Below, piece after piece: positions 1 through 64,000 of a stretch of DNA of 64,000 nt. Source of the stretch: Argopecten irradians (taxonomy: Eukaryota; Mollusca; Bivalvia; Pectinida; Pectinidae); contig NC_091134.1 of NCBI RefSeq assembly GCF_041381155.1, positions 39,577,338-39,641,337 on the forward strand, written 5' to 3'. The translations under genes and the position numbers were made by a program. The notes below the pieces were generated by a model. That model worked only from the letters and a program-made list of their open reading frames with translations, ran no database searches and was not told the DNA's origin. Position 1 is the first letter of the stretch. Every line of letters starts with the position of its first letter.

Positions 1-2040
1 TATTCTACATAAATCATTTATTATAGTTAGGTAACAGGCAGTCTCATCCAATCTTCCAATATTATTCTGTAATCAAAATGAAATGCATGTTTTGGATTTC
101 ATAAATTCAATTAGAATAAAGACAAATTAAATTAGTTTCAACTAAACGTGTTTTTAATTTATTTGTTAATTAAATTTATAAAACTTAAAAGCTGAAATAA
201 TTTCATAACTTTATAGAAAGTAAATGGAATTCGTTCAACTCAAAAAAATTACTCTTAAATAAAAGCAGAACCCTTTAAGAAATTCTATATGATTTTGGTT
301 GTACCTTTAGCACTGGAGTGTGTGTCTGTGGCCTCTTGATTTATAAAGCATTTATAATCTTAGTTTTACAAGAAGTGATATGAAACTTCATAAAGTGACA
401 ATAATAAAGTTATAACAGGACTTTGACCTGTATATATATATAGAGAGAGAGAGAGAGATTTGATTTTAGGTTTTTCTTTGAATGTGGTACCTAACCAAGG
501 ATCAAATCAAGACGTTCACGAGCCAATAGAGGTTCAATGTCTGCCGTTATTTTTGGTGCTGGACTTCATGGGAAAAAAAATTTGGGCTGTGATCTTGGTA
601 GTGAAAGCAACTTCATTATGGGACTTTTATAATATTAAGCTTTGATTAAGTGTTTAACCTGACTATCAAACTACCCAGACTACTGTGAGACACCAAAAGT
701 ATTGTTAGTATTGGACTTTTAAGGCACCATGTAACCATTATGTTAGGCTTCACTAGAACATGTAGGCTTTACATTAGGTCTTTACCTGACTCACACATGG
801 ATGGTTTTGACTTTCTTGGGAGCACAAAGGTTTAGTAGAGGGCATTGATCTGCAGGTAGAAACTCGGGCGTAATGGAAACTTTGATCTTCACATAACCAA
901 GGTTTAAGATTTCTCTTACATGATTTAGCTGCCACAACCATCTTTGACCAGTACTCTCCGACCATGCCGAGTTCAATAATAAGGTTTAGAGAGGATGTTT
1001 GACCTTCATTATAGAATACTATGCTTAAATTATAGGGTTTATATATAATTTCATTGACCATCAGTCTTTCCATAATACCTCGAGACTCAGTGTATTCTTT
1101 AATTTGTCTTTACGGATTTGACCTTTGGCATAACTGGGCTATATATATATGTTTTACATGAACCGTAATGTCATATTAGGTGGCTTATTAAGTTAACATT
1201 GGCCCTTAACTGAATCAGGTACCATAGAAATGTGTTTGAACCCGCTAACATTGCAGTGACGGCCTTCCTAGTGTTGGCCGTGTTCACTCTGAGGTTTTCT
1301 TTTGTTTCTATTTATTGACATAAAGAATCATAAATCTCCCACATAGAACAAAATTAAGTTTTTGGAAATGCTGTATGCATGTCATTCACTGTTTCAGTAG
1401 ATACAGATTAAGGCAGGGTTACCCATAATTCAAAATGGAGAAGACAGGGACCTCTTGTTCCATAGGTCGAGCGATCCTGATGGAGATAAAACTATACATA
1501 AATAATAAGTTCAGTAGATTTTAGTTATAAATTAACTTAGAAGATTTCAGCTTTGTCCAAAACGATTATAAAGGCCTTCTTAACATAGTTAATGCTCTTC
1601 AAAAATCTATGAATATTATGCAAGATAAAGACATTTTACGCCTCTTTACAAAAGTGTTATGTAACAGAAGGGTCTCTGGAACCTTGTGTAACTGTAGAGG
1701 TATTGGACTGGGTTAAAAACAGGTGGTAAGTTAGCTGAAATAGCTATTTAAATTCTGGAAACCAGTTGGAGGTCCAAGGTTCGATTCTTGGGCAAGTCGT
1801 TGGAGTTTTTTTTTTTCTTTTTTTATTCTCACTTTACACATCCATGAATTGAGAAATAATGCGATTTATAAACTTTACAATGATTGGCTGACTGAATAGG
1901 TATATTGGTGTTACCAGGTAACCCTGAGACCGAGGAACAGGCCTCGTCGTCTGGTACGTAGTCTGTGGACAGTCTGTCCTTCCTATGTCTGTCCAATGTC
2001 TCTCCAGTAGTTCTACTACCAGATCATAACACATTAACAT
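1..2040. other. Non-coding stretch, no gene seen
   Basis: No open frame here has family resemblance or credible splice boundaries. It holds a short (TA)n(GA)n run at about 431-459 and a tRNA-like scrap near 1725-1800 (B-box-like ggttcgattct) followed by a T-rich tract. It is either intron of the membrane-protein gene ending at 6241 or intergenic DNA; the sequence does not decide. Confidence 0.5.
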
Positions 2041-3300
2041 CTGGTACTACAGTGTATCCACTCATAGACTAACACTGTTATACATATATACAGTCATAGA
2101 CTAACACTATGTTATATATACATATAAAGTCATAGACTAACACTATGTTATATATACATATAAAGTCATAGACTAACACTGTGTTATATATACATATAAA
2201 GTCATAGACTAACACTGTGTTACATACATATATATAAAGTCATAGACTAACACTGTGTTATAAATACATATAAAGTCATAGACTAACACTGTGTTACATA
2301 CATATATATAAAGTCATAGACTAACACTGTGTTATAAATACATATAAAGTCATAGACTAACACTGTGTTATATATACATATAAAGTCATAGACTAACACT
2401 GTGTTATAAATACATATAAAGTCATAGACTAACACTGTGTTATATATACATATATAAAGTCATAGACTAACACTGTGTTATAAATACATATAAAGTCATA
2501 GACTAACACTGTGTTATATATACATATAAAGTCATAGACTAACACTGTGTTATAAATACATATAAAGTCATAGACTAACACTGTGTTATATATACATATA
2601 AAGTCATAGACTAACACTGTGTTATAAATACATATAAAGTCATAGACTAACACTGTGTTATAAATACATATAAAGTCATAGACTAACACTGTGTTATATA
2701 TACATATAAAGTCATAGACTAACACTGTGTTATATATACATATAAAGTCATAGACTAACACTGTGTTATAACTGTGTTATACATATATACAGTCATAGAC
2801 TAACACTGTGTTATATATACATATAAAGTCATAGACTAACACTGTGTTATATATACATATAAAGTCATAGACTAACACTGTGTTATAACTGTGTTATACA
2901 TAGTATACAGTCATAGACTAACACTGTGTTATATATACATATAAAGTCATAGACTAACACTGTGTTATATATACATATAAAGTCATAGACTAACACTGTG
3001 TTATAAATACATATAAAGTCATAGACTAACACTGTGTTATAAATACATATAAAGTCATAGACTAACACTGTGTTATATATACATATAAAGTCATAGACTA
3101 ACACTGTGTTATATATACATATAAAGTCATAGACTAACACTGTGTTATAACTGTGTTATACATATATACAGTCATAGACTAACACTGTGTTATATATACA
3201 TATAAAGTCATAGACTAACACTGTGGTATATATACATATAAAGTCATAGACTAACACTGTGTTACATACATATATATAAAGTCATAGCTTAACATTACAG
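2041..3300. repeat. 36-bp minisatellite, about 33 copies
   Basis: A head-to-tail array of a 36 bp unit beginning gtcatagactaacactgtg and continuing ttataaatacatataaa, with ttatatatac and slightly longer ttacatacatatat variants. Units are nearly identical through about 3270, then decay into scattered catagactaacac fragments to about 3790. Because 36 is a multiple of three, the complementary strand stays open for long stretches and gives a repetitive false protein. The variants are interspersed, which suggests unequal exchange. Confidence 0.95.
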
Positions 3301-5810
3301 TGTAGTAATCATAGACTAACACTGCTGTATATATGTACGTAGACTAATGATATGCACCAGCCCTGTGATAGACTAATACCATGTTATCGTCTAGTTTCAT
3401 GGACTAACACTCTCGTACATGTAATCATAAACCAGCCATGTAATATGTACATAGACTAATGTTATGAACCAGCCCTTTGATAGACTAACACACTATATTA
3501 TTTATATGCAAGATCCAAGTTTCATAGACTCTAGTATAAGGTATATATAACTATAAACCCTCCCTGTTATATGTACATACACTAACATTATAAACCAGCC
3601 CTGTTATAGACTAGTATTATGATGCATATATACTATATCATTAACTAAAAATGTTATTTATTATAATATTATGCAGTTTATTATATACAATCATTGACTC
3701 AAACTCTGTGAAATATATGTCTTCATCATAAACTAAAACTTACAAATAAAGTGAGTTGTATATGTCTGAGACTAACAATACAGTCAGGTGTAACTAAAAT
3801 AAACATTTAACTATTTATTTATCTTTCCAACTGAATCTGCAATGCTGAAATTGGATAATGCTTTATTTTAACAACTTACATGTATTAACAGCCAGGGTCA
3901 TTTGAGGACATATGGCAGGTGTAGAAGTGGGAGATCCAGAGTAAAATCACTGCCCCACTTGGAGTACATACTTGTGATAACAGAGACATAGGACTATAGT
4001 CATAAAATTTTCACTTTCATCATTTAGTCACAACAGCATATGAAGAACACATTGGATTTGACAAAATTGTAACTTTAATGAAACCTGACCTTACCTAACA
4101 CAGCATCATTCACACTATTTTCGTGAGAATGAGAAGATAGTTGCCTGTCACTGTGTGTATACAAAGTCATTTTACTTCCATACACATTGACTTCTATACA
4201 GAATTGGTGAAGTCAGGTTTCACCATATTTGGATGATTATTTCATTTATTAAAATTAAAATCCATCGTCCTGGAATAAAACATGTAGTTTTTGCCCCCCC
4301 CCCCCCCCCCCACCATCTCTGAAGCCATGCAGTCAGCAGATCCGATTATGTAATGGCACAGCTGGTGATGCCTGAAAAATGTCTAGGTTGTGATCAAATC
4401 ATGACGGATGGATTCTCTTTGATACCCTACATGGGAAATCTAGTCTGATTCTGCAGAATAACATACGGTGGCCTTACTCTAGACATGTTTCAATAATAGT
4501 CTACAATGTTATATCTCCATCCCACTATATAAACGTGATATCCCCCACGACACCGTGACATTTCAGTGTATCACGAGAGTTAAGGGCGGCATAAGGTCAC
4601 CAAAGGTCAGGGGTATACCTAAGCAGATTTTCCTAGAAACAAGGACATGTGCAGATCTGCATCCTCCCCTAGGCTAGACACAAAGAATGTGACAGTATCC
4701 CATTTACCGTTCCGCAGATAAGATCCAGATTACATTCTCATGGGGACAAATGCATTTGACCTTGAAATATATGAAACGACCTGATAGTGCGATGACTCGC
4801 AAGTGATGATGCAAATCATACGGATGGACACGTTAGCTGATCAGAGTTTCCAGCTTCACGTGTCCTGGGGATAGAGATTAGACTGAAAGCCGCCACAAAT
4901 TTAATTTCTCTTTTAACCAAATGTGGTATTTTTTTCTGTGTAGCCAGCAATGTTAGAGGTCTGTTCTAGCCTACAGTGTGTTGTATGGGTTGTTTGTTGT
5001 TGTTCATTGTCCTGGGAGAATTGTTTGTGTTTGTCTGTATGAGAACCAGTCCATGTCTGTTAAGGAATCGTCTCCTGTCTGTTAGAGAGCCGATTGTAGT
5101 CTGGAATGTTTAGTTCCTTATGTATCTGTAAAGCGAGATTTTAGTGTTGTGTTCATATCTAAAGTAACAAAATTACTAACTTATTTATATCTACAAAATC
5201 AATGAATCATAGATTGAATATATGTTTAATTCAGAATTACTAACACTCTTGAAATTACATACATGTACACGACAGTGTTTGTATAAGGTTTTGGAAACAA
5301 GATAAATACCAGTGATACTCATTTCCGAACTTCTGGCTCATTTCCTCATTATAAATGATATAAAAATTGACAATATGGTCCATTGATCTGATGTGAAATA
5401 TTTTTATCACCTCGTAGCTATGGAAACACCTTATTGTATTAGACAAGACGACTGATTCTATAGTGTAAGTTAATTGATTGTCTCCCTACTAATTGGATGT
5501 AAGTGTAGCTTTTATTGGTGCCTAGCTTGGGTGGTTGTAGAAATCATCTGTGTTGTAGAATTCTGGTAATTCAATGAAGACGGACTTCTCCTAAGATGGA
5601 CTTTGTCTGCTAAACACCATTTACAACATACCGCTGTTTGTGTACGACATAAACCCGTCAGTGGTAAATAGAGTGTGGCGTTGTGACGTCATGTGATAAA
5701 TTACTAATTTATATGACGTAATTGTAATGACAGCTTGATGTAACTGTCAGACATTCGCCATCACAGATACGCTTACTAATTAATTTAACATCTTATTTCT
5801 GTCTTCACAG
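3301..5810. other. Non-coding stretch with C18 tract, probable intron
   Basis: Decayed minisatellite fragments to about 3790, an 18-base C run at 4294-4311, and otherwise unremarkable AT-rich sequence. A palindromic CRE-type site tgacgtca lies at about 5685, with a second half-match tgacgtaa some 30 bp downstream. The stretch ends in a clean polypyrimidine-cag acceptor at 5810, so its 3' part at least is an intron. Confidence 0.5.
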
Positions 5811-6241
5811 GTCCTGCCGTCGGCAAGTTTGAAATACTCCACATTGCCATCGGAGCCTCAATTTCTTCATTTTTTTGCATCATTCTAGTCATTTGTGGAC
5901 TTTACCACCGTCGTAAATTTCGGCCGGATCGTAAACCTCCGGCGAACGACCATGTGGAAGTGCGGTATGTGGCCGCAGCTTCATCGTGTAATACAACAGA
6001 CCGTCTTTTAACTATGGACCAAAATGATGGACGGACAACTATAGTGACATCACCCCATCAAACACCTAGTCATACAGCTAATCAAATATCAAAATCATCT
6101 AACCCGGGTACACCGGGTACTCCCCCAGTCAACCCAGGGACACCAGTACAAGGGGGTACTCCAAATCAGACGCCTAACTTTTCAAATGCTAATCGGACTA
6201 ATAACCGTGCTCCTCGAATACAGAAAGTCTCCATAGTGTAG
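5811..6241 (+). CDS. Last coding exon of an unidentified single-pass membrane protein
   Basis: The exon starts after the acceptor tcttcacag at 5810 and enters with two bases of a split codon; the frame then stays open to TAG at 6239-6241, giving 142 further residues. The protein runs from a short juxtamembrane segment into about 23 hydrophobic residues (HIAIGASISSFFCIILVICG), then a basic stop-transfer segment (YHRRKFRPDRK), so the tail is cytoplasmic in a type I topology. The tail of about 105 residues is low-complexity, with repeated PGTP motifs, many Ser/Thr/Asn and few acidic residues. It ends in V-S-I-V, which fits a class I PDZ-domain ligand (S-x-V). The ectodomain exons lie outside the window or were not recognised, so I cannot name a family. 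An initiation codon inside this exon is unlikely because the membrane segment and the upstream acceptor lie in the same frame. Confidence 0.8.
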
Positions 6242-7667
6242 CGAAGGCTTATTTTTATACGTCAAACCAAATACAACGCAAATAGATAGTTCATATTGTT
6301 CCAGGGGGTTTAGTATTCCAAGCTTTTTTTTCCATATTTGGGATCATTCAGTATTTATATGGGATAATTCATAGACCCAGACACTGTGAAGGGTTATAAT
6401 TCCTCTGGTGACAATTTTTGTAATGTCAATCTGAGGGAATTATAATTTTGACACAGCTTCTGAACTTTGTGATATATTCCAAGAATTTATTTATGAATCT
6501 GCAGAGAATAATTGTTAATATATTTACCTGTATAATATTGTAGATATTTTGTTTTTATTTGGTTATGTACATTTGATAGTTTAACTATTGTGTGAATGAC
6601 TACAGAATGATGTTGGTTGAGGCTGTACATAGCATGTATATGTGCTTCATAGATTGTCCTCCACCGTCAAACTAGTGCTCATCTTTACATATATCATCTG
6701 TCCATCCATTACGTATCATATAATTCATCCACCCCTGAACGCAATAATGAACTATCCTTATCATAAGGCTGGAACGGCTCATTATTAAATTTCAGGGGTG
6801 AATGAGTTAAAACTATATTGATATGTACAAATTACTCGTCCTGTGTCCTGTAGCTAGAAACTTCTGGTCTACCATAAAACTCTTGAGTGTGTCAAGAAAT
6901 ACATGTTTCTGAGATATCAGATGTTTTTTGTGATTCGTTATTTTTACACACAAATTTATACTCATGATGAAAGAAAATACATTTTATCATAATACTTAGC
7001 TCCTGCATAATTCATATTGATAACTTCTAACGATTTAATTAATTAAATTTTCTACTTATGGTACCAGTATATTTACTACAACACCTAAATTGTACCTTTG
7101 ATTTATATAATGTCCACAATCCAGAATTCAAAGAAAATTTCATCTCAATGCAAGCACGGAATAATGACTAGTTCATAGGGATGGGCCCAAAATTAATTAC
7201 AACACAAAGACAAGATGACAGTATTTGCATTATAACACACACTAGTCAATTTGCTGATAATATATAGTATGATTCTACTTTATTGTTAAGACTTTTATTC
7301 CTCATTAAACAAAAAGTAAGTGAAAGATTATTAGTGTCAAGGTGATCTTTGTTAAAAAGTCATTATCTTTGCAGTTGTGTATTGTAATTAATGAAGACAG
7401 GGAAACAGAGTTATTTGTTTAAAATCGACCTTCACCTTGATCGTTTGACCTTCAGATCAATGTATCATTTCATCTTGAACTTTTCATGTGTCATGATTTC
7501 AACTTTTGTATGAAACTTAATCTATTTCTCAAATTGTTTTAAAATTTCATATTTAAAACATAAATTTGATTCGAAAATATCTTTTAATTATTTGAGATGC
7601 TGTTTTATAAGAGCATTAACAATTGGAGATGATGTTTGAACTTGTTTATTTAGTATAAATGTTGAAA
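6242..7667. other. Probable 3' UTR and downstream flank of the membrane-protein gene
   Basis: AT-rich, without coding frames. The 3' UTR of the preceding exon must begin here, but I see no compelling early poly(A) signal; AATAAA matches occur only much further on (for example near 8645 and 9547). A small TTAA-flanked hairpin element sits at 6719-6811. Confidence 0.4.
6719..6811. mobile_element. Short palindromic element, TTAA-type MITE candidate
   Basis: The left end reads taattcatccacccctgaa and continues into an aataatgaac motif; the right end is its inverse, ttcaggggtgaatgagttaa. Arms are about 35 bp with a few mismatches. The right end carries TTAA and the left a decayed taat, resembling the TTAA-flanked elements at 30829 and 59286. 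It has no coding capacity. Confidence 0.5.
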
Positions 7668-8037
7668 CAATCTGATTAAAAATTCAGATCCTTATGATCA
7701 CTGTGTTGGATAAGAGGATCTGACAATATCCCATTAGGGTTCATGTCCAGGTGACCTTTGAAAATGGCCAATTAAATAGCTGCTGCCAGAATCTTGAATG
7801 TGACTGTAAGGGGATGAAATTATTTGAAAAAGCTGTCAGAATTTGCCCAAACGGCACAATAAAGCTAATTGTATATGCATACTTGGACGAAATGGCGTTG
7901 TCAATTGATGTAGCAATGTGTAGAAAATGCATTTGATCAGAAATACACATGGTACAAAGGTCATCTGAACATGACACCTAAAGGGATGTTGTCAGATCCT
8001 CTATTGAAGGGATTTGATCTGTATTTCAATCAGATTG
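7668..8037. mobile_element. Foldback element, CAATCTRATT family
   Basis: It starts caatctgattaaaaattcag and ends with the inverted equivalent ctgtatttcaatcagattg. The arms pair over about 100 bp, including gaggatctgacaatatccc on the left against gaggatctgacaacatccc (reverse complement) on the right. Flanks show only a partial duplication (atgtt on both sides). It is non-coding; the open frames on either strand at 7741-7977 lie inside the element and are incidental. Confidence 0.65.
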
Positions 8038-9236
8038 ATGTTATATTGACATTTCTTCCTTATCACCATTCACTTTTGAAACAGAGTTGAACTTTGTTAA
8101 GATTGAACTGAATGTGAATTTCTCACAGTTTTGCTGTGACCCATCATGGTAACAAGGTTCAACCATGAACATGTAAATATGTTTCATCATGAAGACCATT
8201 TCCATGGTTGTAATGGAAAGTTCTGCAGATTGGAAGAAATTAATCTATTTTAAGTCAACAAATTGATATGAATCCAAGTACACATGAATGCTGATTAGAT
8301 TTGATGTGAGAATGTCATTCAACTTGGAAAACAAATCAACTTTTTGTATTAGTTTTGTATTTTGTCTTTTTCACATTGTATTGCATTGAAAACATGTGTG
8401 GCAATATCACAAATTTTTGATAATTTCCAATCTCATTTTCATTTATAAACATGGTCAAATAGCATGTATTCATTTATAATTCGTTTAAGTGCCATGACTT
8501 CATAATTCACTACTAGTTGTTTTTACATTTGTAGATCCATAGGGGCCAATTTATAAGTGAATAATTCAACATTTTAATGGTTTTATTTAATGAGCCCACA
8601 TAATGTTTCTTTTGGAGGAGAGTTATGTACCTTTGTTGATGATGAATAAATTGTACCTATTTTTTCAGGCCAAAATTGGTTATACTTTGATAGTCAATTT
8701 TCAATATTTGGGCCATCCATAATTCTAAAATTAGATCAATCACAGTATCTGTATCAATGATTAATTCAGAACTATTATTGTGAAAATCATTTTGCTTACA
8801 GCTTTGTTCAGAGATCTAAACTTGTAAGGATTCCATTCCTAAATTATAATTACTTCAGATTTATAAAACATACAATGTACTTAATATCAGTATTTTGTCT
8901 TAATTGACAGGGAGATTTATTAGACAATTAATCAATAGTCAATATGTCTTCCAAATAAATTATCACTGGTGATATTCTGTAAAGCTTGGGAGCAGCAATG
9001 ACAAAGTAGTTAAGGTGTCTGATATTCTGCCACTAGCCTTCCACAATTGGAATCCAGTTTGATAGTGAGTCAATGTTTCTGTGAAAACGAGTCTGTGGTG
9101 AGCTAAAAATGGGTTAACATTTAATCAAATATGAATTAAAGTGGAGTCATATAATGAGTAAATGATGAATCTGATGCATTAATTGAGCTAAGATGGATTA
9201 AAATGGAGTCAATATGAGCAAATGATGAATTAAAGA
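8038..9236. other. Non-coding stretch, nothing recognised
   Basis: AT-rich sequence without a convincing gene. A weak tRNA-like scrap (agtagttaaggtgtctga, then a degenerate B-box near ggaatccagt) lies at about 8995-9065 and may be an old SINE remnant. Confidence 0.45.
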
Positions 9237-9410
9237 TGAGTCATTAGTAAGCCAATGATTAATTAAAGATGAGTCCTTAGTAAGCCAATGATTAATTAAA
9301 GATGAGTCATTAGTAAGCCAATGATTAATTAAAGATGAGTCATTAGTAAGCCAATGATTAATTAAAGATGAGTCATTAGTAAGCCAATGATTAATTAAAG
9401 TTAATAGATG
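9237..9410. repeat. 33-bp tandem repeat, about 5 copies
   Basis: Five near-perfect copies of a 33 bp unit that reads gatgagtcattagtaagcca and then atgattaattaaa, preceded by looser relatives from about 9130 (aaatgatgaat, ttaaaatggagtc). Copies abut with no spacer, so this is a minisatellite and not a CRISPR-type array. Each unit contains the AP-1-like string tgagtca. Confidence 0.9.
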
Positions 9411-11534
9411 AGCTAAAGCTTAATGTTTATATAATGCTGAGTCAATAGTTGCTCACTTCTAAAGTTTAATTATATATAATTAGTTAGAGGTAATTATATA
9501 AGAGTGTGAATTAGATATCTGTTGTTAGATGGATCATGGATAATTCAATAAAGTCTGTTTTTCTTAAAGTAAAATACCTTAAGTACACACAGATAAAAGA
9601 GTTACCGTATTTATGCGCCCAGGGCGTTTAGAAAATTGAAAAATTAACAGATGCTTACTAAGACGAAATTATTGCAAACACTAAGTGCAAACCTATACAA
9701 TTTTGATAGTTTAAGTCTTAATTTATGCCTGTGCAATTGAAATTGAGGAATCAAAAGGGGGAGGGGCGCTAATAGGGACATGGGCGCTTATTGGATCAAA
9801 TACTTTACCATTAGTATCACAATAATAAAATTTGAAGTTGTCAATCACAAAAATAATTATTGCACTTTGAAGTAAACATTAGTATTGCCTCATATAACCT
9901 CTGTTAAAATTAACATATTGATTACCTTCAGTGTTGAGGTCAAATTGAATTCTCTCTGTAACAACTAGAAAATTAGAGACATGATACCTGACAAAAGTAC
10001 ATCTTTTGTGCAGTTTAACCTAGATGTCAGTTTCAATAACTCACAGTTCAGTATAGAGATCTAACTCATATCTATTGCTCTGTCACCATTACAATGACAA
10101 ATTGTTGGACCTAACATTTGTACCCGCTCAAACTTATAGGGTCACCACGGTTGGCATTGACTTTAGTTGCGATGGTTCCCGTATATATATATGTATATAT
10201 ATTTCCCCCATAGATCTGTATTGCCACGGTGAAAAAAATATCATAACAAAATTATTTTCAATAACATAGTCCACCTCTAGGAGTTTGAATGCCATGCACT
10301 TATGACAGTTGCTGACAGGGGGTTGATGTTTTTTCTTTGTGTACTCCTACTTTCTTCCACTTTCGAAACTTGACCTTTAGTACTTCTATAGAAAGCCAGT
10401 GGCAGCATCATGGATTTTTCTTTAATTTGGATTTTTTTTTAATTCAATCTTCCTATTTTAGAATTAAAATCATTTCCTCATTGTATAATTGGAGTCTATT
10501 ATACAAGTATTGTATGGCGCAAGTTGTCCATGTTGATGAAGAGAGGAAAATGATTTTTTTTTTTTCTCATCCATTGGTATTAATGATGATCACAAATCAT
10601 TATGATTAAATGCTGATTTCTATGATGCAATTTATAATGGGTATGTACATGTTTTATAAATGACCTTGAGGTGTCGACCTTGAGAATGTGGTGATTTTTT
10701 AGTAAATTTTTACATGAATCATTGTGTACATTCATGTCCCCGATATAAAATGTGTTTTTACCACTAACACCAAACATCTTGGATATTTCCTTCATTAATA
10801 TAACCTAATTACCTCCCTTAGATCAACCGCTTTGTCTAAAAAAATCTGCAATAAATATATGACATCGTTATTGATTTTTGTGTAAAGTAATCTAGGTTTC
10901 ATACTTATAAACACAAACAATATTTTATGACTAATTTAAATCTTTGATTCACAATATGTATAAGAGTTGAGTTACTTCCCTTTGCAAGAATTAAAAGACA
11001 AGTAAGGATATCTGTGTTGAAGCTTCAGCAACAAAAATTTGGTGTCAATTCTGATTAGCAAAGGAAAAACTTAAATAAGCCTCAGTTCAATGATCCTCAT
11101 ACCTGGATAATACTTCAGTATTGTTGTCAACTGGTTTTAGTTTTTGGATAAAAATTCAATTTCCATGATTTACTATTGGTTCAGATTTGCTTGATTCAAT
11201 CACATACAGGAAATGAAGTTTGATTTACATTACGATATTCACTTTCACTTTGAGTCTCAAAACTCTCATGCTAATCTTCAGCATTACAAGGCTGAAAGTC
11301 TATTCCAACTAAAATAAACAATAGCAAGATTTTCACTTTAAACTTTACAGTCATTTATGGTATGCTTGTCAGCATGGTAATATAATTATCATGATAAGTA
11401 TCCATGTCAATCCAATAGTGTTACCATAGTAACATTGTTTGTCATGGAAATGTAAGCATGTGATTAGTTTTACATTGTAATGTAAATACATTCTTGTATT
11501 ATGATTTGTTTATATGATAATGTGATTTTGATGA
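9411..11534. other. Non-coding stretch with an old repeat scrap
   Basis: No supported gene. At about 9604-9800 the motif atgcgcccagggcgttta and its loose inverse gggcgcttattggatc bracket about 190 bp of AT-rich sequence, resembling a degraded inverted-repeat element. The remainder is simple AT-rich DNA with several T runs (10432-10440, 10553-10565). Confidence 0.4.
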
Positions 11535-11662
11535 TTGGTTGTCATGGAAATGTACATTGTATGTTTGGTTATATCATTGAAATGTACATTGTATGTTTGG
11601 TTGTCATGGAAATGTACATTGTATGTTTGGTTGTCATGGAAATGTACATTGAATGATTTTCA
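11535..11662. repeat. 30-bp tandem repeat, about 4 copies
   Basis: Copies of a 30 bp unit, tggttgtcatggaaatgtac followed by attgtatgtt, from about 11536. The last copies are truncated (attgaatgattttcatgg). Isolated relatives (gtcatggaaatgtaagcatg) occur just upstream at about 11440. The reading frame through it is an artefact of the 30 bp period. Confidence 0.85.
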
Positions 11663-14059
11663 TGGTAATGTACATGTTATGACAGAGCGGTTGATGTTTA
11701 CTTGTGTACAAGCTGTACAATGACATGATTAAACCATGTGAATATACAGAAATCTTTGTTAGTTTTCTATGTTTCCTTTTGATTGAACGTCTGTTCATAC
11801 CATATACAACAGTTAAAGCAAGTCACAGGCTTTTACACCCGAGTTAAGGGAGGCTATAGAGGCCAAGTGGTTTACAGTTCTACTACTGACTCTCCATCTC
11901 TGGGTTAAAAGGTTTTCTACTGAGAAGTTTGGCCTATAATAATTTCAACCTCCAAAACCTTGTACATTTTCACTCATGGCCATGATTAATTCTCTCATAT
12001 CGCGCTTTGTTATATAAAGTTAGCCCATGGAAGATGTTCTATGTTAGATAAATCTATCTTACATGGCATTTCACGCATGCAGATTAATTTGTGTTAGCAT
12101 GGAGACAACTGTTTATATGCTATTTAGGCATATCTGTTGCACAGGGGTACGGAAATGCTGTTAATGAAATATTTTGATCATGTATGTATCAGTACTGTGA
12201 ATCATATCCTATTATGATATGACCTACATGTATATCGACTTGGCCTATTATACATACAAGTATTTTGCCTGCCCCTGTACCTGTTGTGAACGTATGCGTA
12301 CGGTTAGCCTAGTCCAAAAATGACCGACAATCCTATCCCGTACTGAACCCTCCAATTTTCTATTAACTTACTGACAACAAAACACACAATCGCTGAATGA
12401 TTTTGAACTCTGAAACATGCTGTCGAACATGAAAACCACATAGAGTTAATGTACAGTAGCCTACCATCTGAGCGAGAACAGTCCTCCGCTTCGCTTCAAG
12501 AATCATGTTTAAATACATACAATCCTGTATCACAAAGAAGGTCAGACACTTGTATCAAAATCTTGTTTGATGGTCCCCATATGAACAACAGTGAAATAAA
12601 TGTTAATATAACAAAACAAGTTCAAGAACCAAAACATCGTCTATCATGGTGATTGAGAGCGACTCGGAGTAGCCTTGACCGCCAATATAGATATGTGAAT
12701 AGAATTCTGACGAAGTTGTGATGTCACACATGAGGCAACGCTTTGACTGAAGTGACAATGGAGTAAAATTTACCGCTACATTTCTTCAAAATGTCAACAA
12801 TGTTATACTTGTTAGAATTGAAATGCATCACATAAATCAATCCTTTCTCTTTGATTGTTCTTTCGTTTTGGATATTGGTGCTATATATTTCACGGATGTA
12901 CGCATACATGTACTATGTGATTGGGTACAGGAAAAAAGTCAGTCAGGTCACATATTATTTTTCAGAGAATTAGACATTCACTCAGATAAGATAAAAGATA
13001 AAATGATCTTATTTTGTCCGCAAACTTTAAGTTTGCCAAAAACAGGTATGCTCTTTAAGAATATCATATTGTTTTAGCATAAAATTTTTAAAAAATCTGA
13101 TAAACATGAAGTAAAATGAAGGACTGGAAGGTATTTTAACGGAAATTTGGTTATCATATGCGAGAAAAAGACACTTTCATTATGTATACATGGAGGATAG
13201 GGGTATTCCACCCTCAGGGTCACAAAATTTGGTAAAACTCTCAGCAAGCCTGGGGGTTTTACCACATTTGATGACCCCCCTCGGGTGGAATATTCCTATC
13301 CTCCATGATAAAATATGAAAGAGTCTTATATTCAATAATATTTCTCAAACTAAGATCAGTTTTTCACTAACTAATTTTAAGGTTTCAGCATGAAAATTAT
13401 CACAAGTACCAATTTCCAGAAACAATCTGGTGTAGATCTGGGAGACAACATGGAGGAAACATTTACAAATCTATAAATTGCAGCTCATTAAAATTCCATA
13501 TTATATCAATATGATAGAAATCAACTTTGTTAGCCAAGGTCAGTTATTGACATGCCAGATTTAGGAGGTAAAGTAAAAGTTAGAGTATTAAGAAAGCCCC
13601 TATGAAGTCTGAATTTTACTTTTTTTTGCTTGAAATGCTGAAAAAATGCTTCTACTAGAGTCATTTAAACATAGCAATTCAATTAAAATTGTTCAAAAAA
13701 GGATACCCTGAGAAAATCATCAGCCTACAGCCAGTAACCGTTACATGGAATCTGTTCCACATGACATTTGAACACAATACCCTAATTAAAATTAAACAAA
13801 AGCCATTCATTTTCAAAAATGGTTTTAATGATTGTTTATGGCAGCTATAATAAAACTTGACACAATGACATGTTTCATGTTTTGAGTAAAATTCTTCATT
13901 CAGAACTTTTTTCTTTATTTTTTTTTTTTTGTAAAAGGAAGACAAGTTAGATTCACTCATAAGAAACAAATGTAACCCTCATCTAAAAATATTTCAAGAC
14001 TTTCGTGAAAATTTAACCCAAGAATTACAGTTATTAAAGTAAAAATCAAAATTGGAATT
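11663..14059. other. Non-coding stretch, one foldback inside
   Basis: I see no gene. The only clear structure is the hairpin at 13189-13307, listed separately. Open frames up to 96 codons occur but show no family resemblance and no codon bias distinguishable from the AT-rich background. Confidence 0.45.
13189..13307. mobile_element. Foldback element, copy 1 of a family with 60363-60475
   Basis: The arms catggaggataggggtattc and gaatattcctatcctccatg are inverted, followed inwards by ccaccctcagggtcacaaa against tttgatgacccccctcgggtgg. A second copy with the same layout (gaaggataggggtattctac ... gtagaatatccttatccttc) lies in an intron of hnRNP gene B. Both are bordered by a tatgaaagag/ctttcat-type motif, so the full element is probably longer than the hairpin. 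Confidence 0.7.
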
Positions 14060-14690
14060 TCACACTTTTCTAATTAGTCTTTTAAATTAACTAAAAATAA
14101 GTAGCAACCAATCCAAAATTTTAATATCAAAATCCAACATGGCTGCCTGGCAACCATCTTGTCAACCGATCGGTCCCAAAATGCCATATGCCCAACTAGG
14201 GCTATAGGGGAACCTACATATGAAATTTGAGAAAGATCCCTTCGGCACTTTCTTGGAAATAGTGATAACAAACTTTAATAATCAAAATCCAAGATGGCTG
14301 CCTGGCGGCCATCTTGTTGACCGATCGGCCCCAAAACGCAATATGCATAACTTGGTCCCTAGGGAAACCTTCATATCAAATTTGAGACAGATCCCTTCAG
14401 TACTTTGTGAGAAATAGCCATAATAAACTTTTACTATCAAAATCCAGTGATGGCTGCCTCGATCTTGTTAACCAATTGGTCCCAAAATGCAATATGCACA
14501 ACTAGGGCCATAGGGGAACCTAGATATGAAATTTGAGAAAGATCCCTTTCATACTTTCTGAGAAATAGTGATAATAAAAGTTGTTTACGGGCGGAAGGAC
14601 GGAAGAAAGGACGGATGACGGACCACGGACAAAAAGCGATTTGAATAGCCCACCATCTGATGATGGTGGGCTAAAAGCAGACAAAACAAT
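14060..14690. repeat. About 155-bp tandem-core element with a palindromic 3' end
   Basis: Three degenerate copies of a unit of about 155 bp, each starting atccaa[c/g]atggctgcctgg and containing gaccgatcggtcccaaaatg and atttgagaaagatccctt. It is followed by a purine-rich acggacggaagaaaggacgg tract and a terminal hairpin cccaccatctgatgatggtggg at 14649-14670. This layout (short tandem core, then a fixed tail) matches the tandem-core style known for repeats in bivalves. Its tail, gacaaaaagcgatttgaat, recurs near 18769 at the end of the 17836-18816 element, so the two belong to related families. Confidence 0.7.
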
Positions 14691-14951
14691 TTGAAAAGGA
14701 CATAATCATCAGAAAATAAAACGGTGAGGATACAAGAAAACACAATGTGACAAATAAAGTACAAAACTGAGGAATGTAACAGCTTCACTTAAAAACATGT
14801 TCACTACAGAAAATAAAAAGTTGGATATACATAAAAATGAAATCTATGACATAATTATAAGGACATAATGTCCTTTCGAATTGGTGATTAAAACCCATTC
14901 ATTCACTCATTACTTGTCGTACAAAATCTACATGTATAAAACAATGTACCC

Positions 14952-15126
14952 GACAAAGAAGTAATTCCAACAGTGTGGACAAAAAAAAATTCAAATTTTC
15001 GAGGTGATCTGCCCCTTTATCAAAACACACAATCGTGTTCTTTTTGTGTCTCTTGATAAAGGGGCAGATCGCCTCGAAAATTTGGCATTTTTGTTTTGCT
15101 CACACAGTTGGAATTACTTCTTTGTC
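14952..15126. mobile_element. 175-bp foldback element (MITE)
   Basis: Left end gacaaagaagtaattccaac and right end gttggaattacttctttgtc are perfect inverses. A second inverted block inside pairs cgaggtgatctgcccctttatc with gataaaggggcagatcgcctcg. Almost the whole 175 bp folds on itself around a short acacaatcgtgttc centre. Non-coding. Confidence 0.85.
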
Positions 15127-16022
15127 CCATATTTACCATTTGAAGTAATTTGTATTATACAGAATTACGTTTGATGGGATCCCGTGCCATCTGGAAAATC
15201 CTGTTGATATTACTTCAAGTAAATTCAACTAGTAAAAATATACACAGTTGTGATACCTGCAGAAGTTAAAATGGCATCATCTTGCAAAAAATATTTCTTT
15301 TTTGAGGAAAAAAAATAATGATGGTGAACCCTGGGATCAATTTATAAAAAACGGTTTGTTTACTATGAAATGACTGGATTTCTTAACCATATGAGACATA
15401 TTAAATCCTCTTACAGACACTTTGTATACATTTAGCTGTATGTCAAATGCAACACTTATTTACAGAACTCAGTTATGCAAATACAAATATACACACTTTT
15501 CCAACTCTATATATGCATATTACAGTGTTGAATATTGTGGTTGTACCATCATGTCTTTGTGAGCATAACTTCATATTTTTCAGAGAAAACAATGAAATTT
15601 TGTGCACACAAACCAATGACAAATCAATATCTACCATAAAGGGCAGATAACTCTGAAATATGCAAAGACTAAATATTGGCACCCATCAAATAACAACTTC
15701 ATCTGTGTACAGAGACGGAAAACCATGTTAGAGGAAGTTTTAAAGGACAATTCAGTGAAGCAAATACTCACACAATTATTATACATCCTCATGGAAAAGC
15801 AGGTATCTTGTGTATACTAGGCCCATATCCGAGACGGATTCCCGTAAAGTACAAAAATGCAACAAACAGCCTCCTGGGAGTTGAAAAATGTCTGTTTTAA
15901 TATAAGGGAAAGAGAATTACTTTACAGGCAAAAATATATATATAAAACGTTAAATCTATCAAGACAAAAAATTACTTTATTTCACAGGTGCCATCTCAGA
16001 TTCAGGTTACAAGATACAAAAA

Positions 16023-16237
16023 GGACTGTTTTCGATTATAAGGTTTGACTATAGTTGGACCTAGTTGTCCGTTTATGAATTTAAGACGGACCTGGTGATT
16101 TTATATTGTTTTCAGGCGGGCCTTGACTAAGCCCTCACAGGCATGAGTCATAAACTGCAGGTCCGTCAGGATTTATACTTGAAATAATGACTTTTACCAA
16201 CGGTCGAACCGGTTGTTCCGAATAAACAAAAACGGCC
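16023..16237. mobile_element. MITE with GGCCGTTTTCG-type ends, copy 1
   Basis: About 215 bp beginning ggactgttttcgattataag and ending ccgaataaacaaaaacggcc. It is collinear with the copy at 40713-40932 throughout, including the shared core tcataaactgcaggtccgtc and the stretch ttgttccgaataaac. This copy has point changes in both termini and is the more decayed of the two. Confidence 0.8.
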
Positions 16238-16518
16238 ATGCTGGTTACAGTGATATACCAACTTTCATTAGGATGGACTTATTTCCTATCTAATACAAAT
16301 TTCAATGTGCGTTTAGACTAAACTATCCTTTTAAAACCTGAATTATAACAGTTCTTTGTGACAGAGTGTACAGGAAAGAAAGTTTGGCAGCACATAATTG
16401 TATCACATAAGTAAATGTAATACTGAAAATGTAACATTTTAAGGAGACAAATAATACTGTATAGTTATGTAACACTAAAATATAGGTATCACAGACAATG
16501 GAAGATCATAGCACTATT

Positions 16519-16940
16519 GGCTACGGTTACATTGGTAAGATATAATCAAACTCCATAGCTTCATTCTCCCTGCTAAGGTTACATTGGTAAGATATAATCA
16601 AACTCCATAGCTTCATTCTCCCTGCTATGGTTACATTGGTAAAATATAATCAAACTCCATAGCTTCATTCTCCCTGCTATGGTTACATTGGTAAGATATA
16701 ATCAAACTCCATAGCTTCATTCTCCCTGCTATGGTTACATTGGTAAAATATAATCAAACTCCATAGCTTCATTCTCCCTGCTATAGTTACATTGGTAAGA
16801 TATATTCAAACTCCATAGCTTCATTCTCCCTGCTATGGTTACATAGGTAAGATATAATCAAACTCCATAGATTCATTCTCCCTGCTATGGTTACATAGGT
16901 AAGATAAATACAAACTCCATAGCTTCATTGTCCCTAACTC
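16519..16940. repeat. 52-bp tandem repeat, 8 copies
   Basis: Eight head-to-tail copies of a 52 bp unit (ctatggttacattggtaaga, then tataatcaaactccatagc, then ttcattctccctg). The first six differ at only one or two bases each; the last two have acataggtaag variants. Copies abut without spacers. Confidence 0.95.
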
Positions 16941-17835
16941 AAACCAACTTATTTTCATGTGCCATCAAATTTCATGGACAAGTAGAAATCGTTAATGAAA
17001 AAAATATACACCGCTAAAATATTTATCAATTGTCTGTTTTTTAGAACCATTAGGCTCTATACCTCAATATTAAGAAGCCGTAAAATATGTTGGTTTACTA
17101 TACTGACGGTTTAAGTATTTCTTCTCTCAATTCTCACTGATATTATAGACATTTAACAAAATATCTAAAATGTTATATCATTTCCCCATCTTCCATATCA
17201 GACTCATACATGTATATAATGGTAACAAAAACTTGTTAATTTCACACCAACATTTGTATCTCATATATCTCTGACTCTCACATAATATCGGCGATATATT
17301 CTTACATTTTCCACAAAAACTTTGAGATATATTAGTCACATTTATTCCGTCTTTGCACCTTAACATTTGTGACACTATGGTTTATAAAGAAATCTTAAAA
17401 AGTATTTTTGTTTGGCAAAGCTTTTGAAAGAATATACACAATATATATCAACATTTTTTAAAGAATATATCTACTCTGTATCAGAAAGTACAGTCATATT
17501 AACAGGTCAACATTTCAAAATAAATTTATTAAACAATACAAAAATAAATATACTTGTATTGCCAGTATTAAAATGGTCCATGATGAACATATGTCTAAAT
17601 ATTTCACGAATAAATATAATTATGGAATTTAAATGGGTAGAGATTCTTTTATTTTATAACAAATTATTCATCTCAAGTCTTTAATGAATTTATAATATGA
17701 TAGCATGATTATCATACTTCATATAAAACAATCTTTGAAAAGTTCTAAAGCTGCTTTGTTGAGTTCTGGTGTACTATCAGAATCTCTAAAATATGAAAAA
17801 AAATTATTGTGTCATGAAAGATGGATACCTGTCAC

Positions 17836-18816
17836 AAGAGGCCCATGGGCCTTAACGGTCACCTGAGTTCACATATAGAATGTCATATAGAATGAAACAA
17901 AGACATAAAAACACTATGTACTGGCCCTTGGTCAGTGATTTTACAAATTTGACTTTTTAATCTATGAAGAGTATTTGGTTCCATCAAACCTTTGAACTGA
18001 TATGGATGCTATATATATATATCTCAGACTAAAAACTCTTATCAAGTTTGACTCATTTCCTATAAAAATTGAGCAAAATGTGTTTTTCCTATATAAACTT
18101 AAGAAAACTTGACCCCCTCAACAGGGGGTAACATGAGACCCCCAGGGTCATATAATTCATAATTTTATAAAACACCTTAAGACATTTCCATCTACCCAGT
18201 ATAAAGAGTATTTGATTCCACCATTTCCAGAATTTTGATTCTACCATTTCCAGAATTTCAGAAGAAGAGTTTTGAAGTTTTAGCCTATTTAACCCCTTTT
18301 GACCTCGCCCCTGAGGGTCAGTCATGGAAATTTTATCAATAGGATTCAATGGCCATCTCATACTAATAATTCTGACAACAATTTACTCATCTCCAATTAC
18401 AAATGACCAAATAATGCTCATAAATGTGTTTTCACTATATCAATTATAGTAAACTTAACCCCCTCCCCAGGGGGAAACTAGAGATCCCAGGGTCATATTT
18501 CACAATTTTTATAAAGGACCTTAATACCTTTCTGTCTATGAAGAGTATATGATTTTACTATATCTGTGAGTTTTGGAACTTTAGTCAATTTTACCCCATT
18601 TGGCCCCTCTCACAGCCCCCTAGGGGATGGGGACCATATAATTAACCATTTTAATTGGCCTTATGCCGTAGAAGGTTTGTGCAAAAATTCATTGAAATTG
18701 CTTCAGCAGTGTTGGAGAAGAAGTCGAAAATGTAAATAGTTTATCGTCGAATGACAGACGACGATGGACAAAAGGCGATTAGAATTGGTCACCATGAGAC
18801 TTCATCTCAGGTGACC
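17836..18816. mobile_element. Tandem-core element with inverted GGTCACCTGAG ends
   Basis: The left end carries aagaggcccatgggcc followed by ggtcacctgag, and the right end is ctcaggtgacc, an exact 11 bp inverse. Inside are three diverged copies of a segment around accccctcaacagggggtaa with a following agggtcatat, spaced about 350 and 150 bp. It lies about 150 bp past the stop codon of the JmjC gene, which is read from the other strand, so that transcript's 3' UTR could include it. No protein-coding capacity. Confidence 0.6.
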
Positions 18817-18968
18817 TAAAAAATCTAAGTATCCCTTACTTTGGTTGGATAACCATAATATCAGATTTTAAAACTTGATTGTTTCTCAACATCTTTATCC
18901 TGATATGCTGATTTAGGTTGCAATGGTGATTATACCATTGTTTTTGGTTGCTATGGTAATTACACCAA

Positions 18969-21900
18969 TTACAGCTCATCATGCTCGTTGTCGTCTGCTA
19001 CACCAAGAGTTCTGTCTAAATAACTCTCCATTTCTCTCATCACCTTCTGGATTTGAGTCCAGTTCTGTAACACAAGCAATAAGACCTTTAATTACGATTA
19101 AAATATTTTTAAAGCATTAAGTCCATTGGACTCTGCTTTCTTAAAACAAACTTTAGACTTAAAAATTCTATAGCCAAACCATTTAACACAAGGTATATAT
19201 GTAAACTGAAGTCAGTGCTTTTTTTGTTTCAAGCAACCAGGCCAGAACAGAAATATAAGGACACCTTGCCATACAGAAGCCGGTAGGTTGTGTGAAGAGT
19301 TCACAAAGGGAGTTAGGTAACTTTTTATCCAATTGATAAGGGATGATGAATTTACTTGATTTGTTTGTATTTAAGATTTTTTTCACAGCAAAGATCATCC
19401 ATTGAAGGATGTACCCATATGGGATTCGAACTCGCAGCCCAGGGGTGGAGAACTAGTGCCGCAGGACATCTTAACCACTTGGGCACCACAGCACCAGGGG
19501 GCATTAGGGAACAACAGTTGAGATCATCAACCTAAAGCCATTTATAGAGCCAACCATTAAATATAAGGGACATACAGGAAAGGAGTTGCCAAGGAGACAG
19601 AAATTACTGACCTCTTGTGTAGTTTCTTTCAGCTCCCTTTTGGTAAATATGTCATCACCATTGGTATCCACTAATGAGAAAATCTAAAATGAAAAATTCC
19701 AGATAAGGAGGAGAGCACAACAACTGGTCACATTGGAGAAATTCATCGTTAAGGTCACGCAAACTTAAATCCAAATACACAGTCCATAAATATGCTTAAA
19801 CATGACTACTATATACTATTTACATTTTCTGTATGCCTTTCCATATCTTTCCTTGTTAAAAATCAATTTTGCACTAAAAAAATTGATTAATGAATATTCC
19901 ATACAAAAAATCCACAATCCCCATCCTATTTTACTTATATGTATTTTTTAAGCTCCCTAAGTTAATTAATGGTTCTGCCAGCATCAATATCACTTTCAGC
20001 AATGATAGGCTCTTACTTTGACACACTCACCTGTCTCAGGTACAATAGATATTCATCCCCGGCATTTCTCTCTTTTAACATCTCTAAATCTTCCTGTAGC
20101 ACAAATCCATCAAAATTAGGTCACAATGTATGGAATAATGTCATAAATATTAAATATGTGAAACATTTTGTTCAGCAGAGGTCTAACATGACATATCATT
20201 GCCACTAAACTTCATTGACAAATGACCATATAAAACCGTCAAAATGCTCTTCCATTATGTTTCATAGTAACTGTTAATGAAGCATGTGATGCATCAAATT
20301 ATACACATCTACATGTATATGTTACCACAGTTGACCAAGATTGTATGAAAATTCAGAGTTATTGACTATTTCACAAAACTTGTGTATTGTAACCTGGTTT
20401 CCATGGCTTCATAAAATTTCTGCCAAGAAAAGCCTCCATGCCAAAATATGCATAATCCAAATCATTCCTGTTAAGTTTCATTGAAAATGATGCAGTTATG
20501 TAGGAAGAGTTGTCCGGAGAAACAGATAAAATGGTAGACGGACGACAACAGACACACAAACTGTTGGTATAATGACTATATAACTAACAAGTCCGGAGAA
20601 ACAGATAAAATGGTAGACGGACGACAACAGACACAAAACTGGTGGTATAATGACAATATAACTAACTTGTCCGGAGAAACAGATAAAATGGTAGACGGAC
20701 GACAACAGACACACAAACTGTTGGTATAATGACAATATAACTAACTTGTCCGGAGAAACAGATAAAATGGTAGATGGACGACAACAGACACACAAACTGT
20801 TGGTATAATGACTATATAACTAACATATTACACTATAGTGATGCCTGAATATACCCAGCTAGAAGTTAATTACTATCGCTGTCATTCTATCCAACTGTGG
20901 AATATATCAAAGACAAACTGAAGTCAGTTTATGAGAAAACAACTGACCAATCACAGGCCCACAGAGACTTCATTTAAAGATTACAGAGGAGTTACACCAA
21001 ACTTCAAAGCCAATACAGTGTACTATTGTACATCAAAGGACCACAAACTAAATCGTCACATCATTTACACAAGTCGTTACAAATAGAGCCTTCAGTTTAA
21101 CTACAACATAGTCCAGTAGTCCATAAAACCATAGTAACAGTAATCCCTGGAGTATTCAGTTTAACTACAACATAGTCCAGTAGTCCATAAAACCATAGTA
21201 ATCCCTGGAGTATTGAGGATGACTGACCCCTGATTTTATTGCAATCCTCTAATACAGAAACAATCTAGCAAAATGTTTGTTCTTCAAAACATCAAAAGAT
21301 TTACTGAGACATTATTCTATCCAAACTTTGATTCACTAACAGGTAGACACTGTCAAACCATCAAAATACTCACCCCAAGTAAAGCTCTTTGGAATCTTTT
21401 GAAAGAAATATGACTAGAGATTCCTAAAAATGATTCAAAATGATCCCTGGAAAATACAGAAATAATATCATGTAAAATATTGAAAGAAGTCAGATCCAAT
21501 CTACCGTAGTTAAAAATATAAAATTACACAGTTTGGAGACTATTGATTATATATTTAAATGTTCATATAACATAATGCTAACCCAAGAACAGATTTGTGT
21601 ACGTTGGTAACACTTATTTTATAAGTTAAACATTCACAGAAGAAATTAAGACTTTAACACACCTAATCCCATCAACAGTTGTCATTTCTCCAAATCCCCT
21701 GAACTCTAAAAGGTCAAGGGTCATCTGATGGTCACACAGGGCATTACAAAGGTCAAGGTTGACCTCTGGAGCTATGTGATGGTTCCACCAGATGTTTACT
21801 GCCAGGTTGTTGCCATACGAACGCACCTGGTGAATCCTGTTAAAAACAACATAAGTCATTTGAAACTTACATTTTGTTATAAATATTCAATGAAGCAGAT

Positions 21901-24682
21901 GTACAAAACTTCTGATAATGTAAACATATTTTATGATGACAAGGTTTGTGGCAACTTGGCCAGAATTAATATACTCAAAGGAGTATCATGAATATTCTCT
22001 CGAATATAATTTTACATGTGTTTATTATGGGGTATAACTCTACCCTATTTAAGTATTATGACTTGTCAGAACATGGCTTGTGGTATGACATGGCTAAATC
22101 AGCTATTTATATAATAATAAGTTGTCTTTTCCCTAGCAACCACTGATAACCCTGTGAAGTATGATCATCTGATCTAAACTCCAAAATTTCTGATAAAACC
22201 TCAAAAGTATATATTATTCTAATACATTAACTGAGAGTAACTCACCATCTATATGGGATATAGAGACAGTCGCCGGGCTCCATACTGACATGGATGTAGT
22301 CTACCTCGGCCAGTCCTGGGTAAAGTGTATAGTCTACCCTGTAACACAAACACCTCAATATATCTAAGCAACTACAACTAAGGTCCTGCACTTATTACAC
22401 ATCAACATTGTACTAAATTTAAGTTTCTTATTTCAAGTTCAAGACATTTCATAAAGTGAAAGAAAGACCATTGCTTGACATTGATTTCATCTCTATACAG
22501 TGTTTTCATCAAATTTTACACTTGTAGAACTAAAGCGTAATCTGTAAGTACGGAGAAAGAACAATCAGGTGTTTAGTGATATCTATATTTAAAGCTCTTG
22601 GTCATGTGATGCACTATCTTTAACTACCTGGTCATGTGACTTACCTGTCTACATCTACTGCGGAATAAGAACCCTCGGGTCGGTCAAGGTCTACCTATCA
22701 ATAATAAAACAACAAAGATTTATGGTCTGTAGAACGCTGCTAAATATTACTGATCACAATGGGAAGTAGGATTCAATGTTAAACTCAAGTTATGAGATAA
22801 TTTACAAAAATTCTATTTAATCAATATTGAGGACTTGTTATAATCAGTGACTGCCGAATTTGTTCAACTCAGTTTTCTTTAAAGATACTGAAAGTCTTGA
22901 ACATGCAAATTGCCAAATCATTACAGCGTGTAATGCTTCTAGGCTCTAGCAAGAATATGGTACTCAGATGTTTCTTTATTCCAGATTCCATAATCTTTAC
23001 CTTGTCCCCATACTTGCTGGGGTCGACAAGAATGAATTCCTTCCTGCCACGGTACAGACAGTTGATGTTGTCTACAGAATCTGTATGTACGACGGAATGT
23101 GTCCCTCCACTGCTATACCACATCAGCTGTTCAACACAAGATATACATCATTGATGGCTACATGTAACATATAAAGTAAGGAGTTCTGACAGACCAAGGC
23201 TTCCAATTACCTTACATTCCAGAATAGTATCATGTAATAACAATATTGGCAAGCAAAGATGTGAATTATTTAGATTCAGATTCAAACATTTATTGCAACT
23301 TAAAGCTAGGACCAATGTAGTTCAATATCTCCTCTCTTCTAACAATGGCTTTAGAGTCATATATGCCATACATGCAAATCACAGTGGTAGACCATTGCTA
23401 TTCTAAAAAGTTCCCTGAGTGAGTTATACTCAAACTGCATTTTATTACAGCTTTTCGGTGTAGAATTGTCAAACTTTATGTGCAGACTCCAGCTCTGTTA
23501 ACTAGATTGATGTTAACTTCTAGGATCATTATCTAATTTATAAACTTATTGTGTAGGTCACCAGTGTACTGTTCTTATTTAGAGATTACAACACTAACAG
23601 TCTATCAGTGTCTGGCGACAACTTCTAAAGCAAAAGAGATAGTTAACTTGGATAATACAAAATGTGGCAAAAGGAAATGCAACATCCCTGATGGCAATCT
23701 AGATATGTCAGTTAACAAATTTGATATAAAAATACTGGAATTTATAAATGCATGTCCAGTAGACTCACCGCTTCTACAAGTCCTTTCTCAGCCAAATACT
23801 GGCACTGAATGGGACATGGTAAAATGACATCATTACTGAAACATAATTTATAAAGGGTGTTTACTTTGGTATTAATTGAATTACATAAATGTATCATATT
23901 TTGTTAGTCTTTCCTTAAAATAAAGATATCAACTTGTTACAACTAATATTTTCCTACAAGTTAGATGATCATCCTTGAAATCAAAAACCCCAACTATACA
24001 TATGTATATATGTTTCTGTTGAAATGAAGCCACTTAAACTTTACTAAATCTAATACCGGTACCGTTATTAGTTTTAAGATGTGGATAAGTTGGCATAGTC
24101 ATATATAAATTAAAGATATCAAGATTTTCCTACAAAAATGAAAATGCTTAATTATATCTGCATGTACAGGTATATAAAACCAGAATCCAATATTAATATT
24201 ACAGTTTGATCAATGACAAAACATGTTGTTTAGGTTTTTCGTTGAATTTAAGCAGAAATCCAATATACGTACCGTATTGTCTGGGGTACCGAGTTTACCA
24301 TGTAAATCTCAGAGTTGTTATATTCTTTCACAAACTGATGAAAATCCATCTGCAAGACTTTTTGTTGTCTACTTTCTTTTTTAACAGTTTCGACTGTCAC
24401 TGTTTCTTCATTCGACATGTCAACTGACAGGAAATAATCGTCTGTCCATTTTGTAAACGCTGGCGATATAGAAGCAGCTCCTTTCATTTTCAGTGGTTTC
24501 AGAGCATAAACGTTATTTTTCCAAAATGTCTCCGGGTCTGGTGCTATAGCCGTTTCCTCAACTTCGACCATCGGTCTTCCATGTCCGAATGGTTTCAAGT
24601 GGCCTGGTGCTTTTGTCAGATCGGCTTTTATTTTGTTACATGAACATACCATGATGACAATCAACGCATATAGGTATTCCAT
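18969..24682 (-). CDS. ER-luminal JmjC-domain hydroxylase with EF-hand and HDEL tail
   Basis: Ten exons on the minus strand: 24682-24273, 23835-23769, 23126-23001, 22694-22645, 22338-22246, 21836-21663, 21446-21374, 20093-20031, 19683-19612, 19064-18969. All junctions are GT-AG, phases agree, and the total is 1224 nt (407 aa). Residues 1-20 form a signal peptide (hydrophobic YLYALIVIMVCSC). Residues about 120-270 are a JmjC/cupin fold: H173-T-D175 and H251 (in WIHQVRSYG) are the iron ligands, K188 is a candidate 2-oxoglutarate contact, and GDCLYIPYRW precedes the distal His. Residues 358-369 (DTNGDDIFTKRE) form an EF-hand loop with acidic positions 1, 3, 5 and 12. The protein ends H-D-E-L, the ER retrieval signal. 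The start is supported by the signal peptide. By family this is an Fe(II)/2-oxoglutarate hydroxylase; the substrate cannot be inferred. The small exons 2 and 4 (67 and 50 nt) are required by phase and by family content. Confidence 0.92.
19421..19496 (-). mobile_element. tRNA-derived SINE head in intron 9 of the JmjC gene
   Basis: Read on the minus strand it has an A-box-like tggtgcccaagtgg, an anticodon-arm-like middle, and a B box gagttcgaatccc, with tRNA-Leu-like spacing. The acceptor stem does not pair well and no clean 3' terminus is visible, so it is a SINE head or tRNA pseudogene, not a working tRNA. It is on the same strand as the host gene. Confidence 0.55.
20510..20830. repeat. 78-bp tandem repeat, 4 copies, in JmjC intron 7
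   Basis: Four copies of a 78 bp unit starting gtccggagaaacagataaaa, containing tggtagacggacgacaacag and ending ggtataatgac[a/t]atataactaac. Copies are over 95% alike by eye. The period is a multiple of three, which explains a spurious open frame on the minus strand. Confidence 0.9.
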
Positions 24683-24762
24683 GATGATATGGTATGTAAT
24701 CTATGTACATACAAGCACCTGCCAGTCTGCCTGGGACCGCAAGACTGTTGTTTACATACAAA

Positions 24763-24770
24763 ACTTCCGG
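24763..24770 (-). promoter_or_regulatory. ETS-type site upstream of the JmjC gene
   Basis: Read on the minus strand, ccggaagt lies 81 bp upstream of the start codon at 24682, inside aaaccggaagttttg. CCGGAAGT is the core bound by ETS/GABP factors and is common in TATA-less housekeeping promoters; no TATA box is evident in the right place. The functional role is inferred. Confidence 0.45.
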
Positions 24771-25525
24771 TTTCGTTTTACAAAGGAAATATTAAGTCGT
24801 TGAATATCGCTAATTCTATTCAAATATTCATCATAAATGGTGGAGTTGATTATTCATAAATAAATAAAAACAAATGATCTAAAACAAAAAAATCAATACA
24901 ATGTTGAATTATTCTTTAATTTTAGTTTAGAGATTATATTTGTTGAACGTTCGGAATGCCTCGGTTAATTTTCAAATGGGCATGCTCGATGTTTCCAGTT
25001 TCAGTTCTGCTCGTGTAACATGTTAGAACCTTTGCAACAGATTTTAATACAGCTGGCTATCTTATTGTTGTAATTATTATAATTAGTAATTGAAACATGT
25101 TTTAAATAACCAAATTTGTATATCATGTTTATCGTCGGGTCGCTGACAATTCAATAAAAGTATTCGTGTCTGTACAAATGTAGATATCACTGAATTTCAG
25201 GCTAATTGAAATTATGATGCTGTTTTTAAACGAAAGTCATATGTATAATTTGTACTGTTGTATTGAATTGTTATTCAGTTTAGTTAATTAATTAACCGTT
25301 CTGTCTATTCAATCTGCGTTATACAGTCTTACATTTATATATGAAATCATATCGAGTTGGCATAGAACCTTATTTAGTCAAAATGATATAAAAATTTAAG
25401 AGATACGCATGTAAAGACAATTTATGTGATGACTTTTAATGTTCTATCAATAACTTATGATTCACATTATACTGAACATTTTGACCTCATTTTTATCCAT
25501 GCCCTAAGCAATAGTAAGCTTAAAG

Positions 25526-25552
<27 letters not shown>

Positions 25553-25557
<5 letters not shown>

Positions 25558-25832
25558 GACCACAGGGATCTGAAAATTAGTTTCAGATTATATAATCATG
25601 GACCCACCAGAGTGCCCTAAGACCATTTTAGACGTTTTAGAGGTCTAGATCAAAAAATGGTAAAAGTCATATTAGAGGCTACATAACATTATATGTAGAG
25701 TATGGTTTTATCGGATTTTTTTATCTAAACCCCTAGAACGTCTAAAACTGGTCTTAGAGCACTCACTGTCTCTGGTGGATCCATGATTATATAATCTGTA
25801 ACTAATATTCAGATCCATGTGACCTAGACCCG
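25553..25832. mobile_element. 280-bp foldback element
   Basis: Arms of about 110 bp pair: the left has gggatctgaaaattagtttc, agattatataatcatggacc and caccagagtgccctaagacc; the right carries the inverse of each with scattered changes, ending in tagacgttctagggg-type sequence around a loop of about 50 bp. It is preceded directly by a T23 tract. Non-coding. Confidence 0.8.
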
Positions 25833-25996
25833 TCCATCAATACATGGATCGAAATTTATTATAACAATACATGATCCTTGCGATTAATGGAAAAATGTAC
25901 GATTTGGTGTCAGCAGAGATTTAAATACTATTTAAATCTCTGGTGTCAGACAAGGTGACCCTGTTAGTCAGAACAAGTTTATTTTCATATGGTGCG

Positions 25997-26140
25997 CAAT
26001 CTAATTAAAATAAGACTTGTAATTCTGCTCCACTACGATACTCTACATGTACGTTACGCTCATATACCAAATCTTGTATATGAGCGTAACGTAGAGTACC
26101 GTAGTGGAGCGGAATTACAAGTCTTATTTTAATTTGATTG
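25997..26140. mobile_element. Foldback MITE, CAATCTRATT family, with 10-bp target duplication
   Basis: Starts caatctaattaaaataagac and ends gtcttattttaatttgattg. The whole 144 bp folds on itself with few mismatches (gtaattctgctccactacg against cgtagtggagcggaattac; gttacgctcatata against tatatgagcgtaac). It is flanked on both sides by atatggtgcg, a 10 bp direct repeat consistent with a target-site duplication. Long inverted ends plus a 9-10 bp duplication point to the Mutator-like superfamily. Confidence 0.85.
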
Positions 26141-26180
26141 ATATGGTGCGTCGATTTATTTTGAGTTAATTAGTTAGGTT

Positions 26181-26365
26181 ATCGAGTGGTATAGTGGCTA
26201 AACCACTCGTCGTTCACTAAACTGGCCAGGGTTCGATCCCCGGAACGGACGTGAAAAGATTAGGGGTCACCTGCCAGATCACATGGGGTTTCTCAGGGCA
26301 TTCCGGTTTCCTCTCACTGTGACCCCTCGCGCGTTTTCATCGGAGCAATCGAAAGTGATTTGTAT
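26181..26365 (+). mobile_element. tRNA-derived SINE
   Basis: The head resembles a tRNA: tggtatagtggctaaacc (A-box region) and a perfect B box ggttcgatccc at 26230-26240. It is followed by a body containing tcacatggggtttctcaggg and attccggtttcctctcac. A ggttt/ccggtttcctc block downstream of the tRNA head is typical of molluscan SINEs carrying the conserved Meta domain. No long 3' tail is visible; the end is placed where similarity to the SINE style fades. Confidence 0.6.
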
Positions 26366-26656
26366 AAGTTTTATAACATGTTTCGCATTCGATGTAAATA
26401 ATTAAAGTTTATATAAAGTTAACGAGTTACATATGTGCTTAATTATAAAGAATTATTTAGAAAAGCAGTTTATGCACTTTACTCTATCAATAATCATCAT
26501 ATGATCCGAAAGTATTGGAAGCAGCCTTATCACATCAGGAATATTGCAATAGTTTCTGGTATTAAAATTAATAGGATTAAAGATCACAAGCTCTGTGAAT
26601 GCGTCAGCAATCATCAGGGGCATTTTGAATTGCTTTACATCACGTTTGATTTTCAA

Positions 26657-26767
26657 CAATCTAATTAAAATCAGCTATTTGATACTCCATTTACTTCGTG
26701 CTCAGCTACAAACGGAGCACGAAGTAAGCGGCCCGGAGTATCAAATAGCTGATTTTAATCATATTGA
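26657..26767. mobile_element. Foldback MITE, CAATCTRATT family, with 8-bp target duplication
   Basis: Starts caatctaattaaaatcagct and ends agctgattttaatcatattga. Inner arms atttgatactcc and ggagtatcaaat pair, as do ttacttcgtgctc and gagcacgaagtaa. The direct repeat attttcaa abuts both ends. It shares its first 15 bases with the element at 25997 but has a different interior. Confidence 0.8.
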
Positions 26768-28179
26768 ATTTTCAACACGCAAACAGAAGATAGATATGCA
26801 TATAAAGATATTTTATAGATGAAAAATTAACTAGAAGTCTTCTAAGAGAATAAGGAATATTTCTTACCATTGTAGAGTTACAGAAATGAATTTTGATACA
26901 AACTTTTACCATTCTTCTAGATCCACCTGACCATGTTTCAACGAGATACAGTCATCTTTCTCCAATGCCATTTGGAAATGGAGCGTTGATAATTAAACGA
27001 AATATTGTTATGGTGATAATATTGAAATGGGGTTACGAGCTCCTTATTTTGTAATAATTTTGCCATGAACACCGGAATGCTCATGAAGTAATTCAAACCT
27101 CTACATTGTTCGACTTGGAAAAAACATTAGTATTTTTATATTATAGAGTTGTTCGGTGGAGATACAAATTTTCAGTGTGACTTGTGAGAATTTCAAAAGT
27201 TTTAAATACTTTTTAAATAGAAGCTTATATGGCCTTTTATTGTAAAAAAAAGTAAGCCGTCCACTAACCGTGACACCTGATCTACTGTGTTTCCTAACCG
27301 ATTAGGTATAATGAGTCAGTGTTTTTTAGACATTGGTATGTTAAGGGAGTTTTTGTCAATGACCTTGTAGAGGTCGAAGATTTATATCTTTTGAAAGTTT
27401 AACTTAAAAATATTATTACTTCTTTTTTTTATTTTGATCGACCTTACAAATACCACTGTCGAAGATCTGGAAACGAGGGCGCAAAACAATTTACTAATAA
27501 AGATATATTTTAGCAAAAAATTCCTTTGAAGAGTAGACTCCCCCGACCAGTTTTCGAACAATAAACACGGATTTTGGCTGTTAAATTTAAAAAGTAAGCA
27601 ATGGTTGAAGTTTGTGTTATTTTAACTTAGGAAAGACTTATGGCATATATTTTAAACAAAATTAAAATTGATTTCATGTGTTTGGTTGTTTACGGCAGCG
27701 AGTCAAACACCACTGCCAAAATGGCGGAAATTGTGTAATAAGGGACCAGTCGTCGAAGACCCCAATAAATAAATAAATATTGTTTTCTACATATTCTGAT
27801 ATATTGAAACTTCTATTTCTCAAAACAGCAACAAAAATATTTTTCTAAATCCACAACCTGTTCGGTTCATATTCGACAAAAAACAAAGTCAACTATTTCT
27901 TTGGGAAATCATGGGATAACACGCGTTTTAACATTTATATTTTTAGAATAGTTTTAACTTTTCAAGCGATGTTGTTGATTTTCATTTATTTATCTATCTA
28001 TCTTTTTTTTTTCATGATTTGCCGTCAAAAGTTGTCTGCTAATATTCAAATCACGGAATTGGTAAGAGCACTTTTCTTATTGGCAAAAGAAAAGTGTCAA
28101 TACACACCACTATCATCATGCATCGTGAACAAAAGAATCGACTGATTTTAGCAATGAGAAGCGAAATGTAAAATAGGTG

Positions 28180-28392
28180 TTCGAGCACTGTCCTGTTCGA
28201 GGACTGGTCAGGTGAGTCTACTTAGAGAGCGACGCCCAACTTCAAAGTCACACAGTCAACCACAGTGCATCGTTATACAGCTCTTTTGATGTACATCATA
28301 GCACTAAATTACCTGTTCTGTTGCCTCCAGTTTTCCTATGAGATAGTCGAGAGGTGTAGAGATCGTAAGTGATCGGAACCCCTGGAGTACCG
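28180..28392. mobile_element. Single arm of the 48453-48745 element family
   Basis: Runs from gagcgacgcccaacttcaaa through ttttgatgtacatca, cctccagttttcctatgaga and gtgtagagatcgtaagtgat to ggagtaccgaga. It is collinear with the right half of the inverted element at 48453-48745, without a matching left arm here. A truncated or half-deleted copy. Confidence 0.65.
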
Positions 28393-28837
28393 AGAATGTT
28401 TAGACATGTATAACTAATAATTATAAAGTAACACAAATTTCAATAAATTATCATTAAACATACTGTATATAAAACCAAACCTATTGACTATATCCAATTG
28501 CAAACCTCGTTCCATTTCCCTTGGTTTAGTTTAAATTGTATCTCAAAGTATTTCAGACTGTTTGGTTGAATCAAGTATAATATAATGCAAATCAATTTAC
28601 CCATTGAATTGGGCATGCATTGATATTTCAATGCTGTAATGTTACATATGATATCAAATATATATGACAGTAGAATAATCAACAGACAAAAAGAAATAAT
28701 CCCAGTTGACGATAGTACATTTGACCTAGAATGCGCCGGCTTGTGCGAGAACACGCCAACCAAGTATACCCTAATTAAGCATGCTCGTTACGCAGCGCAA
28801 TGTATGAATAACATCCGAAAACTCCCGAATGAGTCTT

Positions 28838-28901
28838 TAGGCGGGTGAGGTTCAGGAATTTGAACCTCGAAAAAACAATTTTCGGCTTTATTGTCAAAAA
28901 G
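28838..28901 (+). other. 5' noncoding exon of hnRNP gene A
   Basis: Begins near ttaggcgggtgaggttcagg and ends aaaaag before the donor gtacgt. The same segment, in the same order and with a donor at the same place, precedes gene B (55368-55434), while surrounding sequence is not alignable, which supports a transcribed 5' UTR exon. It contains an inverted repeat gaggttca-ggaatt-tgaacctc that could form an RNA hairpin. The transcription start is not defined; no TATA box seen. It joins the acceptor at 30033, about 1.1 kb downstream. Confidence 0.65.
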
Positions 28902-29204
28902 GTACGTATGTTGTTACATTCCATCATTACACGACACTTGATAAGTAAATGATGGGTTATCCAAAGAAAGATATATGTGCCATTTTTTTCAGTTAATGCA
29001 AAAAACACACGGAGTAAGAACGCGGGACATCAAGCGCACCTGCTAATCGATTTCAAGATCCAGTTATTCTGTTTTATTCTGCGTTTTTGTTTAGTATCTG
29101 TTGATGTATTTGGTCTAAATTTTAAGTTCATTGATATCATGTACACATAAATAACACTGAGTGTGTTTGAATATCTAAAGATGCAGAACCATGCTTCTCG
29201 CACA

Positions 29205-29260
29205 TGTTTTGTTAACCGGTCCGCCATTTGCAATTTTATGCGTCATCGACCCGCATGGCC
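29205..29260 (+). promoter_or_regulatory. Intron-1 block of gene A shared with gene B
   Basis: The motifs ccggtccgccattt and gcgtcatc occur in this order here, and as accggctagacaaacatccgccatttt and ggcgtcatcc at 55719-55775, at a similar distance (about 300 bp) past the 5' exon donor of each copy. aaatggcgg is the YY1-type core read on the minus strand. Upstream of this, gcgcacctgctaa is also shared (about 29034 and 55547). Regulatory role is inferred from conservation alone. Confidence 0.4.
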
Positions 29261-30053
29261 TTTGCCGTAAAAAAGGGGATAATGATTCTACATTGTACGA
29301 TGAGAGACAGAAAATGATTTTAATCAGGCATTGAAGCGCAACGAATCATACATTGTTCCACGCGATTGTCACACCTGCAAGTGTTAGAAATTACAAATTC
29401 TCATTTATTTATATTTCTCCTTTGTTTTCTTGTTGTTGGGTTCACGTTTTACAATATAGGTACTCTGATTGGACAATGGGATCACGTGACAAAGTTGTTG
29501 GTTTAGTTTTCATAAAGCGCACCTGTCGACCTACGAAATTCCCCGCTGACATGTTGGCGTGTCAAATAGTGAAAAAAAATAAAGTGATTTTAACGCATGT
29601 TTTTCCTCTGGTGTGCTACAAGTGACCATTAACACAATTAACTTTAGAGAAATATAATTTAAAAAAGTTAGATATGACACTTATTAAATATTAGATTAAT
29701 TTTATTGGCAACCAGACAAATTTTAAATGCAAAAAAAAATATATATATATCATCATTATCTACAGATTTAAGAAATCTTGATATGTAAAATAAATAAGTG
29801 ACTATTCCATTGTATAGCATAATACTGGAGGTGTAGATCGAGGGTTGCTGAAGCTGGGATGGAATTTTTATTACTTTCGAGAAGTGTTTTGCTGTAACAA
29901 TGTGTATTGCGGTTTTCTGATAGCTAAAATGCTTACAGGATGCACATTCAACCTGAATGGTTATCCAGTTATCCGTTCAAGCTCTAATATAGATTGGTTC
30001 TTGATAATATTAAATTATTTCTTTTATTTTTCAGAAATTATATTAAAATTTAG

Positions 30054-33000
30054 ATGGCAGAAAATGGTATAACTCTTGCTTCAGAAGACGGACTTTTGGC
30101 AGATAAAATGGAATCCAAAGAACATACACCTGAAAACCTTGAAAATCACCAAAAACTATTAGATTACGGAATTAATGCAAAAATTGCTGATGAAGTCCTG
30201 AACATTTATGAATCAGGTTTGTTAAATTATCACTGATCAATATATATTAGTGAAATTTTTATATCATTTATGCACTAAAATGTTGCAATCCACAGTAAAA
30301 CTACTTTCTCAATATTTTTGTATGATCATTGATCTGCTGTGTATTACATAGCAGTGATTTTTCTCCTTATATAACTGGGGTCGTATTCCCAATGCCAAAC
30401 CCCGCTATTTTTTTCCCAATTACAATGAAAAATTCCCAAATCAAATCTCCAAAAAACAAACAAAACTGAAAAGCTCTCCCCTTGTTGTTTAATCTAAAAC
30501 AATCTACTCTGAAACTGTAGTTATGGCCGTCACCTTTTGATAAAATGAAACAGTTAACTGCTTTACGATATCTAATCGCTTATTTTACCATGTTCAGAAA
30601 TGGGTAACTTTTTTCCAAAACTGTTCTTTTTGCAATTAAAAATTCCCAATTTGTTACAAAAACTTTTTTCCCAAAATGCCCTGAAAAATCACTGCATAGT
30701 TAATAGTATCAAAATATCAGATGCTGCATTTACAATATATTGTACTATAGATTTCTAAACTTCACTTCTAATTAATTAAGTTTCAGTTGTCTTTGTAGTT
30801 GATATTGTATGGACCCAAATTATCTTAACCCTTTAAGCGCTTGTCACCGCAAATGTCGTTCCGCTAGTATCGGTCTCGTAATGTTGGTCACCGCAAATGT
30901 CGTTCTGTTGACAACCTTTTTCACACGGCTCTTAGGTATTTCCCATCCACGTGTTTATAAATAAAAATGATTCTGATTGGTTGTTTAGGCCCCAAACTAG
31001 CATAACAGCGTGTGTGTACTGATACTCTCGGCGGGAGTACTACGATATGCTATGTTGAACAGGCCCCGACAGCAAACGTAAACAATTCGTAAATTCCATC
31101 ATGGCGGCCGCTTTTGACTCAGACTGGGACAGTGACGAAGACGATAATATTGAAAATATCTTCAATGAAAATAGTGACAGTTAAACTGAATTTAAAGGTT
31201 TTGGGCCCGAGTATATTGTTAGGAATGGAGCACTAATTGCTCACATTGATATAGATGATTTCTCGCCCGAGAATGACGACGAAGACAACTCGGACAAAGC
31301 GGAGGGTTGGATGAAATCATCGGGGCCACCTTTTTGTGTCCCGTTTACAAGGGAATCAAAACTTATTATTAATATGGAAAATCAGGAACCTATAGATTTT
31401 TTTCACTTATTTCTAAATGACGATTTTTTAAATATTGTTGTCCAACAGATTTATATGCCGACCGCAAAATATCAAGGTCGTCAAGGAAATCACTCGCGTA
31501 TCTTCGAGTGGAAACAGGTGTCACTCGAGGAGATGAAAGCATTTATTGGTCTTGTTATAGCGATGGGATTGTCCATAAAACCGATACTTACTGGGCAACT
31601 GAGAACGTTATTTTTACTCCATTTTTCGGAGACAAAATGTCTAAAGATCGTTTCCAAAATATTCTCTCAAACTTACACCTGTGTGACAACGACACCTTCA
31701 TACCTTTGTATATTATCGCCAGGTATTATTACCTGCTAATGACGAGGACTCTGATGAAATATCTACCTCCTGAATCAGTCCTTCAGAACCGGTAAACTCA
31801 CAAGAAATGTGTGAAATAATAATCACAAAGTCAGAATTTACAACATACTTAGTTTTATTTCATAATTCAACGACAATGTTTACCTGTCAACTAGAGCTAT
31901 GATTTACCTGTTCACACCTGAAATATGAATCAATTAATCACCAAAAACTAATTAATTCTATTCCTTGCTGAAGAACAGGAATAAAGAATGATAGTTAGGT
32001 GATTTACATTATAAATACTCCTACTTTATGGAATTTTGAAGAAAATGTATTTATTTACCTGTAATTTTTACCTGTAAATCCTTACCTGACAAATTTTTAG
32101 AGACAAATTTACCATCTATGTAAACCTAAACATCTACTGAACAAAATTTGTATATATGTCTATTATTGAAAATGGCATGGAAAAAATGTTATTGAACATT
32201 AAATAAAGGTATTCATAATTTCTGTATTTCTTCAAATTAATTCAACAGTGCGGCCCCTTGTATAGTAAGAGTATATAGCGCTTAAAGGGTTAACTTATTT
32301 AAAAAGATATGAACATTATCTTTTCAGGCAAACTCAAACACTGTGATCTGGATGAAAGGGCGCTGGATGCTCTGAAAGAATTCAACCCAGATGATGGTGT
32401 CTCAGTTCTGAAACAGTTCAGCGATGTTTGTCTGAAACATGTTGCCAACAAAAGTGCATTTTTATGTGGAATGATGAAAACTTATCGTCAGAACAAAAAA
32501 CAGGGCTCATCAGCAGCTACAGCAAAAGGACCAGATGAACAAAAATTAAAAGTAAGGCATACATTTATGTTGTATGCATTGTTGAATTTTCCCCAATGCA
32601 ATTGTCATGCAGATAAGGGCTGTGCCATTACATAATTTTCCAAACTCTAGGGGTGCAGCAGTTAACCCGGTTTATTGGTATACTGCAAAACATTGCAAAA
32701 CGATACAATACCGCAATAGGAATGTGATTACCGGTTTGCCTGATTAAAACTACTAACTTTGGTTTTGATGCCTGGAGGGTATATTACCTTCTTTACATTT
32801 CTTGCTTCCTCTTTGTGAAAGCTGGTGCCTTCAATAATACAAGAATACTTCATTTAACATTTTACAGGGTTAGCTCCCTTGTGGATAGGTATTGATTGTG
32901 ACGTCATTATTGAGCAAAATTAACACCATTTTCTCTGAAAGGTATGACATTTCACTCGAAAACACATGTAGTTTACGTGACGTCACTATCAATACCTACC

Positions 33001-36000
33001 TGCAAGGGCAGGTAACGCTTTAATATGCAAAAACAGAATAGATAAATTACAACAAACCTTGATGGGGAAAATTAACTTTTTATTTTAGGACATTTTGGCC
33101 AGGACGGGATACTCTTTAGACGTGACCACTGGGCAAAGAAAATATGGTGGACCCCCTCCTGGTTCAGAAGAAAGTTCAACTCCACCTGGATCTGGGCACG
33201 AGGTGAGTCTTCTATTCAACCTGAATTTGTTTAGGTATGGAAGATTAAAATGGGTGATAAAGTTCCATTTTCCCTCTGTAGATAATGGTACTTATTTTCA
33301 ATAAATTAACCTTTTGTTTTTGAAAACAAATATTTCAACAACTTTTCTGCATTAAGCTTGTGTTTAATAAAATGATAGTTAAGTATTACACTTCTTTAAA
33401 AACAAAAAGAACACCATGATATTAACAAAACAAAAAAACAAAACAAAAACCAAGAAATTCCAATATCGGTTTTGAAGGAGAAAAAATAGCTTGCAATTCC
33501 AATACCGGTTTTAACAAACTCTTTTATTTCAGATCTTTGTTGGGAAGATCCCCAAAGATGTGTTTGAAGACGAACTTATACCTCTGTTTGAAGAATGTGG
33601 AAAAATTTGGGACTTGCGTCTCATGATGGACCCCATGACTGGATTCAACAGAGGGTATTGTTTTGTGACATATTGTGAAAAAGCTGGAGCTCAGGAAGCT
33701 GTCAACAAGGTAATTGTGATAGTCTTATTGACATGGTATGTCTATTCCAGAATATTGTTTCTACCTAGCTTGTCTTTTCTGCCATGTCATAATAATGTAT
33801 TCAGGGTTCTCATTAAAAGCTGGTTGCTGGCAAAAACAGCTGTCTATTTCCTTGTTTACAACAGGCTATTTTTATCAGAAATAAGTATTAGCCACCATTA
33901 GGGCCTGCTGCCCCGAACCACCTATTTGGGGCCTGTGGCTTTGAATTTTGGAAAATGTGCGACAAAGCAAGATATGGGAAAAATTATAATATATGAAATA
34001 AATCACAGCAAATAAGATTTTTTATTTTCAGTGCAGTTTATGTACTTTCTGAAGCCAATTAAACTATATTTAAAAGCCATTTAACTAAATTTTTGCAATA
34101 TTTTGGGATAGTTTTCTAGAAATTTTGATTTTGGGAAATTTAAGGCTTGAATTGGGAAAAGTTTAAAGGCTTTGTCATGGGCAATTTGCATGAAAATCAG
34201 CCCCATATCATGCTGGAAAAAACAGTGTTATGCCATCCACATGAGCATACATATTATTATTCACTCTGTATGAGGGGAGGGTGACAACACATATTCGGAC
34301 AATAGATTTCTTGGCTAGGTTGTTACCAATTCCTTAAGTAAAAGTGAATTTACAGATGTAGTTCATGTGGATTATGCTGAAATTTTTCCATTGTAGCTTG
34401 ACAACCATGCAATTAAAGAAGGAAAAAACATAAAGGTAAACATCTCTGTTGCCAACCAGAGATTGTTTGTCGGTAGTATCCCAAAGAACAAGTCACGAGA
34501 GGAAATATTGGAAGAATTCACAGGCAAGACCGGTATGTAGTTGAGTTGTAAAATAACAAGAAACTCTTGATGTGGAAGAAAGATTTGTTTTTAGAGTGTA
34601 ACTTGTTTAGGTGTATGTTGAATTTCTAGTGAGATTATTGTATGGACATGAATCATTTCTATAAGTATCTTTCTCCTGTTGATAATTTGCCTTTTTTTTG
34701 TTGTTGCAGTGATTGTTGGGTCTGTTACATTTTTAGACAGGCAACTTGCCAATTTATATCGGCATTAAAAAAAATCATCAATCAAGATAAATTGTACAGC
34801 TAGCTTTCTTCATAAATGAAACAAATCAATGTAAAGTTGTGCCTGTTAATGTAAGCAAATATGTTCAATGTTGAATTTCATTTTCTTATGCAATATGAAT
34901 TTCTTTTCAGAGGGTCTCACCGATGTTATTATATACAGATCTGCTGATAAAGAGAGTCAAAAGAACCGAGGGTTTGCCTTCCTGGAATTTGATTCTCACA
35001 AGTCCGCCTCTATTGCAAGAAGACGCCTTGCCTCTGGTAGGGTGAAAGTGTGGGGGGCACCTGTCGTGGTTGACTGGGCAGATCCTATTGAAGAGCCAGA
35101 CGATGAGACTATGGCAAAGGTACTCTATACATTTACCCACATGGTTAACACAGTCTAAATGTGAATATAGACATATCTTAGTTTATTTATACTGTAAATT
35201 TTAGTGGCGACACATTACAATGCTTTTTAACTTAGTCTCCAAAGTTGATTGACATGATTTAGGCTTGGATGTTTCTTCTATATCGATATCCATATATTTT
35301 TGTTATGAATTATTTCACAATAAAAGCACTTGCAAAATAACAATATATTTGCAGTATTAGTAATAAAACTGTAACTGATTAAATATATATGAAAACGCTG
35401 ATGTACTGTATAATCTAGCTCTTTAAATTTGCGATGTCAACATTTTGCAGTTACTTATACGGAGGTTAGATTTAGTCTGCTACTGTGGATTTACCAGTGT
35501 AATGTTTGGGTGTTGACTTGCCAATATTCTGTTGTAGGTGAAAGTACTGTATGTTAGAAATATCTCCAGGGATGTTACAGAAGAACTACTCAAGGAAAAA
35601 TTTGGTGACTTTGGCAAAGTCGAACGGGTTAAAAAAATCAAGGATTATGGATTTATCCACTATGAGGAACGAGAGGATGCCGTGAAAGCCCAGCAAGAAA
35701 TGGATGGCATGGTAAGTTTTAATAACCCAACAAATGGCTGGTTAGTTGGCAGTTTTAGCAGGAACATACCAACAGTTGATGTTTGATTCCTTAATCAGAC
35801 CTAAACAAATATTGGGTCATCTGGATGACTGGATAGTGGATACCTAATACCTATTGGAGTACCTCCTCGAGACTATATATATACGTCTGATAGATATCTC
35901 TGCTCAGAATCCCTACTTTAAGTCCTCTAAAATCTATTCTGGAAAATCTGGTCAGGTTGACCTATTTCTTTGCAAGGATCTATATTATAGATATACGACT

Positions 36001-38398
36001 GCACTGGTTCCTATACTGGCTCATATCGTTAGTGGAGATATTTTTCTCTCTGTACGCACATACTTTATTTAGTGACGTGTATTAAAAGCAAGAACCATCT
36101 CATTTTATAAATATCTTGTTTGATAACTTCTTTGAGCAGTCATTTTGAAATTCCCATGCTGTCTCATGATCACTAGTCTATTTCAATGTTATTTGTCACC
36201 CGTATAACCTTATTTTATTCAATGTAATAGGCATTATAGGTATTATATACTCTTGTCAATAGAGGGTCAAGTTAATATTATTTCAGGCTTGCTGCAAAAT
36301 TGATGAACAACCTGGTACAGGTTTGCAGAGAAATCTTATTTATTTTCATACATTCAGGAACTTGGAAATCTTAAAATAGAAGTCTCCATGGCCAAGCCAC
36401 CCACTGAGAACAGGAAAAAGGAACACCGAAAACGCGACCAAGAGAGAAGACACATGTTTATGGCCATGGGAAGAGGTGGCTATTACGGGTAAGAAAAATC
36501 GCCTAGTACTGCTTGTGTTGTGTTGTTAAGTTGGCTGGTTTGATAATAAAGTAAATAGTTGGCTGGTTTGATAATAAAGTAAATGGAACTGTTACAATTC
36601 ATTAGCTTCTTCTGCTTGATTTCACAAAAAGAGGTCACAATGTTTGGCCTTATACTTTTATCTTGTATAAAAAAGACTTATTTTAAACATATCAGAGAAA
36701 GAGCAAAAAACACTGATCTTTTATAAAAAGTCTTGTTTTAAACATATCGAAGAAAGAGTAAATTAACATATCTTTGATATAAAGGACTTGTTTTAAACAT
36801 ATCGGAGAAAGAGCAAAAAAGCTGAAGTTTCTATAAAGTGTTAATTTTCTTGGCAATTGAATAGATAAATATATATATGCTTTCATAACTTGGATGTTTG
36901 GGGCGTATTTTTTTTGTCACCTGTAGGATTCTAGCCAACAGGTTAATATACTTGGTTATTCTCGTCTTACAAAAGTCCCATTCTTTGTCGAGGCATCTTT
37001 TGGAGGTTTCTTTCCTATCCAACTTTTCTTTATTACAGGTATGATGATTACTGGGGTCCGCCGATGAGGCCACCAATGCACCCGAGAGGAGGGATGAGGC
37101 GTCCGGCAGGTCCACCAATGCCACCCAGGGGTTACGGTGAGTTGATAGTAGTTTTGTGTTCCGTTACCTTTACTAATTTTCTTAAAAGTTCCATCAAAAC
37201 CCTTTCAATTATCCAAACTCAACATCTATTCTCATTTACACTACAGAACCATGACACATTTGTAGAGAAAAACTTGCTAACTTGCTTCATTTGGATAATG
37301 CAAATTTTCATCCAGTTTACATTAAGCCTATACCTACCTATATTTGAAATAATAGTGAGCTTATTTTATGTTCATAGAGTACTACGACGATTTCTACAAC
37401 TATGACGACTTCTACGACTATGGTTACCAGCAAGGCCCAAGAGGCGGACGTGGTGGACGCGGCGGGCAACCAGTAAGTAATCTTATCCTCACTACATTCT
37501 CCACAGGGAAACACTAGTGTCTGTATCCTTTGCGGAGAACAGTCCATTCTGTGTTCCTCACTGGGAAACAGAGTGTGACATACTGAGAGCGGGTAAATTG
37601 GATAGATATAATTATAATGTTAATATAAGTCAATTATATGAGGAAAAAAATAAAAAATAAAGTTCCAAGTGTACAAAAAAATTTGATGATTTAAATTTGA
37701 AATTATCCAGATTATTAAAAAAAAATCTTTCTATGCTAAATTCAATTATTAAAATATTCTGTAAGAAAACATTCTTAATATTTAAAAATTTAGTTTCAAT
37801 TATTCAAGAAGTATACTGTGTTTGAATTGGGTGATATTTCCACAGTGGGTAAAGTTCTGTTGCTTCTATGTAAAGTCATGAAGATATTCTATAGATGGCG
37901 TCCAAATCTTGACCAAAAGATATCTTGATGATTTTACAGTAGAATGAACATGGCTACTCCAGTAGAAGTATTGCCAAATTTTTATGTACATGTTGACATT
38001 GCCTCTTCCACCCAGTCAAAGCAAACCTTTAATGTTGATATAAATACATGTATTGTTTGCCGCAGCCAATGCGAGGTCGAGGAGGCGGACCCCCCAGGGG
38101 TGGTGGTCCTAGAGGTGGCATGATTCCTCGGGGAGCAAGAGGAGCTATGCGAGGGTCTAGGGGGATGATACGGGGTCGTGGGGGTGCAGGAGGGCCTTCA
38201 TCACCTCCACCAAATAGAGGAGGAAAGAGGAAAGCTGGAAATGAAATAGGACAATCGCAAACGAAACGACGCAATACACAAGAAAATTGGGGAGCCCAGC
38301 CCATCGCACAGCAACCTCTTGATCAATCGGGTAGTTATGGTGGAGACTACAATGACACAGAATGGTACCAGGACTCATATGGGCAAAATTGGGGTTGA
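30054..38398 (+). CDS. SYNCRIP: hnRNP Q/R (SYNCRIP/HNRNPR) homolog, copy A
   Basis: Eleven coding exons: 30054-30216, 32328-32551, 33089-33202, 33533-33709, 34397-34532, 34911-35119, 35538-35711, 36358-36488, 37039-37136, 37378-37472, 38066-38398; all GT-AG, phases consistent, 1854 nt, 617 aa. Order of domains: acidic helical N-terminal domain (about 30-125, [15 protein letters not shown]); RRM1 (168-243; [14 protein letters not shown] at 207-214); RRM2 (249-325; [14 protein letters not shown] at 291-298); RRM3 (344-410; LYVRNI, DYGFIHY); Lys/Arg-rich linker; Tyr/Asp cluster ([17 protein letters not shown]); RGG repeats; bipartite nuclear signal ([17 protein letters not shown]); and a QNWG C-terminus. 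This is the layout of SYNCRIP/hnRNP R, an RNA-binding protein of mRNA splicing, transport, translation and decay. The ATG is the first in the exon after acceptor 30033, with a 20 bp leader. Intron 1 carries a piggyBac relic. Copy B lies 18 kb downstream in the same orientation. Confidence 0.95.
30352..30694. mobile_element. MITE with CAGTGATTTTTC ends in intron 1 of gene A
   Basis: Left end cagtgatttttc and right end gaaaaatcactg are exact inverses, and both are flanked directly by catag (30347-30351 and 30695-30699). The interior has repeated ttcccaa motifs and no coding frame. A CAGTG start is common in hAT elements, but those duplicate 8 bp; only 5 bp match here, so the superfamily is left open. 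Confidence 0.7.
30829..32289 (+). mobile_element. piggyBac relic in intron 1 of gene A
   Basis: The 1461 bp element starts ccctttaagcgct and ends agcgcttaaaggg, flanked by TTAA at 30825-30828 and 32290-32293, the target-site signature of piggyBac. Just inside the left end gtcaccgcaaatgtcgttc is repeated twice about 50 bp apart, like piggyBac subterminal repeats. It carries a disabled transposase remnant (31101-31795); the catalytic region is gone. The right end lies only 34 bp upstream of coding exon 2, so the insertion places transposon sequence in the branch-point neighbourhood of that exon. Confidence 0.9.
31101..31795 (+). pseudogene. piggyBac transposase pseudogene (N-terminal part)
   Basis: Starts at ATG 31101 in a good context (catcatggcg) with an acidic N-terminus typical of piggyBac transposases. 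An in-frame TAA stands at 31182. The frame then reopens with the family's N-terminal domain ([32 protein letters not shown]), shifts frame near 31585, and continues as [13 protein letters not shown] and [10 protein letters not shown] before diverging near 31690 and stopping at 31795. The conserved aspartates of the DDD catalytic domain and the C-terminal Cys-rich finger are absent. The copy cannot encode an active enzyme. Confidence 0.9.
32869..33016. mobile_element. 148-bp inverted-repeat element in intron 2 of gene A
   Basis: Left arm gttagctcccttgtggatag then gtattgattgtgacgtca; right arm tgacgtcactatcaatacc then tacctgcaagggcaggtaac. Arms of about 38 bp are inverted with several changes, each containing a tgacgtca CRE-type palindrome. 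Non-coding MITE. Confidence 0.75.
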
Positions 38399-38836
38399 GC
38401 AGATAGCTTAACAGCCGTAAAATTATCCTAAGTTCTTGTTCAGTGGTGTAAAACTAGTGTGTTCAATAAGATTGAATGAAATTGTTCAGGAAGTTCAAAT
38501 TGTCATGCATAATTTCCAAGACTTTTGGATGAATTTGCAGAATTGAACCCGGATCGATAGATCGTACCTGACACATATGTGAGGACACCCAGGCCTTACC
38601 TCTCGGTCCGTGACACTCCAACTACTGGACACCACAGTCCAGTCCATTCAGATCGATGTTCAGGGCCAGGGATCAACCACACGTAGCTGGCATCCAGCAT
38701 GACGGCAGCAGTTCATGATCACCACGGCAACAGTTATAATTATTAGAATTTTTAATTCATTGTGGGAGTTTAAACATCAAATTGTGATCTTTTTGTTTTG
38801 TAGACAATCGAATGTTTTTGAAAAAATTTTGTTGTC

Positions 38837-38894
38837 ATTTTGTGTTCTTGGTCTGTGTCATTGTTGTCATCCTTCATCATTAATCATGAATAAA
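38837..38894 (+). promoter_or_regulatory. Conserved 3' UTR block and poly(A) signal of gene A
   Basis: A 58 bp block (attttgtgttcttggtctgt, gtcattgttgtcatccttc, atcattaatcatg) runs straight into AATAAA at 38889-38894, 439 bp past the stop. The same block, with about five changes, sits at 62492-62549 in gene B at a matching distance (456 bp) and likewise runs into ATTAAA. The rest of the two 3' UTRs is not alignable, which suggests selection on cleavage/polyadenylation or on an mRNA-level control site. Confidence 0.7.
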
Positions 38895-39089
38895 AGAGGA
38901 CTCTTTTATGTTGGAGTGTTGTTGTTACTCTGGGTGTGGATGTGGATTGAAAAATTATCTTTGGGTCATCTCCATGGAGATAGGATCATATGGTATTTAA
39001 TCTTGATCTTGGGGATCTGTGGTGGAATGGCAGCTTTGTAATACACCGTCACCATGACTCTGGCATGAGCAGTGGGGAATCCAAGGTGG

Positions 39090-40580
39090 AAACTCAAATG
39101 CAGGGTTATTATCTCCCCTGGATCTCAAAGTGTAGCGATATTTGGCCTGTAGCATGCTGGGATGAAGGGCTACCAAGTTCGTTCAAATGAATGACCTTGA
39201 CCTTCATTCAAGGTCACAGATCAAAAAGGCTAAAAAATATAAACATCTTCTCAAGACCCAGAAGGCCCAGGGTACTGATATTTGGCTTGTAGCATGCTGG
39301 GATGAAGGGCTACCAAGTTAATGACCTTGACATTCCTTTTGAATAACTTAAAGGCCTAGAGACGTGATATTGGGCCTGTAAAATGCATGAATGAAGGGCT
39401 ATCAAGTTTATTTAAATGAATGACCTTGATCTTTAAATGTCTTCTTTTCAAGAACCGAAAGGCCCAGGATACTCATATTGGGCATGCAGCATGCTGGGAT
39501 GAAGGGGTATCAAGTTTGTTCAAATCAATGACCTTGATCTTCATTCAAGGTCACAGGGGTCAAATTGGCTAAAATATTTTAACGACTGCTTGACAAAAAC
39601 TAGGAGGTCTAGAGACCTGATATTGGGCCTGTCACATGCTGGGATGAAGGGCTATCAATTTTGTTCAAATGAAAGACCTTGATCTTCATTGAAGGTCACA
39701 TGGGTGAAATAGGCTTAAATCTTTAAACGACTTCTTCTCAAGAACCGAAAGGCCCAGGATACTCATATTGGGCATGCAGCATGCTGGGATGAAGGGCTAT
39801 CAAGTTTGTACAAATGAATGACATTGACCTTCATTCAAGGTCATAGGGGTCAAATTGGCTAAAATATTTTAACGACTGCTTGACAAAAACTAGGAGGTCT
39901 AGAGACCTGATATTGGGCCTGTCACATGCTGGGATGAAGGGCTATCAATTTTGTTCAAATGAATGACCTTGATCTTCATTGAAGGTCACATGGGTGAAAT
40001 AGGCTTAAATCTTTAAACAACTTCTTCTCAAGAACGAAAAGGCCCAGGATGCTCATATTGGGCCTGCAGCATGCTATGATGAAGGACTACCAAGTTTGTT
40101 CAAATGAATGACATTGACCTTCATTCAAGGTCACAGGGGTCAAATAGGCTAAAATCTGTAAACGACTTCTCGAGATTAACTAGGCCTAGAGACCTGATAT
40201 TGGGCCTGTGACATGCTGGGATAAAGGGCTACCAAGTTTGTTCAAATGAATGACCTAAAGGTCACAGAGGTCAAATAGGCAAATCTTTCAACGACTTCTT
40301 CTCAAGAACCGAAATTCCCGGGATTCTCATATTGGGAATGCTGAGATTAAGGGCTACCAAGTATGTTCAAATGAATTACCTTGACCTTCATTCAAGGTCA
40401 CGGGTCAAATAGGTTAAAATCTTTAAACGACTTTTTGAGAATAACTAGGAGGCCTAGAGACCTGATATTGGGCCTGTAGCATGCTGGGATGAAGGGCTAC
40501 CAAGTTTGTTCAAATGAATGACCTTGATCTTCATTCAAGATCACAGGGGTCAAATATGCTAAAATCTTTAAATGACTACA
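39090..40580. repeat. 145-bp satellite array, about 11 copies, with dimeric higher-order unit
   Basis: The unit contains tgctgggatgaagggctac, caagtttgttcaaatgaatg, accttgaccttcattcaagg, tcacaggggtcaaataggc and aacgacttcttctcaagaa. Marker positions 39488, 39633, 39778, 39923, 40067 and 40211 are 144-145 bp apart; alternate copies carry cagcatgctgg and [t/g]cacatgctgg types, so the better-preserved part is a 290 bp dimer. Flanking copies are shortened (90-140 bp). Each unit has a tgaccttga ... tcaaggtca inverted pair. Confidence 0.9.
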
Positions 40581-40712
40581 TTGTATTGTGCTAATAGTCG
40601 GATGACCGTTAAGGCCCATGTTGGGTCAAAGGCTTATCAACACGTGGTTCAACGTTGGGATTTACATGTTGGGTCAAAGGCTTATCAACACGTTGAAGTA
40701 CCAAAGGGAGCT

Positions 40713-40932
40713 GGGCCGTTTTCGATTATGCGGTTTGACTTGTTGGACCTACATTATGTGTTCGTTTTATGAATTAAAGACGGACATGGTGATTTGATAT
40801 TGTTTTCAGACAAACCTTGACAAAGCCCTCACAGGCACGAGTCATAAACTGCAGGTCCGTCAGGATTTATACTTGAAATAGTTACTTTAACCAACGATAG
40901 AACCGGTTGTTCCGAATAAACGAAAACGGCCC
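40713..40932. mobile_element. MITE with GGGCCGTTTTCG ends, copy 2
   Basis: 220 bp with exact 12 bp inverted ends gggccgttttcg and cgaaaacggccc. It matches the copy at 16023-16237 along its whole length. Directly upstream (40618-40698) a 34 bp segment starting catgttgggtcaaaggctta is present twice. No clear target-site duplication. Confidence 0.85.
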
Positions 40933-42007
40933 TGGTGTCGAGTGTATAAGGCTCGACTTCACATACATTATGTAGGTCTTATAGTTGTGCATACATGGCA
41001 TTTTGGGACAGATTCGTCAACAATATGGCTGACGGGCAGTCATTTTAGATTTTGATAGGTGTTTGAAAAGCACAGAAAATATCCCTCTTTCCTTTGTCAG
41101 ACATTATTTTTTGGTGGGCGCAAATATTTCTCTAGGATTTCTTTATATGGTTTGAATATATCTATAATAAGCTAAAATACTTTAGGGTCGCTGGGGTCAT
41201 CGTAAATTTTGAACAACTTTTTGATTATACGTTCATCCATTCTCGATACATCCTTGATTCTCCACAGTTTACGATCACTTACGATCTTTCACTGTTATCC
41301 ACGTGAACATTAGGACATGATGGGAATTGAGAAAGTTATTTTTGAACAAAATATTTGTGTATTATGGAATGAATAGTCGACATGTTTGACCTTCCTTTAC
41401 GAACCTTTTTAAGGCAAGAAGTCCAGCCTTCAGGTCTGCTGTAAGATAATGGAATAGAAGACTACCATTTTAAAATCAACCCCCACCCCGAGATATAGCT
41501 ATCCATACAGGGATGACAATCTGTCAGAGTTTATTTAAACGAATTGCACAATCTAATACAAGGAACGTATCGTAGTGGAGCAGAATTACAAGTCTTCATT
41601 TTAATTAGACGAACCTCAAGTTCACAGTATCTATACACAATAAGATACGTAGGCTGATGGGTAATATGCAGACACAAGCACTACCTGGCATGTTGAGGAA
41701 GTATTTCATGATCGGTTATCGTATTTAGACCTTCATATAATTTGCGACCCTACAAAATTATTAATTTCGTTTTACATTCCCATTTCAAAAATCAAAAGCC
41801 TTTTCGGAGTACCAGTGCGGCAGGGCCATTATTTTACTCTTAAATTGATAGACAAGTTGAAATTTAATATGCTCCATCGCTGACAAATGGTATTTTTCCT
41901 CTACCAAAAACAGCAACAGGCGATTGGGTATTTTTCTTCAGTTACAAAAAGTTTATTACTTTACATCATTACCACCAACGAAAAGTTTGAACTTCTAATT
42001 TTACGTC
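40933..42007. other. Intergenic, fragments of foldback elements
   Basis: No gene. Near 41549-41610 caatctaat..., then gtagtggagcagaattacaagtct and ttttaattagac resemble the CAATCTRATT foldback at 25997 in shortened form. At 41255-41290 ctcgata...gatcacttacgatct resembles one arm of the 48453 element. The rest is unassigned. Confidence 0.45.
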
Positions 42008-42710
42008 AAGATAAAGATATTAAGAATTTATTAAAGCCGGTGTACCTCAGGGATCGATCCTAGGCCCCCTACTATTTCTAGTATAGTTTTTGAAATTAAT
42101 TCTATAACTTTTTTGCAGATGACACGTCCCTTTATATAGTAGTAGACAACCCTGTTACAGCACAGGCAAACCTTAAGTTAGATATAAAAAAGATTCATGT
42201 ATGGTCCAACAAGTGGCTAGTTGATTTCAACCCAAACAAAACTGAAACTATATTAATATCTAGGAAAAGAGTACCCGCTGACCATCCTCCCCAACATATG
42301 AACGATATCTACATTAATATTGTATAATCACATAAACATCTTGGTGTGTATTTCTCTGGTGATGGTCACTGGTTGGATCATGTAAACCATATTATAACGA
42401 AAACTTCTTCTAAACTTAACATCATGAGAGCCTTACTGAATTTCAGTTGAATAGACAAACCCTTCTAACTATATATGCCTCCTTCATACGACCAATTCTT
42501 GAGTATAACGATGTTGTAAGGGGAAACATACCTAAAGAATTAGAGAAAAAAGCTAGAAAATACTAACATTGAAGCCGCTCGCATAGTATCTGGGGCAACT
42601 AAATTAACTAGTATTGCTAAATTATTTCGTGAAGTAGGATGGACAAGTTTATATGATCGAAGACAAAACAGAAACATCATCCACTTCTACAAAATGTTTT
42701 ACCACCATAC

Positions 42711-45700
42711 TGTAGTAGATATACAAGGATTTAATTTAGATTTGGTATGACATAGTTTTGAGGAACAAAAACGTATTTCACCATGGAGAACATTTGATTT
42801 GTATACACTGTGAACAATTCTAGAGGAAGAATATACGTACTGGATTATCGCGGGATATCATAGCTTCGTGTTTAACTTACCTTTCATACCAAACCGCCAT
42901 CGTTAACTTATTTATGTATCATTGATTTCCAGCGAGTGTGAAGCTGCCTGTAAACCGGAAGTGAGTTGCCGACTGGAATGTTATACAGAGCTAGCAAATT
43001 GTAAAGTATTTCTTTATCCATTTATAACTTAGAGGATTATATTATAAGATTTATATCAGAAACATCGTAAACACAGTTCAAATGGAGTTTTTATTAACAT
43101 TCGTCATCATTTGTATTTTACAAAGGTACTGCCACTCATCAACTATCGTTTCACTCTCATACTGTCAGAAGTCAGGGTGGTGGGAGACAATAATGTGCCG
43201 CTATTATTATAAATAATAATATACAAATAGTGTAGTTGAGAAAAATATATAAATTACTTTATATTAAAACTCTAACCTTCAAATATTATAAAGTTCTAAA
43301 TAAGCTATTTAGAACTAGGCCTATTACTATACGTTTCTACTACATTTACTACTGATAATACAATTACTATAATACTAATAACACTTTCTATAATTTATGA
43401 TAAATAAGTGATATGTTGCTAGAATTTAGCATACCTAAATTAATCAATTATCTCCTGTGGTAGAGATGCTGTAATGCGGGATATGAGCTCACTAGTATAG
43501 CGTGAACACCATGCGAGCACAGGGATTGTCTGACATGAACTGAGTGAAGAGTTTTACGTACCGTGACGCTAAATATAACGTTTCGGGGCACGAGAAAAGA
43601 TAGGAAATGGAGTAGGAAGAGCAAAGTATATAGAGAAAGCATAGAGTGAGGAGTCGTCTGCTATACCTATATATCTATTAATTTGGAAGACGACTCCTAG
43701 ATCCTAAAATGTCCTATCATGGCATCGTCTAGCAGTAACTAGCCCTACCCATCAAGAGCAGAGGGAAAGGAGGGAACCTAGCCTATCAATTTGGTATATA
43801 GATTCTATAATTTGGAAGCCCTTCTAATTTATCTATGTAAAAATATCTAAACTATAACCTGTACCTATACCTAACCTCTGGGCCGGCGTTATCACACCTA
43901 CTCTTCATCGAAAGACCGCAGAGGGGTTTTTATCGTGCAAGGCTGGGCATCCTCACACGGGAAGACATGAACTTGTTTTGCACTCCCTTTTATACTTTTC
44001 TCACTGGATCACATGATCCCTCTCGTCCAATCAAAACTCGCCTTACATTCACTCTCACAAAAAGTTCCTCTCGTTCCTTATTATAAATCTAGTGATTTAT
44101 ACTATTGAGAACCCTAACATTATGTCCTGTGACTGTCCTTAGTTATAATTACATATTTAAAAACCATTTAGCTATAAAGGACAAGTTAAACTACTATATC
44201 CATAAAAAGGACAAGTATTTAAATCCTGAGCCGTCTCGTAGTAATAGCAGACGACGTGCGTAATGAAACTAGTAAACATAGCAAATTGGTCAGAACGATA
44301 TAGTTCCGTAAATTATCATTAAAACATACTACTGATGAAATCTATTGTATAATAGAACAAGTAATTAATACTAGAATTCTGATGTAAATCTTATAATATA
44401 ATCCTCTAAGTTATAAATGGATAAAGAAATACTTTACAATTTGCTAGCTCTGTATAACATTCCAGTCGGCAACTCACTTCCGGTTTACAGGCAGCTTCAC
44501 ACTCGCTGGTAATCAATGATACATAAATAAGTTATCGATGGCGGTTTGGTATGAAAGGTAAGTTAAACACGAAGCTATGATATCCCGCGATAATCCAGTA
44601 CGTATATTCTTCCTCTAGAATTGTTCACAGTGTATACAAATCAAATGTTCTCCATGGTGAAATACGTTTTTGTTCCTCAAAAATATGTCATACCAAATCT
44701 AAATTAAATCCTTGTATATCTACTACTTCTGACACCAAATTTGTAGCAGGCCTGGCCTCAATCCTCGTTGGTCATCATATGGTCTTCATATAGATAGTTG
44801 ACAAACATCGTAAACACAGTTCAAATGGAGTTTTTATTAACATTCGTCCTCATTTGTATTTTACAAAGGTACTGCCACTCATCAACTATCGTTTCACTCT
44901 CATACTGTCAGAAGTCAGGGTGGTGGGAGACAATAATGTGCCGCTATTATTATAAATAATAATATACAAATAGTGTAGTTGAGAAAAATATATAAATTAC
45001 TTTATATTAAAACTCTAACCTTCAAATATTATAAAGTTCTAGATAAGCTATTTAGAACTAGGCCTATTACTATACGTTTCTACTACATTTACTACTGATA
45101 ATACAATTACTATAATACTAATAACACTTTCTATAATTTATGATAAATAAGTGATATGTTGCTAGAATTTAGCATACCTAAAATAATCAATTATCTCCCT
45201 TGGTAGAGATGCTGTAATACGGGATATGAGCTCACTAGTATAGCGTGAACACCGTGCGAGCACAGGGATTGTCTGACATGAACTTGTTTCGCGCTCCCTT
45301 TTATACTTTTCTCACTGGATCACATGATCCCTCTCGTCCAATCAAAACTCGCCTTACATTCACTCTCACAAAAAGTTCCTCTCGTTCCATATTATAAATC
45401 TAGTGATTTATACTATTGAGAACCCTAACATTATGTCCTGTGACTATCCTTAGTTATAATTACATATTTAAAAACCATTTAGCTATAAAGGACAAGTTAA
45501 ACTACTATATCCATAAAAAGGACAAGTATTTAAATCCTGAGCCGTCTCGTAGTAATAGCAGACGACGTGCGTAATGAAACTAGTAAACATAGCAAATTGG
45601 TCAGAACGATATAGTTCCGTAAATTGTCATTAAAACATACTACTGATGAAATCTATTGTATAATAGAACAAGTAATTAATACTAGAATTCTGATATAAAT

Positions 45701-46038
45701 CTTATAATATAATCCTCTAAGTTATAAATGGATAAAGAAATACTTTACAATTTGCTAGCTCTGTATAACATTCCAGTCGGCAACTCACTTCCGGTTTACA
45801 GGCAGCTTCACACTCGCTGGTAATCAATGATACATAAATAAGTTAACGATGGCGGTTTGGTATGAAAGGTAAGTTAAACACGAAGCTATGATATCCCGCG
45901 ATAATCAAGTACGTATATTCTTCCTCTAGAATTGTTCACAGTGTATACAAATCAAATGTTCTCCATGGTGAAATACGTTTTTGTTCCTCAAAAATATGTC
46001 ATACCAAATCTAAATTAAATCCTTGTATATCTACTACA
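42711..46038. mobile_element. 3.3-kb composite element with 349-bp inverted ends and internal direct duplication
   Basis: It starts tgtagtagatatacaagg and ends ccttgtatatctactaca. The inverted ends (42711-43059 and 45690-46038) are 349 bp and nearly identical. The 4 bp atac flanks both sides; with one copy the interrupted LINE frame reads through. The interior has two direct copies of one unit, 43060-44726 and 44803-46038, separated by a 76 bp linker. The second copy lacks about 435 bp lying between two gacatgaac repeats of the first. The linker contains, on the minus strand, ctgctaca followed by aatttggtgtcagaa, which looks like an LTR end plus primer-binding site. No ORF of note. It is either a rearranged LTR-element remnant or a large non-autonomous DNA transposon. 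Confidence 0.75.
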
Positions 46039-46171
46039 ATACACCTATGTACCTATCCAACCTAATTCCGTCCACCGTCTCAGATGTGCATAGATATGAA
46101 ACTCGGAACTCTGATCATACATTCATTACCCTAATTCTATGTAAATCCATCTCTTATAAACAATCATTTTT

Positions 46172-46340
46172 AGCTCACCGGCCCTTCTTCGGTTATGTCA
46201 TGGCGTGGCGTCCGTCCGTCCGTCAACATTTAATTTAAATCGCTACTAGTCATAGAGTTCCGCATGGATTGTGACCAAATTTGGCCACAAACGTCCTTGA
46301 GTGAAGGGGAACAGAACTTGTATAAATTTTGGCTCTGACC

Positions 46341-46375
<35 letters not shown>

Positions 46376-47310
46376 AGGGGTAGGAGGGGCGGGGCCCAAC
46401 AGGGGTAATAGAGGTAAATCCTATAAATCGCTACTTGTCCTAGAGTTCCGCATGGATTTTAACCAAATTTGGCCACAAACATCCTTGAGTGAAGGGGAAC
46501 AGAAGTTGTATAAATTTTGGCTCTGACCCCCCCCCCCCCCCAGGGGTAGGAGGGGCGGGGTCCAATAGGGGAAATAGAAGTAAATCCTATAAATCGCTAC
46601 TTGTCCTAGAGTTCTGCTTGGATTGTGACCAAATTTGGCCACAAACATCCTTGAGGACAGGGGAAGTGGACTTGTATAAATTCTGGCTCTGACCCCCCGG
46701 GGGCAGGAGGGGCGGGGCCCAAAAAGGGAAATAGAGGTAAATCCTATAAATCGCTACTTGTCCTAGAGTTCTGCATGGATTGTGACCAAATTTGGCCACA
46801 AACATCCTTGGGTGAAGGAGAACAGAACTTGTATAAATTTTGGCTCTGACCCCCCAGGGGTAGGAGGGGCGGGGCCCAATAGGGGTAATAGAGGTAAATC
46901 CTATAAATCGCTACTTATCCTAGAGTTCTGCATGGATTGTAACCAAATTTGGCCACAAACATCCTTGGGGGAAGGGGAAGTGGACTTGTATACATTTTTG
47001 CTCTGACCCCCGGGGCAGGATGGGCGGGGTCCAATAGGGGAAATAGAAGTAAATCCTATAAATCGCTACTTGTCCTAGAGTTCGGCATGGATTGTAACCA
47101 AATCTGGCCACAAATATCCTTATGGGAAGGGGAACAGAACTTATATAAATTTTGGCTCTGACCCCCTGGGGGCAGAAGGGTGGGGCCCAATAGGGGATTT
47201 AGAGGTAAATATTCAAATTCCTTCAGAAAAGAAACAATGAACCTGTATTCAGAACATTACTTGGCATTACAAACCAGGTGAGCGATACAGGCCCTCTGGG
47301 CCTCTTGTTT
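46172..47310. mobile_element. Tandem-core element (about 155-bp units) nested in the LINE
   Basis: Begins agctcaccggcccttc and ends ggtgagcgatacaggccctctgggcctcttgttt, so the termini are loosely inverse (agctcacc/ggtgagcg). The core holds six copies of a unit carrying aaatcgctacttgtcctaga, gttctgcatggattgtgacc and aaatttggccacaaacatcc. Unit starts at 46241, 46429, 46595, 46752, 46909 and 47064; spacing varies from 155 to 188 bp because each unit contains a C run of variable length (33 C at 46343-46375, shorter later). The layout resembles the tandem-core (pearl-like) elements described in bivalves; assignment is tentative. Open frames through it reflect unit repetition. Confidence 0.75.
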
Positions 47311-48077
47311 ATCATCCACAATAGACCACTGGAACAAACTGCCTTCTAATATTAGATCTAACCCAACTACTTCAGTATTAAAATCATTTCTTGATAGAAA
47401 CTTGACAAGAAACATACCTGTTTATTTTAACTTTGGAACTCGTAAGGGACAAATTTATCATACCCGTTTACGCATAGAATGCAGTTCCCTCAATGAACAC
47501 TTTTTTAACAAAATATCGTGCAGTCTCCAAGATGTGTTTGTGGTCTAATTGAAAACAATTCTCACTTCCTATTAGAATGTACTAGGTATGACGAAGTTCG
47601 AACATGATTTATACGTTCATTACCATATACTATTACTGTAGACCTTCTTCTCTTTGGGAACGAAACAACAGAAAATAAGGTAACCAGCTTAGCTGTTCAC
47701 GATTACACACTTAAATCCGGTAGATTTTCAACTATTGTTTAATCTAACTTTGTCTATATATGCTATTTTAACTAAAACCCTACATCCCCCCTCCCTTTCA
47801 CTATAATTCCCATTTCTACATCTCCATCATTAATTACTATTTTTTTTACTATTCCTACCCATATTTCCCTAGAAAACTCTTTTCAATTTATTAAATTTCA
47901 ATATTGCAAACTTTGCATAAGTAAACTTTCTATATGCTGTCTTATCAAGAATGTATTAGCAAATTGATATAAAGGTCATAGATTAACATAAGTGTCTTAG
48001 ACACTTGTTTCTTTGTTCCTTTATATCGCTTGTATATATTATATTGTTGTATGAAGAAATTAAATAAAGAAAGTTTA

Positions 48078-48452
48078 AAGATAAAGATATTAAAAAAAAA
48101 AAAATTGCATCCCGAAAAAGTCCCATGGCACTATTCCTATATGGAATGAAATGCTGACTTCGCATGCACCAAAAGCAAAATGAATTATTTCTTATTATTT
48201 TTGTGTTAATTTCTGCTCTGCCGGCGGTGGAGACGTGATGTTTACTTGGACATCCACGGGAAACTGAAAGTTAGATACAGATTATGTCAATTTGACCCAC
48301 CAAATCAGTGTTCATAGACCATTTTTAGATCAGAAATCTGTAAAGTAATATTTTACATCAGTATAGCATACTGTCTATAGAATTTGATTTTTTTATCTAT
48401 TTTTTATCTAAAATATAAACTAATCCTCGGATCCCTGTGAACTCACTTATAT
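48078..48452. other. LINE target duplication and short flank
   Basis: The 16 bp target duplication at 48078-48093 is followed by an A run (48092-48104) and unassigned AT-rich sequence. No gene. Confidence 0.5.
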
Positions 48453-48745
48453 CATCCTCGATACTCTAGGGGTCCCGATCACCTACGATCTCTACACCCT
48501 GGACTATCTCGTAGTAAAACTGAAGGCAGCTCAGGGAACAAATCTGAAGCAATTGCAGCATGCAGAAAATTTCTTTGAAGTCCGAGCGACGCCCAATTTC
48601 AAAGCCACATAGTGTACCGTTATACGGCTTTTTTGATGTACATCAAAGGACTAAATTACCTGTTCTATTGTCTCCAGTTTTACTATGAGATAGTCCAGGG
48701 GTGTAGAAATCATACGTGATTGGAACCCATGGATTATCGAGGATG
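48453..48745. mobile_element. Inverted-repeat element, 293 bp
   Basis: Left arm catcctcgatactctagggg, then tcacctacgatctctacacc and tggactatctcgtagtaaaac; right arm is the inverse, ending ggattatcgaggatg. Arms are about 75 bp with a core containing gagcgacgcccaatttcaaa. The right half recurs alone at 28180-28392. Confidence 0.75.
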
Positions 48746-48989
48746 GCCTTATACATTAAATACGATTTATTACGACATATAATGGATGCAGGCTTTTAGC
48801 CTCAATACATCCATATCAATATTACATGAATTCAATGATACAATGATTGCTACTTCTAGTGTAATAAATGTTCTTTGTATCCATATTTTTCTACTCGTTA
48901 TATGTAGAGTATACAGTATATATAATATTTACATGTAATTTAATGTTCATTTGAGTTAATAAGCATATATTAAAGTTAAAATGTTTGCT
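48746..48989. other. Unassigned AT-rich spacer
   Basis: Nothing recognisable; simple AT-rich sequence between the inverted-repeat element and the LINE relic. Confidence 0.4.
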
Positions 48990-49870
48990 GACAGTTTCTC
49001 CAATGATTATCTAAAATAATTTCAAATTTCTTGACATTTGTTGCATCTATAACATGCTGGGGTAAATTGTTCCAGGTATCTACAACTCTAAAACTGAAGA
49101 AATGTTTTCGAATATCCGTGTTACATCGTTTTTTTAATATTTTAAGGGGTGTCCTCTTGTCCTGCTGTTGGTATCCATTTTGAAAATAGACGATGTGACG
49201 CGCTCATCATAAATACTATTCAGGATTTTGAAAACATTTATCGGGTCCCCTCTTTTCCTTCGATGTTCTAGGGTAGGCAGATTTAGTCTTTGTAGACGCT
49301 CTGGGTATGGCAAGTCTTTAAAGCCTGGTATGAGCTTTGTAGCTCTTCGTTGGACGTTCTCTATAAGTTCTATGTCCGTTATCATATAAGGACTCCACAC
49401 ACTTGAGGCATATACCAGGTGGGGTCTCACGAGAGCCTAAACAGAAGTTTAAACATTTTTCCACCCGAGACCGGAAGGTAAGGGTTCTTCTTATCAGTCC
49501 TAAAATGCTGTTTGCTTTATTTACTCCCAATTGATGTGTGTTCTAAAATTTAAATCTTCGTCCACTGTTACTCCAATATCCATCCTTTTCCACTGTTATT
49601 CCAATATCCTTTTTTCAATTTAATATTATCAAGATCTAATTGCTCGCCTGTTGTTCCAGACATATCATATACTCTTTTTTCTTTGGATTTAATCGCAAGG
49701 ACTTTACATTTATTTGGATGAAATTTAAGTAACCACTTTTCAGACCACTTTTCAAGATTGATCAAGTCATTTTGCAAAATGTTTTTATCTCCTACTTCTG
49801 ATTTCTCTGTATAATTTTGTATCGTCTGCAAAAAGTGGCGACTGGGATTCTATATTATACATGTACATTA
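48990..49870 (-). pseudogene. Second LINE reverse-transcriptase relic
   Basis: On the minus strand, from about 49870: LFADDTKLY, then after a frameshift LQNDLINLEKWSEKWLLKFH and KCKVLAI, then GVNKANSILGLIRRTL, RPHLVYASSVWSPYM, ENVQRRATKLIPGFKD, LPTLEHRRKRGD, and near 49000-49130 the terminal KKRCNTDIRKHFFSFRVVDTWNNLP. These are the palm and thumb/C-terminal motifs of a Jockey/CR1-like LINE. At least two frameshifts and several stops disable it. Its wording differs from the 42024 relic, so it is another family or subfamily. Both ends are unclear. Confidence 0.85.
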
Positions 49871-50157
49871 TGTGATCCGTTTTTCTCCCCTGAAATAAAA
49901 AAAAGTACTTTTGAATGCAAAACGAAGATCCTTAGAAAACTGGTGTTGTAATGAATATATATGAGTAAAAGAAGATTGATTTTGACAATGGAAGCCGAGA
50001 CCAGAGTTTACTTATCTGATTTTTCTGCTTCATTCAAACGATAATACCAATACAATATGTATTGTCAATGATCTAACAATAATGTTGGACTCGCATTTTA
50101 AAGGTGTATACGGATATAGACCCACTACCTACAATGTAAACAACTTTTGATTTTTAA

Positions 50158-51157
50158 CCCTTTGAGTGCCACAGGAATCCTCTTAGAGAGTGCCAAGCCG
50201 TGTTTCGATCAAAATGTGATTTGAAAAAAATATGACGTAGAACAATTGAACAATAGAACCAGCGATGACGTCACGTCATTATCACGGCAAGCCTGGAATT
50301 CCTCTCGTCACAAAATGGATATTGTTGTGCACAACTGATAAAAGTACATGTTTGTGTACAGTTCCTAGCCAAGTGAATTTTTACCAAATTTGACATACTA
50401 ATGGGAAATTTTCTACTCTTTCAGCTCATGATATTTGCATAGTTTCTCGTCACTGATTCTTTTGAGAAAAAAACATATTTTCTAAACAAACAAAACATCT
50501 TCATCGCCATGTTTAGCATAACAAGGAAAGGAAGGTGTCAGCTTTGAGTTGTGCACAAAACTAATGATATCTTAAAAAAATAAACATTGGAGAACTAAGC
50601 AAATATAATGAGCTGAACATATAGATGAATTTGGAAAAAAATCCACTGATAAAGAGATAAGAAAAATTCAAAGATAAAATGAAAATAAAACAAATATATA
50701 GGAAAATTTAACAATGCGGAAAGACTTTTGACCCGAAACTGTTGATGTAGCGTTTAAGGTCATGTGCTAAAAATGTATATGTCTATTTTCAGATATTTTA
50801 ACAGAAGTTTTTAAATAGAATTATATGAATCGTTGAAATAAAAAACAATGTATCGTCTCAAATCACATTTTATTTCAAACAGAAAACCAAACAACATTTA
50901 TTCTTCGTGACGTCATCTGTACATGTATACATGTGTCTTACATGTAATGTACGGAAATGCCTTGAACGTACCGTATTCGCACATTTGTATCACTCTAAAA
51001 TGTATAAAAAAAACTAAGAATGATATAGGAAAAACAGACGGTCAGCCACCGAGATACATTGTATATCCATTCGGTAAATAAATGATAGCGGTGGATGGGG
51101 GAACGAGAGAATGGTACAGCGATACGGTATAAGCACAGGGGTTTGGCTCTATAGATA

Positions 51158-51229
<72 letters not shown>

Positions 51230-52724
51230 TCTTTATTTATATCATACAAGGTAATACTGTGTCACAGTATTACATATATATATTTAATAGAGAGAAACAT
51301 GTCTATAGAGCCTAACGCCTGTGGTATATATATAACCGCAACATAGCAAGCCAAGTACCCAAAACAGGGATAGTATCGTAATGGCTAGCGAGGTAGGTGT
51401 AATCGATAACTTCACTTTCATATATTTCTTTATTTTAAGATAAGGAATTCGAACAAATGATATAATTTTTTCTCGGTGTAGACTTTGTGCATTTTCAAAA
51501 TCTATTTTTTTCAGAAAGATGAATAAGGCGGACGAGTCCTATGCATGTATATGTGTAAGTTATTCACATTAATCAGAGACAAATCTGAACAGTATTGCCA
51601 GCCGCGCGAGTACACCAAAAAGCCCGCGAAAAAATATCCTACAATCGACTAAAGTTGATTTGTTAGTTACTTATTTTTGTTGATGTCGATATTTATTGAC
51701 GTACATTTGATGTGTCGGTAATTATTAACATTCAAGCGAACGAGAGCTATTTGTCTAAGCATACATTTGTATTTAACATAAGACATGTTTTGTGCCTGTG
51801 CTTATCTCAACAGATAAGAATGCAACTGACAATCAATGTTCTCGTATATTTATGATATTGATATATTGCGTTAATACCTGTGCATTTTATGTTGCTCTTA
51901 AGCATAAATCCCTTAAAATTAAATTATATAACGTAAATTTTATATACTTAATTATCGCCTTTTGCCCGTCGTTCTTCAGCCGTCCGTAAGCATTAATAAT
52001 TCTTTTTACCGCTACAGGTAATTCTCGGAAAGTATTTGAAGTGATTTCTTTTCATTTATATTTCCCGCTTCCTATGAACATGCATATTGTAACTTAGGAC
52101 AAATCAGAAAACAACATGGCTGACAGGCACCAATGCACATGCATGTGGAATTTTAAGTATTTTACTGCTACGAATAGACTTATGCTCAATTTCGGCTGAA
52201 ACGTCTTTTCAAATGGTCAATTTTGCAATATAGATCTACCTGATTTTATTTATTCATTGATTCTAAACAAGTTGCCAAACATCCAGAAAATTATCTACTC
52301 TTACAGATCGTACATCAGTAATTTTAATTAATATTGTTTTTTTTTTAGAAAACCGTGTCCTATGAGCAAGCATTTTCACGCTATTTGTTAAAAAAAGAAA
52401 GTTTCATGGAGTTTTAACGGTGCAAAAATAATGATATTTTGAAAATGAAACATCGAAAGACTCAGCAAATAGTATGAACTGAGAGGGCAGACAATTTCGT
52501 ATTATTATACTAAATTTGGTAAAAATCCGTCGATAAATAAAGCCATTGTTCTTAGGTGAAAAAAGTCGAAACATTGGAGCAAACAATCACGTCGCCATTT
52601 TCCCGTCGAGCCGATCTTCTGGAGCGCGAAAATGACGTTGCAGAATAGTTAGATGACGTCATCGCTATTGTTAAACTGTCGAATTTCAGAGAGCCTAAAA
52701 AAAGGCCCTTTGGCACTCAACGGT
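50158..52724. mobile_element. Decayed piggyBac-like element, non-coding
   Basis: The left end TTAA-ccctttgagtgcc (TTAA at 50154-50157) resembles the TTAA-ccctttaagcgct of the element at 30829. The right end ggcactcaacggta is its imperfect inverse without a preserved TTAA. Inside, near 50380-50430 and 52460-52530, the string tgcaaatatcatgagctga and its inverted relative agcaaatagtatgaactga support long subterminal inverted repeats. A third relative lies at about 50610. It includes the (CT)n tract at 51160-51232. No transposase sequence seen, so the call rests on termini only. Confidence 0.45.
51160..51232. repeat. (CT)n microsatellite, about 36 dinucleotides
   Basis: An essentially pure ct dinucleotide run with one interruption (ccct) near the 3' end. 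It produces a false Arg/Glu alternating reading frame on the minus strand. Confidence 0.98.
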
Positions 52725-53714
52725 AGTATCATAGAGCCTTATATATATATAGAAATAATTGAAATATATTGTAAACGAATGTTCATTTGAGATCAGCTGA
52801 CTCACGATCAGCTGTTGTATGTTTATGTTACTGAACTGTACCCCTGGTGTGTTAACATGGAATAAACGTGTAATAACGGTTGAATTGTATATCATTAGCA
52901 GTACATGGCAAATGGCAATGTTTTTATCTAACTGACCATGCTATCAGATGGTAAATTTAAGTGATAATAGATTGTATGTGAAATAGTTTGTTGGCAAGTA
53001 GTGTAACATTGGCAACGATAGCCGCCATATTGGATCGTGACTAAGCAGGCGGTCAGAATTTGAATTAGGTATTTTGTCTATGTAAGCTCCATGATCAATC
53101 TTATGATTTAATTCAGTGATCGTTAAGACAATAACAATACTATTAATCAAAATGTATGTGTTTAATACGTACTTGTGGCGTACAACGGCCGATTTCTAGA
53201 CATATTCGGTCCAAGCAGTTGTACTGCTTTCACGGTGAAACTGTTGACGCTGACGTTCCGGCTTGTTTTTGTGTACATTTTTAAATACGGCTCGGAAACG
53301 GAATCAGATACTTGTAACTATATTTTGTGTATTTACAGAACATTTTTCAGTCAATAAACAGTTGGTTTACGCTATGTATACCATTTTCTTTGTGCTTTCA
53401 TTTTTGGCACTATATTGTGACGTCGGCAATGTACGACTGTTATTGTTGTAAACAGTCTGGAGGGCCTCCACTTTGCCTCCACATTGCCTCCACTTTTTCC
53501 ATATAAAGAAATGTGGACGCCCGAGGGGTATATAAGGCGGAGCGATTACTGTGATTTTTAACGTCTCCTCCCGGCATCGGATACGTATTCTTGCGCCATT
53601 TTGGTTCTCATCATGACACATTAGTAGATAGGCCTACAGGAGTTATCTCCCTTATATAGGTTATAGGAAAGTTGACATAACTTATAATACAAATCGTCTA
53701 TTGTTAAATAGGGA
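52725..53714. other. Intergenic, nothing assigned
   Basis: No coding exon or repeat recognised. Two cgccat motifs (gccgccatattgg near 53020, gcgccattttgg near 53594) and a cggcattcg-poor, TATA-like ggtatataaggcgg at 53527-53540 stand out, but no transcript can be supported. Confidence 0.4.
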
Positions 53715-54378
53715 TTATCACAAGATATTTAGAGATGAATCTTGTAATAGAGGAATTGATAACTTTATCAATTCCCATAAATAATTTGTACTGAGGTACA
53801 AGAGTCTAGTGTACTCTTGTATCTCTATTACAAGATAGTTAATCTTGTAATAGTGAAATTGATTATTACTTGATCAATTTCTATAAATTATTCTTAAATT
53901 CTATAAATTGTACTTAGGATAATACAAGAGTCTAGTGTACTCTTGTATTTCTATTACAAGATATAGTTAATCTTGTAATAGTGAAATTGATTATTACTTG
54001 ATCAATTTCTATAAATTATTCTTAAATTCTATAATATTTGTATAGGATAATACAAGAGTCTAGTGTACTCTTGTATTTCTATTACAAGATATAGTTAATC
54101 TTGTAATAGTGAAATTGATTACTTGATCAATTTCTATAGACACTTTTGTTCATTACAAACACAGTGGTTTAAAAGCCGTGAGTATTTCTATTACAAGATA
54201 TTTGGAATTGTGAATCTTGTAATAGGGAAATTGATGCATTGCTCAATTTCCATAAATAATTGTAGATAATTACATGTGTTAATACAAGAGACTAGGGTTC
54301 TCTTGTATATCTATTACAAGATATTTGGGTTGAAATCTTGTCATAGAGAAATTGATGCATACTGATCAATTTCTATAA
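53715..54378. repeat. About 127-bp tandem array with three palindromes per unit
   Basis: Five to six units marked by the string agtctagtgtactcttgta at about 53803, 53929 and 54057 and a variant at 54289 (spacings about 126, 128 and a double step of 232). Each unit holds three separate inverted repeats: ttacaagat...atcttgtaa, gaaattgat...atcaatttc and atacaagag-tctagtgta-ctcttgtat. The outer units are more diverged. Confidence 0.85.
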
Positions 54379-55367
54379 ACTACTTACTAAATATACAGAG
54401 TTACTATTATCTTTATTCTGTTGTCGCGATTGTTGCTATTGCATCTTAGTTATCACTTTGTTGTTTCTTTATAAAAAGACAAGTCATATATCATAACAGG
54501 GAGCTTAAGTATCGACTTAGATAATTGTACATTTGTACTCGCTACCATTTATAACTTCTATATTCTGGCATAATCTCTAATTGTACGGTAATTAGAGTGA
54601 TAGAGAGTGTGATTACACATTGTGACTCTGTATCTGCAGAACCAGAATTAAATGTATGAACTTGTATGGAGGCGTTGAGTTATTCTTTCCAATAATTGGC
54701 TAATCAGATGATCTGTGATCACAACCCAGTATTTTAGAGTTGAGTGAGAAACCCTCAAGTAGAGACGAGGAAGCAGTTCGTTTCAATATTGTTCGGAAGA
54801 TTATATTTTGCGCTAGTTATAATTTTCTCATAATATCGTTTAGCGATGGAGATTTTTTATATTAAAGAAGAAAAAACATATTTGAAGAAAAAAAAAATAT
54901 TGGTCCTTCTGATGTTTTTGTTTTTAGGTAACCAGTTTCTCGAAAACACTAGTCCTAGCCAATTACACCTAGTTCACCAATCGGATCCCCTCGGAGAAAT
55001 TTCCGGTAATCTTCGGAAATATAACGTGATATATTTCCGAAGGTTCACGGAAATTACTCCGAGATGTCGCGATTGCTAGTTCACAACACTGAACAACCCC
55101 TCGGCTGTTTTCGGATTCCGGAAACGTCCGAAGATCATTGTGTGTTTACAATTTTTTTTATCGCGTCCGGTAAAATAATCGCTACTGAAACAAATCCATG
55201 ATATTAATATTAAAACGTTTTTTAAGATGTTATTTTAATTAAATATAAGACTAATACCAAAATCGTCCTAAGTTTCTTTGTCGTATGCAAATAGGTTCGA
55301 GAGTAAGACCGTGCCATCAAGCGTGTACACCCCAATTTCTCCTTCTTTCTTGTCGCTAATGTCTGTT
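54379..55367. other. Upstream region of hnRNP gene B with one hairpin
   Basis: No gene. A 74 bp hairpin at 54990-55063 (ctcggagaaatttccggtaa ... ttcacggaaattactccgag, with nested cttcggaaatata/tatatttccgaag) is listed separately. The stretch next to 55368 should contain the promoter of gene B, but no recognisable core element stands out. Confidence 0.45.
54990..55063. repeat. 74-bp hairpin
   Basis: Two nested inverted blocks: ctcggagaaatttccg against cggaaattactccgag, and cttcggaaatata against tatatttccgaag, with an acgtga centre. Related ttccgg/ccgaag strings follow to about 55135. Probably a foldback transposon fragment. Confidence 0.75.
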
Positions 55368-55434
55368 TAGGCGGGTGAGGTTCAGGAATTTGAACCTAAA
55401 AACGTTTTATTATTTTGGCATCCCTGTTAAAAAG
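55368..55434 (+). other. 5' noncoding exon of hnRNP gene B
   Basis: ttaggcgggtgaggttcagg, then aatttgaacct, ending gttaaaaag before donor gtatgt. Collinear with 28838-28901 upstream of gene A, including the ggttca-ggaatt-tgaacc inverted repeat and the donor position. It should join the acceptor at 56475, about 1 kb downstream. Confidence 0.65.
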
Positions 55435-55714
55435 GTATGTAAGCAATTTATTTATTTAAGAATGCTGATTGTGTGTTTTGATTGCATTAATTGAAACAGT
55501 AAACGGATGCACGTGCCAATAATGGAACCTAAAGCCACGCGCACCTGCTAAATCTATTTGTTATTGAAAGCTATTTATAAACCACGCTATATACATTATA
55601 TATCGTAATGAAATGCTATTTTTGCGACTTCAGTGATCCTATCATATGTAATTCCAGTCTTTTAAAGCGATTAATTATGATGTTTGACCTTTTAGTTTGT
55701 CTGGCGCCGGGACC

Positions 55715-55775
55715 GGCTAGACAAACATCCGCCATTTTTTGATAGGCCTAGTCTGAAAAAGAGTGGCGTCATCCA
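55715..55775 (+). promoter_or_regulatory. Intron-1 block of gene B shared with gene A
   Basis: gaccggctagacaaacatcc followed by gccatttt and then gtggcgtcatcc, matching motifs at 29205-29260 in gene A in the same order and at a similar distance from the 5' exon. Candidate internal promoter or enhancer element; inferred. Confidence 0.4.
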
Positions 55776-56482
55776 GAGGAATAATAGGTATCTTGGTCTA
55801 GATAGCAAACAAGAAAGTCAATGTAACTTTGTAACAATTTAACAAGAGATTTTTTGACTGAATTTGTCCTCGAACACCAATTTAAAGAGTGCAAAGCCGT
55901 CATTGAATGCCAGTGTTCTTGCAGTTTGCCATCGCCGATTTCATTAGCCTACTCCTGGTCATGACGCGCCATGTTTGATTGTCATTGGCCTTCCGAGAAT
56001 AGTGGGCGGGGCCGACATAGTTGTGTTATGAGGTGCATGTGGATCTCTGTTAGGCCTACATGCTGCTCATTTTATTGGGTAATTGAGTATATAAAAAGGG
56101 GTAATAATGGGTAATTTAAAACTAATTTTATTTCCCTCTTTCTCTCATTGGATTGATTCATGTCGACCTGTTTTCAATTTTGTTGTTGATAAAATGTCTT
56201 TTTCCCCACTTCTTTAAACAGTTTCGCCTAGTCCTACACGTTTATGAGGTCTTATTCCACGCTGAAAACATTCACATGATGCAATGTTTAAAGCATCTCG
56301 TGCTAACCTCTAATATTGTTGTTTCGCCATATCATTTTACATTAAAAATTCACTGCTTTGGCTGACCAGATTAAAGATCACCTGTGCATGATGTTACAGT
56401 AATAGTAAATTAATACCGAAACTATGACCCACAGATTGTCTGATATTTTGCTTACAAACAGTTTGACGTTTTCAGAAATCAG

Positions 56483-59400
56483 ATGGCTCAAAATGGAGTA
56501 GAAGAAATGGATCAAGCGGCAGAGGAAAGACTTTTGGCAGAAGAAATGGACACCAACGAATCAACCGAAAACCAAAAAAATTACCAAAAACTTTTAGACT
56601 ATGGAATTAATGTTAAAGTTGCTGATGAACTCCAAAAAATGTGCAATCAAGGTAAGTAATGATAATACTGTCAGGGTTGACTTATTGGTTGACACTTACC
56701 GAATGATTAACTGGTTATGCTATAAGTTAAGTTTATCACCAGTACAGGATTGGAAGAATAAGATCCTTTGGACTCCAATTTACAAAACTTGGTAGTTGTT
56801 AGGATAAAAAGTAAATGTAGATGTTCAGAAGATATATCTCATTTATAATTGTAGAACATGATATATTCATAATGCTTACAGCAGTAATTGCAAATTATTA
56901 AATTCAGCTTTAACAGGACATCACCATTAGTCAAGAAAGTCACTGATGATGTGACTATTGTGACTATTCTTTTTTGAAACTTTTTATTTTTAAGATATAA
57001 AACTTGACCATGACGACCTTGACGAAAGAGCGCTGGATGCTCTGAAAGAATTCAACCCAGATGACGGTGTTGCAGTTCTAAAACAGTTCAGTGAAACGTG
57101 TCTTGATCACGTTGCAAACAAAAGTGCATTTTTATGTGGAATGATGAAAACTTATCGTCAGAACAAAAAACAGGGCTCATCGGCAGCTACAGCAAAAGGA
57201 CCAGACGAACAAAAATTAAAAGTAAGGTGGAAATGAGTAATGATAGTGTAAATTCAAAGTAGGTGGTGGAAGGGCAATGTCCCTCAAAAAATATATAGTC
57301 GGAAACAAGCAATTTGGATCCCTATAGTGGCCTAAGTCTTAGATATTAGTGAATTTTTTTTTTTGAAAATTCACCACGATAAACTGCATATATGTACTCA
57401 GAGCCAAAGTTTTCATATAAACATGCATAACTGTTGACTTTGAATAAACTGACTGGCTTCCTTTTATATTTTATATATTTTTAAAGTGGTGATATTGTTT
57501 AAAATTCTTATGACAGAATTAATAATCCACTCTAATATATTGCAGAAAGCAGTGACTTGCATTAAAAAACAATTAGTGGTATTGATCAAAAGTTGATGGC
57601 AGAGTTCTTTTTTATTATAGAGGGATAGAGAATGTAAAAGTATGGCGGGAGGGGGCACAAGTTTTATATGAAAATTCACAAGAAAAAATTATTGGTCATG
57701 TTTGTAGGAAATCTTGGACAGGACGGGCTACTCTTTAGATGTTACTACAGGGCAAAGAAAATATGGAGGGCCCCCTCCTGACACAAATGATGAAACTCCA
57801 CCTGGACCTGGCCACGAGGTAATTATCAAACATGAAGTTTTTACATGGTTTACTCTTATTAAATTTATAACAGAAAACAAAAGATATTCATCAGTCGAGC
57901 ACCAATAAATCCCATCATTAAATAGGAAGGAAAACAGATGGAATTTAGATAATATCAATTCAGAGATTTTCGAATCTGTTAAGGAGCAAGTACATCGCCT
58001 CACCTGTCATAAAACATTGAAAGGTCAAATTTTGAGTAAAATCTTTTTCTTAAATATGTTCTTCTTTACACCAATATCAGGTCTTTGTTGGAAAGATCCC
58101 CAAAGATGTCTTTGAAGACGAACTTATACCTCTGTTTGAAGAATGTGGAAAAATTTGGGACTTGCGTCTCATGATGGACCCCATGACTGGATTCAACAGA
58201 GGGTATTGTTTTGTGACATATTGTGAAAAAGCTGGAGCTCAGGAAGCTGTTAGCAAGGTAAACAAAATTTTTTACGTTTTTTGTATATTTTATTAATTCC
58301 TGCAACCCTACATTTTAGTTAGAAATGAAAAAAATTAATCACTTTTACTTTGATTCAAATATTAGTTAAGCATATAATTGGAAGACTTGGCCCTGCAGAC
58401 TTTGATTTTACGATATTATTTTATTTTCACAGCTTGAAAATCATGCTATTAAAGATGGAAAGCACATTAAAGTCAATATTTCCGTCGCCAACCAGAGGTT
58501 GTTTGTGGGAAACATCCCAAAAAGTAAAACAAGAGAGGAAATATTCTCAGAATTCTCAAAAACCACAGGTAACACTTGATGCTTACATTTAAAAAAAGTT
58601 TTACAACCTTCACGTATGTAATAATTATATCCATGTCTGTTGATGAGTCAACTGAGATTGATATTGTCAAATACAAATTCTGATTTTAAATACTCGTAGT
58701 GTGTACATGTTGTTAAACAACATAGAAAAAGCTTGAAACAAAACTTGGTTTATTTTTTTTTTTTTAAAGTAATCGTTCAATTAAACTAAAAACTATTTGT
58801 GACAATTTCTACTTTGTTTCATATTTTCTATATTGTGTAGAAGTTTTTTTCTGTTTGTATCAATTTTACTACTAAAACATACAAATTTCTTCTTTCAGAG
58901 GGCTTGTCCCAGGTTATCATATACAGATCTGCTGAAAAAGAAAATCAAAAGAACCGAGGGTTTGCCTTCTTGGAATATGATTCTCACAAATCTGCATCAG
59001 CAGCCAAAAGGAAGCTGGGTTCTGGCAGGATCAAAGTATGGGGCTGTGATATCATTGTAGACTGGGCTGATCCCATCGACGAACCAGATGATGCAACAAT
59101 GTCAAAGGTATGAACTGAGAATGGGTCTGGGGGATCACTTGTTTTAGGTCCCTCCTGATCTGAAATTGATTATCCCCTGCCATGAAATAAATGTATTTGA
59201 TATATACAGAAGTCTTTAGTACTCCATAAATCCTAGGTTTGAACTCTGAATGATTTTGGGGAAAAATATGTTATCTTTTAGTTAACTCTTTCACCCCAAT
59301 GTAACTTTAGTAGACTCTACCATCCATTGATCTGGATGAGTCCATTATGGCCTACAGTGGTGAAAGGGTTAAGAAGAAAAAATAATGTTTAAAAAACTGT

Positions 59401-62036
59401 TGTTGTTTTTCAGGTTAAAGTGTTGTATGTGCGAAATCTTACCAGTGATGTCACAGAAGATCTTCTCAAGGAAAAATTTGGTGAATATGGCAAGATTGAA
59501 CGTGCCAAAAAGATCAAGGATTATGGATTTATCCATTATGAGGAAAGAGATGATGCCATTAAGGCTCAAGAAGCGATGAATGGCCAGGTGGGTGCTGTAT
59601 AGGTTAATGGAGATACCACAGCTTTGGTCATGTCTAGTATATGTTTAAAACTTAATTGATTCTGAATCATTTCTCAGTTTATATATTAATATTGAAAAAA
59701 CACAAAGTTGTGTACTGATCTTCAGAAATAATTCACAAGACGTGTTGACCAAAAATGTCTTCTTTCAGTCTTCAGAGGTTTACCAAATTTGACATGTTAC
59801 GGCACCTGTTAATCAGCTACCACAACTCAGGTCCTGCCCAGTATAATCAGTTGCAGGGTTGGCTGCCAGTTGTGAATATAAATTATTAAAACTTGACAGA
59901 GTCTATAGTTTTTCTGTGGCTGTAGATATGTTACAAGATTTAAAACAGATACTTGAAAAATTTATTGTGAGATTGTTAAGTTTTTCAATGCTATTGAATC
60001 TGGTGAGAAATTCATTGAGAAGTTTATTGATTGCAGAAATTGGGCAAACAAGAAATCGAAGTCTCCATGGCGAAACCACCAACAGAGAACAAGAAGAAAG
60101 AACAGAGGAAACGTGAACAGGAGAGAAGACAGATGTTTATGGCTGTAGGAAGAGGTGGTCCATTTGGGTAAGATATTGAGATTTTAGACCTGCAACTTTT
60201 ATTACAGGTCTTCGGTATGGTGGAGCATTTGAGAAAGTACAAATATCCCAGCATTGTTTTGAATTCTATGTTATGTAGCATTAGTGAATGTTTGTTATAG
60301 ATTTGAAGCATAACCTTTTGTTTTGGGTTGATATGTATTATAAGACTCTTTCATATGTGGATATGAAGGATAGGGGTATTCTACCCGAGGGTAACAAAAT
60401 GTAGTAAAAAACGAGGCTTGCCGAGGGTTTTGCAACATTTTGTGATCCCGAGGGTAGAATATCCTTATCCTTCATATTCACTTATGAAAGAGTATTTTTC
60501 TTTCATACCTCGTAGTTTTATTGCAATTTTACAACTATAATATCCCGCCATTTTGAAATAAATTCGAAGAAATCTACGACTGGAAGTCAATTTTCCATAC
60601 ATGAAAAATGATGTGATATTTTCAACACAAATTTCATTGTGTGCATATTTTATAGTAAAACCAGTCATATTTGTGGGGGGGGGAATGTTTAAATTTTACC
60701 GAGGAAATAGAGATTTTGTTGACGCCGTGACGTCACGAGGCTTTATTGCATGGGTAGCCATGCAATACAGCCTCAGGCGACAAGAGTGTATTGCCCTGGA
60801 CCAGCCAGTATTACACCTGTAGGTATGAAAGAATATCTGTTATTGTATGCATTACCTACATAATTATACAGATATGATGATTACTGGGGTCCACCGATGA
60901 GGCCACCCATGCATCCACGAGGAGGAATGAGACGTCCAGGTCCACCCATGCCACCAAGGCCTTATGGTAAGTTTTAGTTGTTGTCTTAATTTCATTTAAA
61001 GTTTTGATTTTTTGAAAACATGTATATAATGCTCTTTTTCAGATAATGAAACTTGATTGGAATGTTTTAGGAGCTTTGAAAAAACCACTTTTACAGTCAA
61101 ATTATAATTCACATGACAGGCAAACCTTGTGTTGTAAATGACCATATTGTTAAAAGCAGTTGTGCCTTATAAGCTAAAATATTGTTACTATGAATTACTA
61201 CCAAGTTGTTGGTTTTGTAAAATTTGCTAAAATAAAATCATTTTCTGTAGATTACTATGACGATTACTATGGCTACGATGAATTCTACGACTATGGATAC
61301 CACCCTGGACAGCGAGGAGGTCGTGGAGGCCGAGGCGGACCACCACCAGTAAGTTTCTTCTCTGTTGAAAAATTGTGCTTTCTTTATTTTCCCCAAATTT
61401 ATCTTCAGTTTCTGATGAATGCTTCCTGTAACAATCATTCAAAGTTTTGATGTTTTTTACATGAATTGATCTGATGTATTCTATTAAAAATAAACTCAAC
61501 ATTAATCTAATTCGTTTTTACATCAATAATAAACAAAATTAAAAAGTAAATAAAAAGATAAAATATTTTTATATAATTATATCCAAAATAAGTAATGCTG
61601 GTATGCATATATATTAAGTTATTCTGTTTGTATTGTATGTTTCTATTCTGTCAAAGCAAACCTTTAATGTTGATATAAATACATGTATTGTTTGCCGCAG
61701 CCAATGCGAGGTCGAGGAGGCGGACCCCCCAGGGGTGGTGGTCCTAGAGGAGGCATTATTCCCCGGGGAGCAAGAGGAGCTATGCGAGGGCCAAGGGGGG
61801 CTATGAGGGCACGAGGGGGAGGACCCCCACCAAAACCAGTCCCACAGTTCAGAGGAGGAAAGAGAAAAGCTGGAAACGAAATAGGACAAGCCCAAACAAA
61901 ACGACGCAATACACAAGACAACTGGGGAGCTCAGCCCATTGCACAGCAACCTCTTGATCAATCTGGCAGTTATGGTGGAGGAGGATACAATGATGCACAG
62001 TGGTACCAGGATTCATATGGGCAAAATTGGGGTTGA
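56483..62036 (+). CDS. SYNCRIP: hnRNP Q/R (SYNCRIP/HNRNPR) homolog, copy B
   Basis: Eleven coding exons: 56483-56651, 56995-57221, 57708-57818, 58081-58257, 58433-58568, 58899-59107, 59414-59587, 60037-60167, 60872-60966, 61251-61348, 61701-62036; GT-AG, same phases as copy A, 1863 nt, 620 aa. Domains match copy A: acidic N-terminal domain ([15 protein letters not shown]); RRM1 from residue 170 ([14 protein letters not shown]); RRM2 ([14 protein letters not shown]); RRM3 (LYVRNL, DYGFIHY); the K/R-rich [10 protein letters not shown] linker; a Tyr/Asp cluster; RGG repeats; and the [16 protein letters not shown] nuclear signal ending QNWG. No lesions, so both copies look functional. Amino-acid differences concentrate in the N-terminus, exon 6 (RRM2) and the RGG spacing; exon 4 and the start of exon 11 are identical to copy A in DNA. 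Introns are shorter than in copy A and hold two small foldback elements. Nothing separates the two genes functionally from sequence alone. Confidence 0.95.
59286..59368. mobile_element. 83-bp TTAA-flanked MITE in gene B intron 6
   Basis: Left end ctctttcacccc and right end gtggtgaaaggg are inverse with one mismatch and one extra base, flanked by TTAA at 59282-59285 and 59369-59372. Size, ends and TTAA fit a piggyBac-type MITE. It sits 45 bp upstream of the exon 7 acceptor. Confidence 0.75.
60363..60475. mobile_element. Foldback element in gene B intron 8, copy 2 of the 13189 family
   Basis: atgaaggataggggtattct with acccgagggtaacaaaatg on the left pairs with cattttgtgatcccgagggt and agaatatccttatccttcat on the right. 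Flanking tttcatatgtgg and tatgaaagagt add to the symmetry. A possible wider border is the ggtatgaaagaatatctg near 60823, which would make this the left part of an insertion of about 480 bp filling most of the intron. Confidence 0.7.
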
Positions 62037-62491
62037 GCAATCAACCTTTGATAATTATTTTCAGTTCTTTGTTAAGTGGTGTAAAATTACTGTGTCCCGA
62101 TAGGAATGACAAGAAAAAAATTGCCAAAACAAAAATCTTTAAAAATTCTGCCTTTGGAGGATTATCTTTGGGATTATATTTGGTATCTGCCATCAAAAGA
62201 CAACATTAATCATGTATACATGATTAAAATTGAGAGTTCTATATAGTGACATCTTGGAACCACGGAATCTGGCAGGTTAAATCATTCTGTACAGGATACT
62301 TGAGATGTAAATACATCTTCTATTTAAACTGGCATGCCAGTAATGCAGCAGTTCATCATCATGAAATTTTTAAAATCAATATTTTTAAAATGGACCATAG
62401 TTTCTACAAAAAATGTTGTGGAAAGTAATTCAAATCATAGACGTTATTTTCATGGAAAATAATTTGAATCATCATCGTGTTTGTTTTTTAA

Positions 62492-62549
62492 ATTTTGTGT
62501 TCTTGGTCTGTGTCATTGTAGTTATCCTTCATCATAATTCATGATTAAA
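62492..62549 (+). promoter_or_regulatory. Conserved 3' UTR block and poly(A) signal of gene B
   Basis: attttgtgttcttggtctgt and gtcattgtagttatccttc, then atcataattcatg, running into ATTAAA at 62544-62549, 456 bp past the stop. Counterpart of 38837-38894 in gene A. Confidence 0.7.
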
Positions 62550-64000
62550 AAATGAATACTTTTACATTTGGCTCGGACCATTTGTTTAAAAAAAAAAAAA
62601 AATTCAGACAAAATATACAAACCACGAAAATTGAGTTCCCTTACTTTTCCAATTGTATATATAGGCTGCCAAACAGCTAATGGTTGCAAAGATGTTTTCT
62701 TCAAGCAGACTTGAATCATGACCCTCCAATTTTACACACTTTTTTTATCCCACTAATTAACCAGAACATGCAGGCAGAAAAAAAAAAATGAAAGAAAAGG
62801 TTTAAAATTGTGGTACAAAATGCTCTGCATTTCTGGTTTTCTAATTTACTTGTGAAACCCCTTTCCACAAAAAAAAGAATATTTGAAAACCAAGTTTCCA
62901 GCATTCTGTAATTTAAAATTTTTTTTTATTGAAAACTGACTATATTGGCAAGGGGTTTCTTTGTTGCTAACATTCAATTATTTGCATGTTTGAAAACTTT
63001 GTGTTGGTTGGTTTCGGTTTGAAATAATTATCCAAGAGAATAGCTTATAGATAAGCTTAATAGGATAGACAATTTTAATGTCGATCATTAGAGTTTCCTT
63101 TGACTAGAATATGTATTTAGTTCATTGATTTACTTGTATGCATTTTACCATCATTTGCATACTAACGTATTCTCTTTTTCTTTTTTTCTCTTCCTGTTAA
63201 AAAAAAAGCGCCACCAAAATCTGAAATTGATAGAACATAATTAAAATGTTCAAAAAGAAAATCGCATCATTAAAAAAAAAAAAAAAAAAAAAAAGGATAT
63301 TTCATACTAAATTTGATTGCAGTACAATTAGATCAAAAAGTAATACAAGCAAGCATTTTGCATGCTTTTGAAAATTTATTTATTAAACTAGTTTAGTTTT
63401 GGCACATGGTTTGGAACTGAATGTTTGGCGAAGTCCAACAAACTTTGCTGCATATAGGTTCCCGCCTTGGCCTGTCTCTCTTGCCCTGGGATCTGAAGGC
63501 TGACCAGTGGGCAGTTCTCGGGCTACCAAACACCACCACAGTGGATACACGACAGGTAATGTGTAGGTCAAGGGGCGGACTAAACCTGGCAACCTGGCAA
63601 CTTGATATTCAATGGGATCAAACGAGGAAAGCAAAAAGAACCTAATGATTCAATAGGCACTTTTGATACAAAATTGGCACTTCATTGATGCTTCCAAGCA
63701 CAAGCGCAAAAAATAAACTATTTCCATGCAATCAAAGTTATAGTGAAGGAAAACCAATCTTCGAAAATTATGGTTATTGCTAATTTGGACAGCAATGAAT
63801 AATTTGTTGGAAAAAGCTGTTTTGAAAATGCCTGATTTTGGTGAGGATTTTTGCCTTAAGATGGAAAGCTTTTGGCAATCGTTTAAAGCTAACTCATTCT
63901 GCTTTATTGATCGTTAGCTCATGCTCACGTTTTGAAGAGAGGGAAAAAATCTTTTGGTACTCTCTCACTTCACTCTAAATAAGTTCGTGGGAACCAAGAT
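62550..64000. other. Downstream flank of gene B, no gene seen
   Basis: AT-rich with homopolymer A tracts (62588-62602, 63272-63294). Two overlapping frames of about 75-85 codons on opposite strands at 63383-63645 have no family resemblance, no splice context and partly mirror each other, so neither is called. A short direct doubling (acctggcaacctggcaactt) occurs at 63583-63602. Confidence 0.45.

What the first reader, a model, noticed from the sequence alone, without database searches (positions are those of the whole stretch)
18969..24682. ER-retained JmjC hydroxylase fused to an EF-hand
A phase-consistent ten-exon gene combines a signal peptide, a complete JmjC iron site (H173, D175, H251), one well-formed EF-hand loop (358-369) and a terminal HDEL. 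Most described JmjC proteins are nuclear or cytosolic; JMJD8 is the known ER-luminal exception and to my knowledge lacks an EF-hand and HDEL. The combination suggests a luminal hydroxylase responsive to ER calcium. Motifs are seen directly; calcium regulation is inference.
Basis: partly seen in the sequence, partly recalled or inferred. Interest (0 to 1): 0.82.

Follow-up and report, generated by a model that had tools for sequence, protein, structure and literature searches.

The report
ER-lumen JmjC oxygenase with EF-hands
A scallop gene encodes an iron-dependent, oxygen-using enzyme that appears to be sent to and kept in the cell's calcium store and carries a calcium-binding tail; the same design recurs across many invertebrate animals under misleading names, and its target is unknown.

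The parts
24273..24682 (-). exon 1, aa 1-136: hydrophobic start (helix 2-15 in the model; putative signal peptide), N-terminal part of the JmjC/Cupin_8 domain, sequon N122
23769..23835 (-). exon 2, aa 137-159: C144 and invariant C148
23001..23126 (-). exon 3, aa 160-201: T168, H173, D175, N179, C182, K188 (iron ligands and, by alignment to JMJD5, predicted 2OG-binding residues)
22645..22694 (-). exon 4, aa 202-217
22246..22338 (-). exon 5, aa 218-248: barrel strand with C242
21663..21836 (-). exon 6, aa 249-306: third iron ligand H251, W265, invariant C279, C283
21374..21446 (-). exon 7, aa 307-331: degenerate first EF-hand unit (helix 303-314, strand 319-321, helix 322-330)
20031..20093 (-). 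exon 8, aa 332-352: linker and first half of the entering helix of the second EF-hand (345-357)
19612..19683 (-). exon 9, aa 353-376: canonical EF-hand loop 358-369
18969..19064 (-). exon 10, aa 377-407 and stop: last helix and terminal HDEL

Best explanation
The gene is a member of an uncharacterised animal family of soluble, ER-resident Fe(II)/2-oxoglutarate oxygenases. The signal peptide takes the chain into the lumen; disulfides (C148-C279 and, in molluscs, C144-C283; probably C182-C242) fold it there; the JmjC barrel binds Fe(II) through H173, D175 and H251 and 2-oxoglutarate near K188, and hydroxylates side chains of secretory-pathway proteins; the C-terminal EF-hand pair holds one calcium ion; HDEL returns the protein to the ER through KDEL receptors. 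Shown here: gene structure, intact active-site residues, fold prediction, conserved EF loop, cysteines and tail. Inferred: location, activity, the kind of substrate (protein), disulfide pairing, calcium binding. I think the calcium site is more likely constitutively filled, stabilising the enzyme or its substrate groove, than a regulatory switch.
For: Iron ligands H 186/186, D 185/186, H 186/186; K188 185/186. Nearest solved folds JMJD5, then TYW5, JMJD7 and FIH, all Fe/2OG oxygenases; AF2 mean pLDDT 89.5, pTM 0.83. EF loop in 162 of 179, tail EL/DL in 171 of 179 and [KHR][DE]EL in 116 of 179, all three features in 155 of 179. C148, C182, C242, C279 in 187, 186, 185, 187 of 187 with the rest gaps; C182 and C242 are absent and C279 unaligned in the two KDM8 sequences compared. 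C144 and C283 both present in 49, both absent in 138, never one alone. A crude hydrophobicity test of the start is passed by 162 of 179. A class-B paralogue in the same genome shows signal-like start, HND triad, EF loop and HEEL.
Confidence: 0.75

Rival explanations
1. Calcium switch: filling and emptying of the EF-hand pair during ER calcium release opens or closes the substrate groove, so hydroxylation reports luminal calcium.
For: Loop conserved in 162 of 179. P4H-TM, an ER 2OG hydroxylase, binds Ca through EF-hands near its active site with Kd 23 uM (PMC7948501, passages). In the same genome a paralogue on C15 has His at the iron-ligand position (H-S-H) and a possible tail exon with a broken EF loop, as if both sites were lost together.
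Against: Kd of a related case lies below resting ER calcium; FKBP22 EF-hand disruption had no effect on tested activities (PMC10607241, passages). Position 12 is Asp in 82 of 186, which may weaken calcium selectivity (recalled). The C15 tail exon was not shown to belong to that gene.
Confidence: 0.3
2. Non-catalytic ER chaperone or calcium buffer that uses the JmjC fold only for binding.
For: JMJD8, the described luminal JmjC protein, has His in place of the iron Asp (PMC5684140, passages); a scallop paralogue on C15 shows His at that position too.
Against: Triad and 2OG lysine nearly invariant over 186 homologues, which is not expected for a pseudoenzyme.
Confidence: 0.1
3. It is an orthologue of TYW5, KDM8/JMJD5 or JMJD7, as automatic names say.
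For: Names; nearest PDB sequences and folds are these.
Against: The scallop genome holds a distinct locus 54% identical to mouse KDM8 over 254 aa, against 26% to this protein. Signal-like start, EF pair, ER tail and family cysteines are not features of the solved relatives. TYW5 and JMJD7 orthologues in the scallop were not traced.
Confidence: 0.05
4. Gene-model artefact: separate genes or a pseudogene read as one.
Against: P0001 reads through exons 1 (from M11) to 10; 89% identity over the full length to a Pecten maximus protein.
Confidence: 0.02

Closest known systems
JMJD5/KDM8 (arginyl hydroxylase)
   Different: Here a signal-like start, family cysteines, EF-hand pair and ER tail; scallop has a separate KDM8-like locus
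JMJD8
   Same: JmjC protein of the ER lumen with a signal peptide (PMC5684140, passages)
   Different: JMJD8 is described there as JmjC-only with His for the iron Asp; here Asp is kept and an EF pair and HDEL follow. No JMJD8 sequence was compared directly
P4H-TM (transmembrane prolyl 4-hydroxylase)
   Same: 2OG oxygenase in the ER lumen with two EF-hands (PMC7948501, passages)
   Different: Not JmjC; EF domain inserted in the catalytic domain; membrane-anchored; both EF sites bind Ca
FKBP22/FKBP14
   Different: Prolyl isomerase, unrelated catalytic domain
TYW5, JMJD7, FIH
   Different: No EF pair or ER tail known to me (recalled); annotation of this family as TYW5-like or JMJD7-like looks like transfer of the nearest name

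Membership tests
JmjC/Cupin_8 Fe(II)/2OG oxygenase fold | Pfam profile match | tested here: met
   Cupin_8 E 9.5e-34 and JmjC_2 23.9 bits above cut-offs; PF02373 JmjC 19.4 bits, below its 24
JmjC/Cupin_8 Fe(II)/2OG oxygenase fold | HxD...H iron triad and 2OG lysine | tested here: met
   H173, D175, H251, K188; 186, 185, 186, 185 of 186 homologues
JmjC/Cupin_8 Fe(II)/2OG oxygenase fold | double-stranded beta-helix | tested here: met
   model and fold matches
JmjC/Cupin_8 Fe(II)/2OG oxygenase fold | catalytic activity | not testable with these tools
   needs an enzyme assay
EF-hand pair | 12-residue loop with acidic positions 1, 3, 5, 12 | tested here: met
   second unit, DTNGDDIFTKRE; 162 of 179 homologues; own Pfam scores below cut-off, EF-hand_6 in 40 of 52 members at E <= 0.1
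EF-hand pair | two helix-loop-helix units | tested here: met
EF-hand pair | calcium binding | not testable with these tools
   needs ITC or similar
soluble ER-resident proteins | C-terminal H/K/RDEL-like signal | tested here: met
   HDEL; [KHR][DE]EL in 116 and EL/DL in 171 of 179
soluble ER-resident proteins | cleavable signal peptide | tested here: inconclusive
   hydrophobic start by a crude scale only; no dedicated predictor
JMJD8 | His in place of the iron Asp; no domain beyond JmjC | tested here: not met
   D175 present, EF pair present against PMC5684140 passages
KDM8/JMJD5 orthologue | closest kinship to KDM8 among the genome's JmjC genes | tested here: not met
   C8 locus L001 is 54% identical to mouse KDM8; this protein 26% to L001
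TYW5 or JMJD7 orthologue | grouping with those clades in a tree | not tested
   their sequences were not included in the tree
P4H-TM | transmembrane anchor, EF domain inserted in a prolyl-4-hydroxylase fold | tested here: not met
   EF pair lies after a JmjC barrel and the chain ends in HDEL

The most novel reading that the evidence does not exclude
An ancient animal ER enzyme whose oxygen-dependent hydroxylation of secretory proteins is gated by luminal calcium, duplicated into two classes before cnidarians and bilaterians parted, kept by sponges, placozoans, cnidarians, spiralians and invertebrate deuterostomes, and lost by vertebrates and ecdysozoans; in some scallop paralogues both the iron and calcium sites decay while cysteines and an ER tail persist.
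Probability: 0.25. Interest if true: 0.85.

Novelty: new variant of a known kind. Interest (0 to 1): 0.62.

Why it matters
Described ER 2OG hydroxylases shape collagen, EGF domains and oxygen responses. If this family is active, invertebrates have a further luminal protein hydroxylation, invisible so far because its members carry names of tRNA, histone or cytosolic enzymes. It would also give a JmjC case in which a calcium site and an oxygen- and iron-dependent site sit on one chain in the calcium store, so that cross-talk can be tested directly. Correcting the names would stop wrong inferences about wybutosine synthesis or histone marks in invertebrates.

Full report
Gene. The window lies on contig C1 of an 845.8-Mb assembly. 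By 82-99% identity to scallop proteins it is a scallop; the species was not determined. On the minus strand ten exons from 24682 to 18969 join with GT-AG junctions into a 407-residue protein. P0001, on a 1457-base contig, matches residues 11-407 with two differences, which supports splicing of all ten exons. The first ten codons have no such support here. A 79-bp repeat of four copies and a 64-bp repeat of two lie in introns.

Conservation. Three searches gave 186 different proteins (120 rows listed of 136, 170 and 186 passing). Species names place them, by my own knowledge of taxonomy, in Mollusca, Brachiopoda, Annelida, Nemertea, Bryozoa, Platyhelminthes, Rotifera, Cnidaria, Porifera, Placozoa, Echinodermata, Hemichordata and Chordata (amphioxus and tunicates). 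In an alignment of all 186 with the window protein, the iron ligands are H 186, D 185 (P0073 has N), H 186; the 2OG lysine K188 185. Of 179 that reach the EF column, 162 have an acceptable loop; most of the 17 others have Asn at position 1 or Thr or another residue at position 3, and two are gapped. 171 of 179 end in EL or DL, 116 in [KHR][DE]EL, and 155 of 179 have triad, loop and tail. 162 of 179 start with Met and a hydrophobic stretch by a simple scale; most of the others look truncated.

Cysteines. C148, C182, C242 and C279 are present in 187, 186, 185 and 187 of 187 sequences, the rest being gaps. C182 and C242 are not Cys in scallop or mouse KDM8, and C279 lies beyond them. C144 and C283 are both present in 49 and both absent in 138 sequences, never alone; with looser windows 18 sequences have a cysteine on the first side only. 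Four residues after C144 and four before C283 lie C148 and C279, so two stacked disulfides, 148-279 and 144-283, are the simple reading, leaving 182-242 on neighbouring barrel strands. Disulfides fit an oxidising compartment.

Paralogues. One family search of the own genome was answered. It shows a KDM8-like locus on C8, 54% identical to mouse KDM8 over 254 aa against 26% to this protein, so this gene is not the scallop KDM8. A locus on C10 encodes a signal-like start, PPGHLEPLGSH, HND at the iron site, EF loop DEDNDGLLDWPE and a terminal KMKHEEL in one open last exon. A locus on C15 keeps the four cysteines but has H-S-H at the iron site and Leu for W265; 1.5 kb downstream a possible last exon shows an EF-like loop without its Asp and ends HKEEL, though I did not show that it belongs to the gene. 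A FastTree tree of 187 sequences rooted on two KDM8 sequences separates 170 sequences with the window protein (support 0.999) from 13 (support 0.945) that include Nematostella, Porites, Asterias, Lytechinus, Glandiceps and Branchiostoma. As both groups hold cnidarians and bilaterians, the duplication looks older than their split. The tree has no TYW5, JMJD7, JMJD8 or FIH, and does not place C10 inside the smaller clade.

Function. I commit to a soluble ER-luminal Fe(II)/2OG oxygenase acting on secretory-pathway proteins. The substrate class is inference from the nearest structural relatives, which act on protein side chains or, in TYW5, on a tRNA base (recalled); a luminal enzyme does not meet tRNA. 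The EF-hand pair with one good site probably holds calcium. P4H-TM, with Kd 23 uM against 100-800 uM ER calcium, would be saturated at rest and could respond to store release (PMC7948501, passages). FKBP22, which shares the EF pair and HDEL tail, lost neither of two activities when its EF-hands were disrupted (PMC10607241, passages). I therefore give a calcium switch 0.3 and a constitutive or structural site more.

Known or new. JMJD8 is called the first JmjC protein of the ER lumen (PMC11241480, passages); it is described as JmjC-only with His for the iron Asp (PMC5684140, passages). Six searches of the open-access library for the architecture or the names listed no paper describing JmjC with EF-hands and an ER tail; subscription papers are mostly not held. 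The proteins are in public databases, named TYW5-, JMJD5-, JMJD7- or KDM8-like. I rate this a new variant of a known kind: known fold, known luminal class of enzymes, new combination, broadly conserved and uncharacterised as far as these searches show.

Noticed in passing
G000 C15:2096910-2100962 (L017, L019): A paralogue with H-S-H instead of HxD at the iron site but all four family cysteines; a possible tail exon near 2095405 ends HKEEL with a broken EF loop. Like JMJD8, a His at the Asp place.
   Followed up: partly
L018 6789-7505 (G000 C10:17567188-17567904): The terminal HEEL of the class-B paralogue is encoded within a 53-bp minisatellite of 13.3 copies, several of which also read KMKHEEL-stop in some frame.
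   Followed up: partly
window 20511-20826: 79-bp tandem repeat, four copies, 95% matches, in the intron between exons 7 and 8.
   Followed up: no
window 33515-38395 and 61674-62033: RRM-containing exons (RRM_1 E 1.7e-13) and an RGG-rich exon at 38039-38395 nearly repeated at 61674-62033: a probable local duplicate of an RNA-binding protein gene.
   Followed up: no
window 31185-31736: Fragment matching transposase DDE_Tnp_1_7, E 9.2e-7.
   Followed up: no
G000 C8:7534653-7589624 (L002, L003): Two near-identical Cupin_8 loci in opposite orientation about 50 kb apart.
   Followed up: no
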